Assembly: GCA_937766455.1 (NCBI GenBank)
Contig: CALLXD010000008.1
Coordinates: 1 to 64,000 of the forward strand
Direction: 5' to 3'
Origin: Vicinamibacterales bacterium
GTDB lineage: Bacteria; Acidobacteriota; Vicinamibacteria; Vicinamibacterales; UBA8438
Length of the DNA: 64,000 bases
Positions 1 to 64,000 of this stretch are shown here, one piece after another. Made by a program: the position numbers and the translations under genes. The notes under the pieces were generated by a model. It was not told the DNA's origin. It ran no database searches and saw nothing but the letters and a program-made list of their open reading frames with translations. Numbering within the stretch: position 1 is the stretch's first letter; each line of letters opens with the position of its first letter.

Positions 1-2
1 AG

Positions 3-698
3 GACCCGGTAGAAATGGGCATGCCGCTGGAACGCCTGCAATCCAAGCTCGAACAGATCGACTACTATCCGCCGCTCTTTAGAGAGGCCTTCGGCAGCCC
101 CGCCATCACGACGGACCGGGTGGCTCGAGCGCTCGCACAGTTCGTACGCGCGTTGGTCTCCCACCGGTCGCCGTACGATCGGGCCCGCGCCGCCGGCCCG
201 CCCGGTTCGGCTACCTTCGACGCGGCGCTGCCCGAACTCTCCCGGCTGGGTCACCGGCTCTTTGTCGCAGAACCCGGTCAAGGGGCGCGCGGAGCCGGGT
301 GCGCGCGATGCCATGTCAGTGACGTCCAGATCAGCCTGTCACCGCGCAATATCGGTCTTGCCAAACAGGACCTGGCTCAGGATGTCGACCAAGGTGCCAA
401 CGACGAACGTTTCAAAGCACCGTCGCTCCGCAACGTAGCCGTCCGCCCGCCCTACATGCACGACGGCCGCTTTGCCACGCTGCGGGAGGTCATCGAGCAC
501 TACGACAGACAGGTCGAGGCGAACCCGTTCCTCGACATGACGTTGATGGACCGCCGGGTGGCGGTGACCGGCGGACCGGTCCGTCCGATACGCCTCGAAC
601 TGACCGAGCGAGAGATCGACGCGTTGATCGCATTTCTGCACAGCCTCACCGACGAAGCGTTTCTGGCCGACCGGCGGTTTTCAGACCCCTTCTCCTGA
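3..698 (+). CDS. MauG/cytochrome c peroxidase family protein, 3' part (5' end outside window)
   Basis: The frame is open to the window edge, so this is the C-terminal part of a longer gene; the first Met (position 15) sits inside a conserved stretch and is not a real start. A c-type haem site CARCH lies near residue 100, followed by a stretch (APSLRNVAVRPPYMHDGRF) typical of the second haem domain of di-haem cytochrome c peroxidases and MauG proteins, where the Met serves as a haem ligand or substitute. These periplasmic enzymes reduce H2O2 or oxidise a protein or small-molecule substrate. The N-terminal haem domain must lie upstream. No partner gene can be judged because the window starts here. 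Confidence 0.85.
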   Translation, partial: DPVEMGMPLERLQSKLEQIDYYPPLFREAFGSPAITTDRVARALAQFVRALVSHRSPYDRARAAGPPGSATFDAALPELSRLGHRLFVAEPGQGARGAGCARCHVSDVQISLSPRNIGLAKQDLAQDVDQGANDERFKAPSLRNVAVRPPYMHDGRFATLREVIEHYDRQVEANPFLDMTLMDRRVAVTGGPVRPIRLELTEREIDALIAFLHSLTDEAFLADRRFSDPFS

Positions 699-757
699 CG
701 ACGCCAAACGGCGGGCCGGGCCAACCGCGGGTTCTGGGAGTCTAAGCGTCTTGGACC

Positions 758-1927
758 ATGAACCTCCTTCGCGACATCGGTCAGGTCACGCGCTCGCTCG
801 CCCGCCAGCCGGATGTCTCTGTCGTAGCGGTCGCCACGCTGGCGCTGGGGGTCGGGCTCAACAGCGCGGTCTTCGTGAACCGTGATTTCTTCACCATCCT
901 GGGCGTCACCGCCTCCCAGCGGTCGCGGGCACTGGGGCGCTGTCCGGCGTGTTCCTGGCGAGGGCGGCATTGGAACTGTTCATCAGCCAAGCCGCGGGGG
1001 TACTACCCCGCGCCAACGAGGTCGGGTTGGACGGCCCGGTGCTGGCCGCCACCGTGATGATGACGTTGGCCGTGGCGGTCGTCTGCGCCGGCGCGGCGGC
1101 TGCCGGAGCCGTTCGGCGCGACGGGGCCGAGCTCTTGCGCGGCACAGTCCGGACGGGCACCCCGCGCACACGGCGCGTCCGGGCGGCGCTCGTGTCGGGG
1201 CAGTTGGCCCTGTCGGTCGTGCTGCTGACCGGGGCAGGTCTGCTGGTCCGAAGCGTAGACGAGCTGCTGTCCGAGGACGGTGGCTTCAGCGCCGAGTCGG
1301 TGGTCACGGCAACACTGCTGTTGGACGATTCGAGGCTCGCTGACGACGGGTCGACGGCGGGGTTCGTCAACCGGCTGCTGGAACGGGTTCGTGCGTTGCC
1401 GGCCGTCTCGGCGGCCGGGGTCGGCAGTCTCTTGCCCCCGAGCGACGCACCGACCACGGTGAACGTGCGCTTTCGTAGCGATACCCGCGATGACTCCATC
1501 AAGCTGTCATTCGGTGCCGTGACGTCCGGCTTTCTCGAAGCCCTCGGCACCCCGCTCACAGATGGGCGTCACTTCTCAGCGCAAGACGACCGGGCGGAGA
1601 TTGCGGACTGGATCATCAGTGAGTCCGCCGGTCGGTTTCTGTATCCAGACACACACGCGATCGGTCGTGAGGCGACATTCGCAGTGCCCACATTTGCCCT
1701 GACCCGAGAGGGCCGGATGCTGGGCGTGGTGGCTGACATGAAATACGCCGGACTTGAGGCGGGTCCAGAAGCGTCCGTGAAGCAGCCTGACGATAGCCGG
1801 TGTCGGGCTGGTGGGCGGGCTCGGTGCCTCGGCGGCAGCCGATTCTCGTGGCGACATTGGTGGCGTCCATGGTCCCGGCACGGCGTGCGGCGCGGCTCGA
1901 TCCGCTGATCGCCCTCAAGAGCGACTA
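758..1927 (+). pseudogene. decayed MacB-like (acidobacterial duplicated) ABC permease
   Basis: Pieces of one permease occur in order but in different frames. An N-terminal membrane segment starting MNLLRDIGQVTRSLARQPD (758 onward) jumps to NRDFFTILGV, then frame 1 continues from about 910 with TGALSGVFLARAALELFISQ, a transmembrane stretch and the second MacB-type periplasmic core up to about 1780. The true C-terminus VPARRAARLDPLIALKSD reappears in a third frame and stops at 1927. At least two frameshifts and internal deletions are needed to explain this, and the product would be far shorter than the roughly 800 residues usual for this family. Related fragments lie near 3546-4108 beside a PadR gene. 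Confidence 0.75.
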
Positions 1928-1971
1928 AAGAAACATGTAACCCTGACGCCATCGGCGGCGTCTTAGCGACA

Positions 1972-3096
1972 GTGACTGTGCTCGCCATCCTCGGGATTGG
2001 TCTGCTGCTGGCGTACGCCAACGGCGCGAACGACAACTACAAAGGCGTCGCCACGCTGCTGGGCAGCGGGACCGCGTCCTATCGCCGCGCACTCCTGTGG
2101 GCCACCGTCACCACTGCACTGGGGTCGTTGACGGCGTTGGTGTTGGCTCGCGGACTGCTCGCCGCATTCGCCGGCAACGGCCTGGTGCCGGCGGAGGTGG
2201 TCGCGGACCCCATCTTCCCGACCGCGGTGGCCTTGTCGGCCGCGTTGACGGTCCTGCTCGCCACCCGACTCGGATTTCCGATTTCGACGACCCACGCGCT
2301 GCTGGGCGGGTTGGTCGGGGCGGGCCTCGTGGCCTCTCCGGTCGGCATCAATACGGCCACTCTGGCTACCGGGTTTCTCTTGCCCCTGCTGACGAGTCCT
2401 ATCGTGTCGGTCGCGCTGGCGGGCGGCCTGTATCCGGCGCTGCGGGCCGGCCGACGGCGGCTGGGGATTACGCGCGAGACGTGTGTCTGCGTCGGTGATG
2501 CGGTCGTCGGTGTCGTACCGGGCGCACCCGGCCACACCGTCGCGCTCGAGGCGGTGACCCTGCCCGCGCTCACCGTCGCCGAGTCAGCCAGCTGCCAGGT
2601 GCGATACAGCGGCACATTCGTCGGGTTGAGCGCCCGATCGGTGCTCGACACGGCCCACTACGCCAGCGCCGGTGCCGTCAGTTTCGCGCGCGGCCTGAAT
2701 GACACGCCGAAGATCGCCGCGCTGCTGCTGGTGGGCAATGTCGTTGCTCCGGGAGCTGCGCTCGTCGCGGTGGGCATCGTCATGGCAACCGGCGGTCTCA
2801 TCAGCGCCAGACGTGTCGCCACGACGATGTCACGCGACGTGACCGACATGAACCCCGGTCAGGGGTTCACCGCAAACGCCATCACCTCGGTGCTCGTCAT
2901 CGGCGCCTCAGCCCTGGGTCTACCAGTCTCCACCACACACGTGTCGTGTGGGGCGCTCTTCGGCATCGGCACCGTCACGCGCCAAGCCCACTGGCACACC
3001 ATCCGACACATTGTGCTCGCCTGGGTCATCACACTGCCGCTCGCCGCCGCGCTGGCCGCCACCGCGGTCCTGCTGATGCGCGTCGCGGCAGGGTAG
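1972..3096 (+). CDS. inorganic phosphate transporter, PiT family
   Basis: A 374-residue polytopic membrane protein with the two PHO4 half-repeats: GANDNYKG near residue 19 and FARGLNDTPK near residue 240, the paired GAND/GLND signatures of PiT carriers. Each is followed by a hydrophobic stretch with ISTTHALLGG or VSTTHVSCGA, also typical of the family. PiT proteins import phosphate, usually as a metal-phosphate complex with protons or with sodium. The start is a GTG at 1972, directly before the first membrane segment. It lies 44 bases after the decayed permease and is probably transcribed alone. No PhoU-like accessory gene is present beside it. Confidence 0.93.
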   Translation: MTVLAILGIGLLLAYANGANDNYKGVATLLGSGTASYRRALLWATVTTALGSLTALVLARGLLAAFAGNGLVPAEVVADPIFPTAVALSAALTVLLATRLGFPISTTHALLGGLVGAGLVASPVGINTATLATGFLLPLLTSPIVSVALAGGLYPALRAGRRRLGITRETCVCVGDAVVGVVPGAPGHTVALEAVTLPALTVAESASCQVRYSGTFVGLSARSVLDTAHYASAGAVSFARGLNDTPKIAALLLVGNVVAPGAALVAVGIVMATGGLISARRVATTMSRDVTDMNPGQGFTANAITSVLVIGASALGLPVSTTHVSCGALFGIGTVTRQAHWHTIRHIVLAWVITLPLAAALAATAVLLMRVAAG

Positions 3097-3158
3097 CCGT
3101 CCCACCGATCACCGATCAGACGCCGCCAACGATTCCCCACATCGAAACACCTTGCCCT

Positions 3159-3183
3159 TCTACATATGCTCGAGATATGTAGA
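3159..3183 (+). promoter_or_regulatory. inverted repeat, probable PadR operator
   Basis: A perfect 9-bp inverted repeat: TCTACATAT at 3159-3167 and ATATGTAGA at 3175-3183, separated by 7 bases that themselves contain CTCGAG. PadR regulators bind repeats of the ATGT/ACAT kind upstream of their own genes. A TTGCCC at 3152-3157 could be a -35 box with the -10 (TATGTA, 3176-3181) inside the right arm, so bound repressor would block polymerase. Autoregulation of the PadR gene starting at 3204 is the inference. Confidence 0.6.
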
Positions 3184-3203
3184 TGTCGGAGGTATTACAT
3201 CCA

Positions 3204-3884
3204 ATGCACGCATCCAAGTCGGATCTGCCGCAGGGCACCCTCGATATGTTGATCCTGCAGGTGGTCGCGCACGGTCCGATCCACGGCTATGCGATTGCAC
3301 AGCGCATTCAGCAGATCTCGCGCGACGTGCTGCAGGTGCCGCAGGGTTCGCTGTACCCGGCGCTGCACCGACTCGAGAACCGCGGACTGCTGCAAGCGGA
3401 GTGGAAAGCCTCGGATACCGGCCGGGACGCGAAGTTCTACAGCCTGACCGCGAAGGGGAGGGGGCGCCTCGAGGATCAAACCGCCAATTGGGCCCGTCTC
3501 TCGGAGGCGATCGGCTTGATTGGACACCGCATCCGGAGACGCGCGATGAACTGGTGGCAGCGGTGGCGAAACCGCGACCGGCTCGAGGCGGAACTGGACG
3601 CCGAGCTGCACGACCATGTGGCACGCCAGATGGCCGACCAGGTCCGCGACGGCGTCCCCCCACTGGAGGCGCGGCGGCAGGTGCGAGCCCGATTCGGAGG
3701 GGTCGACCAGCTCGCTCGTGCTCGGCGACGTCAGGATGGAGCGCGAGTGGTTGCCAGAGGTCGGTATCCGAGGACAACCGTGGGCTCGGCCGACGGTGCC
3801 TCGTCTCCAGGGGTGAAGGTGCGACCCAGCATCGGCGTTTCGCCGATGAGGTCGAAGGTCGACGTTGAGACGTACGCGCTCTGA
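3204..3884 (+). CDS. PadR-family transcriptional regulator with read-through C-terminal extension
   Basis: Residues about 1-110 form a PadR winged helix: LPQGTLDMLILQ, HGYAIAQRIQQIS, QGSLYPALHRLENRGLL and KFYSLTAKGRGRLE are characteristic. The start at 3204 is preferred over ATG 3183 because GGAGG (3188-3192) precedes it and 3183 overlaps the operator. PadR proteins of this type are about 110-120 residues and normally stop before a MacB-like permease gene. Here the frame runs on without a stop into MNWWQRWRNRDRLEAELDAE, the N-terminus of such a permease (3546 onward), and then into low-quality sequence ending at 3884. The DNA-binding part looks intact; the extension is probably debris or a fusion caused by loss of the stop codon. 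Confidence 0.8.
   Translation: MHASKSDLPQGTLDMLILQVVAHGPIHGYAIAQRIQQISRDVLQVPQGSLYPALHRLENRGLLQAEWKASDTGRDAKFYSLTAKGRGRLEDQTANWARLSEAIGLIGHRIRRRAMNWWQRWRNRDRLEAELDAELHDHVARQMADQVRDGVPPLEARRQVRARFGGVDQLARARRRQDGARVVARGRYPRTTVGSADGASSPGVKVRPSIGVSPMRSKVDVETYAL
3546..3735 (+). pseudogene. 5' remnant of MacB-like permease, in frame with padR
   Basis: ATG 3546 begins a stretch matching the cytoplasmic N-terminus of acidobacterial MacB-like permeases: MNWWQRWRNRDRLEAELDAE, HVARQMADQVRDG, LEARRQVRARFGGVDQ. Similarity fades after about 3715, before any membrane segment. It is read in the same frame as the upstream PadR gene. The next part of a permease of this type is found just downstream but on the opposite strand (3731-4108), so the locus has been broken by inversion and deletion. 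Confidence 0.6.
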
Positions 3885-4108
3885 AAACGATCCGGCGGTT
3901 GGCCCACGTCTCCGACAACAACCGGGCCACTCACGAACGCGGCCATCGACCCGTAGCTTCGCGCCTCTGCGTGCATGTCGACGAAGTCCAGGTGAGACAT
4001 TCCCGACGGCCGGTTGCGGTCGTCGCGGCTCGAGATCCACGCAACCCGGTCCGCCGCCGCGATCGGGAGTCCTCGGACCGATGCGTCGCGCCACCGGACT
4101 GGACCCGG
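3731..4108 (-). pseudogene. inverted internal fragment of MacB-like permease periplasmic domain
   Basis: On the minus strand the frame from about 4108 reads RWRDASVRGLPIAAADRVAW, then RNRPSGMSHLDFVDMHAEAR, then SAYVSTSTFDLIGETPMLGR and APSAEPTVVLGYR. This is the first MacB-type periplasmic core of the duplicated permease family. There is no membrane segment before it and it stops after about 125 residues, so it cannot be a working gene. Its 3' end abuts the end of the plus-strand 5' remnant, which fits an inversion inside one ancestral gene downstream of padR. Confidence 0.65.
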
Positions 4109-4144
4109 CCGCAGTGCTGCGGTGGGAATAGCCAGGCTGCATCG

Positions 4145-5050
4145 TCATCGTTCGCGGGAGTCCGACTGGCCACGTACCTGGACGCGAACCTGTGGCCGCC
4201 GCACCGCGATGGTGATCTCAGCCGCCTGGTCGTCGGCTTCCGCCGGCGGCTGGAATGTGACGAGATAGCGGGCCGGCCGCGCCGCCGCTCGTTCCGCGAT
4301 CACCTGGCCCAACTCGGTCAGCCTCCGCACAACCGCGACACTGGGACTGCTGACTTCTTCCACCCAGCCACCGGTCATCTCACTGAACCCGCGGGCGATA
4401 CCGGCCTGGCGCGTCACGGCCTGTGTATTGAGTACCAGTGCATGCACCGTCGTTCCGGTCTCCGTTACCTGTTCCGCTACCCGCTCGACCCGCCGCCTGG
4501 CCACGTTCGTCGATGCGTCGCCGGTGATCGTGGCGATGACCGGACCTTCGGCATAGTCGGAGTACAGTCGGTCCACGGTCTCGCGGAACGCCTGAAACAT
4601 ATTGACGTTCGCACCCCGTCGGGCGAAGTACTGGTCGAATGCCTCCCTCACCGCGCCCAGGTCAGTCGTGGTCTCCACGAGCGTCCGCGGCCTGCTCGCG
4701 AACAGCACCACGGCGACCTCGCTGCCTTCGGGCAACCCATCCACGAGCTGAGGCAACCCGTTTCGTAGATGGGCCAGGTACCCAGCGACCCGGGTCGACT
4801 CCTCGAGAAGGATCACGACCCGTAGCGGCCACTCGATCAGTTCGGCGTCGAGGATCCGCCCAATCTCGCCGCCCTGCTGGACGACGAAGTCTCCACGGGA
4901 CAGATCGGTGACCGGGGTACCATCGTCGGCCTGCACGAATACATCAAGCCAGAGACCGGCGCGCATCTGAGCGCCGACATCCACGGAGGCGACGGTCAGC
5001 ATGGCTACCAGCATTGCCACCACGTTGGAACGACCGTGCCGAGCGTTCAT
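4145..5050 (-). CDS. secreted VWFA-domain protein (acidobacterial type)
   Basis: A 301-residue protein with an N-terminal signal peptide (hydrophobic residues about 9-27, GAQ cleavage region), a short beta segment LDVFVQADDGTPVTDLSRGD typical of the acidobacterial VWFA group, and a von Willebrand A-like fold from about residue 75 to 230. The metal-binding site looks degenerate: the usual DxSxS after the first strand is LEESTRV. A C-terminal strand-rich tail (RYLVTFQPPAEADD) follows. Members are thought to act in the envelope, but no substrate is known. The start codon overlaps the stop of the upstream nucleotidyltransferase-like gene (positions 5047-5050), so the two are translationally coupled. 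Confidence 0.75.
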   Translation of the reverse strand: MNARHGRSNVVAMLVAMLTVASVDVGAQMRAGLWLDVFVQADDGTPVTDLSRGDFVVQQGGEIGRILDAELIEWPLRVVILLEESTRVAGYLAHLRNGLPQLVDGLPEGSEVAVVLFASRPRTLVETTTDLGAVREAFDQYFARRGANVNMFQAFRETVDRLYSDYAEGPVIATITGDASTNVARRRVERVAEQVTETGTTVHALVLNTQAVTRQAGIARGFSEMTGGWVEEVSSPSVAVVRRLTELGQVIAERAAARPARYLVTFQPPAEADDQAAEITIAVRRPQVRVQVRGQSDSRER

Positions 5051-5589
5051 GAGTCCTCGTCTCCGTCGAGCATCTGACGCAGTATCTCGGCGTGCGTCGT
5101 GAGAAAGAGCCGGTCTTTCTCTCTATTCGTGGCGGCCTTCGAGCGGATGATGTGGCTGAGGCGAGCCACCGGAATCTCGACACCGTCCATGAGAAACGTC
5201 CGTCGTTCCTCCCACACCGGTTCGAAGGCGAACGCGGTCATGACCAGTCTGAGGTTGATGGTCATCGCCGACGTGGTCGCTCGTGTCAGCCGGCATCCGT
5301 CGACCACCGCGCGAGCGAGGTCAATGTCCGGCGACACATCAAACGGATCCTCGGCGCCCCACAGCGACAGCCCGAGCGATGCGGCGACCTGCCAGGCCTG
5401 CGCCAGATTCTCGGGGTCGGGCGGCAGGAAGAGATCGTGGTCGGGTGTGGCGAAGAGGACCGACGTGTCAACGGTGTGGAAGTTCGCGCCCCAGGCTCCG
5501 ATGAGCGTGAACCGAACCTGCCGGGCGTGCAGCGCTTCGACGCACGCCGCGAACGATGGCTCGGCAATCGCCGGACGGCGGTCAGTCAC
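5047..5589 (-). CDS. nucleotidyltransferase-like protein
   Basis: A 180-residue soluble protein. The N-terminal region RFTLIGAWGANFH followed by ATPDHDLFLPPDPENL resembles the core of small nucleotidyltransferase-fold proteins, where a G-rich helix is followed by an acidic pair on the next strand (here D and D in PDHD). The C-terminal IPVARLSHIIRSKAATNREK is a motif seen in such proteins and in antitoxin/toxin-like nucleotidyltransferases. No HEPN-like partner is adjacent; the downstream gene is instead a secreted VWFA protein overlapping by four bases. The target and reaction are unknown. The assignment rests on fold-level motifs only. Confidence 0.55.
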   Translation of the reverse strand: MTDRRPAIAEPSFAACVEALHARQVRFTLIGAWGANFHTVDTSVLFATPDHDLFLPPDPENLAQAWQVAASLGLSLWGAEDPFDVSPDIDLARAVVDGCRLTRATTSAMTINLRLVMTAFAFEPVWEERRTFLMDGVEIPVARLSHIIRSKAATNREKDRLFLTTHAEILRQMLDGDEDS

Positions 5590-5625
5590 ACCGCCATTGT
5601 ATGGCGACCGTCGGGAGCCGTGCCG

Positions 5626-5655
5626 GAGGCGGGAGTCGTGGTCGACCCCCGCCTC
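5626..5655 (-). other. intergenic stem-loop
   Basis: GAGGCGGG (5626-5633) pairs with CCCGCCTC (5648-5655) around a 14-base loop, in the gap between the NHL-repeat gene and the nucleotidyltransferase-like gene. There is no T-run after it on either strand, so it is not a standard terminator. It may protect an RNA end or be incidental in GC-rich DNA. Confidence 0.3.
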
Positions 5656-5678
5656 GGGCTCATGGTCGGGTGTGAGCG

Positions 5679-6722
5679 CTATCGGGTATAGCGAACCAGC
5701 TGCGAAGGCCCAACCTCGGCGCCAAAAATATTGCCGTTGGCGTCAACAGCCACGCCCTCAGCCGCACTGGTACCGCCGGCACCGACCGGGTCGGGAATGA
5801 AATACATCACCTCGCCGGTCGCCGCACTGCCGACACGAATACCGCGACGCCATCCGGCGTTGCGGATGTCGTTCGATTCCGAATCGGTGCCGTACAGCAT
5901 GTCGTCGTCCGTGATGAAGATCCCGCTGAGCCGGCTGAACTGGGTCCACTCTTCTTGGAACGTGCCCTCCGTGTCGAAGATCTGGATCCGCTTGTTGCCG
6001 CGATCCGCCACGAACAGACGCCCGCGAGAATCCCACGCGAGTCCGTGAGGTGTCCGGAACTGCCCCGGCTCTGAGCCGAGTCCGCCCCAGTGGGTGATGT
6101 AGTTGCCCTCGGCGTCGAATTTCACAATACGCGCAACGGTGTCCGGCGGCGCGTCGTCGCCCTGCCCACCATGGCCGTCCGCGACATAAATCGACCCGTC
6201 GGCGCCGGTGGTGACGTCACAGGGGGTGTTCAGCAAGTGATCGCTCCCATCACCAGCGACGCCAGCCTCTCCAAGTTCGAGGAGCACGTCACCGGTGGGG
6301 CTGAACTTGATGACCCGATGACCAAGACCGGCGCTCGCCGGCTGATCTTCACGCGGGCCCTGGGCGTCGGTGATCCACACGTTGCCGTCGCTGTCCACAT
6401 GGATGCCATGGGGGAAAAGCAGCATGCCTGCACCGAAACTGGTGACGAGATTGCCCTCCGCGTCGAACCGCAGCATCGGGTCCAGATCCGACCCGGCACA
6501 GCTGTTGGTACCGCACCGTTCGCCGACCCAGATCGAGGTGCCGTCCGGGGCGATATCCACCGCGCTCGTCGAGCCCCAGGTCCGTCCGTCTGGCAGATTG
6601 AAGTGACCCTGATGGGTTGTATACGGGTTGGGGAGATCGTTGACGGCCTGACCGGACGCCAGCGCGGCGACACACATCACGGCGGCGAGAGCCAATACGG
6701 AAATACGACGTACGAGTGTCAT
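5679..6722 (-). CDS. secreted NHL-repeat beta-propeller protein
   Basis: A 347-residue protein with a clear signal peptide (MTLVRRISVLALAAVMCVAA, cleavage near ASGQA). The rest is built of NHL/SMP-30-like propeller blades, seen as repeats such as LLFPHGIHVDSDGNVWITDA, GSIYVADGHG and RTPHGLAWDSRGRLFVADRG followed by NKRIQIF. Similar proteins include peptidyl-hydroxyglycine lyase-like and 6-bladed propellers that act in the periplasm or outside the cell; no catalytic residues can be singled out here. It is followed on the same strand by the nucleotidyltransferase and VWFA genes, with an 89-base gap, so a shared operon is uncertain. Confidence 0.8.
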   Translation of the reverse strand: MTLVRRISVLALAAVMCVAALASGQAVNDLPNPYTTHQGHFNLPDGRTWGSTSAVDIAPDGTSIWVGERCGTNSCAGSDLDPMLRFDAEGNLVTSFGAGMLLFPHGIHVDSDGNVWITDAQGPREDQPASAGLGHRVIKFSPTGDVLLELGEAGVAGDGSDHLLNTPCDVTTGADGSIYVADGHGGQGDDAPPDTVARIVKFDAEGNYITHWGGLGSEPGQFRTPHGLAWDSRGRLFVADRGNKRIQIFDTEGTFQEEWTQFSRLSGIFITDDDMLYGTDSESNDIRNAGWRRGIRVGSAATGEVMYFIPDPVGAGGTSAAEGVAVDANGNIFGAEVGPSQLVRYTR

Positions 6723-6837
6723 GACGGACCTTCCTTTGATTACCCCGGTCGGAGGAGCACCGGTGCAGAACAGGCTGCAACGCTATCGCAGACACAAACG
6801 AGGCCGCAACCCCGCCCCGTGACCCCGGCCGCGGGCG

Positions 6838-8496
6838 TCAAAATATATCCCGCCAGGTGAAGAACAAGGCCGCGACCAGGCCCTGCAGGGCTCCGAACCC
6901 GCCGGCGATCGCGGCACGGTGCGTACTCGTCGACACCGCCGCCAGGTAGAGAAACAGCGGGAACAGGACGCTGGTATAGCGCCCCATCGACTCGAGGCCC
7001 CCCGAGAGCAACGGCGGGAGCAGATTCACAACAAGGAAACTGCCGTAGAAGATGCCAAATCGCCTGGTGACCGGCCAGATCAGCACGCCGGCCAACAGCG
7101 TGGGAAGCAAGTTCAGCACGTCGTAGGGGCGGCCCACGATGTAGCCAGTCGGACCGTGTTCCAACAGATACGACCAGTGCTCGGTCACGATCGACGCAAA
7201 ACCCGTGGCGTCCCGTCCCCATGCGGCCTGGGCGTCGAACCACGCGAACGGCTGTCCGGTCAGGGTAAACAGGAACGCCGAGTGCGACAGCATTCCCAGT
7301 AGGGGGGTCAAGGCCACCGCCACGGCCGCATACCGGAGGACGCCCCCGCCGAGGCCGCCTGCCGGAGCCCCGCGGTCGCCCACGAACACCGGTCGTCCCC
7401 AGCCGAGCCACGGCACGAACGCCGTCGCCGCCGCCAGACCCAATGGCACCGTCAGGAAGAACCCGTTCGGGCGGATCAGGCCCACGCACAACCCGCACAG
7501 GGCTGCCCGCCAGAACCACCGGTGCCGGAAGCAATAGCAGGTGGCGACAGTCGCCAGCAGATACAACGACTCCGTGTAGATGGCCCCGTAGAAGACCGCG
7601 AACGGGTAGGCACCAAGCAATACCAGCGCCCCGGCGGCCGCGTCATCGGGCAGATCGTCCCTCGCGAGCCGCAGCAGTAGTACCAACGCCAGAATGAACG
7701 CCACACACGACAGGACGAATCCCACCGCCAGTCCAGTCCGTTGCACGCGGGCACGCTCTTCGACGAAGGGATATCCGGCGGGGTCCGAAATAAAACCCCA
7801 TACGCTGTCAAGCGACCGGAACCCATCGACCCGTCCCGAGAGCACCAGGGCCGTGGTCGTGCGAATCAGGAACGGGTAGGCTGGGAAGAACGCCACGTTC
7901 CGCTGCCCCGTCGACGGTTCATCGGCATACCCTTCGAGGGCCAACCCCATGTACCAACCCGTATCCCACCGCACCATGAGGTTGCCCAGCGCGCTGTCGG
8001 CCATCCGGAATGGCACCGGGCTCGGAAAGCCGATGCTGAGCACGGCCAGATACCCCACACACACGGGCGGGATGCGGGTCAACAGGAAGATTCGGACCGG
8101 CGCGGCCTGCCAGACGACGCGCCAGACGTTCCAGACCCGCCCCGGTAGCGGCCGGGTGCGCACGAAGTAATGTCGCGCCGCCAGGCATACGGACGCCCCT
8201 ATCCAGACGATGACACTGGACGGCATCGAGACAAACCCGCGGACCCGATAGGCGCCGAACAGGTCCACGCTCAATGCCGCCAACGCCAGCAAGACGGTGA
8301 GCACGTCGACCAGCGTGACCCAGCGTGGCAACCCGACGGCGGACTCAACGGTTTGAGCGCGGTCTGGACCCGACGTCACGGGAGAAGCAGTGTCGACCAC
8401 AGGTGGCACTAGCCTAGCAGGGTGCCGAAACGGTCCCGGCAAGGACGCGCGCGACCGTTCGGAGGCCACGCGGGGTTCGGAGCGCAGCGCCGTCAA
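6838..8496 (-). CDS. PIG-V-like integral membrane mannosyltransferase
   Basis: A 552-residue polytopic protein with about ten membrane segments. Two motifs fit the PIG-V/GT-C family: RWDTGWYMGLALEGY (around residue 175), where the Asp after Trp is the expected catalytic acid in the first lumenal loop, and NVAFFPAYPFLIR shortly after. GT-C enzymes transfer a sugar from a polyprenyl-phosphate donor on the outer face of the membrane. The first 60 residues are polar and poorly conserved in appearance, so the true start may lie downstream of 8496. No glycan biosynthesis cluster surrounds it, so the acceptor cannot be guessed. Confidence 0.7.
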   Translation of the reverse strand: MTALRSEPRVASERSRASLPGPFRHPARLVPPVVDTASPVTSGPDRAQTVESAVGLPRWVTLVDVLTVLLALAALSVDLFGAYRVRGFVSMPSSVIVWIGASVCLAARHYFVRTRPLPGRVWNVWRVVWQAAPVRIFLLTRIPPVCVGYLAVLSIGFPSPVPFRMADSALGNLMVRWDTGWYMGLALEGYADEPSTGQRNVAFFPAYPFLIRTTTALVLSGRVDGFRSLDSVWGFISDPAGYPFVEERARVQRTGLAVGFVLSCVAFILALVLLLRLARDDLPDDAAAGALVLLGAYPFAVFYGAIYTESLYLLATVATCYCFRHRWFWRAALCGLCVGLIRPNGFFLTVPLGLAAATAFVPWLGWGRPVFVGDRGAPAGGLGGGVLRYAAVAVALTPLLGMLSHSAFLFTLTGQPFAWFDAQAAWGRDATGFASIVTEHWSYLLEHGPTGYIVGRPYDVLNLLPTLLAGVLIWPVTRRFGIFYGSFLVVNLLPPLLSGGLESMGRYTSVLFPLFLYLAAVSTSTHRAAIAGGFGALQGLVAALFFTWRDIF

Positions 8497-8499
8497 AGC

Positions 8500-8572
8500 A
8501 GGCGCGCGACAATGCGCGCCTCGTGGCTACGGAGTGGGGCATTCGGGGCCCCCACGGAGTGGCCACGTGGGG
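8500..8572 (-). terminator. hairpin pair downstream of the DUF5916 gene (weak terminator candidate)
   Basis: Two stems lie between the PIG-V-like gene and the DUF5916 gene: AGGCGCGC (8500-8507) with GCGCGCCT (8514-8521), and CCCCACG (8550-8556) with CGTGGGG (8566-8572). On the minus strand the first stem is followed by only three T residues, so termination would be inefficient. No other feature is seen in this 95-base gap. Confidence 0.3.
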
Positions 8573-8591
8573 TTCTGGGCGGAGCCCCGTC

Positions 8592-10907
8592 TTAGAAACG
8601 AAACAGTCGGTTCACCTTCACGACGAATCCGCGGTTGCGCAACGCGCTCCCGCGCACGGGCATCAGGACATCTGTATCGCGGTCCTCGGTGTACACAACG
8701 AATAGTTCGCTGCCCGGCGAATACTCCCAACGCAGCCGGACGTTCGTACTGAAGATGTCGGCGCTTGAGTTGTACTGGAGGAGCCCGCTGAAGAACATGC
8801 GTGGACTGACGGTGTAGTTGACGCGCACCCGGCCCAGGTGTGTGGTGAACGCGCCTTGCGGCAAATCCACCCAGTTCAGCGAGGCGCTCGGTTCCACCGA
8901 CAACTGCGGTGTGACCTCGACGCGGCCCTGACGGATGTCGACGACGGTGCTGTGCCCGCTCCAGAACTGGCCACGCCGCACCGAGACCGTCCCGCTCAGT
9001 GGCCGCTGCTGGCCAAACGCGTAGCTGAGGCCCGCGTCGACAAATCCGTATCCGCCCATCGGCAGGAAGATACCGGGCGCAATCTCGAACGGCTCCAGCA
9101 GCAGTTCGTAGTTGTCCGAGGCGTCGACGCTCAGCCGGTCGCTACTCTCGAATTGAAACTCGAACGTCGCGGTCCGAGTGCGAGTCTCAAGGCGGCGCGT
9201 ATCCGCAGTCAGAATGTAGTCGAGTGACGCGGACATATTCAGCTGTCGGATCCAGTCGATGGACTGGGGCCGCGGGCTGAACCGGGCCGAGGCCGACGAC
9301 CGTCGCATGTTCCCGCGACGTACGAATCCGACCTCCGGCAAGAAATTCTCTTCGACGATCAGGTGGCCGGCATCGAGGCCATACCGGTCACCGGCGTAGT
9401 TCAGTTGACCAAAGTAGCTGCCATCCTGGCCGTCCAGGCCCGTCGTCTGAGTCCGCGCCGCGTACGCCAGCACGTTCACGTCGTCAAAGAACGCAAAGCG
9501 CCCGTCCAGGCCGTAGACCTGGTTCGTTCCGTCACCAGCGAGTGACACCGAACGGTTCGTGAAGATCCCCCCGATGGTGCTACGCCGGAGTATGTCGCGC
9601 TTGATCCGCACGACTGTAAAGTTGGTCGACTCCGCCCCCGCACGGAACAGATCGTTCGTCTGAATGTTCAACGCCCCGACATCAAACGCGCCAACCTTGC
9701 CGGTCAGTCGGCCACCGGCCTGCAACGGCACCACATCGGCACCCTGCAATCCGATGCGCCGGCTGAAAAACAGCGTCGGAATGCCTGAGCCCCGAGCGTT
9801 GACCCCTCGCGCGAAGTCAAAATTTCCACGGCCCTCAAGGAAGAACTCGCGCTTCTCTGGAAAGAACAGGTTGAAGCGGGTGAGGTTGACTTGTTGCTCG
9901 TCCACCTCCACCTGCGCAAAGTCCGTGTTGAACGTCACGTCCGCGGTGAGGTTGCGCGTGATGCCGTATTTGACATCCAGCCCGACGTCCCCATCCAAGG
10001 CGTTCCGGGTCGGAGGGTCGGCGTTCACGTCGGTGGTCACACCCCCAATCGCGTAGGGCTTGATCTCGAGATTGAGGCTCTCAGCGGGCACTTCCAGACC
10101 GACCAGCGAACCGGCCCGAGACACACGCCAGAGCCCCGCAATCACACTGTTTCCGCGCGCGGCCGAAATGGGAAGCGCCGTCAGATACGACGCCTCGGTG
10201 CGGCGCCGAATGATGCGCCGGAGCTGAATGCCCCAGAGCTGTTCCTCGGTGGGGCGATAGCGCAAGGACTTGAACGGGATGCGCATCTCCACGGTCCATC
10301 CGCCGTCAAACCGGCCGGTCCGGGAGTCCCAAATGGTGTTCCAGTCGCTGTTGACGCTGCCGCCCTCGTTGGCAATCGCGAAGTCCGAAAACCCGCCGAG
10401 CGGCGTCACCAGAAACGCCAACCCGTTTCGGCGATCGTAGAAGGCGTCCAGCATCACGGAAAACGAGTCGTTCTGGCGCAGCTGAATGACATCTCGGCGC
10501 ATCTCGTTGGCCACCCACTGCGAGGTCGGCGCCCGGTCATAGTTCCGGGCCGAAATGTAGATGTTGTCGTCGTCGAACAACACCCATGCCTCGGTCCGCT
10601 CGCTCCCGGCATCGCCTTCGTCGGGTAGCTGTTGGATGAAGTCCGAGATGAACCTGACGGAGTCGTAGAACGGCTCGTCAAGCTGGCCGTCGAGTTGGAG
10701 CGGCTCGGTGATGCGGGTGGCGCGCACCGTGGCCCGACCGTCCGAATCGCGGCTGACCACTTCGGGGGACATTGGGGGCGCTGGACCGAGCAGACCGGGC
10801 GGTGCGACTGGCGCGGGCACCGGTTGGGCGGTACCAGGCACGGCCAACAGCAACAGGCAACTTCCGACGCGGATGAGGTGAGCCACTACCGGCGTGCGGA
10901 GCGACAT
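8592..10907 (-). CDS. DUF5916 protein: CBM9-like domain plus outer-membrane beta-barrel
   Basis: From the preferred ATG at 10907 the protein begins MSLRTPVVAHLIRVGSC with a signal peptide. Residues about 55-230 form a CBM9-like carbohydrate-binding domain (LQLDGQLDEPFYDSVRFISD, WVLFDDDNIYISARNYD). The remainder is the DUF5916 barrel, with NLTADVTFNTDFAQVEVDEQ, FFPEKREFFLEGRGNFDF and SGIPTLFFSRRIGL as conserved landmarks, and ends in VNRLFRF with a terminal Phe as in outer-membrane barrels. An extended start at 10931 adds only MFLQRGPI and is less likely. A homologue of the same architecture lies at 13984-16314. The likely role is binding or import of a carbohydrate or glycosylated ligand at the cell surface; this is inference. 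Confidence 0.85.
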   Translation of the reverse strand: MSLRTPVVAHLIRVGSCLLLLAVPGTAQPVPAPVAPPGLLGPAPPMSPEVVSRDSDGRATVRATRITEPLQLDGQLDEPFYDSVRFISDFIQQLPDEGDAGSERTEAWVLFDDDNIYISARNYDRAPTSQWVANEMRRDVIQLRQNDSFSVMLDAFYDRRNGLAFLVTPLGGFSDFAIANEGGSVNSDWNTIWDSRTGRFDGGWTVEMRIPFKSLRYRPTEEQLWGIQLRRIIRRRTEASYLTALPISAARGNSVIAGLWRVSRAGSLVGLEVPAESLNLEIKPYAIGGVTTDVNADPPTRNALDGDVGLDVKYGITRNLTADVTFNTDFAQVEVDEQQVNLTRFNLFFPEKREFFLEGRGNFDFARGVNARGSGIPTLFFSRRIGLQGADVVPLQAGGRLTGKVGAFDVGALNIQTNDLFRAGAESTNFTVVRIKRDILRRSTIGGIFTNRSVSLAGDGTNQVYGLDGRFAFFDDVNVLAYAARTQTTGLDGQDGSYFGQLNYAGDRYGLDAGHLIVEENFLPEVGFVRRGNMRRSSASARFSPRPQSIDWIRQLNMSASLDYILTADTRRLETRTRTATFEFQFESSDRLSVDASDNYELLLEPFEIAPGIFLPMGGYGFVDAGLSYAFGQQRPLSGTVSVRRGQFWSGHSTVVDIRQGRVEVTPQLSVEPSASLNWVDLPQGAFTTHLGRVRVNYTVSPRMFFSGLLQYNSSADIFSTNVRLRWEYSPGSELFVVYTEDRDTDVLMPVRGSALRNRGFVVKVNRLFRF

Positions 10908-11135
10908 GATGGGACCGCGTTGCAGAAACATTCGAGCGGCTGGATGTCTAATGCTGCGCGGACGGGCGCCACGCAGTCACCTGTGCGGCGGCCCAGACGG
11001 CGCGGGCAACGCCCCAAGATGCTACTTCGGCGGTATAAACTTGTCGAACGTGAACCGGTGTGCTGAGTAACGGCATCGAGAGACGACGCGGATCCTCGCG
11101 CAAAGGTCGCCGTGACAACGGTAGGAGTAGAAGAG

Positions 11136-12500
11136 ATGAAATTGGTACATCTGTCCAGGCGAGTGCTGCTCAGCCTGATGCTGGTCGGTGCGACCGTGAC
11201 CACGGCTCCCCTCGCCGCGAATGACTGGCCAGAGTGGCGGGGCGCGAACCGAGACGGCGTCTGGACCGAAACCGGGATCGTCGCTGACCTCCCGACCGAG
11301 TTGAACGTGAAGTGGCGCATTCCCCTCAACGCCGGGTACTCCGGAGCGGCGGTCGCGGACGGCCGTGTCTTCATCACTGACTGGTCGGAAGATGCAGGCA
11401 CCCGCACGATGGATGGCAAAGAGCGTGCGCTCGCGATTGACGAGGCGTCGGGGGAGGTCCTCTGGACCACGGAGTGGCCCACCTCCTATCGCATGCTGAT
11501 GATCTCCTACGCGATCGGTCCGCGCGCGACACCCACTGTCGACGGAGACCGCGTCTATGTCGTCGGCGCGGCCGGTGACCTGTTCTGCTTGAGCGTCGAG
11601 ACCGGTGAGATCCTCTGGGAGAAGCACTACATCGACGACTACGACAGCTTCATCGCGACCTGGGGTGTCACCGCTGCCCCCATCGTGGACGGCGACCGGT
11701 TGATTACGGTGGTTGGTGGCGAGCCGGGTGGCCTCGTCATGGCGTTCGACAAACACACGGGTGTGGAGGTGTGGCGCTCCCTCGACGTGGTGGGCGAGAT
11801 GGGGTACGGCCAACCGATCATCATCGAAGCGGGTGGGGCGCGGCAGCTCATTGTCTGGCACGCCGGGGCCCTGGTCTCGCTCGACCCGGAGACCGGTGAC
11901 CCGCATTGGGAAGAAGTGTGGGAGGCCGGGGCCGGGATGTCGGTGGCGACGCCGGTGCACAGTGGCAACTACCTGCTCGTGTCGCAGTTCTATAACGGGT
12001 CGCTCATGATGCAGCTCGACCAGGATCGGCCGGACGCCGAAATGCTGTGGAAGGGCAACAGCCGGAGCGAGATGCCGGACGAGACCGACGGACTGCACTC
12101 GATGATCACCACCCCCTGGATCGACGGTGACCACATCTATGGGGTCGGGAGCTACGGTGAGCTGCGCGGTCTGGACGCCCGGACGGGCGAACGTCTCTGG
12201 ATGAGCGACGAGATGACCGCACAGGCTCGCTGGGGCACCGCGTTCGCCGTCAAGCAGGGTGACCGGTATCTGGTGGTGAACGACGACGGCGTACTGATCA
12301 ACGCCCGATTCACACCGGAGGGGTATGTCGAACTGGGCCGCGTGCACCTGCTCGACGCGACCGGCGATTCTGGGTTCGGACCAGGCAAGCGATTCGACCG
12401 GAAAGTAGGCTGGTCCCACCCGGCATACGCGAATGGACACATCATTCATCGGAACGACAACGAGATGATCCGCGTCTCGCTGTTGGCCAGCGACTACTAG
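11136..12500 (+). CDS. secreted PQQ-like beta-propeller protein
   Basis: A 454-residue exported protein. AGGAG at 11123-11127, eight bases before ATG 11136, fixes the start. After the signal peptide (MKLVHLSRRVLLSLMLVG) comes DWPEWRGANRDGVWTE, the opening of outer-membrane PQQ-like propellers common in Acidobacteria and Planctomycetes. Blades follow with tryptophan-dock motifs such as SGEVLWTTEW, TGEILWEKHY, TGVEVWRSLD and TGERLWMSDE. BamB-like propellers share this fold, but the WRG opening and length point to the separate oxidoreductase-like or structural group. Divergent from the DUF5916 gene across a 228-base region containing a TATAAA near 11034 but no convincing -35 box. Confidence 0.85.
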   Translation: MKLVHLSRRVLLSLMLVGATVTTAPLAANDWPEWRGANRDGVWTETGIVADLPTELNVKWRIPLNAGYSGAAVADGRVFITDWSEDAGTRTMDGKERALAIDEASGEVLWTTEWPTSYRMLMISYAIGPRATPTVDGDRVYVVGAAGDLFCLSVETGEILWEKHYIDDYDSFIATWGVTAAPIVDGDRLITVVGGEPGGLVMAFDKHTGVEVWRSLDVVGEMGYGQPIIIEAGGARQLIVWHAGALVSLDPETGDPHWEEVWEAGAGMSVATPVHSGNYLLVSQFYNGSLMMQLDQDRPDAEMLWKGNSRSEMPDETDGLHSMITTPWIDGDHIYGVGSYGELRGLDARTGERLWMSDEMTAQARWGTAFAVKQGDRYLVVNDDGVLINARFTPEGYVELGRVHLLDATGDSGFGPGKRFDRKVGWSHPAYANGHIIHRNDNEMIRVSLLASDY

Positions 12501-12552
12501 TGACGACCAACGGAGGCCCGTCGCGTCGCGACTTCGTGCATCCACCACCGAC

Positions 12553-12720
12553 GACGACTGGAGTGCGGCCGGGGTACCGCACCAGTGGTGGAACCGTTAC
12601 AGCGCCCCGGTGGTGCTGAGCTAGGGGCGGTTCGACCTCTCGTTCTCCGCCTACGCGCTCCTGCTGATGGCGGACCAGACGCCGGCCTGGCTGCCCGTGT
12701 TGCGCCTGACCGGCAGACCA
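12553..12720 (+). pseudogene. short coding remnant in the 12501-12830 gap, family not established
   Basis: The 330 bases between the propeller gene and msrA contain no intact gene. One plus frame reads DDWSAAGVPHQWWNRY, then a TAG at 12622, then GRFDLSFSAYALLLMADQTP before losing coherence. The composition and hydrophobic pattern look protein-like, and the interruption by a stop with continued sense on both sides suggests a decayed gene. I could not name the family with confidence. The remaining bases hold only the msrA ribosome-binding site (AGGAG, 12819-12823). Confidence 0.35.
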
Positions 12721-12830
12721 TGGGCACCGCGTGGGAATCCCCGACGCGGTCTTCGGCATCCAACTCACCAGTGAAGCCGATGCCACGCCGGCCAAAGCCG
12801 AACCGAGGTGTGTGCCACAGGAGCCATCAG

Positions 12831-13469
12831 ATGACGAAAACTCACAGACACTCCACACTGTTCGCGGCGGCGGTGCTGATCGCCGGCGTAGTCGCGGTCA
12901 CGTCGGCGGCCCAACAGACGGCTGAAACCGCCCCGGTGAGCGAAGGACTCGCGAAGGCGACATTCGCCGGTGGGTGTTTCTGGTGCATGGAGCCGCCATT
13001 CGACGAGCTGGATGGGGTGATTTCGACCACCTCAGGTTACACGGGTGGCAACCGTCGGCATCCGGCCTATCAGCAGGTCGCATCCGGGCAAACGACACAC
13101 GCCGAAGCGGTGGAAATTGTCTATGACCCCTCGAAGATCAGCTACCCGCAACTGCTGGAGGTGTTCTGGATGAATGTCGACCCGTTGACCCGGGACCGGC
13201 AGTTCTGCGACGGCGGCGCGCAATATCGGACAGCCATCTTCGTCCATGGAGACGAGCAGGCGCGCCTGGCGCGCGACACCAAGCAGCAACTCGACGACTC
13301 CGGCCGCTTCGACCGGCCCGTCGTGACCCAGATCGTCGAAGCCGGGGAGTTTTGGGCGGCGGAAGAATACCACCAGGACTACTACCTGAAGAACCCGATC
13401 CGGTACAAGTTCTACCGATACGGATGCGGGCGCGACAAGCGGCTCGACGAGCTGTGGGGCGAAGGCTAG
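12831..13469 (+). CDS. msrA: peptide-methionine (S)-S-oxide reductase, exported
   Basis: A 212-residue protein with a Sec-type signal peptide (FAAAVLIAGVVAVTSAAQQ) followed by the MsrA domain. The catalytic motif GGCFWCMEPPF places the active Cys at about residue 49 and the Glu of the site at 54. Other family landmarks are SGYTGG, HAEAVEIVYDP and AEEYHQDYY. A C-terminal GCGRDKRLDELWG supplies a recycling cysteine. MsrA reduces methionine-S-sulfoxide; the signal peptide places it in the periplasm. ATG 12831 is chosen because AGGAG lies seven bases upstream and the signal peptide follows; longer forms are not supported. The gene ends against the convergent TonB-C-like ORF, overlapping by four bases. 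Confidence 0.95.
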   Translation: MTKTHRHSTLFAAAVLIAGVVAVTSAAQQTAETAPVSEGLAKATFAGGCFWCMEPPFDELDGVISTTSGYTGGNRRHPAYQQVASGQTTHAEAVEIVYDPSKISYPQLLEVFWMNVDPLTRDRQFCDGGAQYRTAIFVHGDEQARLARDTKQQLDDSGRFDRPVVTQIVEAGEFWAAEEYHQDYYLKNPIRYKFYRYGCGRDKRLDELWGEG

Positions 13470-13792
13470 AGGGGCGTGTCGACCGGGACACCGTGAAGCC
13501 GGGTCGGTTCGTATTGCCACTGCCTGGCGGCATCAACCGCGGCTCGGGCCAGCTCCGGCTGCACCGGCGTCAGCAGGTCAGGGTCGACCGGTGTCAGCAC
13601 ATTGAGCACCTGAAACGATCCGTCAGCCGAGACCAACGCTTCGAGAATCACCGCGCCGTGGTCGCCGTTCGCACGAAGCGATTCCGGGTAGGCCGGTGTC
13701 AGGTGCGGCAGCTTGATTGGCGGCTGCAGCGGTCCATTTCCGATGCGTGCGCGCATTTCTCCCAGGGTCGCGGCACTCACTGCGGTAGGCAC
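13466..13792 (-). CDS. TonB C-terminal-like short protein, possibly truncated
   Basis: A 108-residue ORF (GTG start) whose middle, PPIKLPHLTPAYPESLRANG then GAVILEALVSADGSFQVLNVL and AVDAARQWQYEPTRLHGVPVD, has the pattern of the TonB C-terminal domain that contacts TonB-dependent receptors or acts in related signalling proteins. There is no membrane anchor or proline-rich linker upstream: the same frame is open only about 100 bases further and lacks a hydrophobic segment. It may be the leftover end of a TonB-like or carboxy-domain protein, or a free-standing domain. It converges on msrA and diverges from the second DUF5916 gene. Confidence 0.55.
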   Translation of the reverse strand: MPTAVSAATLGEMRARIGNGPLQPPIKLPHLTPAYPESLRANGDHGAVILEALVSADGSFQVLNVLTPVDPDLLTPVQPELARAAVDAARQWQYEPTRLHGVPVDTPL

Positions 13793-13983
13793 CGCGGTCG
13801 GGTCACCAGCAGCGACGGTATAGGTCTCCTCAAGGGATCCGATTGGAGTGCAATGTCTCGTTGGATAGACTGACCCGCCTCCACTGTCAGCACCTCTTCA
13901 AACCCCTTGGCGCTTCCGGCGATAGCATGGGGCGCTCGTCGAACCCACCCGTCGAACCCGCCCGAAGTGGCAGGACCAACATC

Positions 13984-16314
13984 ATGCGAAGCCGGTGGAA
14001 CACCGCGACAGCGCGCCTTGTGGCGCTGCCGTTGATCCTCAGTTGTCTTGCGCTGTCGGCGCTCGCACAGGCCCAACCGCCCCATCACGAACCCGTCGGC
14101 TCGTCCGGCGCCGCCGCGGTGCCGGCTGCCCCCCGTGCGCAAACCCCGAACGAACGCTTCAACGTCGAACCCACGCGCACCGGTACGCCGCCGCGGCTCG
14201 ACGGGCAGCTGGACGCCGCCGAGTGGGCAGGCGCCGCCGTCATCGACAACTTCGTCCAGCAGGAGCCTCAAGAAGGTGACGCAGCCACTGAGCGAACCAT
14301 CGTGCATCTGATGTACGACGAACACGCGCTCTATGTCGGCGTCGAAGCGCACGACTCGGTGCCAGGTGGCGTGATCGCTACCGAAATGCGTCGCGATTCC
14401 CGGCAGCTTCTGGACGAAGACAATTTCCAGCTGATTCTCGACACCTTCCACGATTCCCGCTCTGGATACATGTTCGTGACGAGCCCGTTGGGGGCCAAAC
14501 TCGAGCAGCAGATCGCCGAAGAGGGCGAGGGGGGCTATCGCCGGAGCAGCGCGAGTATCAACTCCAACGTCAACCTCGACTGGGATGGCGTCTGGGACGT
14601 CGAGGCCCGGCGCACGGATCAGGGGTGGGTGGCCGAGATCGCGATTCCCATGGTCACCATGCGGTTCCCGGACGCCGACCGGCAGGTCTGGGGCGTCAAC
14701 TTCATGCGCAACATCCGGCGCAAGAACGAGCAGGTCTTCTGGTCACCCGTGCCGAAGGGATACGACCTGACGCGGGTCAGTCGGGCCGGCACGATGACAG
14801 GCATGGGCGGCGTGGACCGGGGTCTGGACCTGCGCGTGACGCCCTACGTGCTCTCCGGCGGCCGGCAGGAGCGCAACCTGTCGTCGGTGCTCGATCGCTC
14901 CGGATTCGGAGACGTCGGGCTCGACGTGAAATACGGCATCGCGTCTGGCCTGAATCTCGATCTCACGCTGAACACCGACTTCGCCCAGGTCGAAGCAGAC
15001 CAGCAACAGGTCAACCTGACGCGTTTCCCATTGTTCTTCCCGGAAAAGCGCGATTTTTTTCTTGAGAACGCGGGAATGTTCAGCGTCAAAGAACAGGGCA
15101 TCAGCCGGATCGCCGATCTGTTCTTCACGCGACGGGTCGGACTGACCGGCGGACAGCCGGTACCCATCATCGGCGGCACCAGGCTGACCGGCAAGGTCAA
15201 CCGCAACAATATCGCCGTGATGAACATCCAGACGCAGGAGATCGGGCGGGGCGACAATGTGCGGCTCGGCGAGAACTTCTTCGTCGCGCGGTACACCCGG
15301 GATATCTTCGCGCGCTCGAAAGTCGGCGGCATTCTCGTCAACAAGGAGGCCGTCGGCGGCGGAGACTACAACCGTACCTTCGCGCTTGATACCTCGCTGA
15401 CGCCACACCCCTTCTTGTCGTTCACCGGTTTCGTGGCCAAGACCGAATCACCGGACATCGCCAGCGACGACATGATGGGGCACGTGATGATGTCCTGGCT
15501 GAGCCCGGCAGCGCGAATCTACAGCGAGTTCTCAGACATTCAAGACAACTTCAACGCCGAAGTCGGTTTCGTGCCCCGCATCGGCATTCGCCGGTCGAAG
15601 CTGCACGCGCAATGGAACCCCCGCCCGGGCCGGTGGGGCATTCGGTCGATGGACCCGATGATGAACCTCGAGTACACCACAGATCAACAGAACCGACTGC
15701 TGAGCCGCCGCGTACATCACATGATCGGCTTTCAATTCCAGGACGGGTCAAACGTCACGCTTATTACGAACAAGCAGTACGAGCGCCTCGATGTGCCATT
15801 CCAGATCACCGAGGACGTCGTCATTCCCGTGGGGGTCTATCGCTTCTGGCAACCCAGCGTCCGCTACAACAGCGACCCGTCACGCCGGATTTCGGCAAAC
15901 GCCAGCTATGCCCCGCAAAGATTCTTTGGCGGCACCCGAAAGGACTGGGGCGCCGGGTTCAACCTGCGGGCCAGTAGCCGGGTCGCGGTCCAGGGCAGCT
16001 TCAACCGAAGTGATGTCGACCTTCCGGGCGGTGCGTTCGTGGCAGACCTGGCGTCCGCAACGTTCGAACTCGCACTCTCTCCCGAGATGACGCTCCGCTC
16101 GCTGACCCAATACAATTCGACCACCGATTCCATCAGCACCAATGTGCGATTCAACTGGATCTACAGCCCCGGCAGCGACATCTACATCGCGTACGACGAA
16201 TTGAGGCAGGACGACTTTTTGACTCTGGACCCCGCGCTGCGGCACGCGGGCAGCGTGCCCTGGATTCAGAATCGGCAACTCGCGATCAAGATGACGTATC
16301 TGCTGTCGCGTTGA
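13984..16314 (+). CDS. DUF5916 protein: CBM9-like domain plus outer-membrane beta-barrel (second copy)
   Basis: A 776-residue protein. ATG 13984 is followed directly by a signal peptide (WNTATARLVALPLILSCLAL, SALAQAQ). The CBM9-like domain shows RLDGQLDAAEWAGAAVIDNF and HLMYDEHALYVGVEAHDS; the barrel region contains LNLDLTLNTDFAQVEADQQQ, FFPEKRDFFLENAGMFSV and IADLFFTRRVGL, matching the protein at 8592-10907 motif for motif. It lacks the terminal Phe (ends MTYLLSR). It is transcribed away from the TonB-C-like fragment. An in-frame extension to 13843 has no signal-like sequence and is rejected. Surface carbohydrate-related function is inferred from the domain only. Confidence 0.85.
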   Translation: MRSRWNTATARLVALPLILSCLALSALAQAQPPHHEPVGSSGAAAVPAAPRAQTPNERFNVEPTRTGTPPRLDGQLDAAEWAGAAVIDNFVQQEPQEGDAATERTIVHLMYDEHALYVGVEAHDSVPGGVIATEMRRDSRQLLDEDNFQLILDTFHDSRSGYMFVTSPLGAKLEQQIAEEGEGGYRRSSASINSNVNLDWDGVWDVEARRTDQGWVAEIAIPMVTMRFPDADRQVWGVNFMRNIRRKNEQVFWSPVPKGYDLTRVSRAGTMTGMGGVDRGLDLRVTPYVLSGGRQERNLSSVLDRSGFGDVGLDVKYGIASGLNLDLTLNTDFAQVEADQQQVNLTRFPLFFPEKRDFFLENAGMFSVKEQGISRIADLFFTRRVGLTGGQPVPIIGGTRLTGKVNRNNIAVMNIQTQEIGRGDNVRLGENFFVARYTRDIFARSKVGGILVNKEAVGGGDYNRTFALDTSLTPHPFLSFTGFVAKTESPDIASDDMMGHVMMSWLSPAARIYSEFSDIQDNFNAEVGFVPRIGIRRSKLHAQWNPRPGRWGIRSMDPMMNLEYTTDQQNRLLSRRVHHMIGFQFQDGSNVTLITNKQYERLDVPFQITEDVVIPVGVYRFWQPSVRYNSDPSRRISANASYAPQRFFGGTRKDWGAGFNLRASSRVAVQGSFNRSDVDLPGGAFVADLASATFELALSPEMTLRSLTQYNSTTDSISTNVRFNWIYSPGSDIYIAYDELRQDDFLTLDPALRHAGSVPWIQNRQLAIKMTYLLSR

Positions 16315-16356
16315 GGACGCTCGCCGACTGCGACGGATTGAAGAGAGGTCGACACC

Positions 16357-16692
16357 ATGGCTTTGTATCGCGTGACCGCCAGGCTCAAAGAGGACAGGGC
16401 GGCCGAACTGCGGCGCAAGCTCGACGACGGCTCTATCGCCGCCCAGAAGCCCGATGGGCAAGAAATGGCCGATGCGTTCGGACGCGCAGCTGTGACCGAG
16501 TCCGGGGACGTGTGCTGGAGCGAAACCTGCTATTGCCCCACCCCACTGGCCCACGAGCGGGCGACCGTGCTGGACCAGTTCTTTGACAACCTCACCACAG
16601 AGCCGATCGAGGCGTATCAGCGATACGAGGGGCGACCGTTCCTGGAGTATCTGGGTGACATGGTCGAGAGGTCTTCCGACCGACAGACCTGA
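16357..16692 (+). CDS. conserved-looking hypothetical protein, 111 residues
   Basis: A small soluble protein, MALYRVTARLKEDRAAELRR at the N-terminus, with an alpha/beta pattern and a cluster of three cysteines (DVCWSETCYCP, residues about 51-61) followed by acidic residues. The Cys cluster could bind a metal but no known motif fits. AGAGAGGT lies about ten bases before the ATG. It starts 42 bases after the DUF5916 gene and may be co-transcribed with it and with the next small ORF. I do not recognise the family. Confidence 0.6.
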   Translation: MALYRVTARLKEDRAAELRRKLDDGSIAAQKPDGQEMADAFGRAAVTESGDVCWSETCYCPTPLAHERATVLDQFFDNLTTEPIEAYQRYEGRPFLEYLGDMVERSSDRQT

Positions 16693-16703
16693 CGGGTGAC
16701 AGG

Positions 16704-16937
16704 ATGGATGACATGGCCTCGCTCGATGTCTCGCTCGACCCGGAACAGCGCGAAGAGATTTTTTGCGCCGTTCAGGCCATCACAACAGAGCTGAAGCGAC
16801 TCGTATCGAGCGCACCGGGACACGAACGGACCGCGGTCACCATCGGCACCCATCTCGCGACCATTCACGCCACGCTGACCCAAGCAGAGACCCAAGCAGA
16901 GACCCAGGCAGAGCGGACCCCCAGCCGGAAGCCGTAG
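16704..16937 (+). CDS. small hypothetical protein, 77 residues
   Basis: A short, probably helical protein: DVSLDPEQREEIFCAVQAIT, then TELKRLVSSAPGHERTAVTI. Its C-terminus is a run of TQAE repeats (TQAETQAETQAERTP) made by a 12-base tandem repeat. It starts 11 bases after the previous small gene, which suggests an operon. Coding potential is supported by spacing and composition only; no family is recognised. Confidence 0.45.
   Translation: MDDMASLDVSLDPEQREEIFCAVQAITTELKRLVSSAPGHERTAVTIGTHLATIHATLTQAETQAETQAERTPSRKP
16877..16912 (+). repeat. three-copy 12-bp tandem repeat inside a small gene
   Basis: GACCCAAGCAGA is repeated three times end to end, the last copy with one A-to-G change. It lengthens the C-terminal tail of the 77-residue protein without changing the frame, so copy number could vary between strains. 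Confidence 0.75.
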
Positions 16938-17003
16938 CTCGACACAAGCCCGCGGCGGGTTTAGGATCGATCCAAACAACTGATGTGTGTAAGGAGCGCC
17001 TGC

Positions 17004-18401
17004 ATGACGATGACTTTTCGCGTCGCTTCGGTTGCCGCCCTGTCGCTAACGCTCGTGGTGGGTCCTCGGGCCGCAACGGCCCAGAATGCGCCCCATGACG
17101 ACGTGACGTTCACAAAGGACATCGCGCCGATCTTGCAGCGGAGCTGCCAGAAGTGCCATCGACCCAACGCGCTGGCACCGATGTCGCTGATTACGTACGA
17201 AGAGGTACGGCCGTGGGCCCGCTCCATCAAGCAGCGCACCGGCCTGCGCAACCAGATGGGCGTCATGCCGCCCTGGTATATCGAGAAGGACATCGGCATC
17301 CAGCGGTTCAAGGACGACTGGTCGCTCAGCGATGACGAGATCGCCGCCATCGCCGCGTGGACCGACGCCGGGGCGCCACGCGGCAACCCGGCCGACATGC
17401 CGACACCGCCCGCCTTCATCGATGTGGACGAGTGGGAAATCGGGCAGCCTGATCTCATCGTGTCGTCGCCGCCCATCGAGGTCGGGGCCGAGGCGCCGGA
17501 CTGGTGGGGCATGCTCGGCCAGGTCGATTCCGGCTTGACTGAAGACCGCTATGTCGCGGCGATCGAATACAAGGAGCGGAACGACCTACCCCGCGGTGTG
17601 AAGTCTGAGACTGTCGGCGGGCTGTTCGTCGTGCATCACTCGGCGCTGACCACCATGGGCCCAGACGATAGCCCGCGGGACGCGTTCACATGGCCCGTCC
17701 ACGAGGTGGGACGCAACGCCGACGTGTTCGACGCCGAGGCCGGACCGAGCCTGAAAGCGGGGTCAAAGCTGATCTTCCCATCGACGCACTTGCACGCGAA
17801 TGGCACCGACACGAACGCCCGGCTGGAAGTCGGCTTCAAGTTCCACCCGAAGGGGTACGAACCGACGAAGGAGGTCGAATTCCTCTTCTTCGGCAACGGC
17901 CCCGATATCGACATCCGTGGCATGGAAGATGACCAACGGATGGATGCGTACTTCACGCTGCCGGAGAACACCAAACTCAGCGTCTACGAGCCCCACATGC
18001 ACGCACCGGGCGTCAGGATGTGTCTCGAAGCGGTGTGGGGCACGACGGTGCAGGCCCTCAACTGCTCTGGCTACGACCACAACTGGGTCCGCGTGTACAA
18101 GTACGAAGATGACGCCGCGCCGCTGTTGCCGAAAGGGACGATCCTCCATCTGACCGGGTACTTCAACAACACAGCGACCAATAGGAACGTGGCTGACCCG
18201 CGCAACTGGTCCGGGTCAGGGCACCGCTCCGTCGACAACATGTTCATCAACCTGCTGCAGGCGATTTACATGGACGATGAAGAATTCGCGGTCGAGGTCG
18301 CCAAGCGAGACGGCCAACTGCAACTCACGGGCGGGACAGACATCGGGTGTCTCACGTGCGGAACCTCCACACCCCCGTCCACCGCGGGCGGCGGACAGTA
18401 A
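17004..18401 (+). CDS. secreted monohaem cytochrome c fused to copper-monooxygenase-like region
   Basis: 465 residues from ATG 17004, chosen for AAGGAG at 16991-16996. A signal peptide ends near ATAQN. Residues 36-110 are a small haem domain with CQKCH (residues 48-52) and a later Met (MPPWY) as possible axial ligand. The C-terminal half contains VVHHSALT, PSTHLHANG, EPHMHAPGVRMCL and YDHNWVRVY, the His-rich layout of copper type II ascorbate-dependent monooxygenases. Fusions of this sort are common in Acidobacteria but their substrate is unknown. It is followed after 15 bases by a secreted protein that is likely its partner. The reaction is inferred to be a periplasmic oxidation with electrons passing through the haem. 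Confidence 0.75.
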   Translation: MTMTFRVASVAALSLTLVVGPRAATAQNAPHDDVTFTKDIAPILQRSCQKCHRPNALAPMSLITYEEVRPWARSIKQRTGLRNQMGVMPPWYIEKDIGIQRFKDDWSLSDDEIAAIAAWTDAGAPRGNPADMPTPPAFIDVDEWEIGQPDLIVSSPPIEVGAEAPDWWGMLGQVDSGLTEDRYVAAIEYKERNDLPRGVKSETVGGLFVVHHSALTTMGPDDSPRDAFTWPVHEVGRNADVFDAEAGPSLKAGSKLIFPSTHLHANGTDTNARLEVGFKFHPKGYEPTKEVEFLFFGNGPDIDIRGMEDDQRMDAYFTLPENTKLSVYEPHMHAPGVRMCLEAVWGTTVQALNCSGYDHNWVRVYKYEDDAAPLLPKGTILHLTGYFNNTATNRNVADPRNWSGSGHRSVDNMFINLLQAIYMDDEEFAVEVAKRDGQLQLTGGTDIGCLTCGTSTPPSTAGGGQ

Positions 18402-18416
18402 CCTGGCGGTGCACTG

Positions 18417-19343
18417 ATGATGATGAGCACGCACCGCGGATGGCGCCCGGGCGCACCGGGCTGGGGACTCGTCCTCGCGGCCGCCGTCTCGCTGACGGTG
18501 GTGTCGGAGAGTGGCGCACAGCAGTCGTTCGCGACCGGGCAGAACATCGCCCCCGCCTACGAGGGCTGGCAAGAGAATGCGGACGGCTCGTTCGACCTGG
18601 TGTTCGGGTACATGAACCGGAACTGGGAAGAGGTCCTCGACGTTCCGATCGGCCCGGACAACAACATCGAGCCAGGTGGCCGGGACCAAGGACAGCCAAC
18701 CCGGTTCTACCCGCGACGTAATCGCTTCACGTTTCGGGTCCGGGTGCCAGCCGACTTCGGCGACAAAGAGGTGGTGTGGACGTTGACCACCAATGGGCGC
18801 ACCGAACTCGCGTATGCCACCCTGAAGCCTGACTACTTCATCGACGACATGGTGATTCAGGCGAACAACGGGGCCGCCGGAGCCGCCGGGGGCACGCCCG
18901 AGCTGGCGGACAACCAGGCGCCCACCCTCACGCTCGAAGGGGAGGCCACTCGAACTGTTCGGGCCGGCCAGCCGCTGGAGCTCGCGGCCATGGTGACCGA
19001 CGACGGTGTCCCTCGCGCCAGGAGATTGGCGCCCACCAATCCCAGGCGGCCTGGTCGAATCACCACCGACAGCGCGACGGGGCTCCGGATGTCCTGGTTC
19101 GTGTATCACGGACCGGGCGGCGTGACCTTCGACCCGCCTCAAATCAGCCACTGGGAGGACACGCGGGCCGGGCGCAATTCTCCATGGTCCCCGGGCTGGT
19201 CCACACCTACGGCTCCAGACAATGGGCGCTGGACGACCGAAGCGACCTTTGATCTGCCGGGTACCTACACCTTGATGGTCCAGGCGCACGATGGGGGGCT
19301 CGCTGCTTCCGACACCATCACGGTGAACGTGACGACGCCGTAG
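18417..19343 (+). CDS. secreted protein with C-terminal PKD/Ig-like strand region
   Basis: 308 residues with a signal peptide (GLVLAAAVSLTVVSESGAQ). The N-terminal half contains APAYEGWQENADGSFDLVFG and YMNRNWEEVLDVPIGP, a pattern repeatedly seen in secreted proteins encoded next to cytochrome/copper-monooxygenase-like genes, and the C-terminus (PGTYTLMVQAHDGGLAASDT) resembles a PKD or Ig-like domain. No catalytic motif is visible. Given the 15-base gap to the preceding gene, it probably works as a structural or docking partner of that oxidase. Confidence 0.6.
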   Translation: MMMSTHRGWRPGAPGWGLVLAAAVSLTVVSESGAQQSFATGQNIAPAYEGWQENADGSFDLVFGYMNRNWEEVLDVPIGPDNNIEPGGRDQGQPTRFYPRRNRFTFRVRVPADFGDKEVVWTLTTNGRTELAYATLKPDYFIDDMVIQANNGAAGAAGGTPELADNQAPTLTLEGEATRTVRAGQPLELAAMVTDDGVPRARRLAPTNPRRPGRITTDSATGLRMSWFVYHGPGGVTFDPPQISHWEDTRAGRNSPWSPGWSTPTAPDNGRWTTEATFDLPGTYTLMVQAHDGGLAASDTITVNVTTP

Positions 19344-19361
19344 GACCGCTGAGGAACACGC

Positions 19362-19378
19362 GCCGCAGAACCTGCGGC
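19362..19378. other. hairpin between convergent genes
   Basis: GCCGCAG (19362-19368) and CTGCGGC (19372-19378) form a 7-bp stem with a 3-base loop in the 34-base gap between two convergent genes. No T-run follows on either strand, so if it terminates transcription it does so weakly in both directions. Confidence 0.35.
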
Positions 19379-21294
19379 TACGGCACCTCCTGATCGCGCT
19401 CCGAGCCGTAGCCCAGCCGGTACCAGACCGGGCACACGGCCAGCCCCACGAACAGCAGACAACCGACCCAGAGCCCGCGCGAGGGCATCCACGTCGGCGC
19501 CGGGCTACCCACGAGCCAGGTGCCGATGCCGACCAGGAGGCAGAAGACGGTCATCGAGCACAGGACCGTCGCGCCGAGCGCGCGGACCAGGCGAGCCGGT
19601 CCGGCGGCGGTCGGGTCGACCGCCGTCGCGATCGGACCCCAGAAGCCGACCGGTCTCACCCGACGATAGAACGCGATGAGGCCGGCTTCTTCCTCGGGCC
19701 CCTTGATCCAGACAGCCGCCAGTGCCGCCGCCGTCGCGGCCGTCGCGAGAATCAACAGTCGAAGCGCCTGCTGGTCGTCGCCGAAGGACGCGAGCAGGAC
19801 CGGCGCTAGCGCGGCCGACGTGAGCATCGCTGCAATTTCGGCCCACGCGTTCATCCGCCACCAGACCCAGCGCAGCACCTGCACGACGCCGAGACCGGCA
19901 CCAAACAGCAGGTTGATCTGCCAGGCCTGATTGATGGACGTGAGCTGGGTCATGATCACGACCGCGATCAACAGAATGACGAGGTTGGAACCGCGAGCGA
20001 CCCACACCAGACTGCGTCCGCTCGGCTCGCGCTTCCGCCAGGCCTGACAGAAAAACCGCTTGTACAGGTCGTTGGTCCAGTACGAGGCGCCCCAGTTCAG
20101 ATGCGAGTCGACTGTCGAGGCGAGCGCCGCCAGCATGCCGGTCAGCATCAGCCCCATGACGCCAACGGGTAACAGCTCCGCCATCCCGCGAACGAAACTG
20201 GCTTCTCGGTCACCTCGGAGCAACCCCGGCGCGAGCCCAGGGTCGGGTGGAAACAGGACCAATAGCCCGATACCCAGCGGAAGCCAGAGGAGGCTCCGCA
20301 CCAGCACCTGACTGAAGGTGAACACCACCGCCGCGGTCTTCGCGTCTCGGTCTGACCGGCAGGCCATCGACCGTTGTGCGAGGTACCCGGTGCCGTCCGA
20401 GACCGAGTTAATCAGCCACAACACGCCCAGCAACGACAGCGTGGTCCACGTGGCGTCCTTGGCGTGGCCTGGGGTGAAGGCCAGAATTTCGTCCGGCGTG
20501 ATGCCACCGGGACCACCGGTCGCGAACGTCGCCCGCAGCTGGTCGGTCATCGCCGCGAGCCCGCCGACCTCGACCACCACGATGGTGGTGAAAGCGAGGG
20601 TCCCGGCGACCATGATCCCAATTTGTACGACATCGGTATCAGCCACGCTGCGCAACCCGCCCGTGGCCGAATAGAGCAGCGTCACGGTCAGAATCAGCCC
20701 CAGCGAGATGGCGTTGCTCGCGGTCTTGGTCCAGACCTCCGGGTCATCGAGCCCACCCAGGGAGAGCGGAACCCCGACCCACTCGACCGCGACCACCGCC
20801 ACATCGAACAAGCCCGGGGGCAGCCACAGGTTCCACAGGAGGAACGGCTCGGCGATTTTGGCCGCGGCGAAGAGCACCCACCCCAGCGAGACGCAATTGA
20901 TGATGGTGCCGAGATAGAACGCCTTGACGGCCCGTAACACGGCGGCCGCGGTGCCGGCGTACCGCACCTCCGTCAGTTCGGCGTCTGTCAACACACCGGC
21001 CCGTCGCCAGGCGCCGGCGAGCACGAACCCCATCAGCAGGAACGTGACGGCAAAAATCCAGAGCTGCCACAACCCGAACACGCCAGAGACCGCCACGATG
21101 CCCGTGACGAGCAGCGGCGTGTCGGCCGCGAACTGTGTCGCCGCCATGCTGAGCCCGGCTTTCCAGCCAGGCAGCGTGCGACCCGCCAGAAAATACTCTT
21201 CCAGGTTCTTGGAGGCCTGCCGCCGGTGCCGAATGCCGTTGGTGGCGGCGTAGGCGACAAAGGCAACAACGATGAGCACGTCGACGGTACGCAC
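19378..21294 (-). CDS. sodium:solute symporter (SSS family)
   Basis: A 638-residue polytopic membrane protein starting from GTG 21294. The N-terminus (NLEEYFLAGRTLPGWKAGLS, then MAATQFAADTPLLVTG) carries the SSS signature region, and later segments such as LLYSATGGLRSVADTDVVQ and ASTVDSHLNWGASYWTNDLY are typical of this family's sodium-coupled transporters. About 13-14 membrane spans are predicted. Members carry sugars, amino acids or other organic solutes; the substrate cannot be read from the sequence. It stands alone on the minus strand and converges with the secreted cytochrome pair. Confidence 0.9.
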   Translation of the reverse strand: MRTVDVLIVVAFVAYAATNGIRHRRQASKNLEEYFLAGRTLPGWKAGLSMAATQFAADTPLLVTGIVAVSGVFGLWQLWIFAVTFLLMGFVLAGAWRRAGVLTDAELTEVRYAGTAAAVLRAVKAFYLGTIINCVSLGWVLFAAAKIAEPFLLWNLWLPPGLFDVAVVAVEWVGVPLSLGGLDDPEVWTKTASNAISLGLILTVTLLYSATGGLRSVADTDVVQIGIMVAGTLAFTTIVVVEVGGLAAMTDQLRATFATGGPGGITPDEILAFTPGHAKDATWTTLSLLGVLWLINSVSDGTGYLAQRSMACRSDRDAKTAAVVFTFSQVLVRSLLWLPLGIGLLVLFPPDPGLAPGLLRGDREASFVRGMAELLPVGVMGLMLTGMLAALASTVDSHLNWGASYWTNDLYKRFFCQAWRKREPSGRSLVWVARGSNLVILLIAVVIMTQLTSINQAWQINLLFGAGLGVVQVLRWVWWRMNAWAEIAAMLTSAALAPVLLASFGDDQQALRLLILATAATAAALAAVWIKGPEEEAGLIAFYRRVRPVGFWGPIATAVDPTAAGPARLVRALGATVLCSMTVFCLLVGIGTWLVGSPAPTWMPSRGLWVGCLLFVGLAVCPVWYRLGYGSERDQEVP

Positions 21295-21333
21295 CGAGCG
21301 ATCCTGTCACGGGTGGGGACCCGGCGGCGACAA

Positions 21334-21642
21334 TCAGCGAGGGGCGGGGTCGTGCGGGCGAACGATCATGACGGCGGCGACCGGCTCAACCGCCGCCGAC
21401 AGGTCTTGTTCGAGACGTCGGTACTCCTCGAACGCCAACCATTGCAGGTCGGTCCAATGTCGGCGATGGCCACGCGGTTGTTCCGACAATTCGGGGCCAT
21501 CGGTTCCGGTGTAGAGCGGAACGGACTTACGAGGGGCGGAACGATTCACGCGACGCGCGTCCACCGCGACCGCATCGGTCACCTCATGCGTCGGAAGCGG
21601 GACGGGATCGTACTCAACGCCGCGTTCATCACGAATTACCAC
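21334..21642 (-). CDS. hypothetical protein, 102 residues
   Basis: A short ORF from a GTG at 21642 filling the gap between pirin and the symporter. It reads MVIRDERGVEYDPVPLPTHE near the start and has a Trp-rich, acidic middle (HRRHWTDLQWLAFEEYRRLE). No signal peptide, membrane segment or known motif is seen. Amino-acid usage looks protein-like and it runs in the same direction as both neighbours, which is the only support for it being real. Confidence 0.4.
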   Translation of the reverse strand: MVIRDERGVEYDPVPLPTHEVTDAVAVDARRVNRSAPRKSVPLYTGTDGPELSEQPRGHRRHWTDLQWLAFEEYRRLEQDLSAAVEPVAAVMIVRPHDPAPR

Positions 21643-21684
21643 CTGAGCATTGTACGCGGCCCCGCAACCGTCGTAGGCGGCTGG

Positions 21685-22377
21685 TCATGTCGTGACCTCG
21701 GTCCCGAGGACAAGTTGCGTGTCATGGCGAGCCTCGAATCGCAGATTTTCTCCACGTATGAGGTCTCCATCGACCACGGCTCTCCCATCGGCCAAGACAC
21801 CTCCGCCCTTCGTCAGGTAGGCCAGGTACGCCCCTTCGACCGACACCGTGTCCCCGGCGCGAGGCTGGGCGATATCCAGTACCGTCTTGGCCGGCAGGGT
21901 GTCGGACTGGGACGCGGGTCCGCCGTAGACACGGGTCTGCGCGCCCAGGGCCGGCCGGTAGACATGGTAGCTGGCTGGCTCGTCGGGTGCCTCGGGGAGG
22001 ATCCAGAGCTGAATCATTCGGTTCTGGGCCGGGTCCGGATTGATCTCGTTGTGCGTGAACCCCTCGCCACCCGCGCGCTGCACCTGCACATCGGGTGCCG
22101 ACAACGGGTGTCCATCGCCGAGCGATCCCTCATGGGCGATCCGTCCCTCGACGACGACGGAGATCACGTCGATGTCGCGGTGAGGATGAAGACGTGTCTC
22201 ACCGTGCGGGACAAAGCGCGCATCGGCGAGATAGACGAGATTGCCGATGCCAGGCCAAGCCCCACCAGTCGGTTGTGGCCCAAACGCCCGTGGGTCGACG
22301 ACAACCCGGTGCTCTCGCAATCCGGCGAATCCCCCGAGTGGTAGGTCATCGCGATGCAGAATGTGTGTGTCTTGCAT
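21685..22377 (-). CDS. pirin-family bicupin protein
   Basis: A 230-residue cupin. HPHRDIDVISVVVEGRIAHE holds the conserved metal-binding histidines of pirins, followed by VQVQRAGGEGFTHNE, the usual second motif with its His and Glu, then IQLWILPE. Some pirins oxidise quercetin or bind transcription factors; the role here is not determined. The ATG at 22377 is chosen because the sequence upstream, though in frame, contains a strong promoter and an operator (22390-22437). GAGG precedes the ATG. It lies downstream of a MarR regulator in the same orientation and is probably its target. Confidence 0.9.
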   Translation of the reverse strand: MQDTHILHRDDLPLGGFAGLREHRVVVDPRAFGPQPTGGAWPGIGNLVYLADARFVPHGETRLHPHRDIDVISVVVEGRIAHEGSLGDGHPLSAPDVQVQRAGGEGFTHNEINPDPAQNRMIQLWILPEAPDEPASYHVYRPALGAQTRVYGGPASQSDTLPAKTVLDIAQPRAGDTVSVEGAYLAYLTKGGGVLADGRAVVDGDLIRGENLRFEARHDTQLVLGTEVTT

Positions 22378-22389
22378 TTTTATTGCCTC

Positions 22390-22437
22390 GTTAATAATTA
22401 ACGTGGTAACTATAATGCCTTCACCACCATTCGTCAA
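22390..22437 (-). promoter_or_regulatory. sigma70 promoter and palindromic operator of pirin
   Basis: Reading the minus strand, TTGACG (22437-22432), a 17-base spacer and TATAGT (22414-22409) form a near-consensus sigma70 promoter. Immediately downstream lies the perfect palindrome GTTAATAATTAAC (22390-22402) across the expected start of transcription. The AT-rich island is striking in this GC-rich DNA. The MarR-type gene just upstream is the natural candidate to bind it and repress pirin. Confidence 0.7.
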
Positions 22438-22465
22438 CCCTTCGCGTCCCGGTGATGACGGGGCG

Positions 22466-22891
22466 CTAGCGGATTCGGCGCAACAACGCCGTCAGCTGAG
22501 CGATGTCCGCCTTCGAGAGATCCGCCAGCGCCTCACGGTCGCTGTCAGCCATGGGACGGTCGAGCTGGCCAAGACGCGCAAGACCGGCGTCTGTGATCGC
22601 GCACATCGTCGCCCGCCGGTCGGTGTCGCACGGACACCGGGTCACCAGCTTCATACGCTCGAGGCCATCGATGAGACGCGTGATCCCGGGCGTGCGCTCG
22701 ATCAGACGGCGGCGAATCTCCATGATCGGAAGCGGTTCCCCGGCCCCACGGAGAATCCGGAGGGTGTTGAACTGCGACAACGTCAGCCCGGCTGCGCCCA
22801 CCACGGCGGCCGCACGCACGCGAATACGATCGGCCGCGCAGAGCGTTTCAACACTGGCTAGCGACGATGGAGCGTGTGGGCGTCGGGGCAT
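22466..22891 (-). CDS. MarR-family transcriptional regulator
   Basis: 141 residues with a MarR winged helix: LTLSQFNTLRILRGAGEPLP, then RTPGITRLIDGLERMKLVTR as the recognition helix and LVTRCPCDTDRRATMCAITD as the wing with the DxR motif. Two cysteines flank the wing (CPC, and C in ATMCAI), which might give redox sensing. MarR proteins typically repress a neighbouring gene and release DNA on binding a phenolic ligand or on oxidation. Its closest candidate target is the pirin gene 88 bases downstream, which has an operator-like palindrome at its start. Confidence 0.85.
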   Translation of the reverse strand: MPRRPHAPSSLASVETLCAADRIRVRAAAVVGAAGLTLSQFNTLRILRGAGEPLPIMEIRRRLIERTPGITRLIDGLERMKLVTRCPCDTDRRATMCAITDAGLARLGQLDRPMADSDREALADLSKADIAQLTALLRRIR

Positions 22892-22957
22892 GAGAAGCAG
22901 CGGTCAACGACAGAATAGTCTACGCGCCACATATCTCACGGCTGGCGCGAGCGTCGG

Positions 22958-22987
22958 TTGACATCCACCAACGGCATGCTTGAGGAT
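22958..22987 (+). promoter_or_regulatory. candidate promoter of the structured small RNA
   Basis: A consensus -35 hexamer TTGACA (22958-22963) is followed after 18 bases by GAGGAT (22982-22987), a poor -10 match. Transcription would begin near 22994. The -35 is perfect but the -10 is weak, so the assignment is tentative. Confidence 0.35.
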
Positions 22988-23101
22988 GAGGCGACGTGTT
23001 TCCGCGTAAGAGCGGCGGTCTTGGAGAGGCACTGGGCGGCCCTGAGACCGGGCGGGTTGGGACCCGCCACAGTGTGACGCGCCCGCGAAGGAGGTGATCC
23101 T

Positions 23102-23146
23102 GTGGACGATTTAACTAGTGGCTCTGCGGAGGTGGCGTCCTCGTAG
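23102..23146 (+). CDS. 14-residue micro-ORF with extended Shine-Dalgarno, inside the structured RNA
   Basis: GTG start at 23102, product MDDLTSGSAEVASS, TAG at 23144-23146. AAGGAGG (23088-23094) lies seven bases upstream and is part of AAGGAGGTGATCC (23088-23100), which is complementary to the canonical bacterial 16S rRNA 3' end over 13 bases. The ORF covers the left strand of the outer junction stem and the stem-loop after it, so ribosomes on it would melt the structure. It may be a leader-type peptide, a dual-function RNA product or a ribosome trap. Peptide function is unknown; translation itself is inferred from the ribosome-binding site. Confidence 0.5.
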   Translation: MDDLTSGSAEVASS

Positions 23147-23227
23147 GGACCTCCAGCGCATAGGTGGCGCCTGAGGGCTCCCCAAACGGGGTTAACCCAA
23201 CGCCACCGACGCAGAACCAGCTTGTCT

Positions 23228-23263
23228 GGCCCCGGTCCTTCCACAGGGCCGGGGCCTTTTTTT
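23228..23263 (+). terminator. rho-independent terminator of the structured RNA
   Basis: GGCCCCGG (23228-23235) pairs with CCGGGGCC (23249-23256), followed at once by seven T residues (23257-23263). The T-run is on the plus strand only, which fixes the direction of the transcript. It is the clearest terminator in the window. Confidence 0.9.
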
Positions 23264-23290
23264 GTAGGCCGGGTGCAACCCCGTCCGCCG

Positions 23291-25645
23291 CTAGTACCCG
23301 GTCAGTTGCGGTAGTCGCTCGTCGTCAGGTAGCGGCTGCACGCCAAGCGTATTCAGCGTCATCGAGACCTTGCGATAGCGCGACGTGATGGCGGCAATGC
23401 TCATCATTTGACGGCTGTCGTAGCTCGCAGACAGCGCGGCCCAGGTCTCATCCGAGATGATCGTGTCGCTGTACATTTCGTCGGCGGCATTGATGAGCAG
23501 CCGCTCGGTCGCGTTCCATCCCCGCGCGTCGTTGCCCTGAGCGATCCACTGCGGCTCGAGCCCATGGTCACGGGCGCGCCCGACGCTACCCACGTGCTTG
23601 GCCCATTCGTACACCGACTGCGCATTCCAACCGGTCCGCAGAATAAGCAGCTCGCGGTCATGCGGCGTCATCCCTGACCGTTCCGGATTTTGCACGTAAC
23701 TCGGATTGGCGTACCACTGGGCCTCCATCTGGGGATGCTGGCGCAGGGTGCGGCCCACACGGATTCCGTCGCCCTCGATCGGGTCGATCCGCGGCGAGGT
23801 CAGCGGCGCTTCCGCCGTCGGCACGTCGATGCGATAGGCGACGTCGGCGCTCGGGATCAGCTCGGTGGCGCCGGTATCAGGCTGCACGCCGAGCGTATTG
23901 AACAGGATGGAGGAGGACGTGGTTTCGCTCACGGTCACCACGGCGTCCGCCAGGTTGGGCAGATCATACATACGTGACAGTTCGGACCAGGTGCCATCGG
24001 TCACCGACGCATTGCGGAACATCTCGTCGGCGAGGTCAATCAACACCTGATCAAACGTCGTCAAACTGTCGCCCGCGCCTTCGGCGACCTGCCTGATTTC
24101 CGCGGCGCTTAACCCATGGTCTCCACGGTCGGCGTGCGACGACCAGAGGTAGCCGTTCTGAGCGAGCCAGGCGGTGCGCAGGATCAGAATCGCCCGGTGG
24201 CGCGGTGAGAGCGTTGAGTCGTTGCTGACATAGGTCAGTAACGGCATGAATCGATCGGCCAAGGCGGGCACGCGAATCAGCGTGCGCAGCGCATTGCCGG
24301 CGTTGCCGTCTGGTGCATACTTCTCCACCAGCGCTCGCTGCTCAGCGGACCAGTCGGTTTCGGGCAACGGGGGCACCCGCGCCTCGGTGAGCCGGTCGAC
24401 GAAAATCGCGCTCCCAGGCGGATCGACCAGGGCCGTCGCGGGCTCAATTCGCAACAACACCCCGTCGTCCTCGTCGGTCAACACATAGAGATATCCGTCG
24501 GGACCTTGCCGTACGTCGCGAATGCGCTGCTTGAGCTCGGTGAGCAGCGACTCGCGCCGAATCTCCTCACCGCGCCGGTTGAACACGATGCGCTCGATGT
24601 GCCCGGTGCGCGGCATCCGGCCTTCCATCATCGACCCGACGAACAGGTTGCCCTGCCACTCCGGAAAGTGTGGCCCGGTGTAGAACGTCAGACCTGACGG
24701 CCCGATGGATGGCCACCACAACACGTCGGCGTCCTCAAACTCCGGCCGCCATGGCGTCTCGGTCACTCGGACCCCGGAATACTCGCGGCTGTACGACGCA
24801 AGCGGCCAACCATAGTTGGCGCCCGGCTTGATGATGTTGGCCTCGTCGCCTCCCTGCGGCCCGTTCTCGGTCGCCCACAGATCGCCGGTCTCCGGGTGCC
24901 AGGCGAGCCCGAGCTGGTTCCGATGTCCCATTGAGTAGATCTCGGGAAGATAGCTGGGATCGCCGAGGAAGGGATTGTCGGACGGGGTCGTGCCGTCGTC
25001 GTTCATCCGCATCAACTTGCCGAAATGGGTGCCCGGGTCTTGTGCATAGCTACCGGTATCGGCGAACACGTACGAACCACCAACCGTCATGAACAACGTC
25101 CCGTCGGGTGCCCAGATGAGCCGCGACGCGGCGATGCCGGTGTCGACGCCCTGTGCGACGAAGATGTCGCGCACTTCGGTCAGGTTGCCGGCATCCAGGC
25201 GCCCGCGCGCGAGCGCCACGGTCACGCCCGGCTCGCCGTCGACAACGATCGGCTTGGAGTAGGTCAGATAGACAATGCGGTCGTCGGTCGGATGTACGGC
25301 GACGTCCATGAGCCCGGCCCGGTCAGACTCCGCGGCCACGACCGGCACCCCCGGAATATCGCGATCCAGCAGCTGGCCGTTGCGGACGACTCGCAGCGTG
25401 CCTTTGTCGCGTTCCGTAATCAGGATGTCGCCGTTCTCGCGGAACGCCATCCCCCAGGGATGGGACAGGCCCCCCACCACTGGTTCTACGCGAATGCGCT
25501 GCACCTCTCCGGTGTACAGCACCACGGACTCGGTCGGCGGCGGGACGGGAGGAATAAGGTCGCGTCGCTGCGCCGACACGGAACCGGCGACGAGCACGCA
25601 AGACAGGCCGAGGACGACGGCGCGAGGGCGTGGCAGGTAATTCAT
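23291..25645 (-). CDS. PQQ-type sorbosone/glucose dehydrogenase fused to two carboxymuconolactone-decarboxylase-like domains
   Basis: A 784-residue exported protein (signal peptide RAVVLGLSCVLVAGSVSAQ). Residues about 45-405 are a GSDH/sorbosone-dehydrogenase propeller: GLSHPWGMAFRENGDILITE, GLMDVAVHPT, MGHRNQLGLAWHPETGDLWA, ENGPQGGDEANIIKPGANYGWP. Residues about 450-600 and 640-780 are two helical carboxymuconolactone-decarboxylase/AhpD-like domains, each with an RHRAILILRTAWLAQNGYLW or DRELLILRTGWNAQSVYEWA motif and ending SSILFNTLGVQP or VSMTLNTLGVQP. The usual CxxC of AhpD is absent from both. The propeller would oxidise an aldose or similar in the periplasm; the helical domains may act on the lactone or acid product. 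The fusion is unusual and its reaction order is inference. Confidence 0.8.
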   Translation of the reverse strand: MNYLPRPRAVVLGLSCVLVAGSVSAQRRDLIPPVPPPTESVVLYTGEVQRIRVEPVVGGLSHPWGMAFRENGDILITERDKGTLRVVRNGQLLDRDIPGVPVVAAESDRAGLMDVAVHPTDDRIVYLTYSKPIVVDGEPGVTVALARGRLDAGNLTEVRDIFVAQGVDTGIAASRLIWAPDGTLFMTVGGSYVFADTGSYAQDPGTHFGKLMRMNDDGTTPSDNPFLGDPSYLPEIYSMGHRNQLGLAWHPETGDLWATENGPQGGDEANIIKPGANYGWPLASYSREYSGVRVTETPWRPEFEDADVLWWPSIGPSGLTFYTGPHFPEWQGNLFVGSMMEGRMPRTGHIERIVFNRRGEEIRRESLLTELKQRIRDVRQGPDGYLYVLTDEDDGVLLRIEPATALVDPPGSAIFVDRLTEARVPPLPETDWSAEQRALVEKYAPDGNAGNALRTLIRVPALADRFMPLLTYVSNDSTLSPRHRAILILRTAWLAQNGYLWSSHADRGDHGLSAAEIRQVAEGAGDSLTTFDQVLIDLADEMFRNASVTDGTWSELSRMYDLPNLADAVVTVSETTSSSILFNTLGVQPDTGATELIPSADVAYRIDVPTAEAPLTSPRIDPIEGDGIRVGRTLRQHPQMEAQWYANPSYVQNPERSGMTPHDRELLILRTGWNAQSVYEWAKHVGSVGRARDHGLEPQWIAQGNDARGWNATERLLINAADEMYSDTIISDETWAALSASYDSRQMMSIAAITSRYRKVSMTLNTLGVQPLPDDERLPQLTGY

Positions 25646-25704
25646 GGCATCAATTTACCCGATCCACGGCCGGAAACGGAGACAGGACCGTAAAGACGGG
25701 GCGG

Positions 25705-26265
25705 CTAGGCGGCCAACACCGTGCCGGTGGCCCAGACGTAGAACACCACGATCGGCAACTCGCCCAAGGCGACACCGACAGCGAAGGTCTGCAGCGGCAT
25801 CCGCACGGTGCCAGCCACGTAGCAGATGGCATCCGTCGGCACGAAGGGACACATGGACCAGCCGACCACGATCCAGAACCCTTTCTGGTGCATCTGCCCT
25901 TCGAGCCACCGCACCTGTCGGGCGTGCTTCCGCTCGAAGAGGTCGCCCAGGCCCAGGAACTCGAAGAAGTAGTAGATGAGGAGCGCCGCCAGCACGATGC
26001 CCCCCAGCGAGCTGACCATCACGAACCAGGGGCGGTCGGGATACAACAGGGTAAGCACGACGATGAGCACCGAACTCGGGACGAGCGTGAATGGTCGGAC
26101 GATACTGAGGATCAGATAGCCCACCAGCACGGACTGTCCGGACGCGCGCAACGTCGCGACGACGCGCTCCGGGTCGAGCAACTCCGGTCTCGCCGCGTAC
26201 AGCACCAACAGAGGCAGCACGAGCAGAACCCATACAGTCAGGGTCACAAGACGACCTCTGGACAT
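25705..26265 (-). CDS. TVP38/TMEM64 (DedA-like) membrane protein
   Basis: From ATG 26265 the protein has about 187 residues and four to five membrane segments. FTLVPSSVLIVVLTLLYPDR, the aromatic-rich FFEFLGLGDLFERK and VVGWSMCPFVPTDAICYVAG fit the SNARE-associated/VTT domain, which includes re-entrant loops and is linked to lipid scrambling or transport. A longer start at 26460 would run through the neighbouring VOC gene and adds no sensible domain, so it is rejected. The gene follows the VOC protein by 22 bases. A second protein of this family is encoded at 32906-33649. Confidence 0.8.
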   Translation of the reverse strand: MSRGRLVTLTVWVLLVLPLLVLYAARPELLDPERVVATLRASGQSVLVGYLILSIVRPFTLVPSSVLIVVLTLLYPDRPWFVMVSSLGGIVLAALLIYYFFEFLGLGDLFERKHARQVRWLEGQMHQKGFWIVVGWSMCPFVPTDAICYVAGTVRMPLQTFAVGVALGELPIVVFYVWATGTVLAA

Positions 26266-26287
26266 CTCTGACAAGACAGGCTCGACG

Positions 26288-26695
26288 TTAGCGACCTGGG
26301 CTGGCCTCGTCAGCAACGTCGGCACCCCGGGTGGCGATCTGCCAGACGTTGCCCCAACTATCGCGGACCATCGCCCGACGGTCGCCATAGGGCGTATCCA
26401 TCGGTTCCTCGAGCGACGTCGCGCTTTTGGCCAGGGCGCGCCGGTAGACGGCGTCCGCATCGTCGACGTAGATATAGAGAAATGCGGGGAACGGCGACCG
26501 TTCGTCGGCGCCGCTCACCATGAGCACCGAGTCGCCAATTCGCATCTCAGCGGGGCGATCGGGCCTGAAGTCCCCGACGTCGTGAAACACATCTCGGAGA
26601 AACTGGACGAGCCGCTCCGGGTCGGTCGCGACGACCCTCGTGGTCAGCGTGTGCCAACCGTCAGGCTGTCTCGTAGTCATCTCGGCTGGGCTCAC
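26288..26695 (-). CDS. VOC-superfamily (glyoxalase/bleomycin-resistance-like) protein
   Basis: 135 residues with the paired beta-alpha-beta-beta-beta layout of the PhnB-like VOC group: LTTRVVATDPERLVQFLRDV, AEMRIGDSVLMVSGADERSP, FLYIYVDDADAVYRRALAKS and YGDRRAMVRDSWGNVWQIAT. The final Asp-Ser-Trp-Gly-Asn is a hallmark of these proteins. They bind a metal or small organic molecule; the substrate is unknown. It starts seven bases after the aldehyde dehydrogenase stop, so the two are in one operon. An ATG at 26680 is an alternative start. Confidence 0.85.
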   Translation of the reverse strand: MSPAEMTTRQPDGWHTLTTRVVATDPERLVQFLRDVFHDVGDFRPDRPAEMRIGDSVLMVSGADERSPFPAFLYIYVDDADAVYRRALAKSATSLEEPMDTPYGDRRAMVRDSWGNVWQIATRGADVADEASPGR

Positions 26696-26702
26696 TTGCA
26701 GA

Positions 26703-28130
26703 CTACGCGACGGGGGTACGGATCACCAGATTGCGGATCTCGGTCATATCCTCCATCGCGAAGCGCACACCCTCGCGACCGAGACCACTGTCCTTGACGC
26801 CGCCATAGGGCATGTTGTCGACCCGCCAGGATGGGACATCACCGATGATGACACCACCCACCTCGAGCTCATCCCACGCCTGCTGCATGTGATAGAGGTC
26901 GCGCGTGAAGATGCCCGCCTGTAGCCCGAAGACGCTGTCGTTGACATCACGCAGTGCGTCGTCGAACGAGTCAAAGCGGCTTAGCACCGCCACGGGGCCA
27001 AACGCCTCCTGCGCGCACACATCCTGGTCCTTTGGCACGTTCTCAAGCAGCGTTGCGGTGAGCATCGCGCCCTCGCGTGTCCCGCCGCACAACAGGGTGC
27101 CACCAGCCGCCACAGCGGCCTGGACCCAGGCCTCCAGCCGTTCTGCCTCTGCGGTCGAGATCATCGGTCCGATGAACGTGGCCTCGTCCTTCGGGTCACC
27201 GGCGACCAGTCGATTCGTGGCGGCCACGAGTCGCTCTCTCAGCGCGTCGTAGATGCTGGCATGGGCGATGATGCGTTGCACACCGATACAGCTCTGGCCT
27301 GACTGATAGAAGGCACCGAAGACCAACCGCTCGACCGCATCGTCGAGATCGGCATCCTTGTCTACGACGCAGGCGGCATTGCCACCCAGCTCGAGCACCA
27401 CCTTCTTCCGGCCTGCGCGCGCCTTGAGGGCCCAACCAACGCCGGGCGAGCCGGTGAAGCTCAGCAGCTTGAGTCGGTCGTCGACGGTGAACAAGTCAGC
27501 CCCGTCCCGGCGAGCGGGCAAGATCGAGAATGCGCCCAGCGGGAGGTCAGTCTCCGCCAACACCTCGCCGATGATCAACGCCCCGATTGGGGTCCGACTG
27601 GCCGGTTTCAGTACAAAGGGACAGCCAACGGCGATAGCAGGCGCGACCTTGTGGGCCGCCAGATTCAACGGGAAGTTGAAGGGCGAGATGAACGAGCACG
27701 GCCCAATCGGCACCCGTGTGAACATGCCCCGATACCCGCGGGCACGGGGCGCGATCTCGAGATTCATCACCTCTCCGGTCATACGCACCGATTCCTCGGC
27801 GGCGATGCGAAAAGTGTCGATGAGACGGCTGACTTCCCCTCTGGCGTCCTTGATCGGTTTGCCCGCTTCGATGCACAGCGAGAGCGCCAGCTCGTCGAAA
27901 CGGGCCTGGAACCGGGTGACGCAGTGGTTCAGTACATTCTGGCGTTCATAGGGGGCCATCCGGCGCATCGGCGCGGCCGCGTCAGCAGCGGCACCGATGG
28001 CACGGTCGATTGCAGCCACATCGGCCATCGCGACACGGTAGGCCACCTCGCCGCTGTACTTGTCGGTCACCTCGAGATCGGTATTCGGCGATTCCGGTCG
28101 ATTCGCCAGGTAGTACGGAAACGATGTCAT
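26703..28130 (-). CDS. NAD(P)-dependent aldehyde dehydrogenase
   Basis: 475 residues from ATG 28130. Landmarks are ISPFNFPLNLAAHKVAPAIA with the conserved Asn, FTGSPGVGWALK for the nucleotide-binding loop, the general base in LELGGNAACVV and the nucleophile in GQSCIGVQR. The C-terminal PYGGVKDSGLGREGVRFAME is also diagnostic. It oxidises an aldehyde to the acid; sequence tone is closest to the phosphonoacetaldehyde/lactaldehyde-like branch, but the substrate is not fixed. AGGAG at 28145-28141 overlaps the stop codon of the upstream acetolactate-synthase-like gene, so translation of the two is coupled. A TTG six bases earlier is a weaker start. Confidence 0.92.
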   Translation of the reverse strand: MTSFPYYLANRPESPNTDLEVTDKYSGEVAYRVAMADVAAIDRAIGAAADAAAPMRRMAPYERQNVLNHCVTRFQARFDELALSLCIEAGKPIKDARGEVSRLIDTFRIAAEESVRMTGEVMNLEIAPRARGYRGMFTRVPIGPCSFISPFNFPLNLAAHKVAPAIAVGCPFVLKPASRTPIGALIIGEVLAETDLPLGAFSILPARRDGADLFTVDDRLKLLSFTGSPGVGWALKARAGRKKVVLELGGNAACVVDKDADLDDAVERLVFGAFYQSGQSCIGVQRIIAHASIYDALRERLVAATNRLVAGDPKDEATFIGPMISTAEAERLEAWVQAAVAAGGTLLCGGTREGAMLTATLLENVPKDQDVCAQEAFGPVAVLSRFDSFDDALRDVNDSVFGLQAGIFTRDLYHMQQAWDELEVGGVIIGDVPSWRVDNMPYGGVKDSGLGREGVRFAMEDMTEIRNLVIRTPVA

Positions 28131-28143
28131 GGGCAAAGGGCTC

Positions 28144-29787
28144 CTAGACCAGCGCGCTGCGCTCCTGGATCTCGTGGTTCAGAATGCGGTCATTCTCCGA
28201 ATAGTCGACCGCCACGTCGACGACGTGCACACCCCGCTGCGTATGCGCCGCTTCCAGCGTGCCGCGTAGATCGCCGGCGCGCTCGACCCGATGTCCGACG
28301 GCGCCGTAGCTTTCGGCGTAGCGTACGAAGTCAGGATTACCATAGTCGAGACCAAAATCCCGAAGCCCCATATTGGCCTGCTTCCATTTGATCATGCCGT
28401 AGGCGTCGTCGCGCAAGATCAACACGACGAGGTCGAGCCTGAGGCGCACGGCCGTTTCCAGCTCCTGAGAATTCATCATGAAGCCGCCGTCTCCGCAAAT
28501 CGCCATGACGCGACGGCGGGGATGCACAATCTTGGCCGCGATCGCCGAGGGCAACCCCGCGCCCATGGTGGCCAGTGCATTGTCGAGTAGCACGGTATTG
28601 GACGCGCACGCCTTGTAGTTCCGGGCGAACCAGATCTTGTACACACCGTTGTCGAGCGCGATGATGTCGAGGTCGTCCATGACCGCGCGCACGTCGGCGA
28701 CAAGCCGCTGCGGGTAGACGGGGAACCGGTCGTCATCCACGCCTTCCCGAAGGTGGGCTTCACCCGCGGCGCGCACCTCGACGAACCGGGTGAAATCCCA
28801 GTGGTCCTGCGGCGTCAAGCGCTCCGAGATCTGCCAGATGCTGTTCGCAATGTCACCGACCACCTCGACGTGCGGAAAGTAGACCGGATCGACGGAGGCC
28901 GAGGAGAAGTTGATGTGAATGACTTCGACACCCGCTGGCCGCATGAAGAACGGCGGCTTCTCGACCACATCATGCCCAATGTTGATGATGAGGTCAGCGG
29001 CGTCTATGGCGCGGTGGACGAAGTCGCCAGAGGACAGGGTGGTGTTGCCCAGGCACAACGCGTCTCGTTCGTCGAGCACCCCTTTCCCCATCTGGGTCGT
29101 GACATACGGAATACCACTGGAGCTGACGAGCCGGCGTAGCATACGGCTCGTCTGCTTCCTGTTTGCACCAGCCCCCACGACCAGGAGCGGCCGCCGCGCC
29201 TGCTCGAGACGAGACACAGCGGCGACAATCGACTTCTCTTCAGCAATCGGGCGTCGCACCAAGCTGCTGGTGAGCAGCGCCTCGTCAACCTCTTCGCGCG
29301 CGATGTCTTCGGGTAGTTCGAGATGCACCGCGCCGGGCTTTTCTTCCTGCGCCAATCGGAAGGCTTCGCGGATTCGGGACGGGATATTGGCGCCGCTGAC
29401 CAGCTGCCGTGTGTACTTCGTCAGCGGGCGCATCATGTCGACGATGTCGACGACCTGAAACTGACCCTGCTTGCTGGATTTGACCGGCTTTTGGCCGGTG
29501 ATCATCAGCATCGGCATGCCGCCGAGCTGGGCGTAGGCGGCCGCGGTCACAAAGTTCGTTGCGCCCGGACCGAGGGTCGACAGACACACGCCCGCCTTCC
29601 CGGTCAGCCGCCCGTAGGTCGCGGCCATGAATCCGGCCGCTTGCTCATGCCGGGTCAGGATGAGCGTGATCGAGTCAGACCGCGACAGCGAATCGAGAAG
29701 GTCGAGATTTTCTTCACCGGGGATCCCGAAGATGTATTCGACACCCTCGTTCTCGAGCGCGTGTACAAACAGATCGGACGATTTCAC
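28144..29787 (-). CDS. acetolactate-synthase-like thiamine-diphosphate enzyme
   Basis: 547 residues from GTG 29787, with GGAGG seven bases before it. The catalytic Glu lies in TRHEQAAGFMAATYGRLTGK. LSTLGPGATNFVTAAAYAQL and GMPMLMITGQKPVK are family landmarks, and the TPP motif runs from GDGGFMMNSQELETAVR to the aspartate of DDAYGMIKW. The length and absence of a small subunit resemble catabolic AlsS-type enzymes, which join two pyruvates to acetolactate. Because the next gene is an aldehyde dehydrogenase and no ilv genes are present, a different 2-oxoacid or aldehyde-producing reaction is also possible. Confidence 0.85.
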   Translation of the reverse strand: MKSSDLFVHALENEGVEYIFGIPGEENLDLLDSLSRSDSITLILTRHEQAAGFMAATYGRLTGKAGVCLSTLGPGATNFVTAAAYAQLGGMPMLMITGQKPVKSSKQGQFQVVDIVDMMRPLTKYTRQLVSGANIPSRIREAFRLAQEEKPGAVHLELPEDIAREEVDEALLTSSLVRRPIAEEKSIVAAVSRLEQARRPLLVVGAGANRKQTSRMLRRLVSSSGIPYVTTQMGKGVLDERDALCLGNTTLSSGDFVHRAIDAADLIINIGHDVVEKPPFFMRPAGVEVIHINFSSASVDPVYFPHVEVVGDIANSIWQISERLTPQDHWDFTRFVEVRAAGEAHLREGVDDDRFPVYPQRLVADVRAVMDDLDIIALDNGVYKIWFARNYKACASNTVLLDNALATMGAGLPSAIAAKIVHPRRRVMAICGDGGFMMNSQELETAVRLRLDLVVLILRDDAYGMIKWKQANMGLRDFGLDYGNPDFVRYAESYGAVGHRVERAGDLRGTLEAAHTQRGVHVVDVAVDYSENDRILNHEIQERSALV

Positions 29788-29940
29788 AGATGAGCCTCCG
29801 GGCGGTTGGGAGTTCCTCTAGTTGGATGCATCCGCTGGGAGAACGTTTCACCCATCTTGACCAGTCGGGACCGAGCAGACCACGATACACAACCCCGCCA
29901 AGGTCGCGGCTTCTTCCGAAGAACTGAGCGAAAGCGCACC

Positions 29941-30609
29941 GTGCAATCCGACACCCACGACCGTCCGACGGGCACGCTCGATGAGACTACGCTGGTCGCG
30001 GCCCTCAAGGCGGGGGACGACGCGGCGTTCGAAACCCTCGTCCGCACCTCGAGCCACCGCCTCCTGGCGGTGGCACGGCGCTTCGCGCGCACGGAAGAAG
30101 ACGCGCAGGACATCGTGCAGACCGCGTACATGAACGCGTTCCGCGCGCTGGAGAAATTTGAAGGTCAGTCACAACTCTCGACGTGGCTACATCGCATCGT
30201 CGTGAACACCGCCCTCATGAAACTGCGGTCGCAACGGACCAAACCGGAGGAATCGATCGAGACCCTGCTGCCGACGTTCAAGACGGACGGGCATCACGCA
30301 GAGCGGTTCCGCGACTGGAGCGTGCCGGCCGACGCACTCGTCCAGCAGGCCGAGACACGCGCGACCGTGCGCGCGTGCATCGCACAACTCCCTGAGGCGT
30401 ACCGCTCAGTGCTGCTGCTCCGCGACATTGAAGAACGATCGACGCGAGACGTCGCCGACGCCCTGGGGCTGACACCGGCGGCCGTCAAGACCCGCCTCCA
30501 TCGCGCGCGCCAGGCCCTCTCGACGTTACTCCGGCGGCGGTACGCCGCGGACGGTGTAACCGCCCAAGACGGTGTAACCTCCGCCGGCGGTGCGGCATCC
30601 AACTCCTAG
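29941..30609 (+). CDS. ECF-type RNA polymerase sigma factor
   Basis: About 222 residues from GTG 29941. Region 2 is visible as AFETLVRTSSHRLLAVARRF and EDAQDIVQTAYMNAFRALEK, followed by LSTWLHRIVVNTALMKLRSQ. Region 4 is AQLPEAYRSVLLLRDIEERS, then TRDVADALGLTPAAVKTRLH. This directs RNA polymerase to a stress- or envelope-linked regulon that cannot be named. An upstream in-frame start at 29806 would add 45 residues with no sigma similarity. An anti-sigma-like zinc protein follows four bases after the stop, giving a standard sigma/anti-sigma pair. The C-terminus ends in a VTAQDGVTSAGG tail. Confidence 0.9.
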   Translation: MQSDTHDRPTGTLDETTLVAALKAGDDAAFETLVRTSSHRLLAVARRFARTEEDAQDIVQTAYMNAFRALEKFEGQSQLSTWLHRIVVNTALMKLRSQRTKPEESIETLLPTFKTDGHHAERFRDWSVPADALVQQAETRATVRACIAQLPEAYRSVLLLRDIEERSTRDVADALGLTPAAVKTRLHRARQALSTLLRRRYAADGVTAQDGVTSAGGAASNS

Positions 30610-30613
30610 ATCT

Positions 30614-30865
30614 GTGACCTGCCGAGAACTGACCGCCTTTATCGCCGACTATCTGTCAGGCGACCTCCCGCCCGACTCGAAGATCGAATTCGAGCGCCAT
30701 CTCGACGTGTGCCCCAACTGCGTGACCTATCTCGATGGCTACCAGGACACGGTCAGGCTGGGTCGCCACGCGTGCGATGACGATGACGCGCCGGTGCCGG
30801 ACACGGTTCCGGAAGCACTGATCGAGGCCGTGCTCAGCGCCCGGTCCAAACCCTCTCAGGCATAA
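30614..30865 (+). CDS. zinc-finger anti-sigma-like protein
   Basis: 83 residues from GTG 30614. An N-terminal CRELTAFIADYLSGDLPPDS followed by FERHLDVCPNCVTYLDGY is the ZAS-type HxxxCxxC zinc motif of anti-sigma factors. No membrane segment follows; the C-terminus is acidic (CDDDDAPVPDT) and short, so it is a soluble anti-sigma, probably redox or metal responsive. An alternative start at 30590 would overlap the sigma gene. Its partner is the ECF sigma factor directly upstream. Confidence 0.8.
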   Translation: MTCRELTAFIADYLSGDLPPDSKIEFERHLDVCPNCVTYLDGYQDTVRLGRHACDDDDAPVPDTVPEALIEAVLSARSKPSQA

Positions 30866-30915
30866 CTCCGGGCCTCACGTCCCCTGCTACGACGCGGGAC
30901 TTGCGCCACGGGCTG

Positions 30916-32391
30916 CTACTGCCCCAACGACAACCATCGGTGGAACAGACGCTTGACCACCGGTGTCAGGCGCGTGCGGTTGTACGCGTCACCGGTTTGG
31001 CGGATCGCCTCCGCGGTGGTCGGGTAGGGGTGGATGACGGAGGCCAGCGTACCCAGTCCCATTCCAGCCCGCATAGCCACACTGATCTCGCTGATGAGGT
31101 CGCCCGCGTGCGCTCCGACGATGGTGGCGCCGAGGATGTCGTCCGTTCCCTTCTTGACGTGGATTTTTACGAACCCCTCAGTGTCCCCCTCTAGAATCGC
31201 CCGGTCGACATCGACCAGCTGGCGGGTATACGTGGCAAACGCAATCCCGCGTTCTTCGAGGTCGCGCTCGTACAAGCCAACGTGGGCCACTTCTGGTTCC
31301 GTGTAGGTCGCCCAGGGCACGAGAAGGCTCGAGACCTTGTCCCGACCCAGAAACAAGGCGTTCCGGATCACCATGCGGGCCATGAAGTCCGCCATATGGG
31401 TGAATTGATACCGGCTCGCAACATCCCCCACGGCAAAGACATTAGGGTTCGACGTCTGGAGCTTGTCGTTGACCTCGACGCCTGAGCGGGGGTCGAACCG
31501 GACGCCGGCCAGGTCGAGACCCAGACCCGTCACATTCGGCTTCCGCCCCGTCGCCACCAGCAGCGCGTCGAACTCGTGGGACTCTTCCTGGCCATCGCGT
31601 TCGACCACCACCGTCACGGGAGCCTGCCCACCGACGCTGTCGACCCGTCGATACGTCACATTGAAGGCAAACCGCACGCCGTCACGAGCCATTGACGCCT
31701 GCACGAGCGCCGCCGCGTCCACGTCCTCCTTCGGCAAGATCTTGCTGTCGCGAGAAAAGGCGGTCACATCTGCCCCGAATCGCCTGAACGCCTGGGCGAG
31801 CTCCATGCCGATCGGACCGGCGCCGATGACCCCGAGCCGTTTCGGCAGTGCGGTCAGATTGAAGACCGTCGCGTTGGTCAGGTAGGGCGCCTGATCCAAC
31901 CCGGGGATTGGCGGAACGGCGGCAGTCCCCCCGGTCGCCACGACCGCTTTCTTGAAGCGCAGCGTCTCGCCGCCCACCTCCACCGTGTCTTCGCCCGTAA
32001 ACCGCGCGCTCCCGATGAACACGTCAATGCCAAGGTCCCGGCTGAATCGTTCGGCGGAGTCGTTCGGCGCGATCTCGGCCCGAAGCCGACGCATCCGCTC
32101 CATGACGGCGCCGAAGTCGACAGACACCGGTCCCTCGACCCGAACCCCGAACTGCCCAGCCTCCCGGACGGCGGCCGCCGCGCGCGCGCAGCGAATGAGC
32201 GCCTTTGACGGGACGCAGCCCACGTTCAGGCAATCACCCCCCAGCAGGTGCGACTCGATCAACGCGACCCGGGCGCCCAGGCCAGCGGCCCCGGCAGACG
32301 TCACGAGGCCCCCGGCGCCGGCGCCGATGACGACCAGGTTATAGACACCTTTCGGAGACGGGTTGACCCCCAGCGTTTCGGGCGGACACAA
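30916..32391 (-). CDS. FAD-dependent pyridine-nucleotide disulfide oxidoreductase (mercuric-reductase-like)
   Basis: 491 residues. The FAD site is VVIGAGAGGLVTSAGAAGLG, and the redox disulfide is GGDCLNVGCVPSKALI (Cys 54 and 59). The NAD site GVIGAGPIGMELAQAFRRFG and the C-terminal HPYPTTAEAIRQTGDAYNRT complete the family pattern. It lacks the paired C-terminal cysteines and HMA domain of true mercuric reductases, so the substrate is probably another disulfide or quinone. The reading frame upstream of the start reads as family-like sequence (DAHNTALLDCVRPKRW) but in the frame of the DEP ORF; a single missing G in the run at 32367-32371 would fuse the two. The start at 32391 may therefore be artificial. 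Confidence 0.85.
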   Translation of the reverse strand: MCPPETLGVNPSPKGVYNLVVIGAGAGGLVTSAGAAGLGARVALIESHLLGGDCLNVGCVPSKALIRCARAAAAVREAGQFGVRVEGPVSVDFGAVMERMRRLRAEIAPNDSAERFSRDLGIDVFIGSARFTGEDTVEVGGETLRFKKAVVATGGTAAVPPIPGLDQAPYLTNATVFNLTALPKRLGVIGAGPIGMELAQAFRRFGADVTAFSRDSKILPKEDVDAAALVQASMARDGVRFAFNVTYRRVDSVGGQAPVTVVVERDGQEESHEFDALLVATGRKPNVTGLGLDLAGVRFDPRSGVEVNDKLQTSNPNVFAVGDVASRYQFTHMADFMARMVIRNALFLGRDKVSSLLVPWATYTEPEVAHVGLYERDLEERGIAFATYTRQLVDVDRAILEGDTEGFVKIHVKKGTDDILGATIVGAHAGDLISEISVAMRAGMGLGTLASVIHPYPTTAEAIRQTGDAYNRTRLTPVVKRLFHRWLSLGQ

Positions 32392-32909
32392 TCCAGGAGT
32401 GCCGTGTTGTGCGCATCGAGCGGCGAAACGCCAGTGGCCTCAAGGTCGTCCTGCCGGAATTGGCCGAGCTGCGGGTCACGTGCCGGTATCGCGGCTTGCA
32501 ATGAGCCCGAGTCGCCGTCGGGACCGCCACCGGTGAGCGGCGCCAGAAAGTCTGCCCAGCTGACGGCGGTCCCGTCCGGGGTCGTCGCGACGGAGCCGTG
32601 ATCCTCGTCTACCGCGAAGCGGTAGAACAACTCCTCGTTCTTGAAGGCGTGCTCTTTCAGGACATGGTGGAACGCCCCGGCGTCGAGCAGCATGTTGCCC
32701 AGCCGTATGGCATCGGTCACATCGGCCGCCATGTTCTCGGCGACCAACGCCCGCACGGCGTCGGTTCCGACGAAGCATTTGGGGTAGACGCGGGGCGGGA
32801 ACCCATGGCGCCGGTCGCGTATGTCTACCAGGAGGCGTAGACGCTCGGTGAGTGCCTGGCTATCTTTGTCGTCGAACGAGGCCCGGTCGGCAGGATCAGA
32901 CGCGCTCAT
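32301..32909 (-). CDS. DEP-domain protein overlapping the oxidoreductase gene
   Basis: ATG 32909 overlaps the stop of the TVP38 gene in an ATGA. Residues about 15-100 resemble a DEP domain (FVGTDAVRALVAENMAADVT, AIRLGNMLLDAGAFHHVLKE, NEELFYRFAVDED). DEP domains bind membranes or partner proteins. The ORF then continues through SPLDAHNTALLDCVRPKRW into the start of the oxidoreductase in another frame and stops at 32301, giving a 91-base overlap. With one extra G near 32369, DEP and oxidoreductase would be one protein, so this may be the first half of a frameshifted fusion. The last 20 residues are then not genuine. Confidence 0.7.
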   Translation of the reverse strand: MSASDPADRASFDDKDSQALTERLRLLVDIRDRRHGFPPRVYPKCFVGTDAVRALVAENMAADVTDAIRLGNMLLDAGAFHHVLKEHAFKNEELFYRFAVDEDHGSVATTPDGTAVSWADFLAPLTGGGPDGDSGSLQAAIPARDPQLGQFRQDDLEATGVSPLDAHNTALLDCVRPKRWGSTRLRKVSITWSSSAPAPGAS

Positions 32910-33649
32910 GACACTTCTCCGTCCAGCTCCGTCGCGGCCGGACGAAACCGCTTCATGACGAGCTTGACCAACAGGGGGAAGACACCCAAAAAGACGAATG
33001 CGGCCAGCAGCTGGGGCGACAAGATGCCACCGACTCCTTGCTCGCTCAGGGTCTGGAGATCGGGGACCGTAGCCCCGGCGTAGACGTACACAGCCGTCCC
33101 GGGGAGCATGCCGAGCTGGCTGACCCACCAGTAGGTCCCCAGCCTGACCGGTGTCAGCCCCATGACGAGGTTGATCACGAAGAAGGGCACGGCCGGCACC
33201 AGCCGCAGCGTAAACAGGTAGAACGCTCCGTCGCGCGCCAACGCCTCGTTGAACGTCGCCAGTTTGTCGCCGAAGCGGGATTGGATCGTGCCGCGCAGGA
33301 TGTACCGGCTCATCAAGAACGCCAGCGATGCACCGGTTGTCGAGGCGAAACTCACGAGGAGCAGACCAGGCAGAAAACCGAAGTGCCAGCCGAACACCAG
33401 GGTCAAAACCGTCGCACCGGGCAGCGACAGGCCAGTCACGGCCACATAGATCGCGAACGCCAGGCCAAAGACCAAGACTGGATGCGCGGTCTGATAGCCG
33501 CGCAACGAGGATTCCTGCGCCGCGATCCCGTCAAGCGACAGGGCATCACCGAACTGAAGATAGGCGCCGACAATGGCGGCCACGACCAGGGCGAGTACGG
33601 CCAGCTTGCCCCAGGGCATGGTTGTTGGCTCGGGGACAGGGTGCGTCAT
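32906..33649 (-). CDS. TVP38/TMEM64 (DedA-like) membrane protein (second copy)
   Basis: About 247 residues from ATG 33649. Membrane segments include LAVLALVVAAIVGAYLQFG, and the VTT-domain signature is seen as LPGATVLTLVFGWHFG, then FASTTGASLAFLMSRYILR and RLVPAVPFFVINLVMG. A longer in-frame start at 33760 is possible but its extra residues are highly charged and not needed for the fold. The family is linked to lipid or metabolite movement across membranes. The stop overlaps the DEP-domain start, and the FAD oxidoreductase follows, an arrangement of TVP38 plus mercuric-reductase-like enzyme seen in many bacteria. Confidence 0.85.
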   Translation of the reverse strand: MTHPVPEPTTMPWGKLAVLALVVAAIVGAYLQFGDALSLDGIAAQESSLRGYQTAHPVLVFGLAFAIYVAVTGLSLPGATVLTLVFGWHFGFLPGLLLVSFASTTGASLAFLMSRYILRGTIQSRFGDKLATFNEALARDGAFYLFTLRLVPAVPFFVINLVMGLTPVRLGTYWWVSQLGMLPGTAVYVYAGATVPDLQTLSEQGVGGILSPQLLAAFVFLGVFPLLVKLVMKRFRPAATELDGEVS

Positions 33650-33818
33650 TTCAGGCTTCGGTGCGATGCGTCTCGCAATCTCGACTCTCATCCTTTGATG
33701 CGGATGTGGCGAAAGGGGTTTCATGTAAAACCGACCACGCCGCTTCGGCATCAGACCCAAGAACGGGTAACCAATAGTCTTTCAGGCGCATCTTAGGAAT
33801 GAAGACGGAGAGGAGAGC

Positions 33819-34322
33819 ATGATGAACAGAAGACACTTTTTTGCGACCCTGGTCAGCGGAGTTGCCGTCGGAGCAGGTGCAACGGTGCGCCTAGTGGCTG
33901 AAGGTTTTACCAAGCTCAAGAAGCCTCTGACGGAATGGCGCACGCTGCTCTCGCCAGCGGCCTACGACGTGCTGTTCGAGGAAGCCACCGAGCGTCCACG
34001 CAGCAGCGCGCTGAACGATGAGAAGCGACCCGGGACCTTTGTCTGCGCGGCGTGCAACCTGGCCCTCTTCGACGCGGCCACAAAATACGAGAGCGGCACC
34101 GGATGGCCCAGCTTTTATCAGCCCATCGAGGGACGGGTCGAAACCAAGCGGGATTGGAAGCTCATCCTGCCGAGAACCGAGTACCACTGCTCCCGGTGCG
34201 AAGGCCACCAGGGCCACTTGTTCGGGGACGGCCCAGCGCCGACGGGGCAGCGATACTGCAATAATGGCGTGGCACTGAGATTCGTGCCGGAGGGCCGGCG
34301 CCTGCCGCCACTCCGCACGTAG
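33819..34322 (+). CDS. msrB: peptide-methionine (R)-S-oxide reductase, Tat-exported
   Basis: 167 residues. The N-terminus MMNRRHFFATLVSGVAVGAG has the twin-arginine pattern, so folded export is expected. The SelR domain has zinc cysteines CAAC (76, 79) and CSRC (124, 127), the substrate Trp in SGTGWPSFY, and the catalytic Cys 147 in QRYCNNGVAL. It reduces methionine-R-sulfoxide, complementing the exported MsrA encoded at 12831. AGGAG lies just before the start. The Na+/H+ antiporter starts 20 bases downstream and may share the transcript. Confidence 0.93.
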   Translation: MMNRRHFFATLVSGVAVGAGATVRLVAEGFTKLKKPLTEWRTLLSPAAYDVLFEEATERPRSSALNDEKRPGTFVCAACNLALFDAATKYESGTGWPSFYQPIEGRVETKRDWKLILPRTEYHCSRCEGHQGHLFGDGPAPTGQRYCNNGVALRFVPEGRRLPPLRT

Positions 34323-34342
34323 GCACACATCCCGTACCTCGA

Positions 34343-35596
34343 ATGGACACCTTCGGCTTCGCAGTCGTCGCGGCGGGCATAGTCCTGTTCGGCCTCATCT
34401 CACGGCGTCTCGAAACGTCGGTGGTGACCGGGCCGATACTGTTCACCGCGTTCGGACTGGCCATCGGCGATGCCGGTCTCGGCATCGCCGACCTTGATGT
34501 CAGCCACAGCTTTATCCACGGCCTGGCTGAAGTCACACTCATCCTGGTCCTGTTCTCGGACGCGGCCCGCATTGACCTGCGCGTCGTACGCCGCGACCAC
34601 AATCTGCCCGTGCGCATGCTGGTGGGCGGCATGCCGCTCATCATCGCGGCTGGGACACTGGTCGGGATGGCGCTACCGCTTGGGCTCAATGTGTGGGAAG
34701 CGGCACTGCTGGCCGCCATCCTGGCCCCGACCGACGCCGCCCTTGGGCAGTCGGTGGTCACCAGTGAGTTGGTGCCAGCCCGCATCCGTCAGAGCCTGAA
34801 CATTGAAAGCGGGTTGAACGACGGCATTGCGCTGCCGATGGTGTTGCTGTTCGCGAGTCTGGCCGGGGCGGGCCACGGGGCCGACGGAGACCGCAACTGG
34901 TTGCTCTTCGGAATGATGCAGATCGGGCTGGGTCCCGTGGCGGGCATTGTGGTGGGCTCGGTCAGCGCGAAGTTGATCGACCGAGCGGTGAAGGCCGGCT
35001 GGATGGCAGTGTCCTACGAGGGGCCCGCCGTGCTCGGCGTCGCCTTCCTGAGCTTCGCCGGGGCGGAGGTCATCGGGGGCAACGGGTTCATCGCCGCATT
35101 CGTAGCCGGCCTGGTCTTCGGCAACACAGTGCGGAACCATTGTCGGTTCTTGTTCGAGTTTGCGGAGGCAGAAGGCGAGCTGCTGGTTTTTGTCACGTTC
35201 CTGATGTTTGGGTCCGCGATGTTGCCGGGGGTGGTCGGGCACAGCAGCGGCGCGATTCTCCTCTATGGCGGGCTTAGTTTGACCGCGGTCCGGATGATTC
35301 CGATTGCGGTCTCACTGGTCGGGTCTGGAGTCCGCCTACCGACCGTCGGATTCCTTGGCTGGTTCGGGCCCCGGGGGCTGGCATCGATTCTCTTCGCCCT
35401 CTTCGTGCTCGAGGAGGCTGACTTTCCGGGCGCCGAAACGATCGAGGTCGTGGTCATTGTCACGGTCGGACTATCGATACTGCTGCACGGGGTAACCGCC
35501 GCGCCCGCGGCACGCTGGTACGGCAGCCTGGTGCGCAAGACGCCGGACTGCCACGAAATGAAGTCGGTTGCGGAGTTGCCGACCCGCGGTCGCTAG
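34343..35596 (+). CDS. cation:proton antiporter, CPA1/NhaP type
   Basis: 417 residues with about 12 membrane segments. AAILAPTDAALGQSVVTS and IRQSLNIESGLNDGIALPMV contain the unwound-helix motif and the ND ion-binding pair expected of the CPA1 antiporter core. The C-terminus is short with no large cytoplasmic regulatory domain. Such proteins exchange Na+ or K+ for H+ across the inner membrane, giving pH and salt balance. It follows msrB closely; its own start MDTFGFAVVAAG has no strong ribosome-binding site. Confidence 0.9.
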   Translation: MDTFGFAVVAAGIVLFGLISRRLETSVVTGPILFTAFGLAIGDAGLGIADLDVSHSFIHGLAEVTLILVLFSDAARIDLRVVRRDHNLPVRMLVGGMPLIIAAGTLVGMALPLGLNVWEAALLAAILAPTDAALGQSVVTSELVPARIRQSLNIESGLNDGIALPMVLLFASLAGAGHGADGDRNWLLFGMMQIGLGPVAGIVVGSVSAKLIDRAVKAGWMAVSYEGPAVLGVAFLSFAGAEVIGGNGFIAAFVAGLVFGNTVRNHCRFLFEFAEAEGELLVFVTFLMFGSAMLPGVVGHSSGAILLYGGLSLTAVRMIPIAVSLVGSGVRLPTVGFLGWFGPRGLASILFALFVLEEADFPGAETIEVVVIVTVGLSILLHGVTAAPAARWYGSLVRKTPDCHEMKSVAELPTRGR

Positions 35597-35629
35597 CCGC
35601 AACTCGGCGAATTCCGATCTCGACAAGCC

Positions 35630-36316
35630 ATGTGGAGCCCCCCGAGAACCGCTCTTGTCACCGGCGCCAATCGCGGCATCGGACTGGCCATCGCGCGCGG
35701 GCTCGCTGCGCGTGGCGATGTCCGGGTACTGGCGGCGGCCAGGCGGATAGAGGACGCGCGCGCTGCGGCCGCGACAATCGGGGCAGAGCCTGTAGAGTTG
35801 GACCTGACGAACCCTCTGGATGCGGAAACGACCGCGGCCTGGCTTGAGACCACTCACGGCGCCATCGACATCCTGGTCAACAACGCCGCAGTCCTCGTGC
35901 CCGGCGACGGCCTGCAGGTGTCCACCAAGGAGTTCGCCAGATCGCTCGCGGTCAATACGGTCGCACCATTCGCCCTGATGCACGCCCTCGGGCCGGGGAT
36001 GCAGGCGCGCGGGTGGGGCCGAATCGTGAATCTCTCTTCTGGCTGGGGAGCCTTCGCGGAAGGGATGGCCGGGCCCGCCGCCTATGCCACGAGCAAAGCC
36101 GCGCTCAACGCGGTGACCTGTGCAGTTGCCCAGAGCCTCGGACCGTCCGTGAAAGTGAACGCCGCCTGCCCCGGGTGGGTCCGGACGCGTATGGGTGGCT
36201 CGGACGCACCGCGGTCTCCAGAGCAAGGCGCTGAGACACCCATCTGGTTGGCGACGCTGCCGGATGACGGTCCGACGGGAGGATTCTTCCGCGACCGCAA
36301 ACGGGTCGACTGGTGA
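35630..36316 (+). CDS. short-chain dehydrogenase/reductase
   Basis: 228 residues with the classical SDR pattern: TGANRGIGLAIARGLA for cofactor binding, DILVNNAAVL (NNA motif), the catalytic Ser in VNLSSGWGAF and the YATSK tetrad Tyr and Lys near residue 145, and ACPGWVRTRMGG. The C-terminus (DDGPTGGFFRDRKRVDW) matches the carbonyl-reductase-like subgroup. NADPH use is suggested by the basic residues after the second strand. The substrate is unknown. It lies 33 bases after the antiporter gene. Confidence 0.9.
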   Translation: MWSPPRTALVTGANRGIGLAIARGLAARGDVRVLAAARRIEDARAAAATIGAEPVELDLTNPLDAETTAAWLETTHGAIDILVNNAAVLVPGDGLQVSTKEFARSLAVNTVAPFALMHALGPGMQARGWGRIVNLSSGWGAFAEGMAGPAAYATSKAALNAVTCAVAQSLGPSVKVNAACPGWVRTRMGGSDAPRSPEQGAETPIWLATLPDDGPTGGFFRDRKRVDW

Positions 36317-36373
36317 GTGCCCCACCGGTACCCGGTGTGCGGACGGGGGTCTCGCCAGGACACCGCGCCGGGG

Positions 36374-37741
36374 CTACGCTCGCGGAGCCACGGGCTGCGG
36401 TAGCGGGGCGTCCAGCCGGCGGCGGAACTCGCCCATCAGGAGCCAGCAGCTGAAGCCGGCTTGAATCGCCACCGTGACCGCCGACAAGTACCACAGGTGC
36501 CAGAGCTCGAAGCCGGCGTAGGTCGTCAACCAGACCGCCGGAACGGCAAACAGAATCAGTCGGATCGCGCTAGCGGTGAGTGCCGGCATGGTGTTGCCCA
36601 TCGCCTGGAACATCGCCGAATTCGTGAAGACAATGCCGGTTGCCAAGAAGTTCCACGAGATGATCTGCAGAAACTCCGCTCCGTGGGCGACCACGACCGG
36701 GTCATCGGTGAAACCCGCGATCAGGACACTTGGACGCCACTGACAGACAAAGACCAGCAACAGCATGATGACGGCTTGGGTGGACACCGACGTCCAATAG
36801 GTCGCGCGGACGCGATCGGGGAGGCCGGCGCCCATGTTCTGACCCGCCAGCGGCGCGGTAGCGAACGCAATGGCCATCGCGGGCAGGAAAATGGCCTGCA
36901 TGACCCGCGATCCGATTCCGAAACCGGCCTGCGCGGCGGGCCCGAAGCCACGGATGGTCCAGTAGGTGATGGCCACGTACACGAAGATCAAGGCGAACTC
37001 GCCGCCGGGGGGCAAGCCAATGGCAAGGATACGCTTCAAGGGCGCGATCTGCGGGCGGGCGAGGGCGCGGTCAAACACCACAAATCGTTCGAGACGAACG
37101 AAATAGACCAACATCAACGCGACCGCAACCACGACCGAGATGGACGTCGACAGGCCGGCGCCCATCAATCCGAGCGGACGTCCCGTCAGCCATCCCGCAA
37201 TCATGATCGGCGACAAGATTGCGTTGAGCACCACCGTGAGAATCTGCACGACGATGGTGGGGTTCACAACGCCGGTGCCACGCAGGGCCGACCCCATCGA
37301 AATCAGCGCAAACTGCAGCGCGAGCCCCGGCAGAAACCAGTTCAGGTAGGTGACGCCAGCGTCGACGATGGCCGCGTCGGCGCCCAGGGTCCCCATGTAG
37401 CGACGCGCCAGCCCGTACCCCAAGACAAGGGTGGCTCCACCGCCCAATGCGGCCAGCGTCAAGCTTTGGTTGAAAATGAGGTTCGCGTCGTCGCGGTCCT
37501 TGCGCCCACTGGCCTGCGCAATCAGAGCCATGGTGCCCACGCCCATGATCTGCGTCACCGCCATGATGAGGAACTGGAGGTTGCCGGCGGTGCTCAGACC
37601 CGCGATGGCGGTGTCGCCGAGTTGACCGACGAAATACAGATCAACCAGGTAGTACAACGTCTGGAACACCATCCCGATGGCGATCGGGCCTGAGAGCTTC
37701 AGGATGTGGCTGGAAATGGAGCCTTGGGTGAGGTCCTGCAT
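36374..37741 (-). CDS. MATE-family efflux transporter
   Basis: 455 residues, twelve membrane segments. LTQGSISSHILKLSGPIAIG at the N-terminus followed by QTLYYLVDLYFVGQLGDTAI and AGLSTAGNLQF are the usual MATE opening, and the second half starts near IAPLKRILAIGLPPGGEFAL with the same pattern, as expected for the internal repeat. MATE proteins export drugs or metabolites in exchange for Na+ or H+. It diverges from a BlaI-type repressor gene across 170 bases; the BlaI operator at 37897-37911 could also influence its expression. Confidence 0.9.
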   Translation of the reverse strand: MQDLTQGSISSHILKLSGPIAIGMVFQTLYYLVDLYFVGQLGDTAIAGLSTAGNLQFLIMAVTQIMGVGTMALIAQASGRKDRDDANLIFNQSLTLAALGGGATLVLGYGLARRYMGTLGADAAIVDAGVTYLNWFLPGLALQFALISMGSALRGTGVVNPTIVVQILTVVLNAILSPIMIAGWLTGRPLGLMGAGLSTSISVVVAVALMLVYFVRLERFVVFDRALARPQIAPLKRILAIGLPPGGEFALIFVYVAITYWTIRGFGPAAQAGFGIGSRVMQAIFLPAMAIAFATAPLAGQNMGAGLPDRVRATYWTSVSTQAVIMLLLVFVCQWRPSVLIAGFTDDPVVVAHGAEFLQIISWNFLATGIVFTNSAMFQAMGNTMPALTASAIRLILFAVPAVWLTTYAGFELWHLWYLSAVTVAIQAGFSCWLLMGEFRRRLDAPLPQPVAPRA

Positions 37742-37869
37742 GTCGGTGTCTGGGTCGGAGGTGGCTAGTGGGAACGGACCCGTGCCAAGCGCTACGGGGC
37801 ATAGGATACCGGGTAGACGCGTGAGAACCGCGCGTTTTCCTCGCCAGGAGCGATTGTAGGCATCGCTGG

Positions 37870-37911
37870 TTGATCCTGAGGGCTCGTCGAATATATGTTA
37901 CGTTTCGTAAC
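37870..37911 (+). promoter_or_regulatory. promoter with palindromic operator of the BlaI-type repressor
   Basis: TTGATC (37870-37875), 16 bases and TATATG (37892-37897) make a plausible sigma70 promoter. The palindrome GTTACGTTTCGTAAC (37897-37911) covers the start of transcription and ends directly before the GTG start at 37912; a further GTAACA half-site lies at 37922-37927. BlaI/MecI repressors bind paired TTAC/GTAA-like sites, so autoregulation is likely. The transcript would have almost no 5' leader. Confidence 0.6.
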
Positions 37912-38391
37912 GTGACAATTAGTAACACATACGACTATCTCGTCACGCCATTGCAGGCAGCCATCTTGGAGCTGATCTGGTCGCAAGGTCCAAGTACGGC
38001 GGACGCCGTACGTACGGCGTTGCATCCGGCCCACCCGCTCAAGGACTCGAGTGTCCGCACCCTGCTTCGGCGGCTGGAGGCGCACGGATACCTGCATCAT
38101 CGGGTCGTGGGGAAGACCTTTGTCTACGATGCGCGGCTGTCGAGGCATCGAGTCGCGGCGACCGCCGTGCGGCAGGTCATCGACCGCTTCTGTTCGGGGT
38201 CGGTCGAGCAATTGCTCGTGTGTCTAGAGGCGGAAGGGACGCTCTCCGCAGCAGAGGTCGAGCGGGTGATCGGCCCAGCCGGAACCGAAAGCCGGCCGCA
38301 GTTGTCCAAGAAGGAACGAAAAAAAGAAGAAAAACGCAGGAAGCGCAAGAAGCGGAAGCCACCAAAGCCCAGCTCGCCCGGGCCATTCTAG
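37912..38391 (+). CDS. BlaI/MecI/CopY-type transcriptional repressor with lysine-rich tail
   Basis: 159 residues from GTG 37912. LVTPLQAAILELIWSQGPST, then VRTALHPAHPLKDSSVRTLL and RRLEAHGYLHHRVVGKTFVY form the winged helix of penicillinase repressors, followed by a short dimer region (FCSGSVEQLLVCLEAEGTLS). The last 35 residues are an unusual basic run (KKERKKEEKRRKRKKRK, then PPKPSSPGPF), absent from standard family members of about 120-130 residues. The usual partner, a BlaR1-type M56 sensor protease, is not adjacent. Targets may include itself and the divergent MATE gene. Confidence 0.88.
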   Translation: MTISNTYDYLVTPLQAAILELIWSQGPSTADAVRTALHPAHPLKDSSVRTLLRRLEAHGYLHHRVVGKTFVYDARLSRHRVAATAVRQVIDRFCSGSVEQLLVCLEAEGTLSAAEVERVIGPAGTESRPQLSKKERKKEEKRRKRKKRKPPKPSSPGPF

Positions 38392-38468
38392 AGACGTCAC
38401 ACACGCGTGTTGGTGTCGCGGCCGCCCCCGACGGGTTAGCGCGCCGATGGCATTGTGCAGCGCCGGAA

Positions 38469-39731
38469 CTAGAGGGTGAAATCCGCGAGTCGGATCTGTT
38501 TGGCCGCGTGGAGCGCTTTGGCCGACACGCCCAGGACGCCGAGCAAACCCTCGGCATCGCCGTGATCGAACGAGCCGACGCCTTCCATCGACGCGTCTTC
38601 CGGCGAGTACAAGATCGACTCGAAGTCCGCTTTCACGAAGTCGACATGCCCTTTGTAGAGGTCGACGGTCAGCTCACCGTGGATCGTGTCCGAGAACGAG
38701 CGAATGGCACGAATGGCAGCCGCGGTGCTCGGGTGGAACCACGCGGCCTCATAAATCTGACGGCCCACCATGTTGGCGAGGAACTTGTAGAGCTCCAGCG
38801 ACCGCCGGTCGAGGATGAGTTGGTAGATGTACTCGTAGGCCGTATGCAACACCTGCATCCCGGGTTGCTCATACACTCCGCGCGATTTGATACCCACGTA
38901 GCGGTTCTCGACAGCGTGAATGCCGATGCCGACGCCGTGGGCGCCGGCCACGCTGTTGAGCGACTCGAACAGCGGGACCACGTCCAAGGACTCGCCGTTG
39001 ATCTGCACCGGAATCCCGCGTTCGAATCGGATCAACAGTCTGGCGGTCGTGTCTGGGGCATCCTGCGGATGCACCCCGAACTGCGGGGTAATGAAACGGG
39101 GGCCGACATCGAGCTGCTCGAGCTTCCCGGCTTCATGGGTGAGACCCAACAAGTTGGCGTCAGTGCTGTAGGGCTTGTCGCGGGTGGCCCGCACCGGGAT
39201 GTCTTTGGACTCGCAATAATCGATCATCTCTGACCGGCCGGGGAATTGCGCCAGAAACTCCGGGTCCCGCCACGGGGCGTACACCTTGACGGTCGGATCG
39301 AGCATGTTCGCGTACAGCTGGAAACGGGTCTGGTCGTTGCCACGGCCTGTCGCACCGTGCGACAGCACGTCAACGCCGTGAGCGGCCAAGACCGGCAATG
39401 CCTTCTGCGTTGTGACGGCCCGGGCAATACCGGTGGTGTTCAGGTAGCCACCTTCGTAGCTGGCACCACAGATCACCAGCAGGAGGCCAGCCTCGGCCAG
39501 CGCCTGACGCCCGTCCACCAATGTGAAGGTCTCCGCACCAGACTGCCGCATCCGGGTTTCGATGTCGCCGATGTCCTGTTCATCCGGCTGCCCGAGGTCC
39601 GCGGTGCAACAATGGACCTTGACCCCGCGGTCCCGGGCCCATCGAGTAAAGGTCACGCTGTCGAGGCCGCCGGATACCAACGCGACGACGCCGCGCCCCT
39701 CAAGGTCTTTGATACCGATTCTGTCTGCCAT
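38469..39731 (-). CDS. argG: argininosuccinate synthase
   Basis: 420 residues. The ATP PP-loop motif is VALVSGGLDSVTFTRWARD, followed by the substrate sites GATGRGNDQTRFQLY and KDIPVRATRDKPYSTDANLL. It joins citrulline and aspartate to make argininosuccinate in arginine synthesis. No other arginine gene lies nearby, and it is convergent with the BlaI gene and divergent from the histone gene. On the minus strand a TATAAA (39753-39748) sits 17 bases before the ATG with no ribosome-binding site between, so a very short leader is possible. Confidence 0.95.
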   Translation of the reverse strand: MADRIGIKDLEGRGVVALVSGGLDSVTFTRWARDRGVKVHCCTADLGQPDEQDIGDIETRMRQSGAETFTLVDGRQALAEAGLLLVICGASYEGGYLNTTGIARAVTTQKALPVLAAHGVDVLSHGATGRGNDQTRFQLYANMLDPTVKVYAPWRDPEFLAQFPGRSEMIDYCESKDIPVRATRDKPYSTDANLLGLTHEAGKLEQLDVGPRFITPQFGVHPQDAPDTTARLLIRFERGIPVQINGESLDVVPLFESLNSVAGAHGVGIGIHAVENRYVGIKSRGVYEQPGMQVLHTAYEYIYQLILDRRSLELYKFLANMVGRQIYEAAWFHPSTAAAIRAIRSFSDTIHGELTVDLYKGHVDFVKADFESILYSPEDASMEGVGSFDHGDAEGLLGVLGVSAKALHAAKQIRLADFTL

Positions 39732-39815
39732 ACGTACCGAGCCAATTTTTATAGTCGCGTTGCCGACGAAGAACGCGGTTGTCGTTGACGACCGCGCCCA
39801 GAGAATTCAGTGTAC

Positions 39816-39834
39816 CCGAGGTGTGAATCCTCGG
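39816..39834 (+). other. hairpin upstream of the histone gene
   Basis: CCGAGG (39816-39821) pairs with CCTCGG (39829-39834) around seven bases in the 176-base region between argG and the histone gene. It may lie in the 5' leader of the histone transcript or be an operator; no promoter could be fixed here. Confidence 0.25.
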
Positions 39835-39907
39835 CGAACTGCCGACCTTCCGTCCCTCACTGAGCTACCATCTGCTCAGACGGATCGAACAGAGGAAAGG
39901 TTGACCC

Positions 39908-40126
39908 ATGTCAGAAGTACCCAGTGCCCCGGTAAAGCGACTCCTCACGGAAGCCTCTGGCGGCTGTCGCATCAGCGGGTCCGCGCTCGCGGCGGCCGGC
40001 ACCCAGGTGGACAACTACATCCGACGGCTTGGACGGGCGGCCGGCCAACTGGCGGCAGCTGACCGCCGGAAGACCATACAAGACAGCGACGTCGCACGTG
40101 CGGCTCTTGAGTTGAACGCGGAATGA
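39908..40126 (+). CDS. single-domain bacterial histone-fold protein
   Basis: 72 residues spanning one histone fold and little else. PSAPVKRLLTEA at residues 5-16 matches the first helix of archaeal histones, CRIS near residue 20 matches their first loop with its DNA-contacting Arg, and RRKTIQDSDVARAALEL at the C-terminus holds the RKT loop with Arg54 and Asp61 spaced seven apart, as in the conserved Arg-Asp clamp. A GGAAAGG stretch sits about seven bases before the ATG. Histones of this kind have been described in Bdellovibrio and some other bacteria and bind DNA as dimers. It is followed after 22 bases by an RNase H gene. The assignment rests on motif spacing read by eye. Confidence 0.8.
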   Translation: MSEVPSAPVKRLLTEASGGCRISGSALAAAGTQVDNYIRRLGRAAGQLAAADRRKTIQDSDVARAALELNAE

Positions 40127-40148
40127 CCGCCGTATCCTGACGCCGAGT

Positions 40149-40814
40149 ATGCCTAGTTTTCAATGCACGGTCTGCGGTGCAGACTTCGAGGTGCCCCAAG
40201 CCGCCGTCGATAAATACCCGGGGTGGCAGCCAAAATACTGTCGCGAGCATTCTCGGAAGAAGACGGCTGGCGGCCCCGCGGCGAAACGGAGCAACGGGGT
40301 CGGCGGATCCGACCGTGGACGGTCGCTACGCGAGGAGAACCTGACCGTGGCGCAGGTCCTCTCCAAATACGACGACGGTCCACGTTCCGGCGTCTTCACC
40401 GACGGGAGCGCCGTGCCCAATCCAGGGCCGGGGGGGTGGGGCGCCGTCTGGGTGGAAGACGGCGAGATTCGGGCCCAGAGGCATGGCCACGATCCGGCTA
40501 CGACCAACAACCGGATGGAGCTCCGGGCGCTCATCGAGGCGTTCCAGATGTTGCCGGAAGACGCTGTGGCCGAACTTCGTACTGACAGCCGGCTGTGCGT
40601 CGACACCATTACCAAATGGGCGCCAGGGTGGGAACGAAAAGGCTGGAAGAAAAAGACCGGTCCGATCAAGAACCTGGAGCTTGTGCAGGAACTGCTGGCC
40701 CTCTATCGAGCCCATCCTCAGTGCACGCTCCTCTGGATTGCCGCCCATTCCGGCAATCGATGGAACGAATACGCTGACAGCCTGGCCACGTCGTGGATGC
40801 GCGCCGAGCTCTAG
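40149..40814 (+). CDS. RNase H-domain protein with N-terminal zinc-finger-like motif
   Basis: 221 residues. The C-terminal 145 form a type I RNase H domain: FTDGSAVPNPGPGGWGA (Asp85), NNRMELRALIEAF (Glu124), LRTDSRLCVDTI (Asp146) and HSGNRWNEYADSLA (Asp210), so all four catalytic acids are present. The N-terminal FQCTVCGADFEVPQAAVDKY with CREH gives a CxxC...CxxH pattern (residues 6, 9, 31, 34) that probably binds zinc. It would cut the RNA strand of RNA-DNA hybrids. Spacing to the histone gene upstream suggests one transcript. A second housekeeping RNase H would be expected elsewhere on the chromosome. Confidence 0.88.
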   Translation: MPSFQCTVCGADFEVPQAAVDKYPGWQPKYCREHSRKKTAGGPAAKRSNGVGGSDRGRSLREENLTVAQVLSKYDDGPRSGVFTDGSAVPNPGPGGWGAVWVEDGEIRAQRHGHDPATTNNRMELRALIEAFQMLPEDAVAELRTDSRLCVDTITKWAPGWERKGWKKKTGPIKNLELVQELLALYRAHPQCTLLWIAAHSGNRWNEYADSLATSWMRAEL

Positions 40815-40835
40815 GTCTCGAACGGTAGGCGGGTC

Positions 40836-41828
40836 TCAGATGTCGGTCGGGCCGACCATCGTCTCCTCGCGGAACTGACGCATCTCGTCCACCATGTCCA
40901 AGATGCGCGTGTAGCGACGACGCGGCTCCTTGTGCATCGCCTTCATGCAGATCTCGTCCAATCGCTTGGGGACGGTCAAGTGCTGCGACACATCGCCTGG
41001 TGGCGGCGGTGTGGCGTGGCAAATGTTCTTGAACGTCTCCTCGATGGTACGCCCCCGGAAGGGCTCACGTAAGGCGAGTACTTCGTACAGCACGACGCCC
41101 ATACTGAATACGTCCGTGCGTTCATCGATCGTCTTGTTGCCGTAGACCTGCTCAGGCGACATATACAGCGGCGTGCCCGGACGCGAACCTGCCGTGGTGA
41201 GCCGCTCTCGCAACTCGCCGTCGGTCACCTCGTCGCCGGCGGCGCCATCGTTGGGGCGCCCCCAAATCTTGGCCACGCCCCAATCCATCAGGTACACCTC
41301 GCCGAAAAACCCCACCAAGATGTTCTCGGGTTTGACGTCGCGGTGAATCACGCCGTGGGTGTGGGCATATCCCAGTGCGTTGCTGGCCTGAATCAGGATG
41401 CCCAGCAGGCGATTGAGTGTGTAGTGCCGGCTGGTCGAATCGTCCTTTTGGGCAATCCGACTCAGGATCTTGAACAGGTCTTCACCTTCGATCTTCTTCA
41501 TCGCGAAGTAGATCTGCCCCTCGTCGTCCTTTCCGATCTCGTAGACCGGGACCGTGGCGGGGTGCTGCATCTGCGCGGTGACGCGAGCCTCGCGCAGCAA
41601 TCGCTGCCGATCGCGCACGCTGTGCGTCAGGCCGGGTCTCAGCTTCTTGAGCGCCACCGTACGCCCGAGATTGTTGTCCTTGCACTCGATCAGGATGCCG
41701 TTTCCCCCGCCGGCCATCTCCCGGAAGTTGCTGTATTTCTTGTAGTCGTTGGTGAACCAGGATGGCAGCTCGGCGTCTGTCCCGGAGAGCACGATGCTCT
41801 GATAGTGGTCCTTCGCTTGGTCGGTCAC
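40836..41828 (-). CDS. Ser/Thr protein kinase, soluble
   Basis: 330 residues, a kinase domain alone with a short N-terminal extension. The glycine-rich loop is MAGGGNGILIECK, the lysine is in TVALKKL, the catalytic loop is HRDVKPENILV and the metal motif is DWG in place of DFG. The activation segment contains RPGTPLYMSPEQVYG, and DVFSMGVVLYEVLALREPF follows. The C-terminus RYTRILDMVDEMRQFREE is helical; no transmembrane segment or sensor domain is present, unlike most PknB kinases. It likely phosphorylates proteins on Ser/Thr in the cytoplasm; the target is unknown. Confidence 0.88.
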   Translation of the reverse strand: MTDQAKDHYQSIVLSGTDAELPSWFTNDYKKYSNFREMAGGGNGILIECKDNNLGRTVALKKLRPGLTHSVRDRQRLLREARVTAQMQHPATVPVYEIGKDDEGQIYFAMKKIEGEDLFKILSRIAQKDDSTSRHYTLNRLLGILIQASNALGYAHTHGVIHRDVKPENILVGFFGEVYLMDWGVAKIWGRPNDGAAGDEVTDGELRERLTTAGSRPGTPLYMSPEQVYGNKTIDERTDVFSMGVVLYEVLALREPFRGRTIEETFKNICHATPPPPGDVSQHLTVPKRLDEICMKAMHKEPRRRYTRILDMVDEMRQFREETMVGPTDI

Positions 41829-41979
41829 GGTGTCCTCATGGACATGCGGCGTTCAGCTGCCCGACGCGAAAGCCTACGGCATTCGACGGGCGCGTTGCGC
41901 GGTTGACGTCGATGCTACTCGTGCTTCAAGTGCCGGTCGCTCCTCGCGGTCCCGCGAGGGGTCCACGGCAGGAGACGGA

Positions 41980-43938
41980 TCATGGCAAAGCGATGGCAAT
42001 GAGCTCGGCCGGGCTCTCAATCGTGGCCGCCGCGACCGTGATGTACTGCGTCCCGTCGACCATGTAGGACATCGGAGCCGCGGTCGGGTTCGCTGGCAAC
42101 ACAATCTCCGCGACCACCTCACCAGTACGCTTGTCGTAGGCGCGGAATGTCGGACCGCCCGCCCCAAAAAGAGATGCGACACCGCCCCGCACGCCACCAC
42201 CCTCACCCATGAATAGCAGGGTCTTGGTGACCAGCGCCCCGGGACGGCCATTCTGTCCCATGGTGGAGAAGTCCAGCCCGAGCCCTTGCAAGTCTGGGTG
42301 CTCACGCACCTCACGCGGGGCACCGCCCAGCGGGCGCGACCACAAGTGGTCGCCCGTATTCAGGTCGATCGCGGTGATTCGTCCCCATGGCGGCTTGACC
42401 AGCGGCAACCCACGCGGGCCCGGCGGGTAGATCGGTCCCACCCGCATGTAGTCGGGATTGGTACCACCAGGCTCGCCCGGTGCCAGCGAGACGACCACCG
42501 GTATCGTCAGCGACGGCACGAAGAGGATGCCCTCGTCGACATCGACACCGGCTCCCGGCCAACTGGAGCCGCCGCCCCACCCCGGCAACACCAGGGTTCC
42601 CGTGGTCCCACTCGCATCGTTGATGAGCGACGGCGGCGTGTAGAGCGGCCCCATCCGGTAGTTGGCGGCAATCTCCATCGCCTCGGCTCTAATCTCCGGC
42701 GTAAAATCGATCAGGTCGTCAACGGTGAACCCTTGCCGTTCGAAGGGAGCTGGCCGCGAGGGAATCGGTTGCGTCGGAGACAGTTGCTCGCCCGGCACGT
42801 CCGACTGCGGCACCGGCATCTCGATGATGGGCCACAGCGGCGAGCCGTCTTCCCGATCGAACACGTAGGTGTAGCCCTGCTTCGTGACCATGGCCACCGC
42901 CTTGATCCGGCGTCCATCGTGGGTCACATCGACCAAGGTTGGCGGAGACGGATTGTCGTAGTCCCAGACCCCGTGATGAATGAGCTGGTAGTGCCAGACC
43001 CGTTCCCCGGTGCGGATGTCGAGACACACGATGCTCTCGGCAAACAGGTTGTCGCCGGGACGGTGTCCGCCATACCAGTCGTTGGTCGCGACTTCGGTCG
43101 GCAGATACAGGTAGCCAAGCTCCTCGTCGACGGTCAGTTGCGTCCACACGCCGGCGTGGCCCGAGTATCGCCACGACTCGTTTTGCCAGCTCTCGACGCC
43201 GAAATCATCGCCCTGCGGCACCACGTGGAAAATCCACAGTTGTTCGCCGGTTCTGGGGTCATAGCCCCGAATGTGGCCGGGCGTCGCCTCATACCCGCTC
43301 TCCCCCGCCGGCACGACCTGGGCGACGACCACATTGTTCGAGACGATTGGCGTGGAAATACAACGCACCTCCGCGCCCGGCTTGTCGATGTTCTGGGACA
43401 GGTCGACGTAACCGCCGTCGCCGAAGCCCGCTCTCGGCAAGCCCGTCGTTGCGTCAAGGGCAAGGAGACGCCCGTCGCTCACATTGTGGAAGATGGTCTC
43501 TTGGTCGCCATCGGTCCAGTACGCGACGCCCCGCCCAGACCCCTGTGGCCGGCGAGCTGGGTCCGATTCGGCCCCCGCCTTGGGCTGCGGGGTAAAGAGC
43601 CACCGAGTCTCGCCCGTCGCCGCGTCGACCGCCGCAACTTCGCTCTCGCCCGTAGAGGTGTAGAGCACCCCGCCAATCATGATCGGCGTCGATTCAAAGT
43701 TGTAGAACGGCCGGTCGGCGGAGTTCTCGGCCTTCCAACGCCACGCCACCTGCAGCTCGCCGGCATTGCTCCGATCGATCTGGTCCAGCCCGGTGTATTG
43801 GGTGTGCCCACCATCGCCGGCGTAGAACTTCCACTCGCCGTCGGGCGCTCCGCCCTGCCCTCTGGCCGGACTGACCCAGACGAGCGTGGCGGCCACCAGC
43901 GCGCCCGTCACCGCGAGTCGGATGGTCGTGTCAGTCAT
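41980..43938 (-). CDS. PQQ-dependent quinoprotein dehydrogenase, secreted
   Basis: About 652 residues from ATG 43938, with a signal peptide (LAVTGALVAATLVWVSPARG). An eight-bladed propeller is shown by EWKFYAGDGGHTQYTGLDQI, GELQVAWRWK, GETRWLFTPQ, GERVWHYQLIHHGVWDYDNP and DHLWSRPLGG. These match the glucose/alcohol-type membrane-free quinoproteins. It would use PQQ and a metal ion to oxidise a sugar or alcohol in the periplasm, passing electrons to a cytochrome or quinone. PQQ synthesis genes are not in the window. A start four residues earlier (GTG 43950) is also possible. Confidence 0.88.
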   Translation of the reverse strand: MTDTTIRLAVTGALVAATLVWVSPARGQGGAPDGEWKFYAGDGGHTQYTGLDQIDRSNAGELQVAWRWKAENSADRPFYNFESTPIMIGGVLYTSTGESEVAAVDAATGETRWLFTPQPKAGAESDPARRPQGSGRGVAYWTDGDQETIFHNVSDGRLLALDATTGLPRAGFGDGGYVDLSQNIDKPGAEVRCISTPIVSNNVVVAQVVPAGESGYEATPGHIRGYDPRTGEQLWIFHVVPQGDDFGVESWQNESWRYSGHAGVWTQLTVDEELGYLYLPTEVATNDWYGGHRPGDNLFAESIVCLDIRTGERVWHYQLIHHGVWDYDNPSPPTLVDVTHDGRRIKAVAMVTKQGYTYVFDREDGSPLWPIIEMPVPQSDVPGEQLSPTQPIPSRPAPFERQGFTVDDLIDFTPEIRAEAMEIAANYRMGPLYTPPSLINDASGTTGTLVLPGWGGGSSWPGAGVDVDEGILFVPSLTIPVVVSLAPGEPGGTNPDYMRVGPIYPPGPRGLPLVKPPWGRITAIDLNTGDHLWSRPLGGAPREVREHPDLQGLGLDFSTMGQNGRPGALVTKTLLFMGEGGGVRGGVASLFGAGGPTFRAYDKRTGEVVAEIVLPANPTAAPMSYMVDGTQYITVAAATIESPAELIAIALP

Positions 43939-43964
43939 CGAGTGTTCCACATCTTGAGACCATG

Positions 43965-43982
43965 GCCTCCTTCGCAGGAGGC
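43965..43982. other. hairpin in the divergent promoter region
   Basis: GCCTCC (43965-43970) and GGAGGC (43977-43982) form a 6-bp stem with a 6-base loop in the 245 bases between the quinoprotein gene and the methyltransferase gene. A TACAAT at about 44103 could be a plus-strand -10, but no -35 box fits. Nothing else is seen there. Confidence 0.25.
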
Positions 43983-44183
43983 GCGCCCGTCGAATACGGC
44001 CTGTGACCGTGTGTCACTGAGGCCAGGATACCGGCGTCGGGGCATCAGCGCCACCCTCGCGCGTCCGCTCTGCAGTCGAGGCCGCAGCACGCCGGCACCG
44101 CGGATACAATCGGACATGGCTGGTCGGGAGTATGCCCACTGCGAACAGCGGGGCCACGCCAGCACGCAGACCAGGGGTCGACG

Positions 44184-45221
44184 GTGACCACCAGACACGA
44201 CCTCTACCAGCAACACCTGGCGGATACCCGGTCCCGTCTCGGGGATCTCGTCGCATCAGTCTACCCGGCGCTCCAGATCGACCTACGGCCGTGCCCGCTC
44301 GACGACGGGTTTCGTGGACACGCCCGTTTCTCCGTAGCCTCAACTGGCGGCGAGGTGGCGGTCACCGGTGTCGACCCCGTGGCCGGCCGTAACCCGTGGG
44401 AATCCACACTGTGGATTCTGCCGGCCTTCGGCCAACGGCTGGCCGAGACCGTGATCCGCACGATAGGCCGTACCCATTCGCGCTACCCGGTGCGGGGCTT
44501 TGACGTACGCCTCGGCTACGGCACCCAGCGAGCACACGTCGTCTTGGCGGTCGATCGGAACGAGCCGGTCGCGTTTCGGAGTTGGGCCGAGGACCTTATC
44601 GAACGGACACCTGGCGTGGCCGGGGTGTCGGTCCCCTCGCAGAGCCTGACCGTAGGAGAACCCCTGATCCGACACCAACTGCTTGGGAGAACAGTTCTTT
44701 CCCACCCATTGGCGTTTTTTCAGACCAACTATTGGTTGACCGAACCCTTGCTCCAGCACATCGCATCCGCGGTCTCGCGCGAGTCGCCAGCATCCATGCT
44801 GGATCTGTATTGCGGAGTTGGGGTGCACTCGCTTCTTGCCGGTGACGACGCCACGCGCACGACCGGCATCGACTCGGACCCGCACGCGATCGCGATTGCC
44901 CGGCGAAACGCTGACGCGGCGGGCCGCCCCGCGACCTACGAGCACGCGTCCGTTGAGGCCAGACTGGCTCGAGGCCTTCACGCCGACTGGGATGCAGTCG
45001 TCGTGAACCCCCCCCGGGCCGGGTGCAGTGCGGGAGTGGTGGCCAGCATCGCGGCGCTGGCACCCCGGTGTGTTTGCCTGATCTGCTGCTCTGCCGAGGC
45101 GCACGTTCGCGATCTTCAGAGGTTCCAGACGCTGGGCTACGAAGCGGCTGAATACACCGCGTTTGACATGTTTCCGTTCAGTCGATTCGTGGAAAACGTG
45201 GCGATGCTGTTCCCGCGATGA
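44184..45221 (+). CDS. RumA/TrmA-like class I RNA methyltransferase
   Basis: 345 residues from GTG 44184. The SAM motif SMLDLYCGVGVHSLLAGDD is the classical one of 5-methyluridine methyltransferases, followed by VVVNPPRAGCSAGV (the family's NPPR/DPPR motif). The expected catalytic Cys appears in ICCSAEAHVRDL, where most members have SCNPxTLxRD, and the general base Glu lies in FSRFVENVAML. There is no TRAM domain and no N-terminal iron-sulfur cysteine set. It is predicted to methylate C5 of a uridine in rRNA or tRNA; which one cannot be decided. Confidence 0.8.
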   Translation: MTTRHDLYQQHLADTRSRLGDLVASVYPALQIDLRPCPLDDGFRGHARFSVASTGGEVAVTGVDPVAGRNPWESTLWILPAFGQRLAETVIRTIGRTHSRYPVRGFDVRLGYGTQRAHVVLAVDRNEPVAFRSWAEDLIERTPGVAGVSVPSQSLTVGEPLIRHQLLGRTVLSHPLAFFQTNYWLTEPLLQHIASAVSRESPASMLDLYCGVGVHSLLAGDDATRTTGIDSDPHAIAIARRNADAAGRPATYEHASVEARLARGLHADWDAVVVNPPRAGCSAGVVASIAALAPRCVCLICCSAEAHVRDLQRFQTLGYEAAEYTAFDMFPFSRFVENVAMLFPR

Positions 45222-45240
45222 AGACCGCGCCCCACCCCGG

Positions 45241-45789
45241 TCAGTGCTCGGCGTGCTCGACGTGTTCGCCACGCGCCTCGCCGTGATCCTCACCGTCAGA
45301 CGCACCGGGGTGGTCGTCCCGTCCAACTTCCGTGTGCGCGGACCAGCCATCAAACACGGCGTTGTAGACGGCCAGGGAAACCGGCTGCGACGCCCCGGGT
45401 CGGAGATCGACCGGTATCGTGGGGCCGAGCTCCGTACCGTTCGAAAGATGTACTTCGACCCGCACCATGCGCAACGTACGCTCGGTCCTGTTCTCGACCG
45501 TGCCGGTGAACACCCGCTCGGTTGGGTCGTAGCTCAGCGTCAACCGCGCACCGCCCCGCTCCTGGTCAAAGCGAGCGTCCAGGGAAAGATCTGCTCCCGA
45601 CTCCTCGCCACCTGTGCCTGCGCGCTCACCGCGCGACGTGATCGCCGCCTCGCGGTCGTGGGCCGGACGGCTGGCTGAAACCGGGGACGCGCCGACCCCA
45701 TCCACGCGATCGGAGTCACTCGCGCAGGCCCCTGCGACCAGGCCGAGCAGTATGGTCATGGGACCGAAACGTCTGGCAATGCCGGTCAT
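45241..45789 (-). CDS. lipoprotein with FxLYD-like domain and His-rich tail
   Basis: About 182 residues from ATG 45789, placed five bases after GGAGGAG (45801-45795). The signal peptide ends in a lipobox (LVAGAC), so the mature protein is lipid-anchored. A strand-rich segment FTGTVENRTERTLRMVRVEV, then SNGTELGPTIPVDLRPG resembles the FxLYD domain. The C-terminus HGEARGEHVEHAEH is rich in His and Glu and could bind metal ions. It follows the MOSC gene by 17 bases. The function is unknown. Confidence 0.65.
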   Translation of the reverse strand: MTGIARRFGPMTILLGLVAGACASDSDRVDGVGASPVSASRPAHDREAAITSRGERAGTGGEESGADLSLDARFDQERGGARLTLSYDPTERVFTGTVENRTERTLRMVRVEVHLSNGTELGPTIPVDLRPGASQPVSLAVYNAVFDGWSAHTEVGRDDHPGASDGEDHGEARGEHVEHAEH

Positions 45790-45806
45790 CACAACTCCTC
45801 CGGCCG

Positions 45807-46361
45807 TCACTCGCTGAGTTTCCGAATAGCATCGCCGACGCGTACGGTGCCGGGTTGCACCACCTTCGCATTGAGCCCACGCAGACGCAGCTGGCGACCG
45901 CGCTCCGAGTTGACGAACTTGGTAGCGTCCAGGCCAAAGCGAGCCACGAACTTGTTGCAGCCGGTGTGCGGCTCCGGTGTGACCTCGATGACCGCGGACC
46001 CGAGACGCAGCCGCGTGCGGGCCGGCAGGTTCTCGTGGCTCAGGTCAAGGTCGACAAACAACTGGTCGCCGGTCAGCGGCCAGCGCTCAACACCCGAGGC
46101 CACGAGGTTTGCCGCTCGACTGTTCATCACATTGAGTTGCATCTCGGGGTGTGCCGATCCGTCCTCGGTGCGGGAGCTGCCACGGTGTTTCCAGTTGTCA
46201 CCTACGAGCCCCTCAATCAGGTTCAGCTCGCCCACCTCAAGGGTTTCGCGCTCAGCAATGGCAGGCCGTCGCACGATCATCTTCAGCACGCCGCCATCGG
46301 CGGGGGATGCGGCAACCTCATCGATCCCCGCCTCGAGCATGGTCATTGGTTGGTGTGTCAT
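45807..46361 (-). CDS. MOSC-domain protein
   Basis: 184 residues from ATG 46361. The MOSC fold is shown by ETLEVGELNLIEGLVGDNWK, HPEMQLNVMNSRAANLVASG and HENLPARTRLRLGSAVIEVT; the conserved Cys of the molybdenum cofactor sulfurase C-terminal family lies in HTGCNKFVARFG. MOSC proteins bind or transfer sulfurated molybdenum cofactor or act on N-hydroxylated compounds such as 6-hydroxylaminopurine. The upstream ORF to 46433 adds no conserved sequence. It precedes a lipoprotein gene on the same strand. Confidence 0.85.
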   Translation of the reverse strand: MTHQPMTMLEAGIDEVAASPADGGVLKMIVRRPAIAERETLEVGELNLIEGLVGDNWKHRGSSRTEDGSAHPEMQLNVMNSRAANLVASGVERWPLTGDQLFVDLDLSHENLPARTRLRLGSAVIEVTPEPHTGCNKFVARFGLDATKFVNSERGRQLRLRGLNAKVVQPGTVRVGDAIRKLSE

Positions 46362-46607
46362 GGTCAGATGTCCTATCACTGTGATGCGCGGCGACCGTCT
46401 CCTGCGCGGCCCCAACGGGTCGGACGAGGGCACCGCGACCCGGTCGGTCGCATCTCCCCTCCGGCATTATTTCCCGAATCGCGATGACAGGACACTCGCC
46501 GTCGCACCCTTGACTGGCGGACCCTGTTCTGAAACCGTTGCTGGTTGCCGCGGCGGCAGCGTATGTCGCGCTGACAAGTCGCTGGCACCGGAGCAAGGAA
46601 CACACTC

Positions 46608-47126
46608 ATGACCAAGAGAATGGTACTCATAGGCGCCGCGCTGCTCGCGTTCAGCCCAGGCCTGGCACAGGCACAAGTCGTCGCGTCGCTGGCGGGCCTG
46701 CATGGCATCACGGAGGAGGCCGTAACGGCCACCGCGGAACAGGTCCCGGAGGACCTCTACAGCTTCCAAGCCACCGAGGAGGTCAGGACGCTGGGCCAGC
46801 TGCTGGCGCATATCGCGGACGCCAACTATCAGATTTGTTCTGCGGCATCCGGCGACACCAACCCCAACACCGGCAGCATCGAGCAAACGAAGACCACCAA
46901 GGCTGACATTCAGGCCGCGCTGGCAAGCGCGTTCGCGTATTGCCGAGCGGTGTACGACAACACCACCGATGCGCAGGGAGCCGAGATGGTTCCCTTCTTT
47001 GGAGGGCAGGAAATGGCACGCTCGGCGATACTGGCCTTCAATTCCGGCCACACCTACGAGCACTATGGCAATCTGGTGACCTACATGCGGCTGAACGACA
47101 TCACGCCTCCGACGTCCCAGCCCTAG
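46608..47126 (+). CDS. exported DinB-like four-helix protein
   Basis: 172 residues with a signal peptide (VLIGAALLAFSPGLAQAQ). The rest matches DinB/YfiT-like metal-dependent proteins: EDLYSFQATEEVRTLGQLLA, HIADANYQICS and HTYEHYGNLVTYMRLNDITP supply the three histidines for a divalent metal. Most DinB-like proteins are cytoplasmic thiol transferases; a secreted form is common in Acidobacteria and its role is unclear. AAGGA precedes the ATG. A Sel1-repeat gene follows after 52 bases. Confidence 0.8.
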   Translation: MTKRMVLIGAALLAFSPGLAQAQVVASLAGLHGITEEAVTATAEQVPEDLYSFQATEEVRTLGQLLAHIADANYQICSAASGDTNPNTGSIEQTKTTKADIQAALASAFAYCRAVYDNTTDAQGAEMVPFFGGQEMARSAILAFNSGHTYEHYGNLVTYMRLNDITPPTSQP

Positions 47127-47178
47127 CAGCCCCAAATGGCCCCTCAGAGGCCTGAGTCGCATCGCGGGACGAATCAGC

Positions 47179-48474
47179 ATGACCCTTGACCGAGCACGCC
47201 TCGTCGCCCTGGCCGCCGTGGTCATTGGCATCGGTGCGTTCGCTCCCACGGTGCGCCCCGATACGCAACCGACGACCATCACCGAACAACGGGCGCTGGC
47301 GGCGCAGGGCGACGCTGGCGCGCAGTTCGGGGTCGGGTACAGCTACTGGGTGGGCCAGCGGGGCCTCCACGAGGACGCCGAAGCAGGCCGCTGGTTTCGC
47401 CGGGCGGCTGACCAGGGACACGCCGACGCGCAGTTCTATCTCGGAGTCATGTACCGGGAGGGCCAACGTGCGACCCAAGACGCTGACCAGGCCGCCGACT
47501 GGTTTCGGCGGGCGGCTGATCAGGGACACGCCGGCGCGCAGTTCCAGCTTGGGGCCTTGTATGACGCGGGCGAGGGTGTGCGGCAGGACGGCGCCGAAGC
47601 GATCCGCTGGTATCTTCGAGCGGACGAGCAGGGCCTCACGGAGGCCCAATACACGCTCGACCTCATGTACGCGCAGGGACGACGCCCCCCCAAAGACCGC
47701 ACCACTGCGGCCCGCTGGCACCAGCGAGCGGCCGAGCAGGGGCACGCCGACGCACAGTTCCACCTCGGAACCTTGCGGCTGGACGGCGCCAGTGGACCCC
47801 GGGCCACCGAGGCTGCTCGTTGGTATCGCGCAGCGGCCGAGCAAGGACACGCGGATGCGCAATACAACCTTGGGGACATGCATGCCTACGGGTACGGCGT
47901 TGCCCGGGACGACACCGAGGCCATCCGCTGGTATCGCCTCGCCGCGGACCAAGGCAATGCGGGAGCGCAGGTGAGCCTCGGTTTCATGTTCGCGATGCAG
48001 ATGCTGGACGCGCCCCGCGACGATGGCAGACCGAGCGCCGCCACCAGGTATTGGCGCGGACCGGATCCGCAAGGCGACACCCGGTTCCGGCGCGGAGTCA
48101 TGAACCGGTATCGCCTCGAAGCTGAGCAGGGGCACGCGGCCGCCCAGTTCTACGTCGGCGGCATCTACCGTCGCGGCCAAGGCGTCCTACGAGACGAGAC
48201 CGAGGCGGCGCGGTGGTTTCGACTGTCGGCCGAGCAGGGGTACGGCGACGCCCAGTTCGCCCTCGGTGACATGCACCACACGGGACGGGGGGTCCGCCAG
48301 GACGGCGTCGAAGCCCACATGTGGCTCAGCCTTGCCGCGCGGTCCTTCCAGGATGCCGAAGACCGAGACAGGTCGGTGAGGGCCCGAGATGTCGTGGCAC
48401 GGCGTATGACGCCCGAGCAAATCGCTGCGGCGCAACGCCGAGCGCGACGGTGGACGCCAAGACCCGCGACGTGA
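47179..48474 (+). CDS. Sel1-repeat (TPR-like) protein
   Basis: 431 residues built of about ten 36-residue Sel1-like repeats, for example AEAGRWFRRAADQGHADAQF, YLGVMYREGQRATQDADQAA and GHADAQYNLGDMHAYGYGVA. The N-terminus has a hydrophobic stretch (LVALAAVVIGIGAFAPTV) that may be a signal peptide. One repeat near residue 275 is longer and irregular (MLDAPRDDGRPSAATRYWRG). Sel1 proteins act as scaffolds for protein contacts, often in envelope or signalling complexes. The next gene follows after 25 bases. Confidence 0.85.
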   Translation: MTLDRARLVALAAVVIGIGAFAPTVRPDTQPTTITEQRALAAQGDAGAQFGVGYSYWVGQRGLHEDAEAGRWFRRAADQGHADAQFYLGVMYREGQRATQDADQAADWFRRAADQGHAGAQFQLGALYDAGEGVRQDGAEAIRWYLRADEQGLTEAQYTLDLMYAQGRRPPKDRTTAARWHQRAAEQGHADAQFHLGTLRLDGASGPRATEAARWYRAAAEQGHADAQYNLGDMHAYGYGVARDDTEAIRWYRLAADQGNAGAQVSLGFMFAMQMLDAPRDDGRPSAATRYWRGPDPQGDTRFRRGVMNRYRLEAEQGHAAAQFYVGGIYRRGQGVLRDETEAARWFRLSAEQGYGDAQFALGDMHHTGRGVRQDGVEAHMWLSLAARSFQDAEDRDRSVRARDVVARRMTPEQIAAAQRRARRWTPRPAT

Positions 48475-48499
48475 CGTCCTGGAAGCTGAAAACAGTCCA

Positions 48500-49324
48500 A
48501 TGAGCAAACCAGTCGCTCTTGTCTCCCTTGCCCTCTCCGCGGCGGTCGGCGTGGCCCTGCTGTCGGCCGCACCGCAGCCTCTGGACGCCCCCATGCCCGA
48601 CGCACGGGCGATTATCGACGGCGCCCTCGCCCGCGCGACGTGGAACGCCGAGCAGAACTTCGAGGGCCGGTTTCGACGCACGATGAACGACCGCCGGCGG
48701 AAGTATGACGACGAGGGAGAAATTGCCGAAGATGTGACGCGGGGCTATGTCGTCGAACCCCATCAGGGCGTGCCCTACGCGAAGCTGGTGACGAAGGACG
48801 GCGAGCCCATCTCTGGCGACGACCTGGCCGACGAAGAGAAACGGTGGGACGCGTTTCTCGAAGAACTCTCGAATCCGCCAGACCCCGAGGAGCCAGACGA
48901 AGATCCATCCGACCTCGCCTTCAATGAAGAGCTCATCGGGCGCTACACCACAGAGTCGACTGGCCTGAGGACCCTCCGCGGAAGACCGACCTACGTGCTG
49001 GGGTTCAAGCCCCGCCCCGGCAAGCTGCCGGCCCGGCGTCGCCTCGACCGAGCGCTGAATAAATCGCGGGGCGAGATTTGGATCGACCAAGACACGTTCG
49101 AAGTCGCCCGGCTCACCTTCGAACTGACAGACCGCGTGCGGCTGTGGTGGGGCATTCTGGGTAGCGTGTCGAACGTGACGGGCCGCGTCGAGCGGCGACC
49201 GATTGCGGAAGACGTCTGGATGCCAGACGAGATCGACGTCTACTACGAATACCGCGTGCTCTTCAGCAACAGCCGGCGCGGCGAAACCACCCGTTGGAGC
49301 AACTTCGCCTCGATCGGCGAGTGA
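48500..49324 (+). CDS. exported LolA/LolB-like fold protein
   Basis: 274 residues with a signal peptide (LVSLALSAAVGVALLSAAPQ). The later part (GLRTLRGRPTYVLGFKPRPG, GEIWIDQDTFEVARLTFELT, WMPDEIDVYYEYRVLFSNSR) has the curved beta-sheet pattern of outer-membrane lipoprotein-sorting-like proteins (LolA/LolB or MucB-like). It is not the housekeeping LolA by length and sequence. It might bind a lipid or lipoprotein in the periplasm. It ends 91 bases before the tRNA-Ser gene on the other strand. Confidence 0.6.
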   Translation: MSKPVALVSLALSAAVGVALLSAAPQPLDAPMPDARAIIDGALARATWNAEQNFEGRFRRTMNDRRRKYDDEGEIAEDVTRGYVVEPHQGVPYAKLVTKDGEPISGDDLADEEKRWDAFLEELSNPPDPEEPDEDPSDLAFNEELIGRYTTESTGLRTLRGRPTYVLGFKPRPGKLPARRRLDRALNKSRGEIWIDQDTFEVARLTFELTDRVRLWWGILGSVSNVTGRVERRPIAEDVWMPDEIDVYYEYRVLFSNSRRGETTRWSNFASIGE

Positions 49325-49415
49325 TTCCACACGTTGGTTCCCACATAGATTCCGCGTTTAGGCTCGAAGTTTGCCGGCTCTTGTGGGACTTCGGAGGCGT
49401 GGCTGGAACAAATAA

Positions 49416-49505
49416 TGGCGGAGGGACTGGGATTCGAACCCAGGGAACGCTTTCACGCTCAACGGTTTTCAAGACCGTCGCCTTCAACCACTCGGCCATC
49501 CCTCC
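49416..49505 (-). tRNA. tRNA-Ser (anticodon UGA)
   Basis: A 90-base type II tRNA on the minus strand. The acceptor strand GGAGGGA (5' end at 49505) pairs with TCCCTCC; the anticodon loop CTTGAAA carries TGA; a long variable arm (GAGCGTGAAAGCGTTC) identifies serine; and the T-loop reads GGTTCGAATCC. The discriminator base is G and CCA is encoded at 49418-49416. It reads UCA/UCG-type serine codons. It lies 24 bases downstream of the serS stop in the same orientation. Confidence 0.97.
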
Positions 49506-49529
49506 CGTGACGACGTGTGCCTATCTGGT

Positions 49530-50816
49530 CTACTGCGGTTGGATGACCTCCAGGCCATTCATGTAGGGGCGGAGGACGGCGGGGATTCGGACCGAGCCGT
49601 CTGCCTGCTGGTAGTTCTCGAGGACGGCGATCAACGTGCGACCGACCGCGAGGCCTGATCCGTTCAGGGTATGGACGTGCTTCGCCCTGCCGGTGCCGTC
49701 GGGGCGGAACTTGATGTTCGCCCGTCGCGCCTGAAATGCTTCCGTGTTGCTGCAGGACGAAATCTCGCGGTACTTTTGCTGGCCCGGCAGCCACACCTCG
49801 ATGTCGTAGGTCTTGGCGGCCGCGAAACCCATATCGCGGGTACAGAGCACAACGGTGCGGTAAGCGAGGCCGAGGCGCTGGAGCACGGTTTCCGCATGTG
49901 CGGTCAACGTGTCTAGGAGCTCATACGACTGGTCGGGCCGGCAGTACGTCACCATTTCAACTTTGTCGAACTGGTGCTGGCGGATGAGTCCCCGGACGTC
50001 GGCACCATAGGAACCGGCCTCGCTCCGGAAGCAGGGCGTGTAGGCGGTATAGCGCAGCGGGAGCGTGCGCCCGTCGAGTATTTCCCCACGGTGCAGATTG
50101 GCCAGCGGGACCTCTGCCGTCGGAATGAGATACAAATCCCAATCGCCGGCAACCTTGAACAGGTCCTCTTCAAATTTCGGTAGCTGGCCGGTGCCAACCA
50201 ACGACTCGGTGTTGGCAAGAAACGGCGGTTCGACTTCGACGAAGCCATGTTCTGTCGTGTGCAGGTCGAGCATGAAATTGATCAACGCGCGAGACAGGCG
50301 GGCACCGGCCCCCCGGAGCACCGAGAAGCGCGCGCCGGCCAGCTTGACGCCACGCTCAAAATCGATGACGCCGAGCCCGGGCCCCAGTTCGGCGTGGGAC
50401 AGGGGAGCAAAGTCGAAGGCCGGGGGATCGCCGTGGCGACGGACTTCGACGTTGTCTGACTCGCTTGTGCCGACCGGCACCGACTCGTGCGCAAGATTCG
50501 GCAGTTTGAGCAGGAGCGCCTGGCGCGTCTGTTCGACCTGCGTCAGCCGGGCCTCCTGCGCCGCGATCGTGCTGGTGTGCGCGGCGCCAGCGGTCATCAA
50601 CTCGTCCGTCGGCTGACCGTCACGTTTCGCTTTCCCGATCTGGGCGCCGAGCGCCTTCTTCGCGTGACGCGCCGCCTCCAGGACAGGGAGAATCTCGCGA
50701 CGCTCGCCGTCAAGGCCACGGAGGTCAGACACAAGATCAGCGAGTCCGTCACCGCGCTGGGCGAGGCGCGCCTCTACGTTCGAGGCCTCGTCACGAAACA
50801 GGGCGGGGTCGAGCAT
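49530..50816 (-). CDS. serS: serine--tRNA ligase
   Basis: 428 residues, normal length. The N-terminal coiled-coil arm ([20 protein letters not shown], then [11 protein letters not shown]) binds the long variable arm of tRNA-Ser. The class II motifs are visible: motif 2 as [20 protein letters not shown] followed by FDKVEMVTY, and motif 3 near [34 protein letters not shown] and the YREISSCSN loop form the serine site. It charges tRNA-Ser and selenocysteine tRNA where present. The tRNA-Ser(UGA) gene lies immediately downstream on the same strand. Confidence 0.97.
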
Positions 50817-50919
50817 GGCCTACATTGTACCTGGGTTGATCTGGGAGCCCGTCGCGGTCTGGCCGGGACGATAAGGCTGGGGTAACGGGGGTCGGCACGC
50901 ACGAAGCACGCACGAGGGG

Positions 50920-51279
50920 TCAGTCGCCGGACGTCGACCCACCCTTGCTGCTTGAAGAGGTTTCACTCGAGGAGGAGGACTTGGCCTCTGCGCTCTTCTT
51001 CTCTGTGGCCTTGCCGTCGGTGCCGGTCTTCGCGTCGGTCTTGGTGCTCTTGTCGCCGGATGATTCCCCGGCCTCAGAGGCCTCTGTGCCAGAGCGTCCC
51101 TTGTTGGCGTAGTCCGTGACGTACCAACCCGTACCCTTGAATTGGATGGCCGGGGAAGAGACGAGCTTGCGGATGACGCCGTCGCATTGCGGGCAGACGG
51201 TCAAGGGCGGGTCTGAGAATTTGCAGATCCGTTCGAAACGGTGACCGCACGCGTCGCACTGGTATTCGTAAAGTGGCAT
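50920..51279 (-). CDS. FmdB-type zinc ribbon protein with Ser/Lys-rich tail
   Basis: About 119 residues from ATG 51279. MPLYEYQCDACGHRFERICK, then CPQCDGVIRKLVS form the FmdB zinc ribbon with two CxxC pairs, followed by the conserved AIQFKGTGWYVTDY. The last 50 residues are low-complexity (Ser, Lys, Glu, Gly), typical of the family. FmdB-like proteins are proposed regulators. A longer start at 51339 overlaps the DUF885 gene and is rejected. It follows the DUF885 gene on the same strand. Confidence 0.85.
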   Translation of the reverse strand: MPLYEYQCDACGHRFERICKFSDPPLTVCPQCDGVIRKLVSSPAIQFKGTGWYVTDYANKGRSGTEASEAGESSGDKSTKTDAKTGTDGKATEKKSAEAKSSSSSETSSSSKGGSTSGD

Positions 51280-51331
51280 TGGGGGGCTGTCTGACTCTGT
51301 TGTGGATGGTAGCGGCTGCCGCGAGCGGGCG

Positions 51332-52993
51332 TCAATCAAGCAGGTCGTCGCCGGTGTCGCCGAGCATCAGCGTCCGGTGGAGCCACACCGGTATGGACCC
51401 GTGACCGAGCAGTCGGTCGTGGAACGACTTGAGTGAGAAGGACGCACCCTCGCGTGATTCGACGTCGTCGCGGAGCTTGCGCAACATGAGGCGACCGGCG
51501 GCGTACAGAACGTAGCCTGGGTCAAACGTGCCGCGCTCTGCTTCGCGGCGCGCGGCGACCTCTTCGAGGTACGCCTCGTCCTGGAAGAAGCGGACACCCT
51601 GCTCGACCGACATGTCCTCCGTGTGCAAGCGAATACCCACCACCATCCGCGCGAGCCGCAGCAACATCTCCGCAATCTGGGCGAGCTCGACGCTATCGTT
51701 TCCCTCGGCGAGGCCCTGCTCCACCATCATCTGTTCGCAGTAGTGCGCCCACCCCTCCACGAAGGACACGGGGGCAAACAGATTCGACTTGCGGACTTTA
51801 CGCTCAATGCGGCGCTGGTGGCCCAGATGGACAAAGTGGCCGGGGTACGCCTCGTGCGCGGAAATTGAGGTCAGCGTGGCGGTGTTCAAGTCGCGAAGGT
51901 GCTGCTCGGTACGTTCAGCGGGCCAGGATGGGTCGGGCTCGGTCACGAAGTAGTAGGACGGTAGGGCTTTGGGCTCAAGCGGGCCCGGGGTCCACATGCT
52001 GGCGGCCGTCCAGCGGTAGAAGTCCGGCGACGGAGCCACGATGAGGGGGGGAGCGTCCGGCACGGTGAGGATCGCATGCCGCTCCACGAACACGAGAAGG
52101 TCGGCGAGCTGTGTGCGGACCGTCTCGACGAGTTCTCCCGGCGCTGGGTGCTTCGCCTTGACGGCTGACCACACGTCGGAGGGGTCGGCGGCCGGGTCAA
52201 TCCGTGCCGCAACGTCGCGAAATCTGGCCTGGGTGCGCTCGAGTTCGGCCTGAGCAATGGTCAACAGGCGTTCGGCGCTGACGCCGATTCCGTCCTGGTG
52301 TCGCACCCGGCCCTCGAACCGCTCTCGCCCTAGCCTGAACGTCGCGCGACTCCGTGGTGCCTGCGTGTCGCGCAGATAGCTGGTGTAGCGCCGGATGGCA
52401 TCGGTGGCCTCGGTCGCCGCGTCGGCGAGGTCGCCCAACAGATGCAGGTCCTCAAGCCGTCGGAACGCGCGAGGTAGGTCACGTTCGATGAATGTGACGA
52501 CGCCATCAAAGGTCTCGGCACCAGCCTTGATGAAAATGCCCGGGGGGTCTTCGACGTTAGTCTGAGCGGCCTCGAGCAGCCGCGGCGTTTGACGGAGCTT
52601 GGACACGACGCGGCGGGCTCGCTCTTCAACGGGCGCGAAGTCAAACAGCGTCTGGCCGGCGAGTGCCGTGGACAGCAACGTCGCGTAGTGCTGGGGGTCC
52701 CGTTCCCACGGACGAACTTCCTCCAGCTCGAAGACGCGACCTCGGATGTCGTCGGCGAGCATACGCCGCTCGAGCTGTTCCTCGGCCGTCAGGCTGCGGG
52801 TGGAGATGCGCTCCAGACGACGCGCGAATCCGCCGAGTTCGCGCGTCTCGGCGTCAATGGCGGGACGCGAAAGGTCCTCAAGCCGATCGTCATGTGTGTG
52901 GATCCCATCCGAGGAGGCGGCGGTGGGCGCGGCCTCGTGGAGGAAGTCCAGATACTGGTCAGCGAGATGCGACAGGGGTTCCGTGGTGTACAT
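51332..52993 (-). CDS. DUF885-family protein (HExxPGH metallohydrolase-like)
   Basis: 553 residues, almost wholly helical. TLTSISAHEAYPGHFVHLGH carries the HExxPGH motif typical of DUF885, thought to bind zinc, and SFVEGWAHYCEQMMVE, then LRKLRDDVESREG follow. The fold resembles M32-type carboxypeptidases, so peptide hydrolysis is likely, but it has not been settled for the family. There is no signal peptide. It lies on the minus strand, upstream of the FmdB gene and divergent from rsmI. Confidence 0.85.
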   Translation of the reverse strand: MYTTEPLSHLADQYLDFLHEAAPTAASSDGIHTHDDRLEDLSRPAIDAETRELGGFARRLERISTRSLTAEEQLERRMLADDIRGRVFELEEVRPWERDPQHYATLLSTALAGQTLFDFAPVEERARRVVSKLRQTPRLLEAAQTNVEDPPGIFIKAGAETFDGVVTFIERDLPRAFRRLEDLHLLGDLADAATEATDAIRRYTSYLRDTQAPRSRATFRLGRERFEGRVRHQDGIGVSAERLLTIAQAELERTQARFRDVAARIDPAADPSDVWSAVKAKHPAPGELVETVRTQLADLLVFVERHAILTVPDAPPLIVAPSPDFYRWTAASMWTPGPLEPKALPSYYFVTEPDPSWPAERTEQHLRDLNTATLTSISAHEAYPGHFVHLGHQRRIERKVRKSNLFAPVSFVEGWAHYCEQMMVEQGLAEGNDSVELAQIAEMLLRLARMVVGIRLHTEDMSVEQGVRFFQDEAYLEEVAARREAERGTFDPGYVLYAAGRLMLRKLRDDVESREGASFSLKSFHDRLLGHGSIPVWLHRTLMLGDTGDDLLD

Positions 52994-53133
52994 GCGGTGT
53001 CGGCGTGACGCCTCCCTAAACCGGAGACCGGTTAGAATCGGCCTGCTATGCGGAGCCCAGGACGGATCGTCACAGGGGCCCGGAACAGTGCCACTCCCTA
53101 AATGTTACAATAAGGTGTCTTCCGCGTCCCGAG

Positions 53134-53970
53134 ATGTCTGGCACGCTCTATCTGGTCGCCACCCCAATCGGGAACCTCGAGGACATCACCCTCCGAGCCA
53201 TCCGGATTCTCCGCGAAGTCGATCTGATTGCGGCCGAAGACACGCGGCACACCGCCAAGTTGCTGCGGCACCTCGCAATCAAGACCAGAACCACAAGCCT
53301 GCACGAGCACAACGAACGCGAGAAATCCCCACGGCTCGTCGCTCGATTGGTCGAGGGGGAGTCCATTGCTCTGTTGTCGGACGCCGGGACCCCGGTCGTA
53401 TCAGATCCAGGCCTGGTACTCGTGCGTCACGCGCTTGACGCACAGGTACCGGTGGTGCCGTTGCCAGGTCCGTCATCCGTGATCGCCGCGCTGGTCGCCT
53501 CGGGCGCACCACCCAGCAGCTTTACGTTCGCAGGCTTCCCACCACGCAAGGCAAACGATCGAAAAAAGTGGTGCATGAATCTAGCGCAGGAAGCACGAAC
53601 GCTTGTGTTCTTTGAGTCTCCACACCGGCTGCTGGCAACCTTGCGCGTCGGCCTGGAGTGCTGGGGAGATCGGCGTGTCTCTTTGTGCCGTGAACTCACG
53701 AAAATTCACGAAGAATTGGTCACTAGACCTATTTCGGAACACCTAAGTGCGGCTGTGTCGCCAAGGGGGGAGTACACATGTGTCGTCTGGCCTTCATCGC
53801 CCCCCAATCAAACAGCCAGACCTCTCCCCGACGGCCCACTGTTGCTTGCTGAATTTGGTCAAATGACAGAAACAGCAAAATCTCGACGCACAGCACTGAA
53901 GCGCATGGCCCGAAAGTATGGCGTGACTGCACGCGAGTTGTATGCCGAATTGGAGAAGTTAAAATATTAG
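53134..53970 (+). CDS. rsmI: 16S rRNA (cytidine(1402)-2'-O)-methyltransferase
   Basis: 278 residues. LYLVATPIGNLEDITLRAIR and VDLIAAEDTRHTAKLL are the opening landmarks of RsmI; ALLSDAGTPVVSDPG, VPLPGPSSVIAALVASG and FAGFPPRK follow, all part of the tetrapyrrole-methylase fold. It methylates the 2'-O of C1402 in the ribosomal decoding centre using SAM. The C-terminus has a short extra helix-turn pattern (ALKRMARKYGVTARELYAEL). A TACAAT near 53102 may be its -10, though no -35 fits. It is followed by a TPR gene. Confidence 0.95.
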   Translation: MSGTLYLVATPIGNLEDITLRAIRILREVDLIAAEDTRHTAKLLRHLAIKTRTTSLHEHNEREKSPRLVARLVEGESIALLSDAGTPVVSDPGLVLVRHALDAQVPVVPLPGPSSVIAALVASGAPPSSFTFAGFPPRKANDRKKWCMNLAQEARTLVFFESPHRLLATLRVGLECWGDRRVSLCRELTKIHEELVTRPISEHLSAAVSPRGEYTCVVWPSSPPNQTARPLPDGPLLLAEFGQMTETAKSRRTALKRMARKYGVTARELYAELEKLKY

Positions 53971-53984
53971 GTCTAAAGACCTAA
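53967..53984 (+). other. palindrome at the rsmI stop codon
   Basis: TTAGGTCT (53967-53974) and AGACCTAA (53977-53984) form an 8-bp inverted repeat with a 2-base gap. It includes the rsmI stop codon and has no T-run after it, so it is either an mRNA end-protecting hairpin or a protein-binding site. The remaining bases to 54111 hold no other feature I can support. Confidence 0.4.
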
Positions 53985-54111
53985 CAAAGGCCATCCGGCA
54001 GGCCGTCACAAGCGATGCCTTGACCCACTGGTACCCGTTTGTTAACGTTGCCGCTTCGATTCAATTCATCGCGCTAGCTCCAGTCAGACTTGAAGCACCG
54101 AAGGAGACCGA

Positions 54112-54732
54112 ATGGCCAAGCTGCGACGCCAGACGGCGAAGGCCGCCGCGAGTAAGACCCCGGCCAAGAGACGGCGGCCGAAGGCTGCGGCCCCGGTAGC
54201 TGACGCACGCGCCACCCGCGCATCGAAGTCCAAAGCGGCCGCTCTCAGTGCCGCCTATGCCAAGGCCATCGGCCTGTACGAGAAGGCGCTCAAGGCGATG
54301 CAGCGGCGAAAATTCGACGCGGGGGCGACAGCCTTTCGTCAGCTCATCGACCAATACCCTGACGAGCGAGAGCTACACGAGCGTGCGCGGGTGTACCTGG
54401 CCGTGTGCGAGCGGGAACTGAGTCCCAGTCCAAAGCCGCCACGGGGCGCCGAAGACCGGATTCTCGCCGCCACAGTGGCATTGAATCGTCGTGACGTGGA
54501 TGAGGCGTTGACGTTGCTTCGCAGCGCGGCGGCCTCTGACTCGCGCCACGATTACGTGCAGTACATGCTCGCGCTGGCGCATGCCCAGCGTGCTGATGCC
54601 GAGGCGGCGGGCCGGCATTTAAGTAAGGCCATTTCGCTCAATCCGCAGAATCGGATCAATGCGCAGCACGAGGCCGATTTCGATGCCATACGAGAGGATC
54701 AGTTCTTTCTCGACGCGCTTGAGACCCCATAG
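54112..54732 (+). CDS. TPR protein with basic, alanine/lysine-rich N-terminus
   Basis: 206 residues. The first 45 (MAKLRRQTAKAAASKTPAKR then RRPKAAAPVADARATRASKS) are Lys/Arg/Ala-rich like histone H1 tails, suggesting nucleic acid contact. The rest forms tetratricopeptide helices: AAYAKAIGLYEKALKAMQRR, KFDAGATAFRQLIDQYPDER, LNRRDVDEALTLLRSAAASD and HAQRADAEAAGRHLSKAISL. A scaffold role is likely; binding partner unknown. The gene lies between rsmI and glmU, without overlap. Confidence 0.75.
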   Translation: MAKLRRQTAKAAASKTPAKRRRPKAAAPVADARATRASKSKAAALSAAYAKAIGLYEKALKAMQRRKFDAGATAFRQLIDQYPDERELHERARVYLAVCERELSPSPKPPRGAEDRILAATVALNRRDVDEALTLLRSAAASDSRHDYVQYMLALAHAQRADAEAAGRHLSKAISLNPQNRINAQHEADFDAIREDQFFLDALETP

Positions 54733-54878
54733 GCTCGATTCCAGGTCCCCGCCATCCGGCCGCACATCGGTGCACGGCAGACGGCGCCAGGGCCCAACGC
54801 CGGACCGCGAAGAACCTGCGGCCGGCGCCCACCTCTGAATCGACTACACTGAGCCCGAGTGCGGGCGGCCGAACAACG

Positions 54879-56249
54879 ATGCCACGTCATGTCTTAATTC
54901 TGGCGGCTGGGCAGGGGACCAGGATGCGGTCTGCCACGCCCAAAGTGCTGCATCGACTGGCGGGGTTGCCGTTGATCGAGCATGTGATCCGGACCGCGGC
55001 GCAACTCTCCCCAGTCACGACGGGCGTGGTAGTCGGACACCGGGCGGCCCAGGTGCAAGAGGGACTCGCCGACTACGCAGCACTGCGATTCGCGACCCAG
55101 TCAGCGCAACTCGGAACCGGTCACGCGCTGCTCCAGGCGGCCCCCCTGTTGCAAGGGTGTCAGGGTACGCTCGTCGTGCTCTCCGGCGACGTGCCGTTGG
55201 TGCGAGCGGCCACACTTGAGCGGTTGGTCGTCGCCCACGAGGGGGCGGCGGCGGCGGTCACGGTCATGACGGCACGGGTCGCGCGTCCGTACGGGTACGG
55301 GCGTATCGTACGGACCGATGGCCAACTCAGCGGCATTGTCGAAGAGCGGGACGCGTCCGACACGCAACGGGAGTTGAAGGAGATCAACAGCGGAATCTAC
55401 GCATTTGATCTTGAACCCCTGTTCGACGCGCTCCTAGAGATCCCACGAGCCGGCACGGTCAACGAGATCTATTTGCCGCGGCTCGTGACGATATACCGGC
55501 GTCGGGGGTTGCCGGTCGAGACCGTGGTGGTGTCGGACCCGGATGAAGTCCGCGGCATCAACAGCCAGACGGAATTGGCGGAGGTCAGACGGATTGTGAG
55601 ACAGAGCAAGAACGAGGAGTTGATGGCGGCCGGTGTCACGATTGAAGACCCTGCCACCACGTATATCGACATGGATGTCACCGTCGGTCCGGACACGGTC
55701 ATACACCCTGGAGTGTTTCTGGAGGGCCGTACGACCGTCGGCGCCAGATGCGAACTGCATTCGGGCGTGCGCATCGTCGACTCGACCCTCGAGGACGACG
55801 TCCTCGTCAACAACCACTGTGTGATTCAGCGCTCCAATCTGTCGCAGGGCGCTCGGGTGGGACCGTTTGCGCATTTGCGGGCAGGTACGGAGGTTGGCCC
55901 AGAAGCGCGGATCGGCAACTTCGTGGAAACAAAGAAGACCACGCTTGGACGCGGGGCGAAGGCCGGTCATTTGACCTATCTTGGAGACGCGTCGGTCGGC
56001 GATGGTGCCAACGTCGGGGCCGGAACCATCACCTGCAACTATGATGGCGTCAACAAGCACCGCACCAGCATTGGAAACCAGGCGTTCATTGGCAGCGGTA
56101 CGGAGCTGGTGGCGCCGGTCTCCGTCGGCGACGGGGCGTACGTGGCGGCCGGGTCCTGCATTACGGAAGATGTGCCGGCTGACGCCCTCGGGGTCGCCCG
56201 CGGTCGTCAGACGAACAAGGCCGGGTGGGCGAGCCGCGGGCGGGACTAG
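54879..56249 (+). CDS. glmU: bifunctional N-acetylglucosamine-1-phosphate uridyltransferase/glucosamine-1-phosphate acetyltransferase
   Basis: 456 residues, the standard length. The N-terminal uridyltransferase has [18 protein letters not shown] and the donor site [17 protein letters not shown]. From residue about 250 the left-handed beta-helix of hexapeptide repeats begins ([40 protein letters not shown]). GlmU makes UDP-GlcNAc for peptidoglycan and lipopolysaccharide. The gene leads the operon with glmS 29 bases after it. Confidence 0.97.
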
Positions 56250-56278
56250 CAGAGCGGCTAGGGGACCAACCGACTACT

Positions 56279-58123
56279 ATGTGCGGCATCATCGGATACA
56301 TCGGAGCCAAGCCTGTCGTCCCGGTGCTGATCGAGGGCCTGCGTCGGCTGGAGTACCGCGGCTATGACTCGGCCGGTATCGCGCTCGTGCGGGATGGCAA
56401 AGTCGAGATTCGACGCAGCGCCGGAAAGCTCGCCCGTCTGGAAACAGCGATCGCGACGCAACCGGTCGACGGTGACTACGGTCTGGGTCACACGCGGTGG
56501 GCCACCCACGGCCGACCCACCGAAGAGAACGCCCACCCGCACCGGGATTGTCACAACCGGATTGTCGTCGTACACAACGGCATCATCGAGAACTACCTGG
56601 ACCTGAAGCACGAACTGGAAGCCGAAGGTCACCACTTCGAGACCGAGACCGATACGGAGGTGGTTGCCCACCTCGTCGAGCGCGAAATGCGCGATGACGG
56701 GCTCGAGGGTGCCGTCAGGCGCGCCTTGAGCGCCATCAACGGACTGTTCGGGCTGGTCCTCCTCAGCGCCGACGACCCCGATAAGCTGGTGGCCGTCCGG
56801 AACGGTCCACCGATCCTGGTCGGCCTGGGCGATGAGGAATTCTTCGTCGCATCGGATGTACCGGCCATTCTCAGCCATACCCGTGATGTCGTTTTTCTAG
56901 GCGACCAGGAGATGGCCGTCATTACCCGAACCGGGGTCGAGTTCACAGACTTCGATGGCACCCCGGTACACCCGGCGACACAGCGCATCACGTGGGACCC
57001 GGTGATGGCCGAAAAGGCCGGCTACAAGCACTTCATGCTGAAGGAGATCTTCGAGCAGCCATGGGCCGCGAAGGAGACGGTGCTCGGGCGCGGGTCACTG
57101 GAGTCAGGCCAGGTCTTCCTCGGTGAGCTTGAGATCTCGCAGACGCGGTTACGCGCTGTCGAGCGGATCGTGCTCCTCGCCTGCGGCACCTCCTGGCACG
57201 CGGGACTGGTCGGCAAGTTCGTGCTCGAACAACTGACTGGCCTCCCGGTAGAGGTCGACTACGGCTCTGAGTATCGGTATCGCGACCCCATCGTCACCCC
57301 CGAAACGCTCGCGGTCGTCATCACACAGTCTGGGGAAACGGCCGACACCTTGGCGGCTCTGCGGGAAGCGCGGGGAAAGGGCGCGGCAAGCATCGCCATC
57401 TGCAATGTTGTGGGCAGTATGGCGACCCGCGAGGCAGACGGCACCGTCTACACCCACGCGGGTCCAGAAATTGGCGTCGCCTCCACCAAGGCATTCACCT
57501 CGCAGCTCGTCGCCCTGCACCTCCTGGCGTTGTATCTCGGGCAGGCACGCAAGACCCTGGCCCCAGACGCGGTGCGAGCCCATCTGGAAGACCTCAACCA
57601 CCTGCCTCGACTGCTGGAGCAAACGCTCAAATGCGAGGAGGCGATTCAAGACGTGGCGCGGCGCTTTCATGCACATCGCGACTTCCTCTATCTCGGGCGC
57701 GGTATCAACTACCCGATCGCGCTCGAAGGGGCGCTCAAGCTCAAGGAAATTTCCTACATCCACGCCGAAGGCTACCCGGCCGGAGAGATGAAGCACGGCC
57801 CAATCGCGCTGATCGACGAGGAAATGCCGGTCGTCGCGCTGGTGCCGTCGGGGCCACTGTTCGAAAAGATGGCGTCGAATCTGCAGCAGGCCAAGACTCG
57901 AGGTGCGGCCATCATCGCCGTCACCGATTGCAGCCCGGACGACATCGCGCCACTGATCGACCCATCCCGGGATGCCATCATTACCGTTCCCTCGGCGCCG
58001 CCGCTCCTTGCACCGGTCGTGATGGTGGTACCGCTACAACTGCTGGCGTATCACATCGCGGTCCGCCGTGGCTGCGACGTCGACCAGCCGCGCAACCTCG
58101 CCAAGAGCGTCACCGTCGAGTAG
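56279..58123 (+). CDS. glmS: glutamine--fructose-6-phosphate aminotransferase (isomerizing)
   Basis: 614 residues from ATG 56279, chosen so that the catalytic Cys is residue 2 (MCGIIGYIG). The glutaminase domain contains [20 protein letters not shown] and [20 protein letters not shown]. Two SIS domains follow ([40 protein letters not shown]), and the protein ends in the conserved NLAKSVTVE. It makes glucosamine-6-phosphate, the first step toward UDP-GlcNAc, and sits in an operon with glmU before and pcrA after. An in-frame start at 56225 overlaps glmU and is rejected. I saw no glmS ribozyme. Confidence 0.97.
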
Positions 58124-58147
58124 CGTGCCCGCGAGTCGCCCTCCCGT

Positions 58148-60412
58148 ATGGACTTTCTCGAAAAGCTGAATCCCGAGCAACGGGCCGCTGTTGTACAAAC
58201 CGACGGTCCGCTCCTAATTCTGGCTGGAGCCGGGTCTGGGAAGACCCGGGTGATCTCGTCGCGCGTCGCCTACCTGGTTCGCGAAGGCCATGCCGCCCCG
58301 GATCAGGTGCTGGCCGTCACGTTCACGAACAAGGCGGCGGCTGAAATGCGCGAGCGGGTCGAGAAGCTGCTCGATACCGATTGCAAGCGACTCTGGGTCT
58401 CGACCTTCCACGCGTTCTGCGCGCGGCTCCTGCGGCGCGAGGGTCCAGCGATCGGTTTGTCGCGCGATTTCGTCATCTATGACTCGGCGGACCAGCTGGC
58501 CGTGGTGCGTCGCGGGTTGAAGGAACTGAACATCGACGACAAGATGCTCCCCGCCCGGCAAGCGCTGTCGATCATCAGCCAGGCGAAGAACCAGATGACT
58601 GACCCGTCATCACTCCGCGAAGAGGGCTGGAGCTCGCGGGGAGAGATGGCGGCCAAGGTCTTCGAGCACTACCGTCGCGCCCTCGACGACGCGAACGCGC
58701 TCGACTTCGACGACCTGCTGCTGCGCACCGTGGATCTGTTCGCAACGGCCGAGCATGTGAAGCGGCGTTACAACGAACAATTCAGGTTCATCATGGTCGA
58801 CGAGTACCAGGACACGAATCAACCACAATACCGGCTGATTCGGCACCTCGCCGATTCTCACCGCAACCTCTGTGTGGTGGGAGATCCGGACCAGTCGATC
58901 TACAAGTGGCGGGGCGCCGACCTCCGCAACATTATGGACTTCGAGCAGGATTTTCCCGAGGCGACCGTCGTACGCCTCGAGCAGAACTATCGCTCGACCC
59001 AGGTCATCCTGGACGCCGCGTCAGCGGTTATCCGACAAAACCGTAATCGCGACGACAAACGGCTGTGGACCGACCGAACGGGCGGGCCGTCGCTGCGGTA
59101 CTTTCGTGGGGGCGATGAACTCGAGGAGGCTGATTGGATCACGGGTCGGCTGCGCGAAGCGCTCGGGGCCGAGGAGGAGCTGATCGGGGTGTTGTACCGG
59201 ACCAACGCGCAATCGCGCGCGCTGGAAGATGCCCTTCTGAGGCACGGGATCGCGTACAAAATCATCGGCGGCGTCAGGTTCTACGAGCGCAAGGAAATCA
59301 AGGACGCGCTGTGCTACCTCCGTTTGTTGATGAACCCGGATGACGACGTCAGTCTGCGGAGGGTGATCAATGTGCCCGCGCGGGGCATCGGCAAAGGCGT
59401 CATGGCTGCCCTCGATGACCTGGAGCCGCAGACCCCAGACGCGGGGCCGCTGTTCGCCGGCACCGGCGGGGATGCCGAGGCAGCGGGATCGCTGTGGCGA
59501 CGACTGGGGAGAGCCGTCGATGAAAAACTCGTGCCCGCTCGGGGCCTGACCGCGCTGCGACAGTTCCGCGATCTCATTGTCACGCTCAGCGACGTGGCCA
59601 CACGCGAGTCCGTCTCAGACGTGCTGGGCAAGCTGCTCGACCAAAGTGGCTATCTGTCTGACCTACGGGGTCAAGAGAGCGAGGAGGCGGAGGGTCGGCT
59701 GGCCAACCTCATGGAACTGGTCTCTGCCACGCGCGACTACGAACTGCGGGACCCTGATCCGTCGCTCGCCGGTTTCGTCGATCGGTTGGCCCTGCTCTCG
59801 GAGACAGACGAGGACAACGCAGGCGGGGCCCAGAGTGCGCGCGTCTGGCTGATGACGTTGCATGCCGCGAAGGGACTGGAATTTCCTGTCGTGTTCATGG
59901 CAGGCATGGAAGACGCCCTGTTCCCCCACATGCGCTCTCACGACGACGAGGACGCCATCGAAGAGGAGCGTCGGCTGTGCTACGTCGGGATGACGCGGGC
60001 CCAGACGCGTCTCATCCTGACGAGTGCGGCGCGCCGACGCGTGTTCGGAGAATACCAGGCGTCTGAGCCGTCACGCTTTCTCAGTGAGATACCGACCGAG
60101 CTGATCGATGTGGTGCAGCCGGTGTTCTCGACGCCAGCGCGGGTGCCCACGACGTTCGGACGCCCGCGTCGTGGCCGGAGCCGCGCGGAGGCCACGCCGG
60201 AGATCCAGCCGGACTACGGATACGCCTATGAGGACGAGGACCAGTCGGTCATCAGTGTGAGTCCGGGAACGCGTGTGCGTCACGCCACCTTCGGAGTAGG
60301 GACCATTCTCTCCGTCGAGCCACTGACCGACGACATGAAGCTGACGGTGCACTTCACTGACGTGGGGCGGAAGACCCTGCGAGCGAAGTTCGCCAACCTG
60401 ACGCTGGCGTGA
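58148..60412 (+). CDS. pcrA: UvrD/PcrA-type ATP-dependent DNA helicase
   Basis: 754 residues, the usual length. Motif I is LILAGAGSGKTRVISSRVAY; motif II is MVDEYQDTNQPQYRLIRHLA; later motifs are QSIYKWRGAD, RLEQNYRS, LMTLHAAKGLEFPVVFMAG and YVGMTRAQTRLIL. The C-terminal GTRVRHATFGVGTILSVEPL is the Tudor-like domain of PcrA that contacts RNA polymerase. It unwinds DNA 3' to 5' in nucleotide excision repair and replication restart. It follows glmS by 24 bases, so it shares that operon. Confidence 0.95.
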   Translation: MDFLEKLNPEQRAAVVQTDGPLLILAGAGSGKTRVISSRVAYLVREGHAAPDQVLAVTFTNKAAAEMRERVEKLLDTDCKRLWVSTFHAFCARLLRREGPAIGLSRDFVIYDSADQLAVVRRGLKELNIDDKMLPARQALSIISQAKNQMTDPSSLREEGWSSRGEMAAKVFEHYRRALDDANALDFDDLLLRTVDLFATAEHVKRRYNEQFRFIMVDEYQDTNQPQYRLIRHLADSHRNLCVVGDPDQSIYKWRGADLRNIMDFEQDFPEATVVRLEQNYRSTQVILDAASAVIRQNRNRDDKRLWTDRTGGPSLRYFRGGDELEEADWITGRLREALGAEEELIGVLYRTNAQSRALEDALLRHGIAYKIIGGVRFYERKEIKDALCYLRLLMNPDDDVSLRRVINVPARGIGKGVMAALDDLEPQTPDAGPLFAGTGGDAEAAGSLWRRLGRAVDEKLVPARGLTALRQFRDLIVTLSDVATRESVSDVLGKLLDQSGYLSDLRGQESEEAEGRLANLMELVSATRDYELRDPDPSLAGFVDRLALLSETDEDNAGGAQSARVWLMTLHAAKGLEFPVVFMAGMEDALFPHMRSHDDEDAIEEERRLCYVGMTRAQTRLILTSAARRRVFGEYQASEPSRFLSEIPTELIDVVQPVFSTPARVPTTFGRPRRGRSRAEATPEIQPDYGYAYEDEDQSVISVSPGTRVRHATFGVGTILSVEPLTDDMKLTVHFTDVGRKTLRAKFANLTLA

Positions 60413-60431
60413 CGGGCGGGATCAGACAAAG

Positions 60432-60468
60432 AAAAAGGCCCGACCCCACGGATGCGCAGGGTCGAGCC
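60432..60468 (-). terminator. rho-independent terminator of the minus-strand lipoprotein gene
   Basis: On the minus strand GGCTCGACCC (60468-60459) pairs with GGGTCGGGCC (60446-60437) around a 12-base loop, followed by five T residues (60436-60432). It lies 38 bases after the lipoprotein stop codon and also separates it from the convergent pcrA gene. Confidence 0.8.
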
Positions 60469-60506
60469 TCCAAAGCGACAGCGTCAGTCGTGCCAGACGC
60501 TAGCGG

Positions 60507-61211
60507 CTAGTTGACGGTCGCAATCACCCAGCGGCCTTCGATCGGCTCATCGCCGTTCTCCAAGATCGTCCGCTGCAGCGTGACGGTCAACTGCTGCTCA
60601 CTCGCGTTGCCATCCAGAGTCACGGTCGCCGTCACGTCGGCATCCTTCGAAACAATCTGTCCGTCAAACTGGGACAAATCGGGGTCGTCGGCCTGGACGC
60701 TCAAGTAGGCAGTGTTCCGCTCCGCGGAGACGGCCTGCTGGGAGTCGGACACGGCTTTGGAATTCTCCATGGTCCGCGCACGCCAGTCAGTCCATGCTTC
60801 CTGCACCTCACTGTCCCCCGAGGCGACATCCGCCTCCTCACGCTCTGCTTCCAGCACTCGATTAATCGCGTCGAAGTTCTCGTTCTGATAAACGATCTTC
60901 TCCTGCGTGAACGTTTCTTCGGCGGCCACGGCGTCAGCCACCGCCTGCTCCAGCTCTTTCACCCGCAGCGGTCGGCTGCGCTCTTCGCTGACGCTGTTCA
61001 CAGTGGGACCCGTCACAGTGCCCTTTTCGCGGACGTTCCACGCATACATTGTGATGTTGGCCAGCGAGCCACGGTCCGTCACGTTGGATGCATTGAAGTA
61101 CGTTCGAATAAGCGTCTGCTCAGGTCCAGTGGCGCCGCACGCGGCCACCAAAGCCAACAGTGGAGCCACAAACAGCGCACATACGCGTGTAGTCGTTCTT
61201 GATCGAGACAT
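60507..61211 (-). CDS. lipoprotein, function unknown
   Basis: 234 residues from ATG 61211, seven bases after a G-rich ribosome-binding site (AAGGGGGGG). The signal peptide ends in a lipobox (LLALVAACGA). The mature protein starts GPEQTLIRTYFNASNVTDRG and contains a helical region likely to form a coiled coil (VKELEQAVADAVAAEETFTQ, then RVLEAEREEADVASGDSEVQ) before a beta-rich C-terminus (LDGNASEQQLTVTLQRTILE). No known family. A longer in-frame start near 61379 overlaps gyrA and is rejected. It stands alone between gyrA and the terminator. Confidence 0.75.
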   Translation of the reverse strand: MSRSRTTTRVCALFVAPLLALVAACGATGPEQTLIRTYFNASNVTDRGSLANITMYAWNVREKGTVTGPTVNSVSEERSRPLRVKELEQAVADAVAAEETFTQEKIVYQNENFDAINRVLEAEREEADVASGDSEVQEAWTDWRARTMENSKAVSDSQQAVSAERNTAYLSVQADDPDLSQFDGQIVSKDADVTATVTLDGNASEQQLTVTLQRTILENGDEPIEGRWVIATVN

Positions 61212-61284
61212 AGAATCGCCCCCCCTTACACAAGCGCGTCGGCGCTTTCGACATCCGACGCTGGTCACTCCCGAACCGGCCGCG

Positions 61285-63777
<2,493 letters not shown>

Positions 63778-63858
63778 GTATCTCTTTCACCGGTTCCAGG
63801 GTGCCGGAACGGATGTCTCCTTCTTCGAATACGGGCTTCGGTGGCTCACTCGAGGCGG

Positions 63859-64000
63859 CTAGACGTCGAGGTTCTGGACATCAAGAGCGTTGTCCTCGAT
63901 GAACTTCCGGCGAGGCTCGACCTGGTCACCCATCAGCGTGGTGAACATCAGGTCTGCTTCTGTGTCATCTTCGGCATGGACCTGCAACAGCGTTCGGTTG
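63859..64000 (-). CDS. gyrB: DNA gyrase subunit B, C-terminal end (continues outside window)
   Basis: The last 46 codons before the TAG at 63861-63859 read [20 protein letters not shown], then [24 protein letters not shown]. The MGD-VEPRR-FI pattern and the NLDV end are diagnostic of GyrB. The rest of the gene lies beyond position 64000. It precedes gyrA on the minus strand in the common gyrB-gyrA order. Confidence 0.93.

Follow-up and report, generated by a model that had tools for sequence, protein, structure and literature searches.

Positions 22958-23263 on the forward strand of the window, the whole 64,000-nucleotide stretch of a Vicinamibacterales genome analysed here, appear to form a stand-alone transcription unit in which a promoter, a ~270-nt structured RNA and a terminator follow one another without a partner gene. 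Judged from sequence comparison, this RNA is a new, dual-function-like family outside Rfam, and both the layout of the transcription unit and an unusually long complementarity to 16S rRNA are strongly supported. On balance we favour, with some reserve, a translation-gated, pseudoknotted RNA in which the act of translation would be under selection, the peptide would be largely incidental, and the translated and folded states would be mutually exclusive. The family is uncatalogued and spread across many lineages of Acidobacteriota, a phylum with few described RNAs, and would represent a rare case in which the openness of a reading frame is preserved inside a covarying RNA core while the encoded amino acids hardly are. 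It also makes testable the question of whether translation without a peptide product can be a working part of a small RNA.

Transcription unit and conserved fold

No gene is annotated at the RNA locus in the window. The predicted promoter (22958-22987, forward strand) consists of a TTGACA -35 box (22958-22963), an 18-bp spacer and a -10-like GAGGAT (22982-22987), with a predicted transcription start near 22994 that fits the position of the -35 box. A perfect TTGACA occurred 75-160 nt upstream of the Shine-Dalgarno sequence in 42 of 59 representative homologs, compared to 1.3% of shuffles, and the promoter is kept in the homolog alignments as well. At the other end, the predicted intrinsic terminator (23228-23263, forward strand) combines a 12-bp stem (23228-23239/23245-23256) with a T run. 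An initial annotation of this DNA had described it as strong, in agreement with the fold of positions 23224-23262 alone (z = -4.9) and with the terminator-like hairpin and T run found in 55/59 representatives.

The downstream neighbour, a long frame at 23291-25645, lies on the opposite strand as initially annotated. Upstream, a MarR-like frame (22466-22891) on the other strand adjoins the RNA, in tandem with a pirin/cupin-like frame (21685-22437) on the same minus strand, both named by eye only. Flanks are not conserved among homologs: downstream genes vary in family and strand from genus to genus, with a co-directional next gene in about half of the loci. With no constant neighbour and a next gene that can lie on either strand, the RNA is neither a leader, as the initial annotation had also concluded, nor part of one operon.

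Positions 22994-23263 fold at -138.7 kcal/mol, compared to a mean of -117.5 across 200 dinucleotide shuffles (z = -4.2, none as low), so that the structured 270-base RNA first noticed in the sequence is real; the junction part alone (23120-23219) reached z = -5.1. The initial annotation had proposed looking for conservation and covariation in related genomes, and both were found, with the RNA present in 23 of 28 family genomes and double-sided changes at 17/25 pairs of the named structure. On alignment A4, which was used for pair counts, this structure had 88% of cells paired, and its 17 pairs with double-sided change compare to 7.9 in shuffles (0/500 as high) and to at most 6 in slid versions of the structure. 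Partner-permutation tests were based on 56 representatives and 20,000 permutations, and two unrelated segment pairs used as a control gave z of about 0, although the sequences are related and hence not independent, which may inflate all covariation tests.

The 5' hairpin H1 (23002-23016, forward strand, as are all elements that follow) is of the CCGC...GCGG type and conserved across the phylum. It is followed by H2 (23016-23050, CGGTCTTGG / CCTGAGACCG), which includes covarying pairs in the family alignment and carries GGGCG (23034-23038) in its loop, and by H3 (23051-23068), in which GGCGGGT and ACCCGCC form seven perfect base pairs (23051-23057/23062-23068), with 91% of cells paired and double-sided change at 6/7 pairs. 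The perfect 7-bp base of H3 had been noted initially as belonging to a hairpin inside the junction; the pairing stands, and the hairpin lies upstream of the junction. The long-range junction stem P4 (23123-23215) pairs 23123-23128 with 23210-23215 (6 bp) and, across a GA/GA internal loop, 23131-23138 with 23200-23207 (up to 8 bp). A 9-bp stem with one mismatch enclosing hairpins had been described here, and a junction stem with further hairpins within it was recovered. Nine of 14 P4 pairs displayed double-sided change, with a permutation z of -12.4 (0/20000) for the whole stem and -8.6 for its outer part. A small TCC / GGA hairpin holding the stop codon in its loop (23138-23149) gave z = -2.6 (117/20000), and strands outside the stems are nearly invariant.

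Two pseudoknots are predicted in addition. PK2 (23058-23199) connects the H3 loop UGGG (23058-23061) to CCCA (23196-23199), which immediately precedes the 3' strand of P4; 94% of its cells are paired, double-sided changes are present, including compensating changes in loci L139 and L194, and permutation over the 56 representatives yielded z = -5.5 (0/20000). Taken as a whole, the comparison strongly supports H3, P4 and PK2. PK1 (23034-23084) would pair GGGCG in the H2 loop (23034-23038) with CGCCC (23080-23084), just before the Shine-Dalgarno sequence. It had 195/205 cells paired, and two of its pairs showed four double-sided changes in total (shuffle mean 0.4, 0/2000 as high), contributed by L127 and the L140/L143/L151 group; it is a weaker claim than PK2 because its energy permutation test was not significant (1558/20000).

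Some loci depart from this architecture. L094 (G006:C7) carries ~43 nt extra between two hairpins enclosed by the junction with the remaining core intact, indicating that this loop tolerates insertions, and L154 (G468:C96) and L226 (G537:C423) keep the Shine-Dalgarno sequence and frame in the absence of a normal H3 hairpin. On the minus strand, the reverse complement of 23123-23240 scores 22 bits against the RNA's own model, a weak score that arises because the junction is palindromic and that is not evidence of an antisense RNA.

Ribosome-binding site and reading frame

An extended Shine-Dalgarno sequence, AAGGAGGTGATCC (23088-23100, forward strand), has 13 nt of complementarity to the canonical 16S rRNA 3' end. 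Pairing, whether Watson-Crick or G-U, extends over all 13 positions in 84/87 homologs, with the canonical bacterial tail GGAUCACCUCCUU as reference rather than the carriers' own; a search pattern for the 16S 3' end had no match in ten genomes, including the one-contig G216, and was perhaps too strict. Variants such as GTGGTC stay paired with the 16S tail through G-U. For comparison, 331 ordinary genes taken from these loci had longest 16S matches of at most 9 and most often 5, so that no other gene examined there reaches the ribosome-binding complementarity of the RNA. In Staphylococcus aureus, cryo-EM and toeprinting revealed that extended Shine-Dalgarno helices fix GUG starts and that A-U can be replaced by G-U (PMC13009471). 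When folded without pseudoknots, the Shine-Dalgarno sequence of the RNA was neither clearly open nor clearly closed. A helix sequestering it with a post-stop CCUCC looked attractive within the family and is not claimed here because the permutation tests were weak (822/20000 and 1603/20000).

The Shine-Dalgarno sequence precedes a small open reading frame of 14 codons, GTG...TAG (23102-23146, forward strand, MDDLTSGSAEVASS). This frame is open in 87/87 loci at 13-15 codons, i.e. in 53/53 loci of the first set and in 34/34 loci outside the training set of covariance model R2, including families not used before. Across the variable part of 72 distinct sequences (573 codons), in-frame stops numbered 0, 43 and 59 in frames 0, +1 and +2, respectively, and shuffling predicted about 34 frame-0 stops, never fewer than 16, compared to the 0 observed. 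In nine loci the frame length differs by one codon in either direction, always by a whole codon and never out of step, and TAG and TAA interchange as stops, as do GTG, TTG and ATG as starts. The start lies at the same spacing in 81/87 loci, although start codons were located by requiring them to be in frame with the GAGGTGGCG block, which means that agreement between start and frame is partly built in. These features would be hard to explain without translation, for which the evolutionary evidence is strong, and selection for an open frame is strongly supported.

The second half of the frame (codons 8-13) is also the 5' strand of P4. Between near neighbours, pN/pS was 0.75-0.83, similar to other frames and without third-position excess, an estimate based on about 46 changes and compatible with weak selection on the peptide. 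The encoded peptides are short and mostly polar. Their recurrent features include G7 and L/S8, both at or near P4, and a C-terminal EVA-S/A-S/P; the EVA near the peptide end is constant, coincides with the P4 strand, and becomes GAA in L127 and L216 with P4 pairing kept. Near-neutral pN/pS, together with an EVA that lies on the P4 strand and changes while P4 is kept, thus suggests that the open frame is selected and the peptide hardly, except possibly at G7 and L/S8; amino acids outside P4 appear barely constrained.

The initial annotation had interpreted the locus as a "conserved regulatory or dual-function RNA". A conserved, covarying, stand-alone RNA is what the comparison recovered, and the dual-function part gains a basis in the conserved frame; any regulatory role is putative. 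That annotation had missed the Shine-Dalgarno sequence and frame (23088-23146) as well as the two pseudoknots, so its own evidence did not itself establish the dual-function inference.

Distribution across Acidobacteriota

With BLASTN, the RNA was recovered from the majority of genomes in the window's family, and the other families of the order that were sampled had no match. Those close relatives that have public names are metagenome-assembled genomes under the labels Acidobacteria, Vicinamibacteria or Vicinamibacterales. A restriction to this one family, as nucleotide search alone had suggested, was not upheld: two covariance models searched within Acidobacteriota, one of the core (R1) and one refined on 39 sequences from across the phylum (R2), detected the RNA phylum-wide. 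R2 matched 23 of the 28 genomes in the window's family and 0/134 others in the order, 41 of the 396 genomes sampled across the phylum, and 8/41 and 54/149 genomes in two other classes, so that the RNA occurs in 17 families of Acidobacteriota besides the window's own. E-values of true members were mostly <1e-16, with a wide gap to noise and a few weaker cases (G228, G537, G562, and G569).

Genomes carry one copy, with the exception of G002, in which two near-identical copies with similar flanking genes lie on two contigs (C52 and C78), more likely because the assembly contains redundant strains than because the locus was duplicated. No copy was found in G003, G007, and G012, near-complete genomes of the family, so that the RNA is not essential everywhere, and this patchy distribution suggests repeated loss or transfer. 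A BLAST match in G003 falls within what reads as a metallopeptidase-like coding frame and is not the RNA. Outside the window's family, weak matches within the order (E about 0.05) were gone with the refined model, and L153 and L155-L158 were attributed to chance. L154 (G468), the sole same-class candidate outside the window's family, is a doubtful member, lacking H3 and missed by the refined model after an earlier E of 0.002. A strict genome-wide pattern scan returned Acidobacteria records alone, with a pattern too strict to test other phyla, and viral contigs had no exact match to the pattern.

Proposed mechanism and relation to known RNAs

In the simplest model, the RNA would have two exclusive states, translated and folded. 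A ribosome would load at the extended Shine-Dalgarno sequence and initiate at 23102, and its transit would open P4 and the adjacent PK2. Since P4 starts at codon 8 and PK2 closes on the far strand of P4, a ribosome initiating at 23102 would have to open both within a few codons; the exclusivity of the two states would thus follow from geometry, while its functional consequence is what we infer. Poor initiation would leave the RNA folded, and loading ribosomes would keep it opened. Possible outputs of the folded or opened state would include exposing the ACCCAACGCCACC strand, pairing with a target, binding a protein, and holding or capturing 30S subunits. A bolder version, which we regard as possible if somewhat doubtful, is that of a new ribosome-gated class, docking 30S subunits through the whole 13-nt 16S tail and using a sequence-indifferent mini-frame as a fold switch that would sense translation capacity.

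Other explanations account for part of these observations. The RNA may instead be the mRNA of a functional 14-residue microprotein, its structure just stabilising the message or controlling its translation, as selection on the frame and the recurring G7, L/S8 and C-terminal residues would allow. We consider this unlikely given the near-neutral pN/pS, the coincidence of EVA with P4, the two loci in which EVA is altered and pairing kept, and a conservation of structure far above what a short mRNA would need. A classical trans-acting small RNA pairing with target mRNAs, its frame an accessory tuning abundance or structure, would be consistent with the RNA's own promoter and terminator, its nearly invariant strands outside stems and its variable neighbours; yet the 16S-complementary stretch and the frame are the most conserved part, which is unexpected for an accessory and makes this reading rather improbable.

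A ribosome-sequestering or 30S-binding RNA, for which the 13-nt 16S pairing would be the function and the short frame and stop would let ribosomes leave, draws on a complementarity that exceeds any of the 331 genes and is kept in 84/87 homologs through G-U-compatible changes. As this alone leaves both the frame/P4 overlap and PK2 unexplained, we judge it quite improbable. Short frames beside terminators are typical of attenuators, and the share of co-directional next genes might likewise point to control of a downstream gene in cis, by a leader or attenuator, but with the window's next gene on the other strand, and downstream families and strands that vary between genera without a conserved co-transcribed gene, this is hardly credible.

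Comparison to known classes began from Rfam 15 covariance models, which on the window detected only a tRNA above the gathering cut-off and no family at the RNA locus, in line with the initial impression that no known class was recognisable. A relaxed search gave a best E of 0.068 (21.4 bits, against a cut-off of 50), its matches mostly reflecting terminator similarity, while Rfam searches on 18 homologous loci returned tRNAs only and ARAGORN identified in the window only a tRNA-Ser and no tmRNA. Literature searches, with one candidate survey of structured RNAs outside their coverage, found no description of the RNA. Like tmRNA, the RNA has pseudoknots and a very short frame whose end lies within the fold, but it lacks a tRNA-like end and has its own Shine-Dalgarno sequence and start codon. 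Separate tmRNA genes (RF00023) were identified in G001, G004, and G008, and separate 6S RNA genes (RF00013) in G008, G262, G216, G491, and G507, all of which carry the RNA, which is therefore neither tmRNA nor 6S RNA.

Acido-1 and Acido-Lenti-1 (RF01686, RF01687; PMC2864571) are likewise free-standing structured RNA candidates of Acidobacteria, but their covariance models had no match in the window or the 18 related loci. The mRNA of tisB is a structured small-toxin mRNA with pseudoknots (PMC7708055), and the RNA described here shares with it pseudoknots and a link between structure and the translation of a small frame. It differs in its peptide, which is short and mostly polar rather than the hydrophobic membrane peptide of a type I toxin mRNA.

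Closest in layout are dual-function small RNAs, of which RNAIII/hld, SgrS/SgrT and SR1/SR1P are known examples. Pos19 is a dual-function bacterial small RNA as well (PMC5036791). The RNA appears to resemble these in being a short transcript bounded by a promoter and terminator of its own and in combining a small reading frame with a conserved RNA part. It would differ from them in a frame that doubles as a strand of the central stem, a peptide that is barely constrained, and a Shine-Dalgarno sequence of 13 nt.
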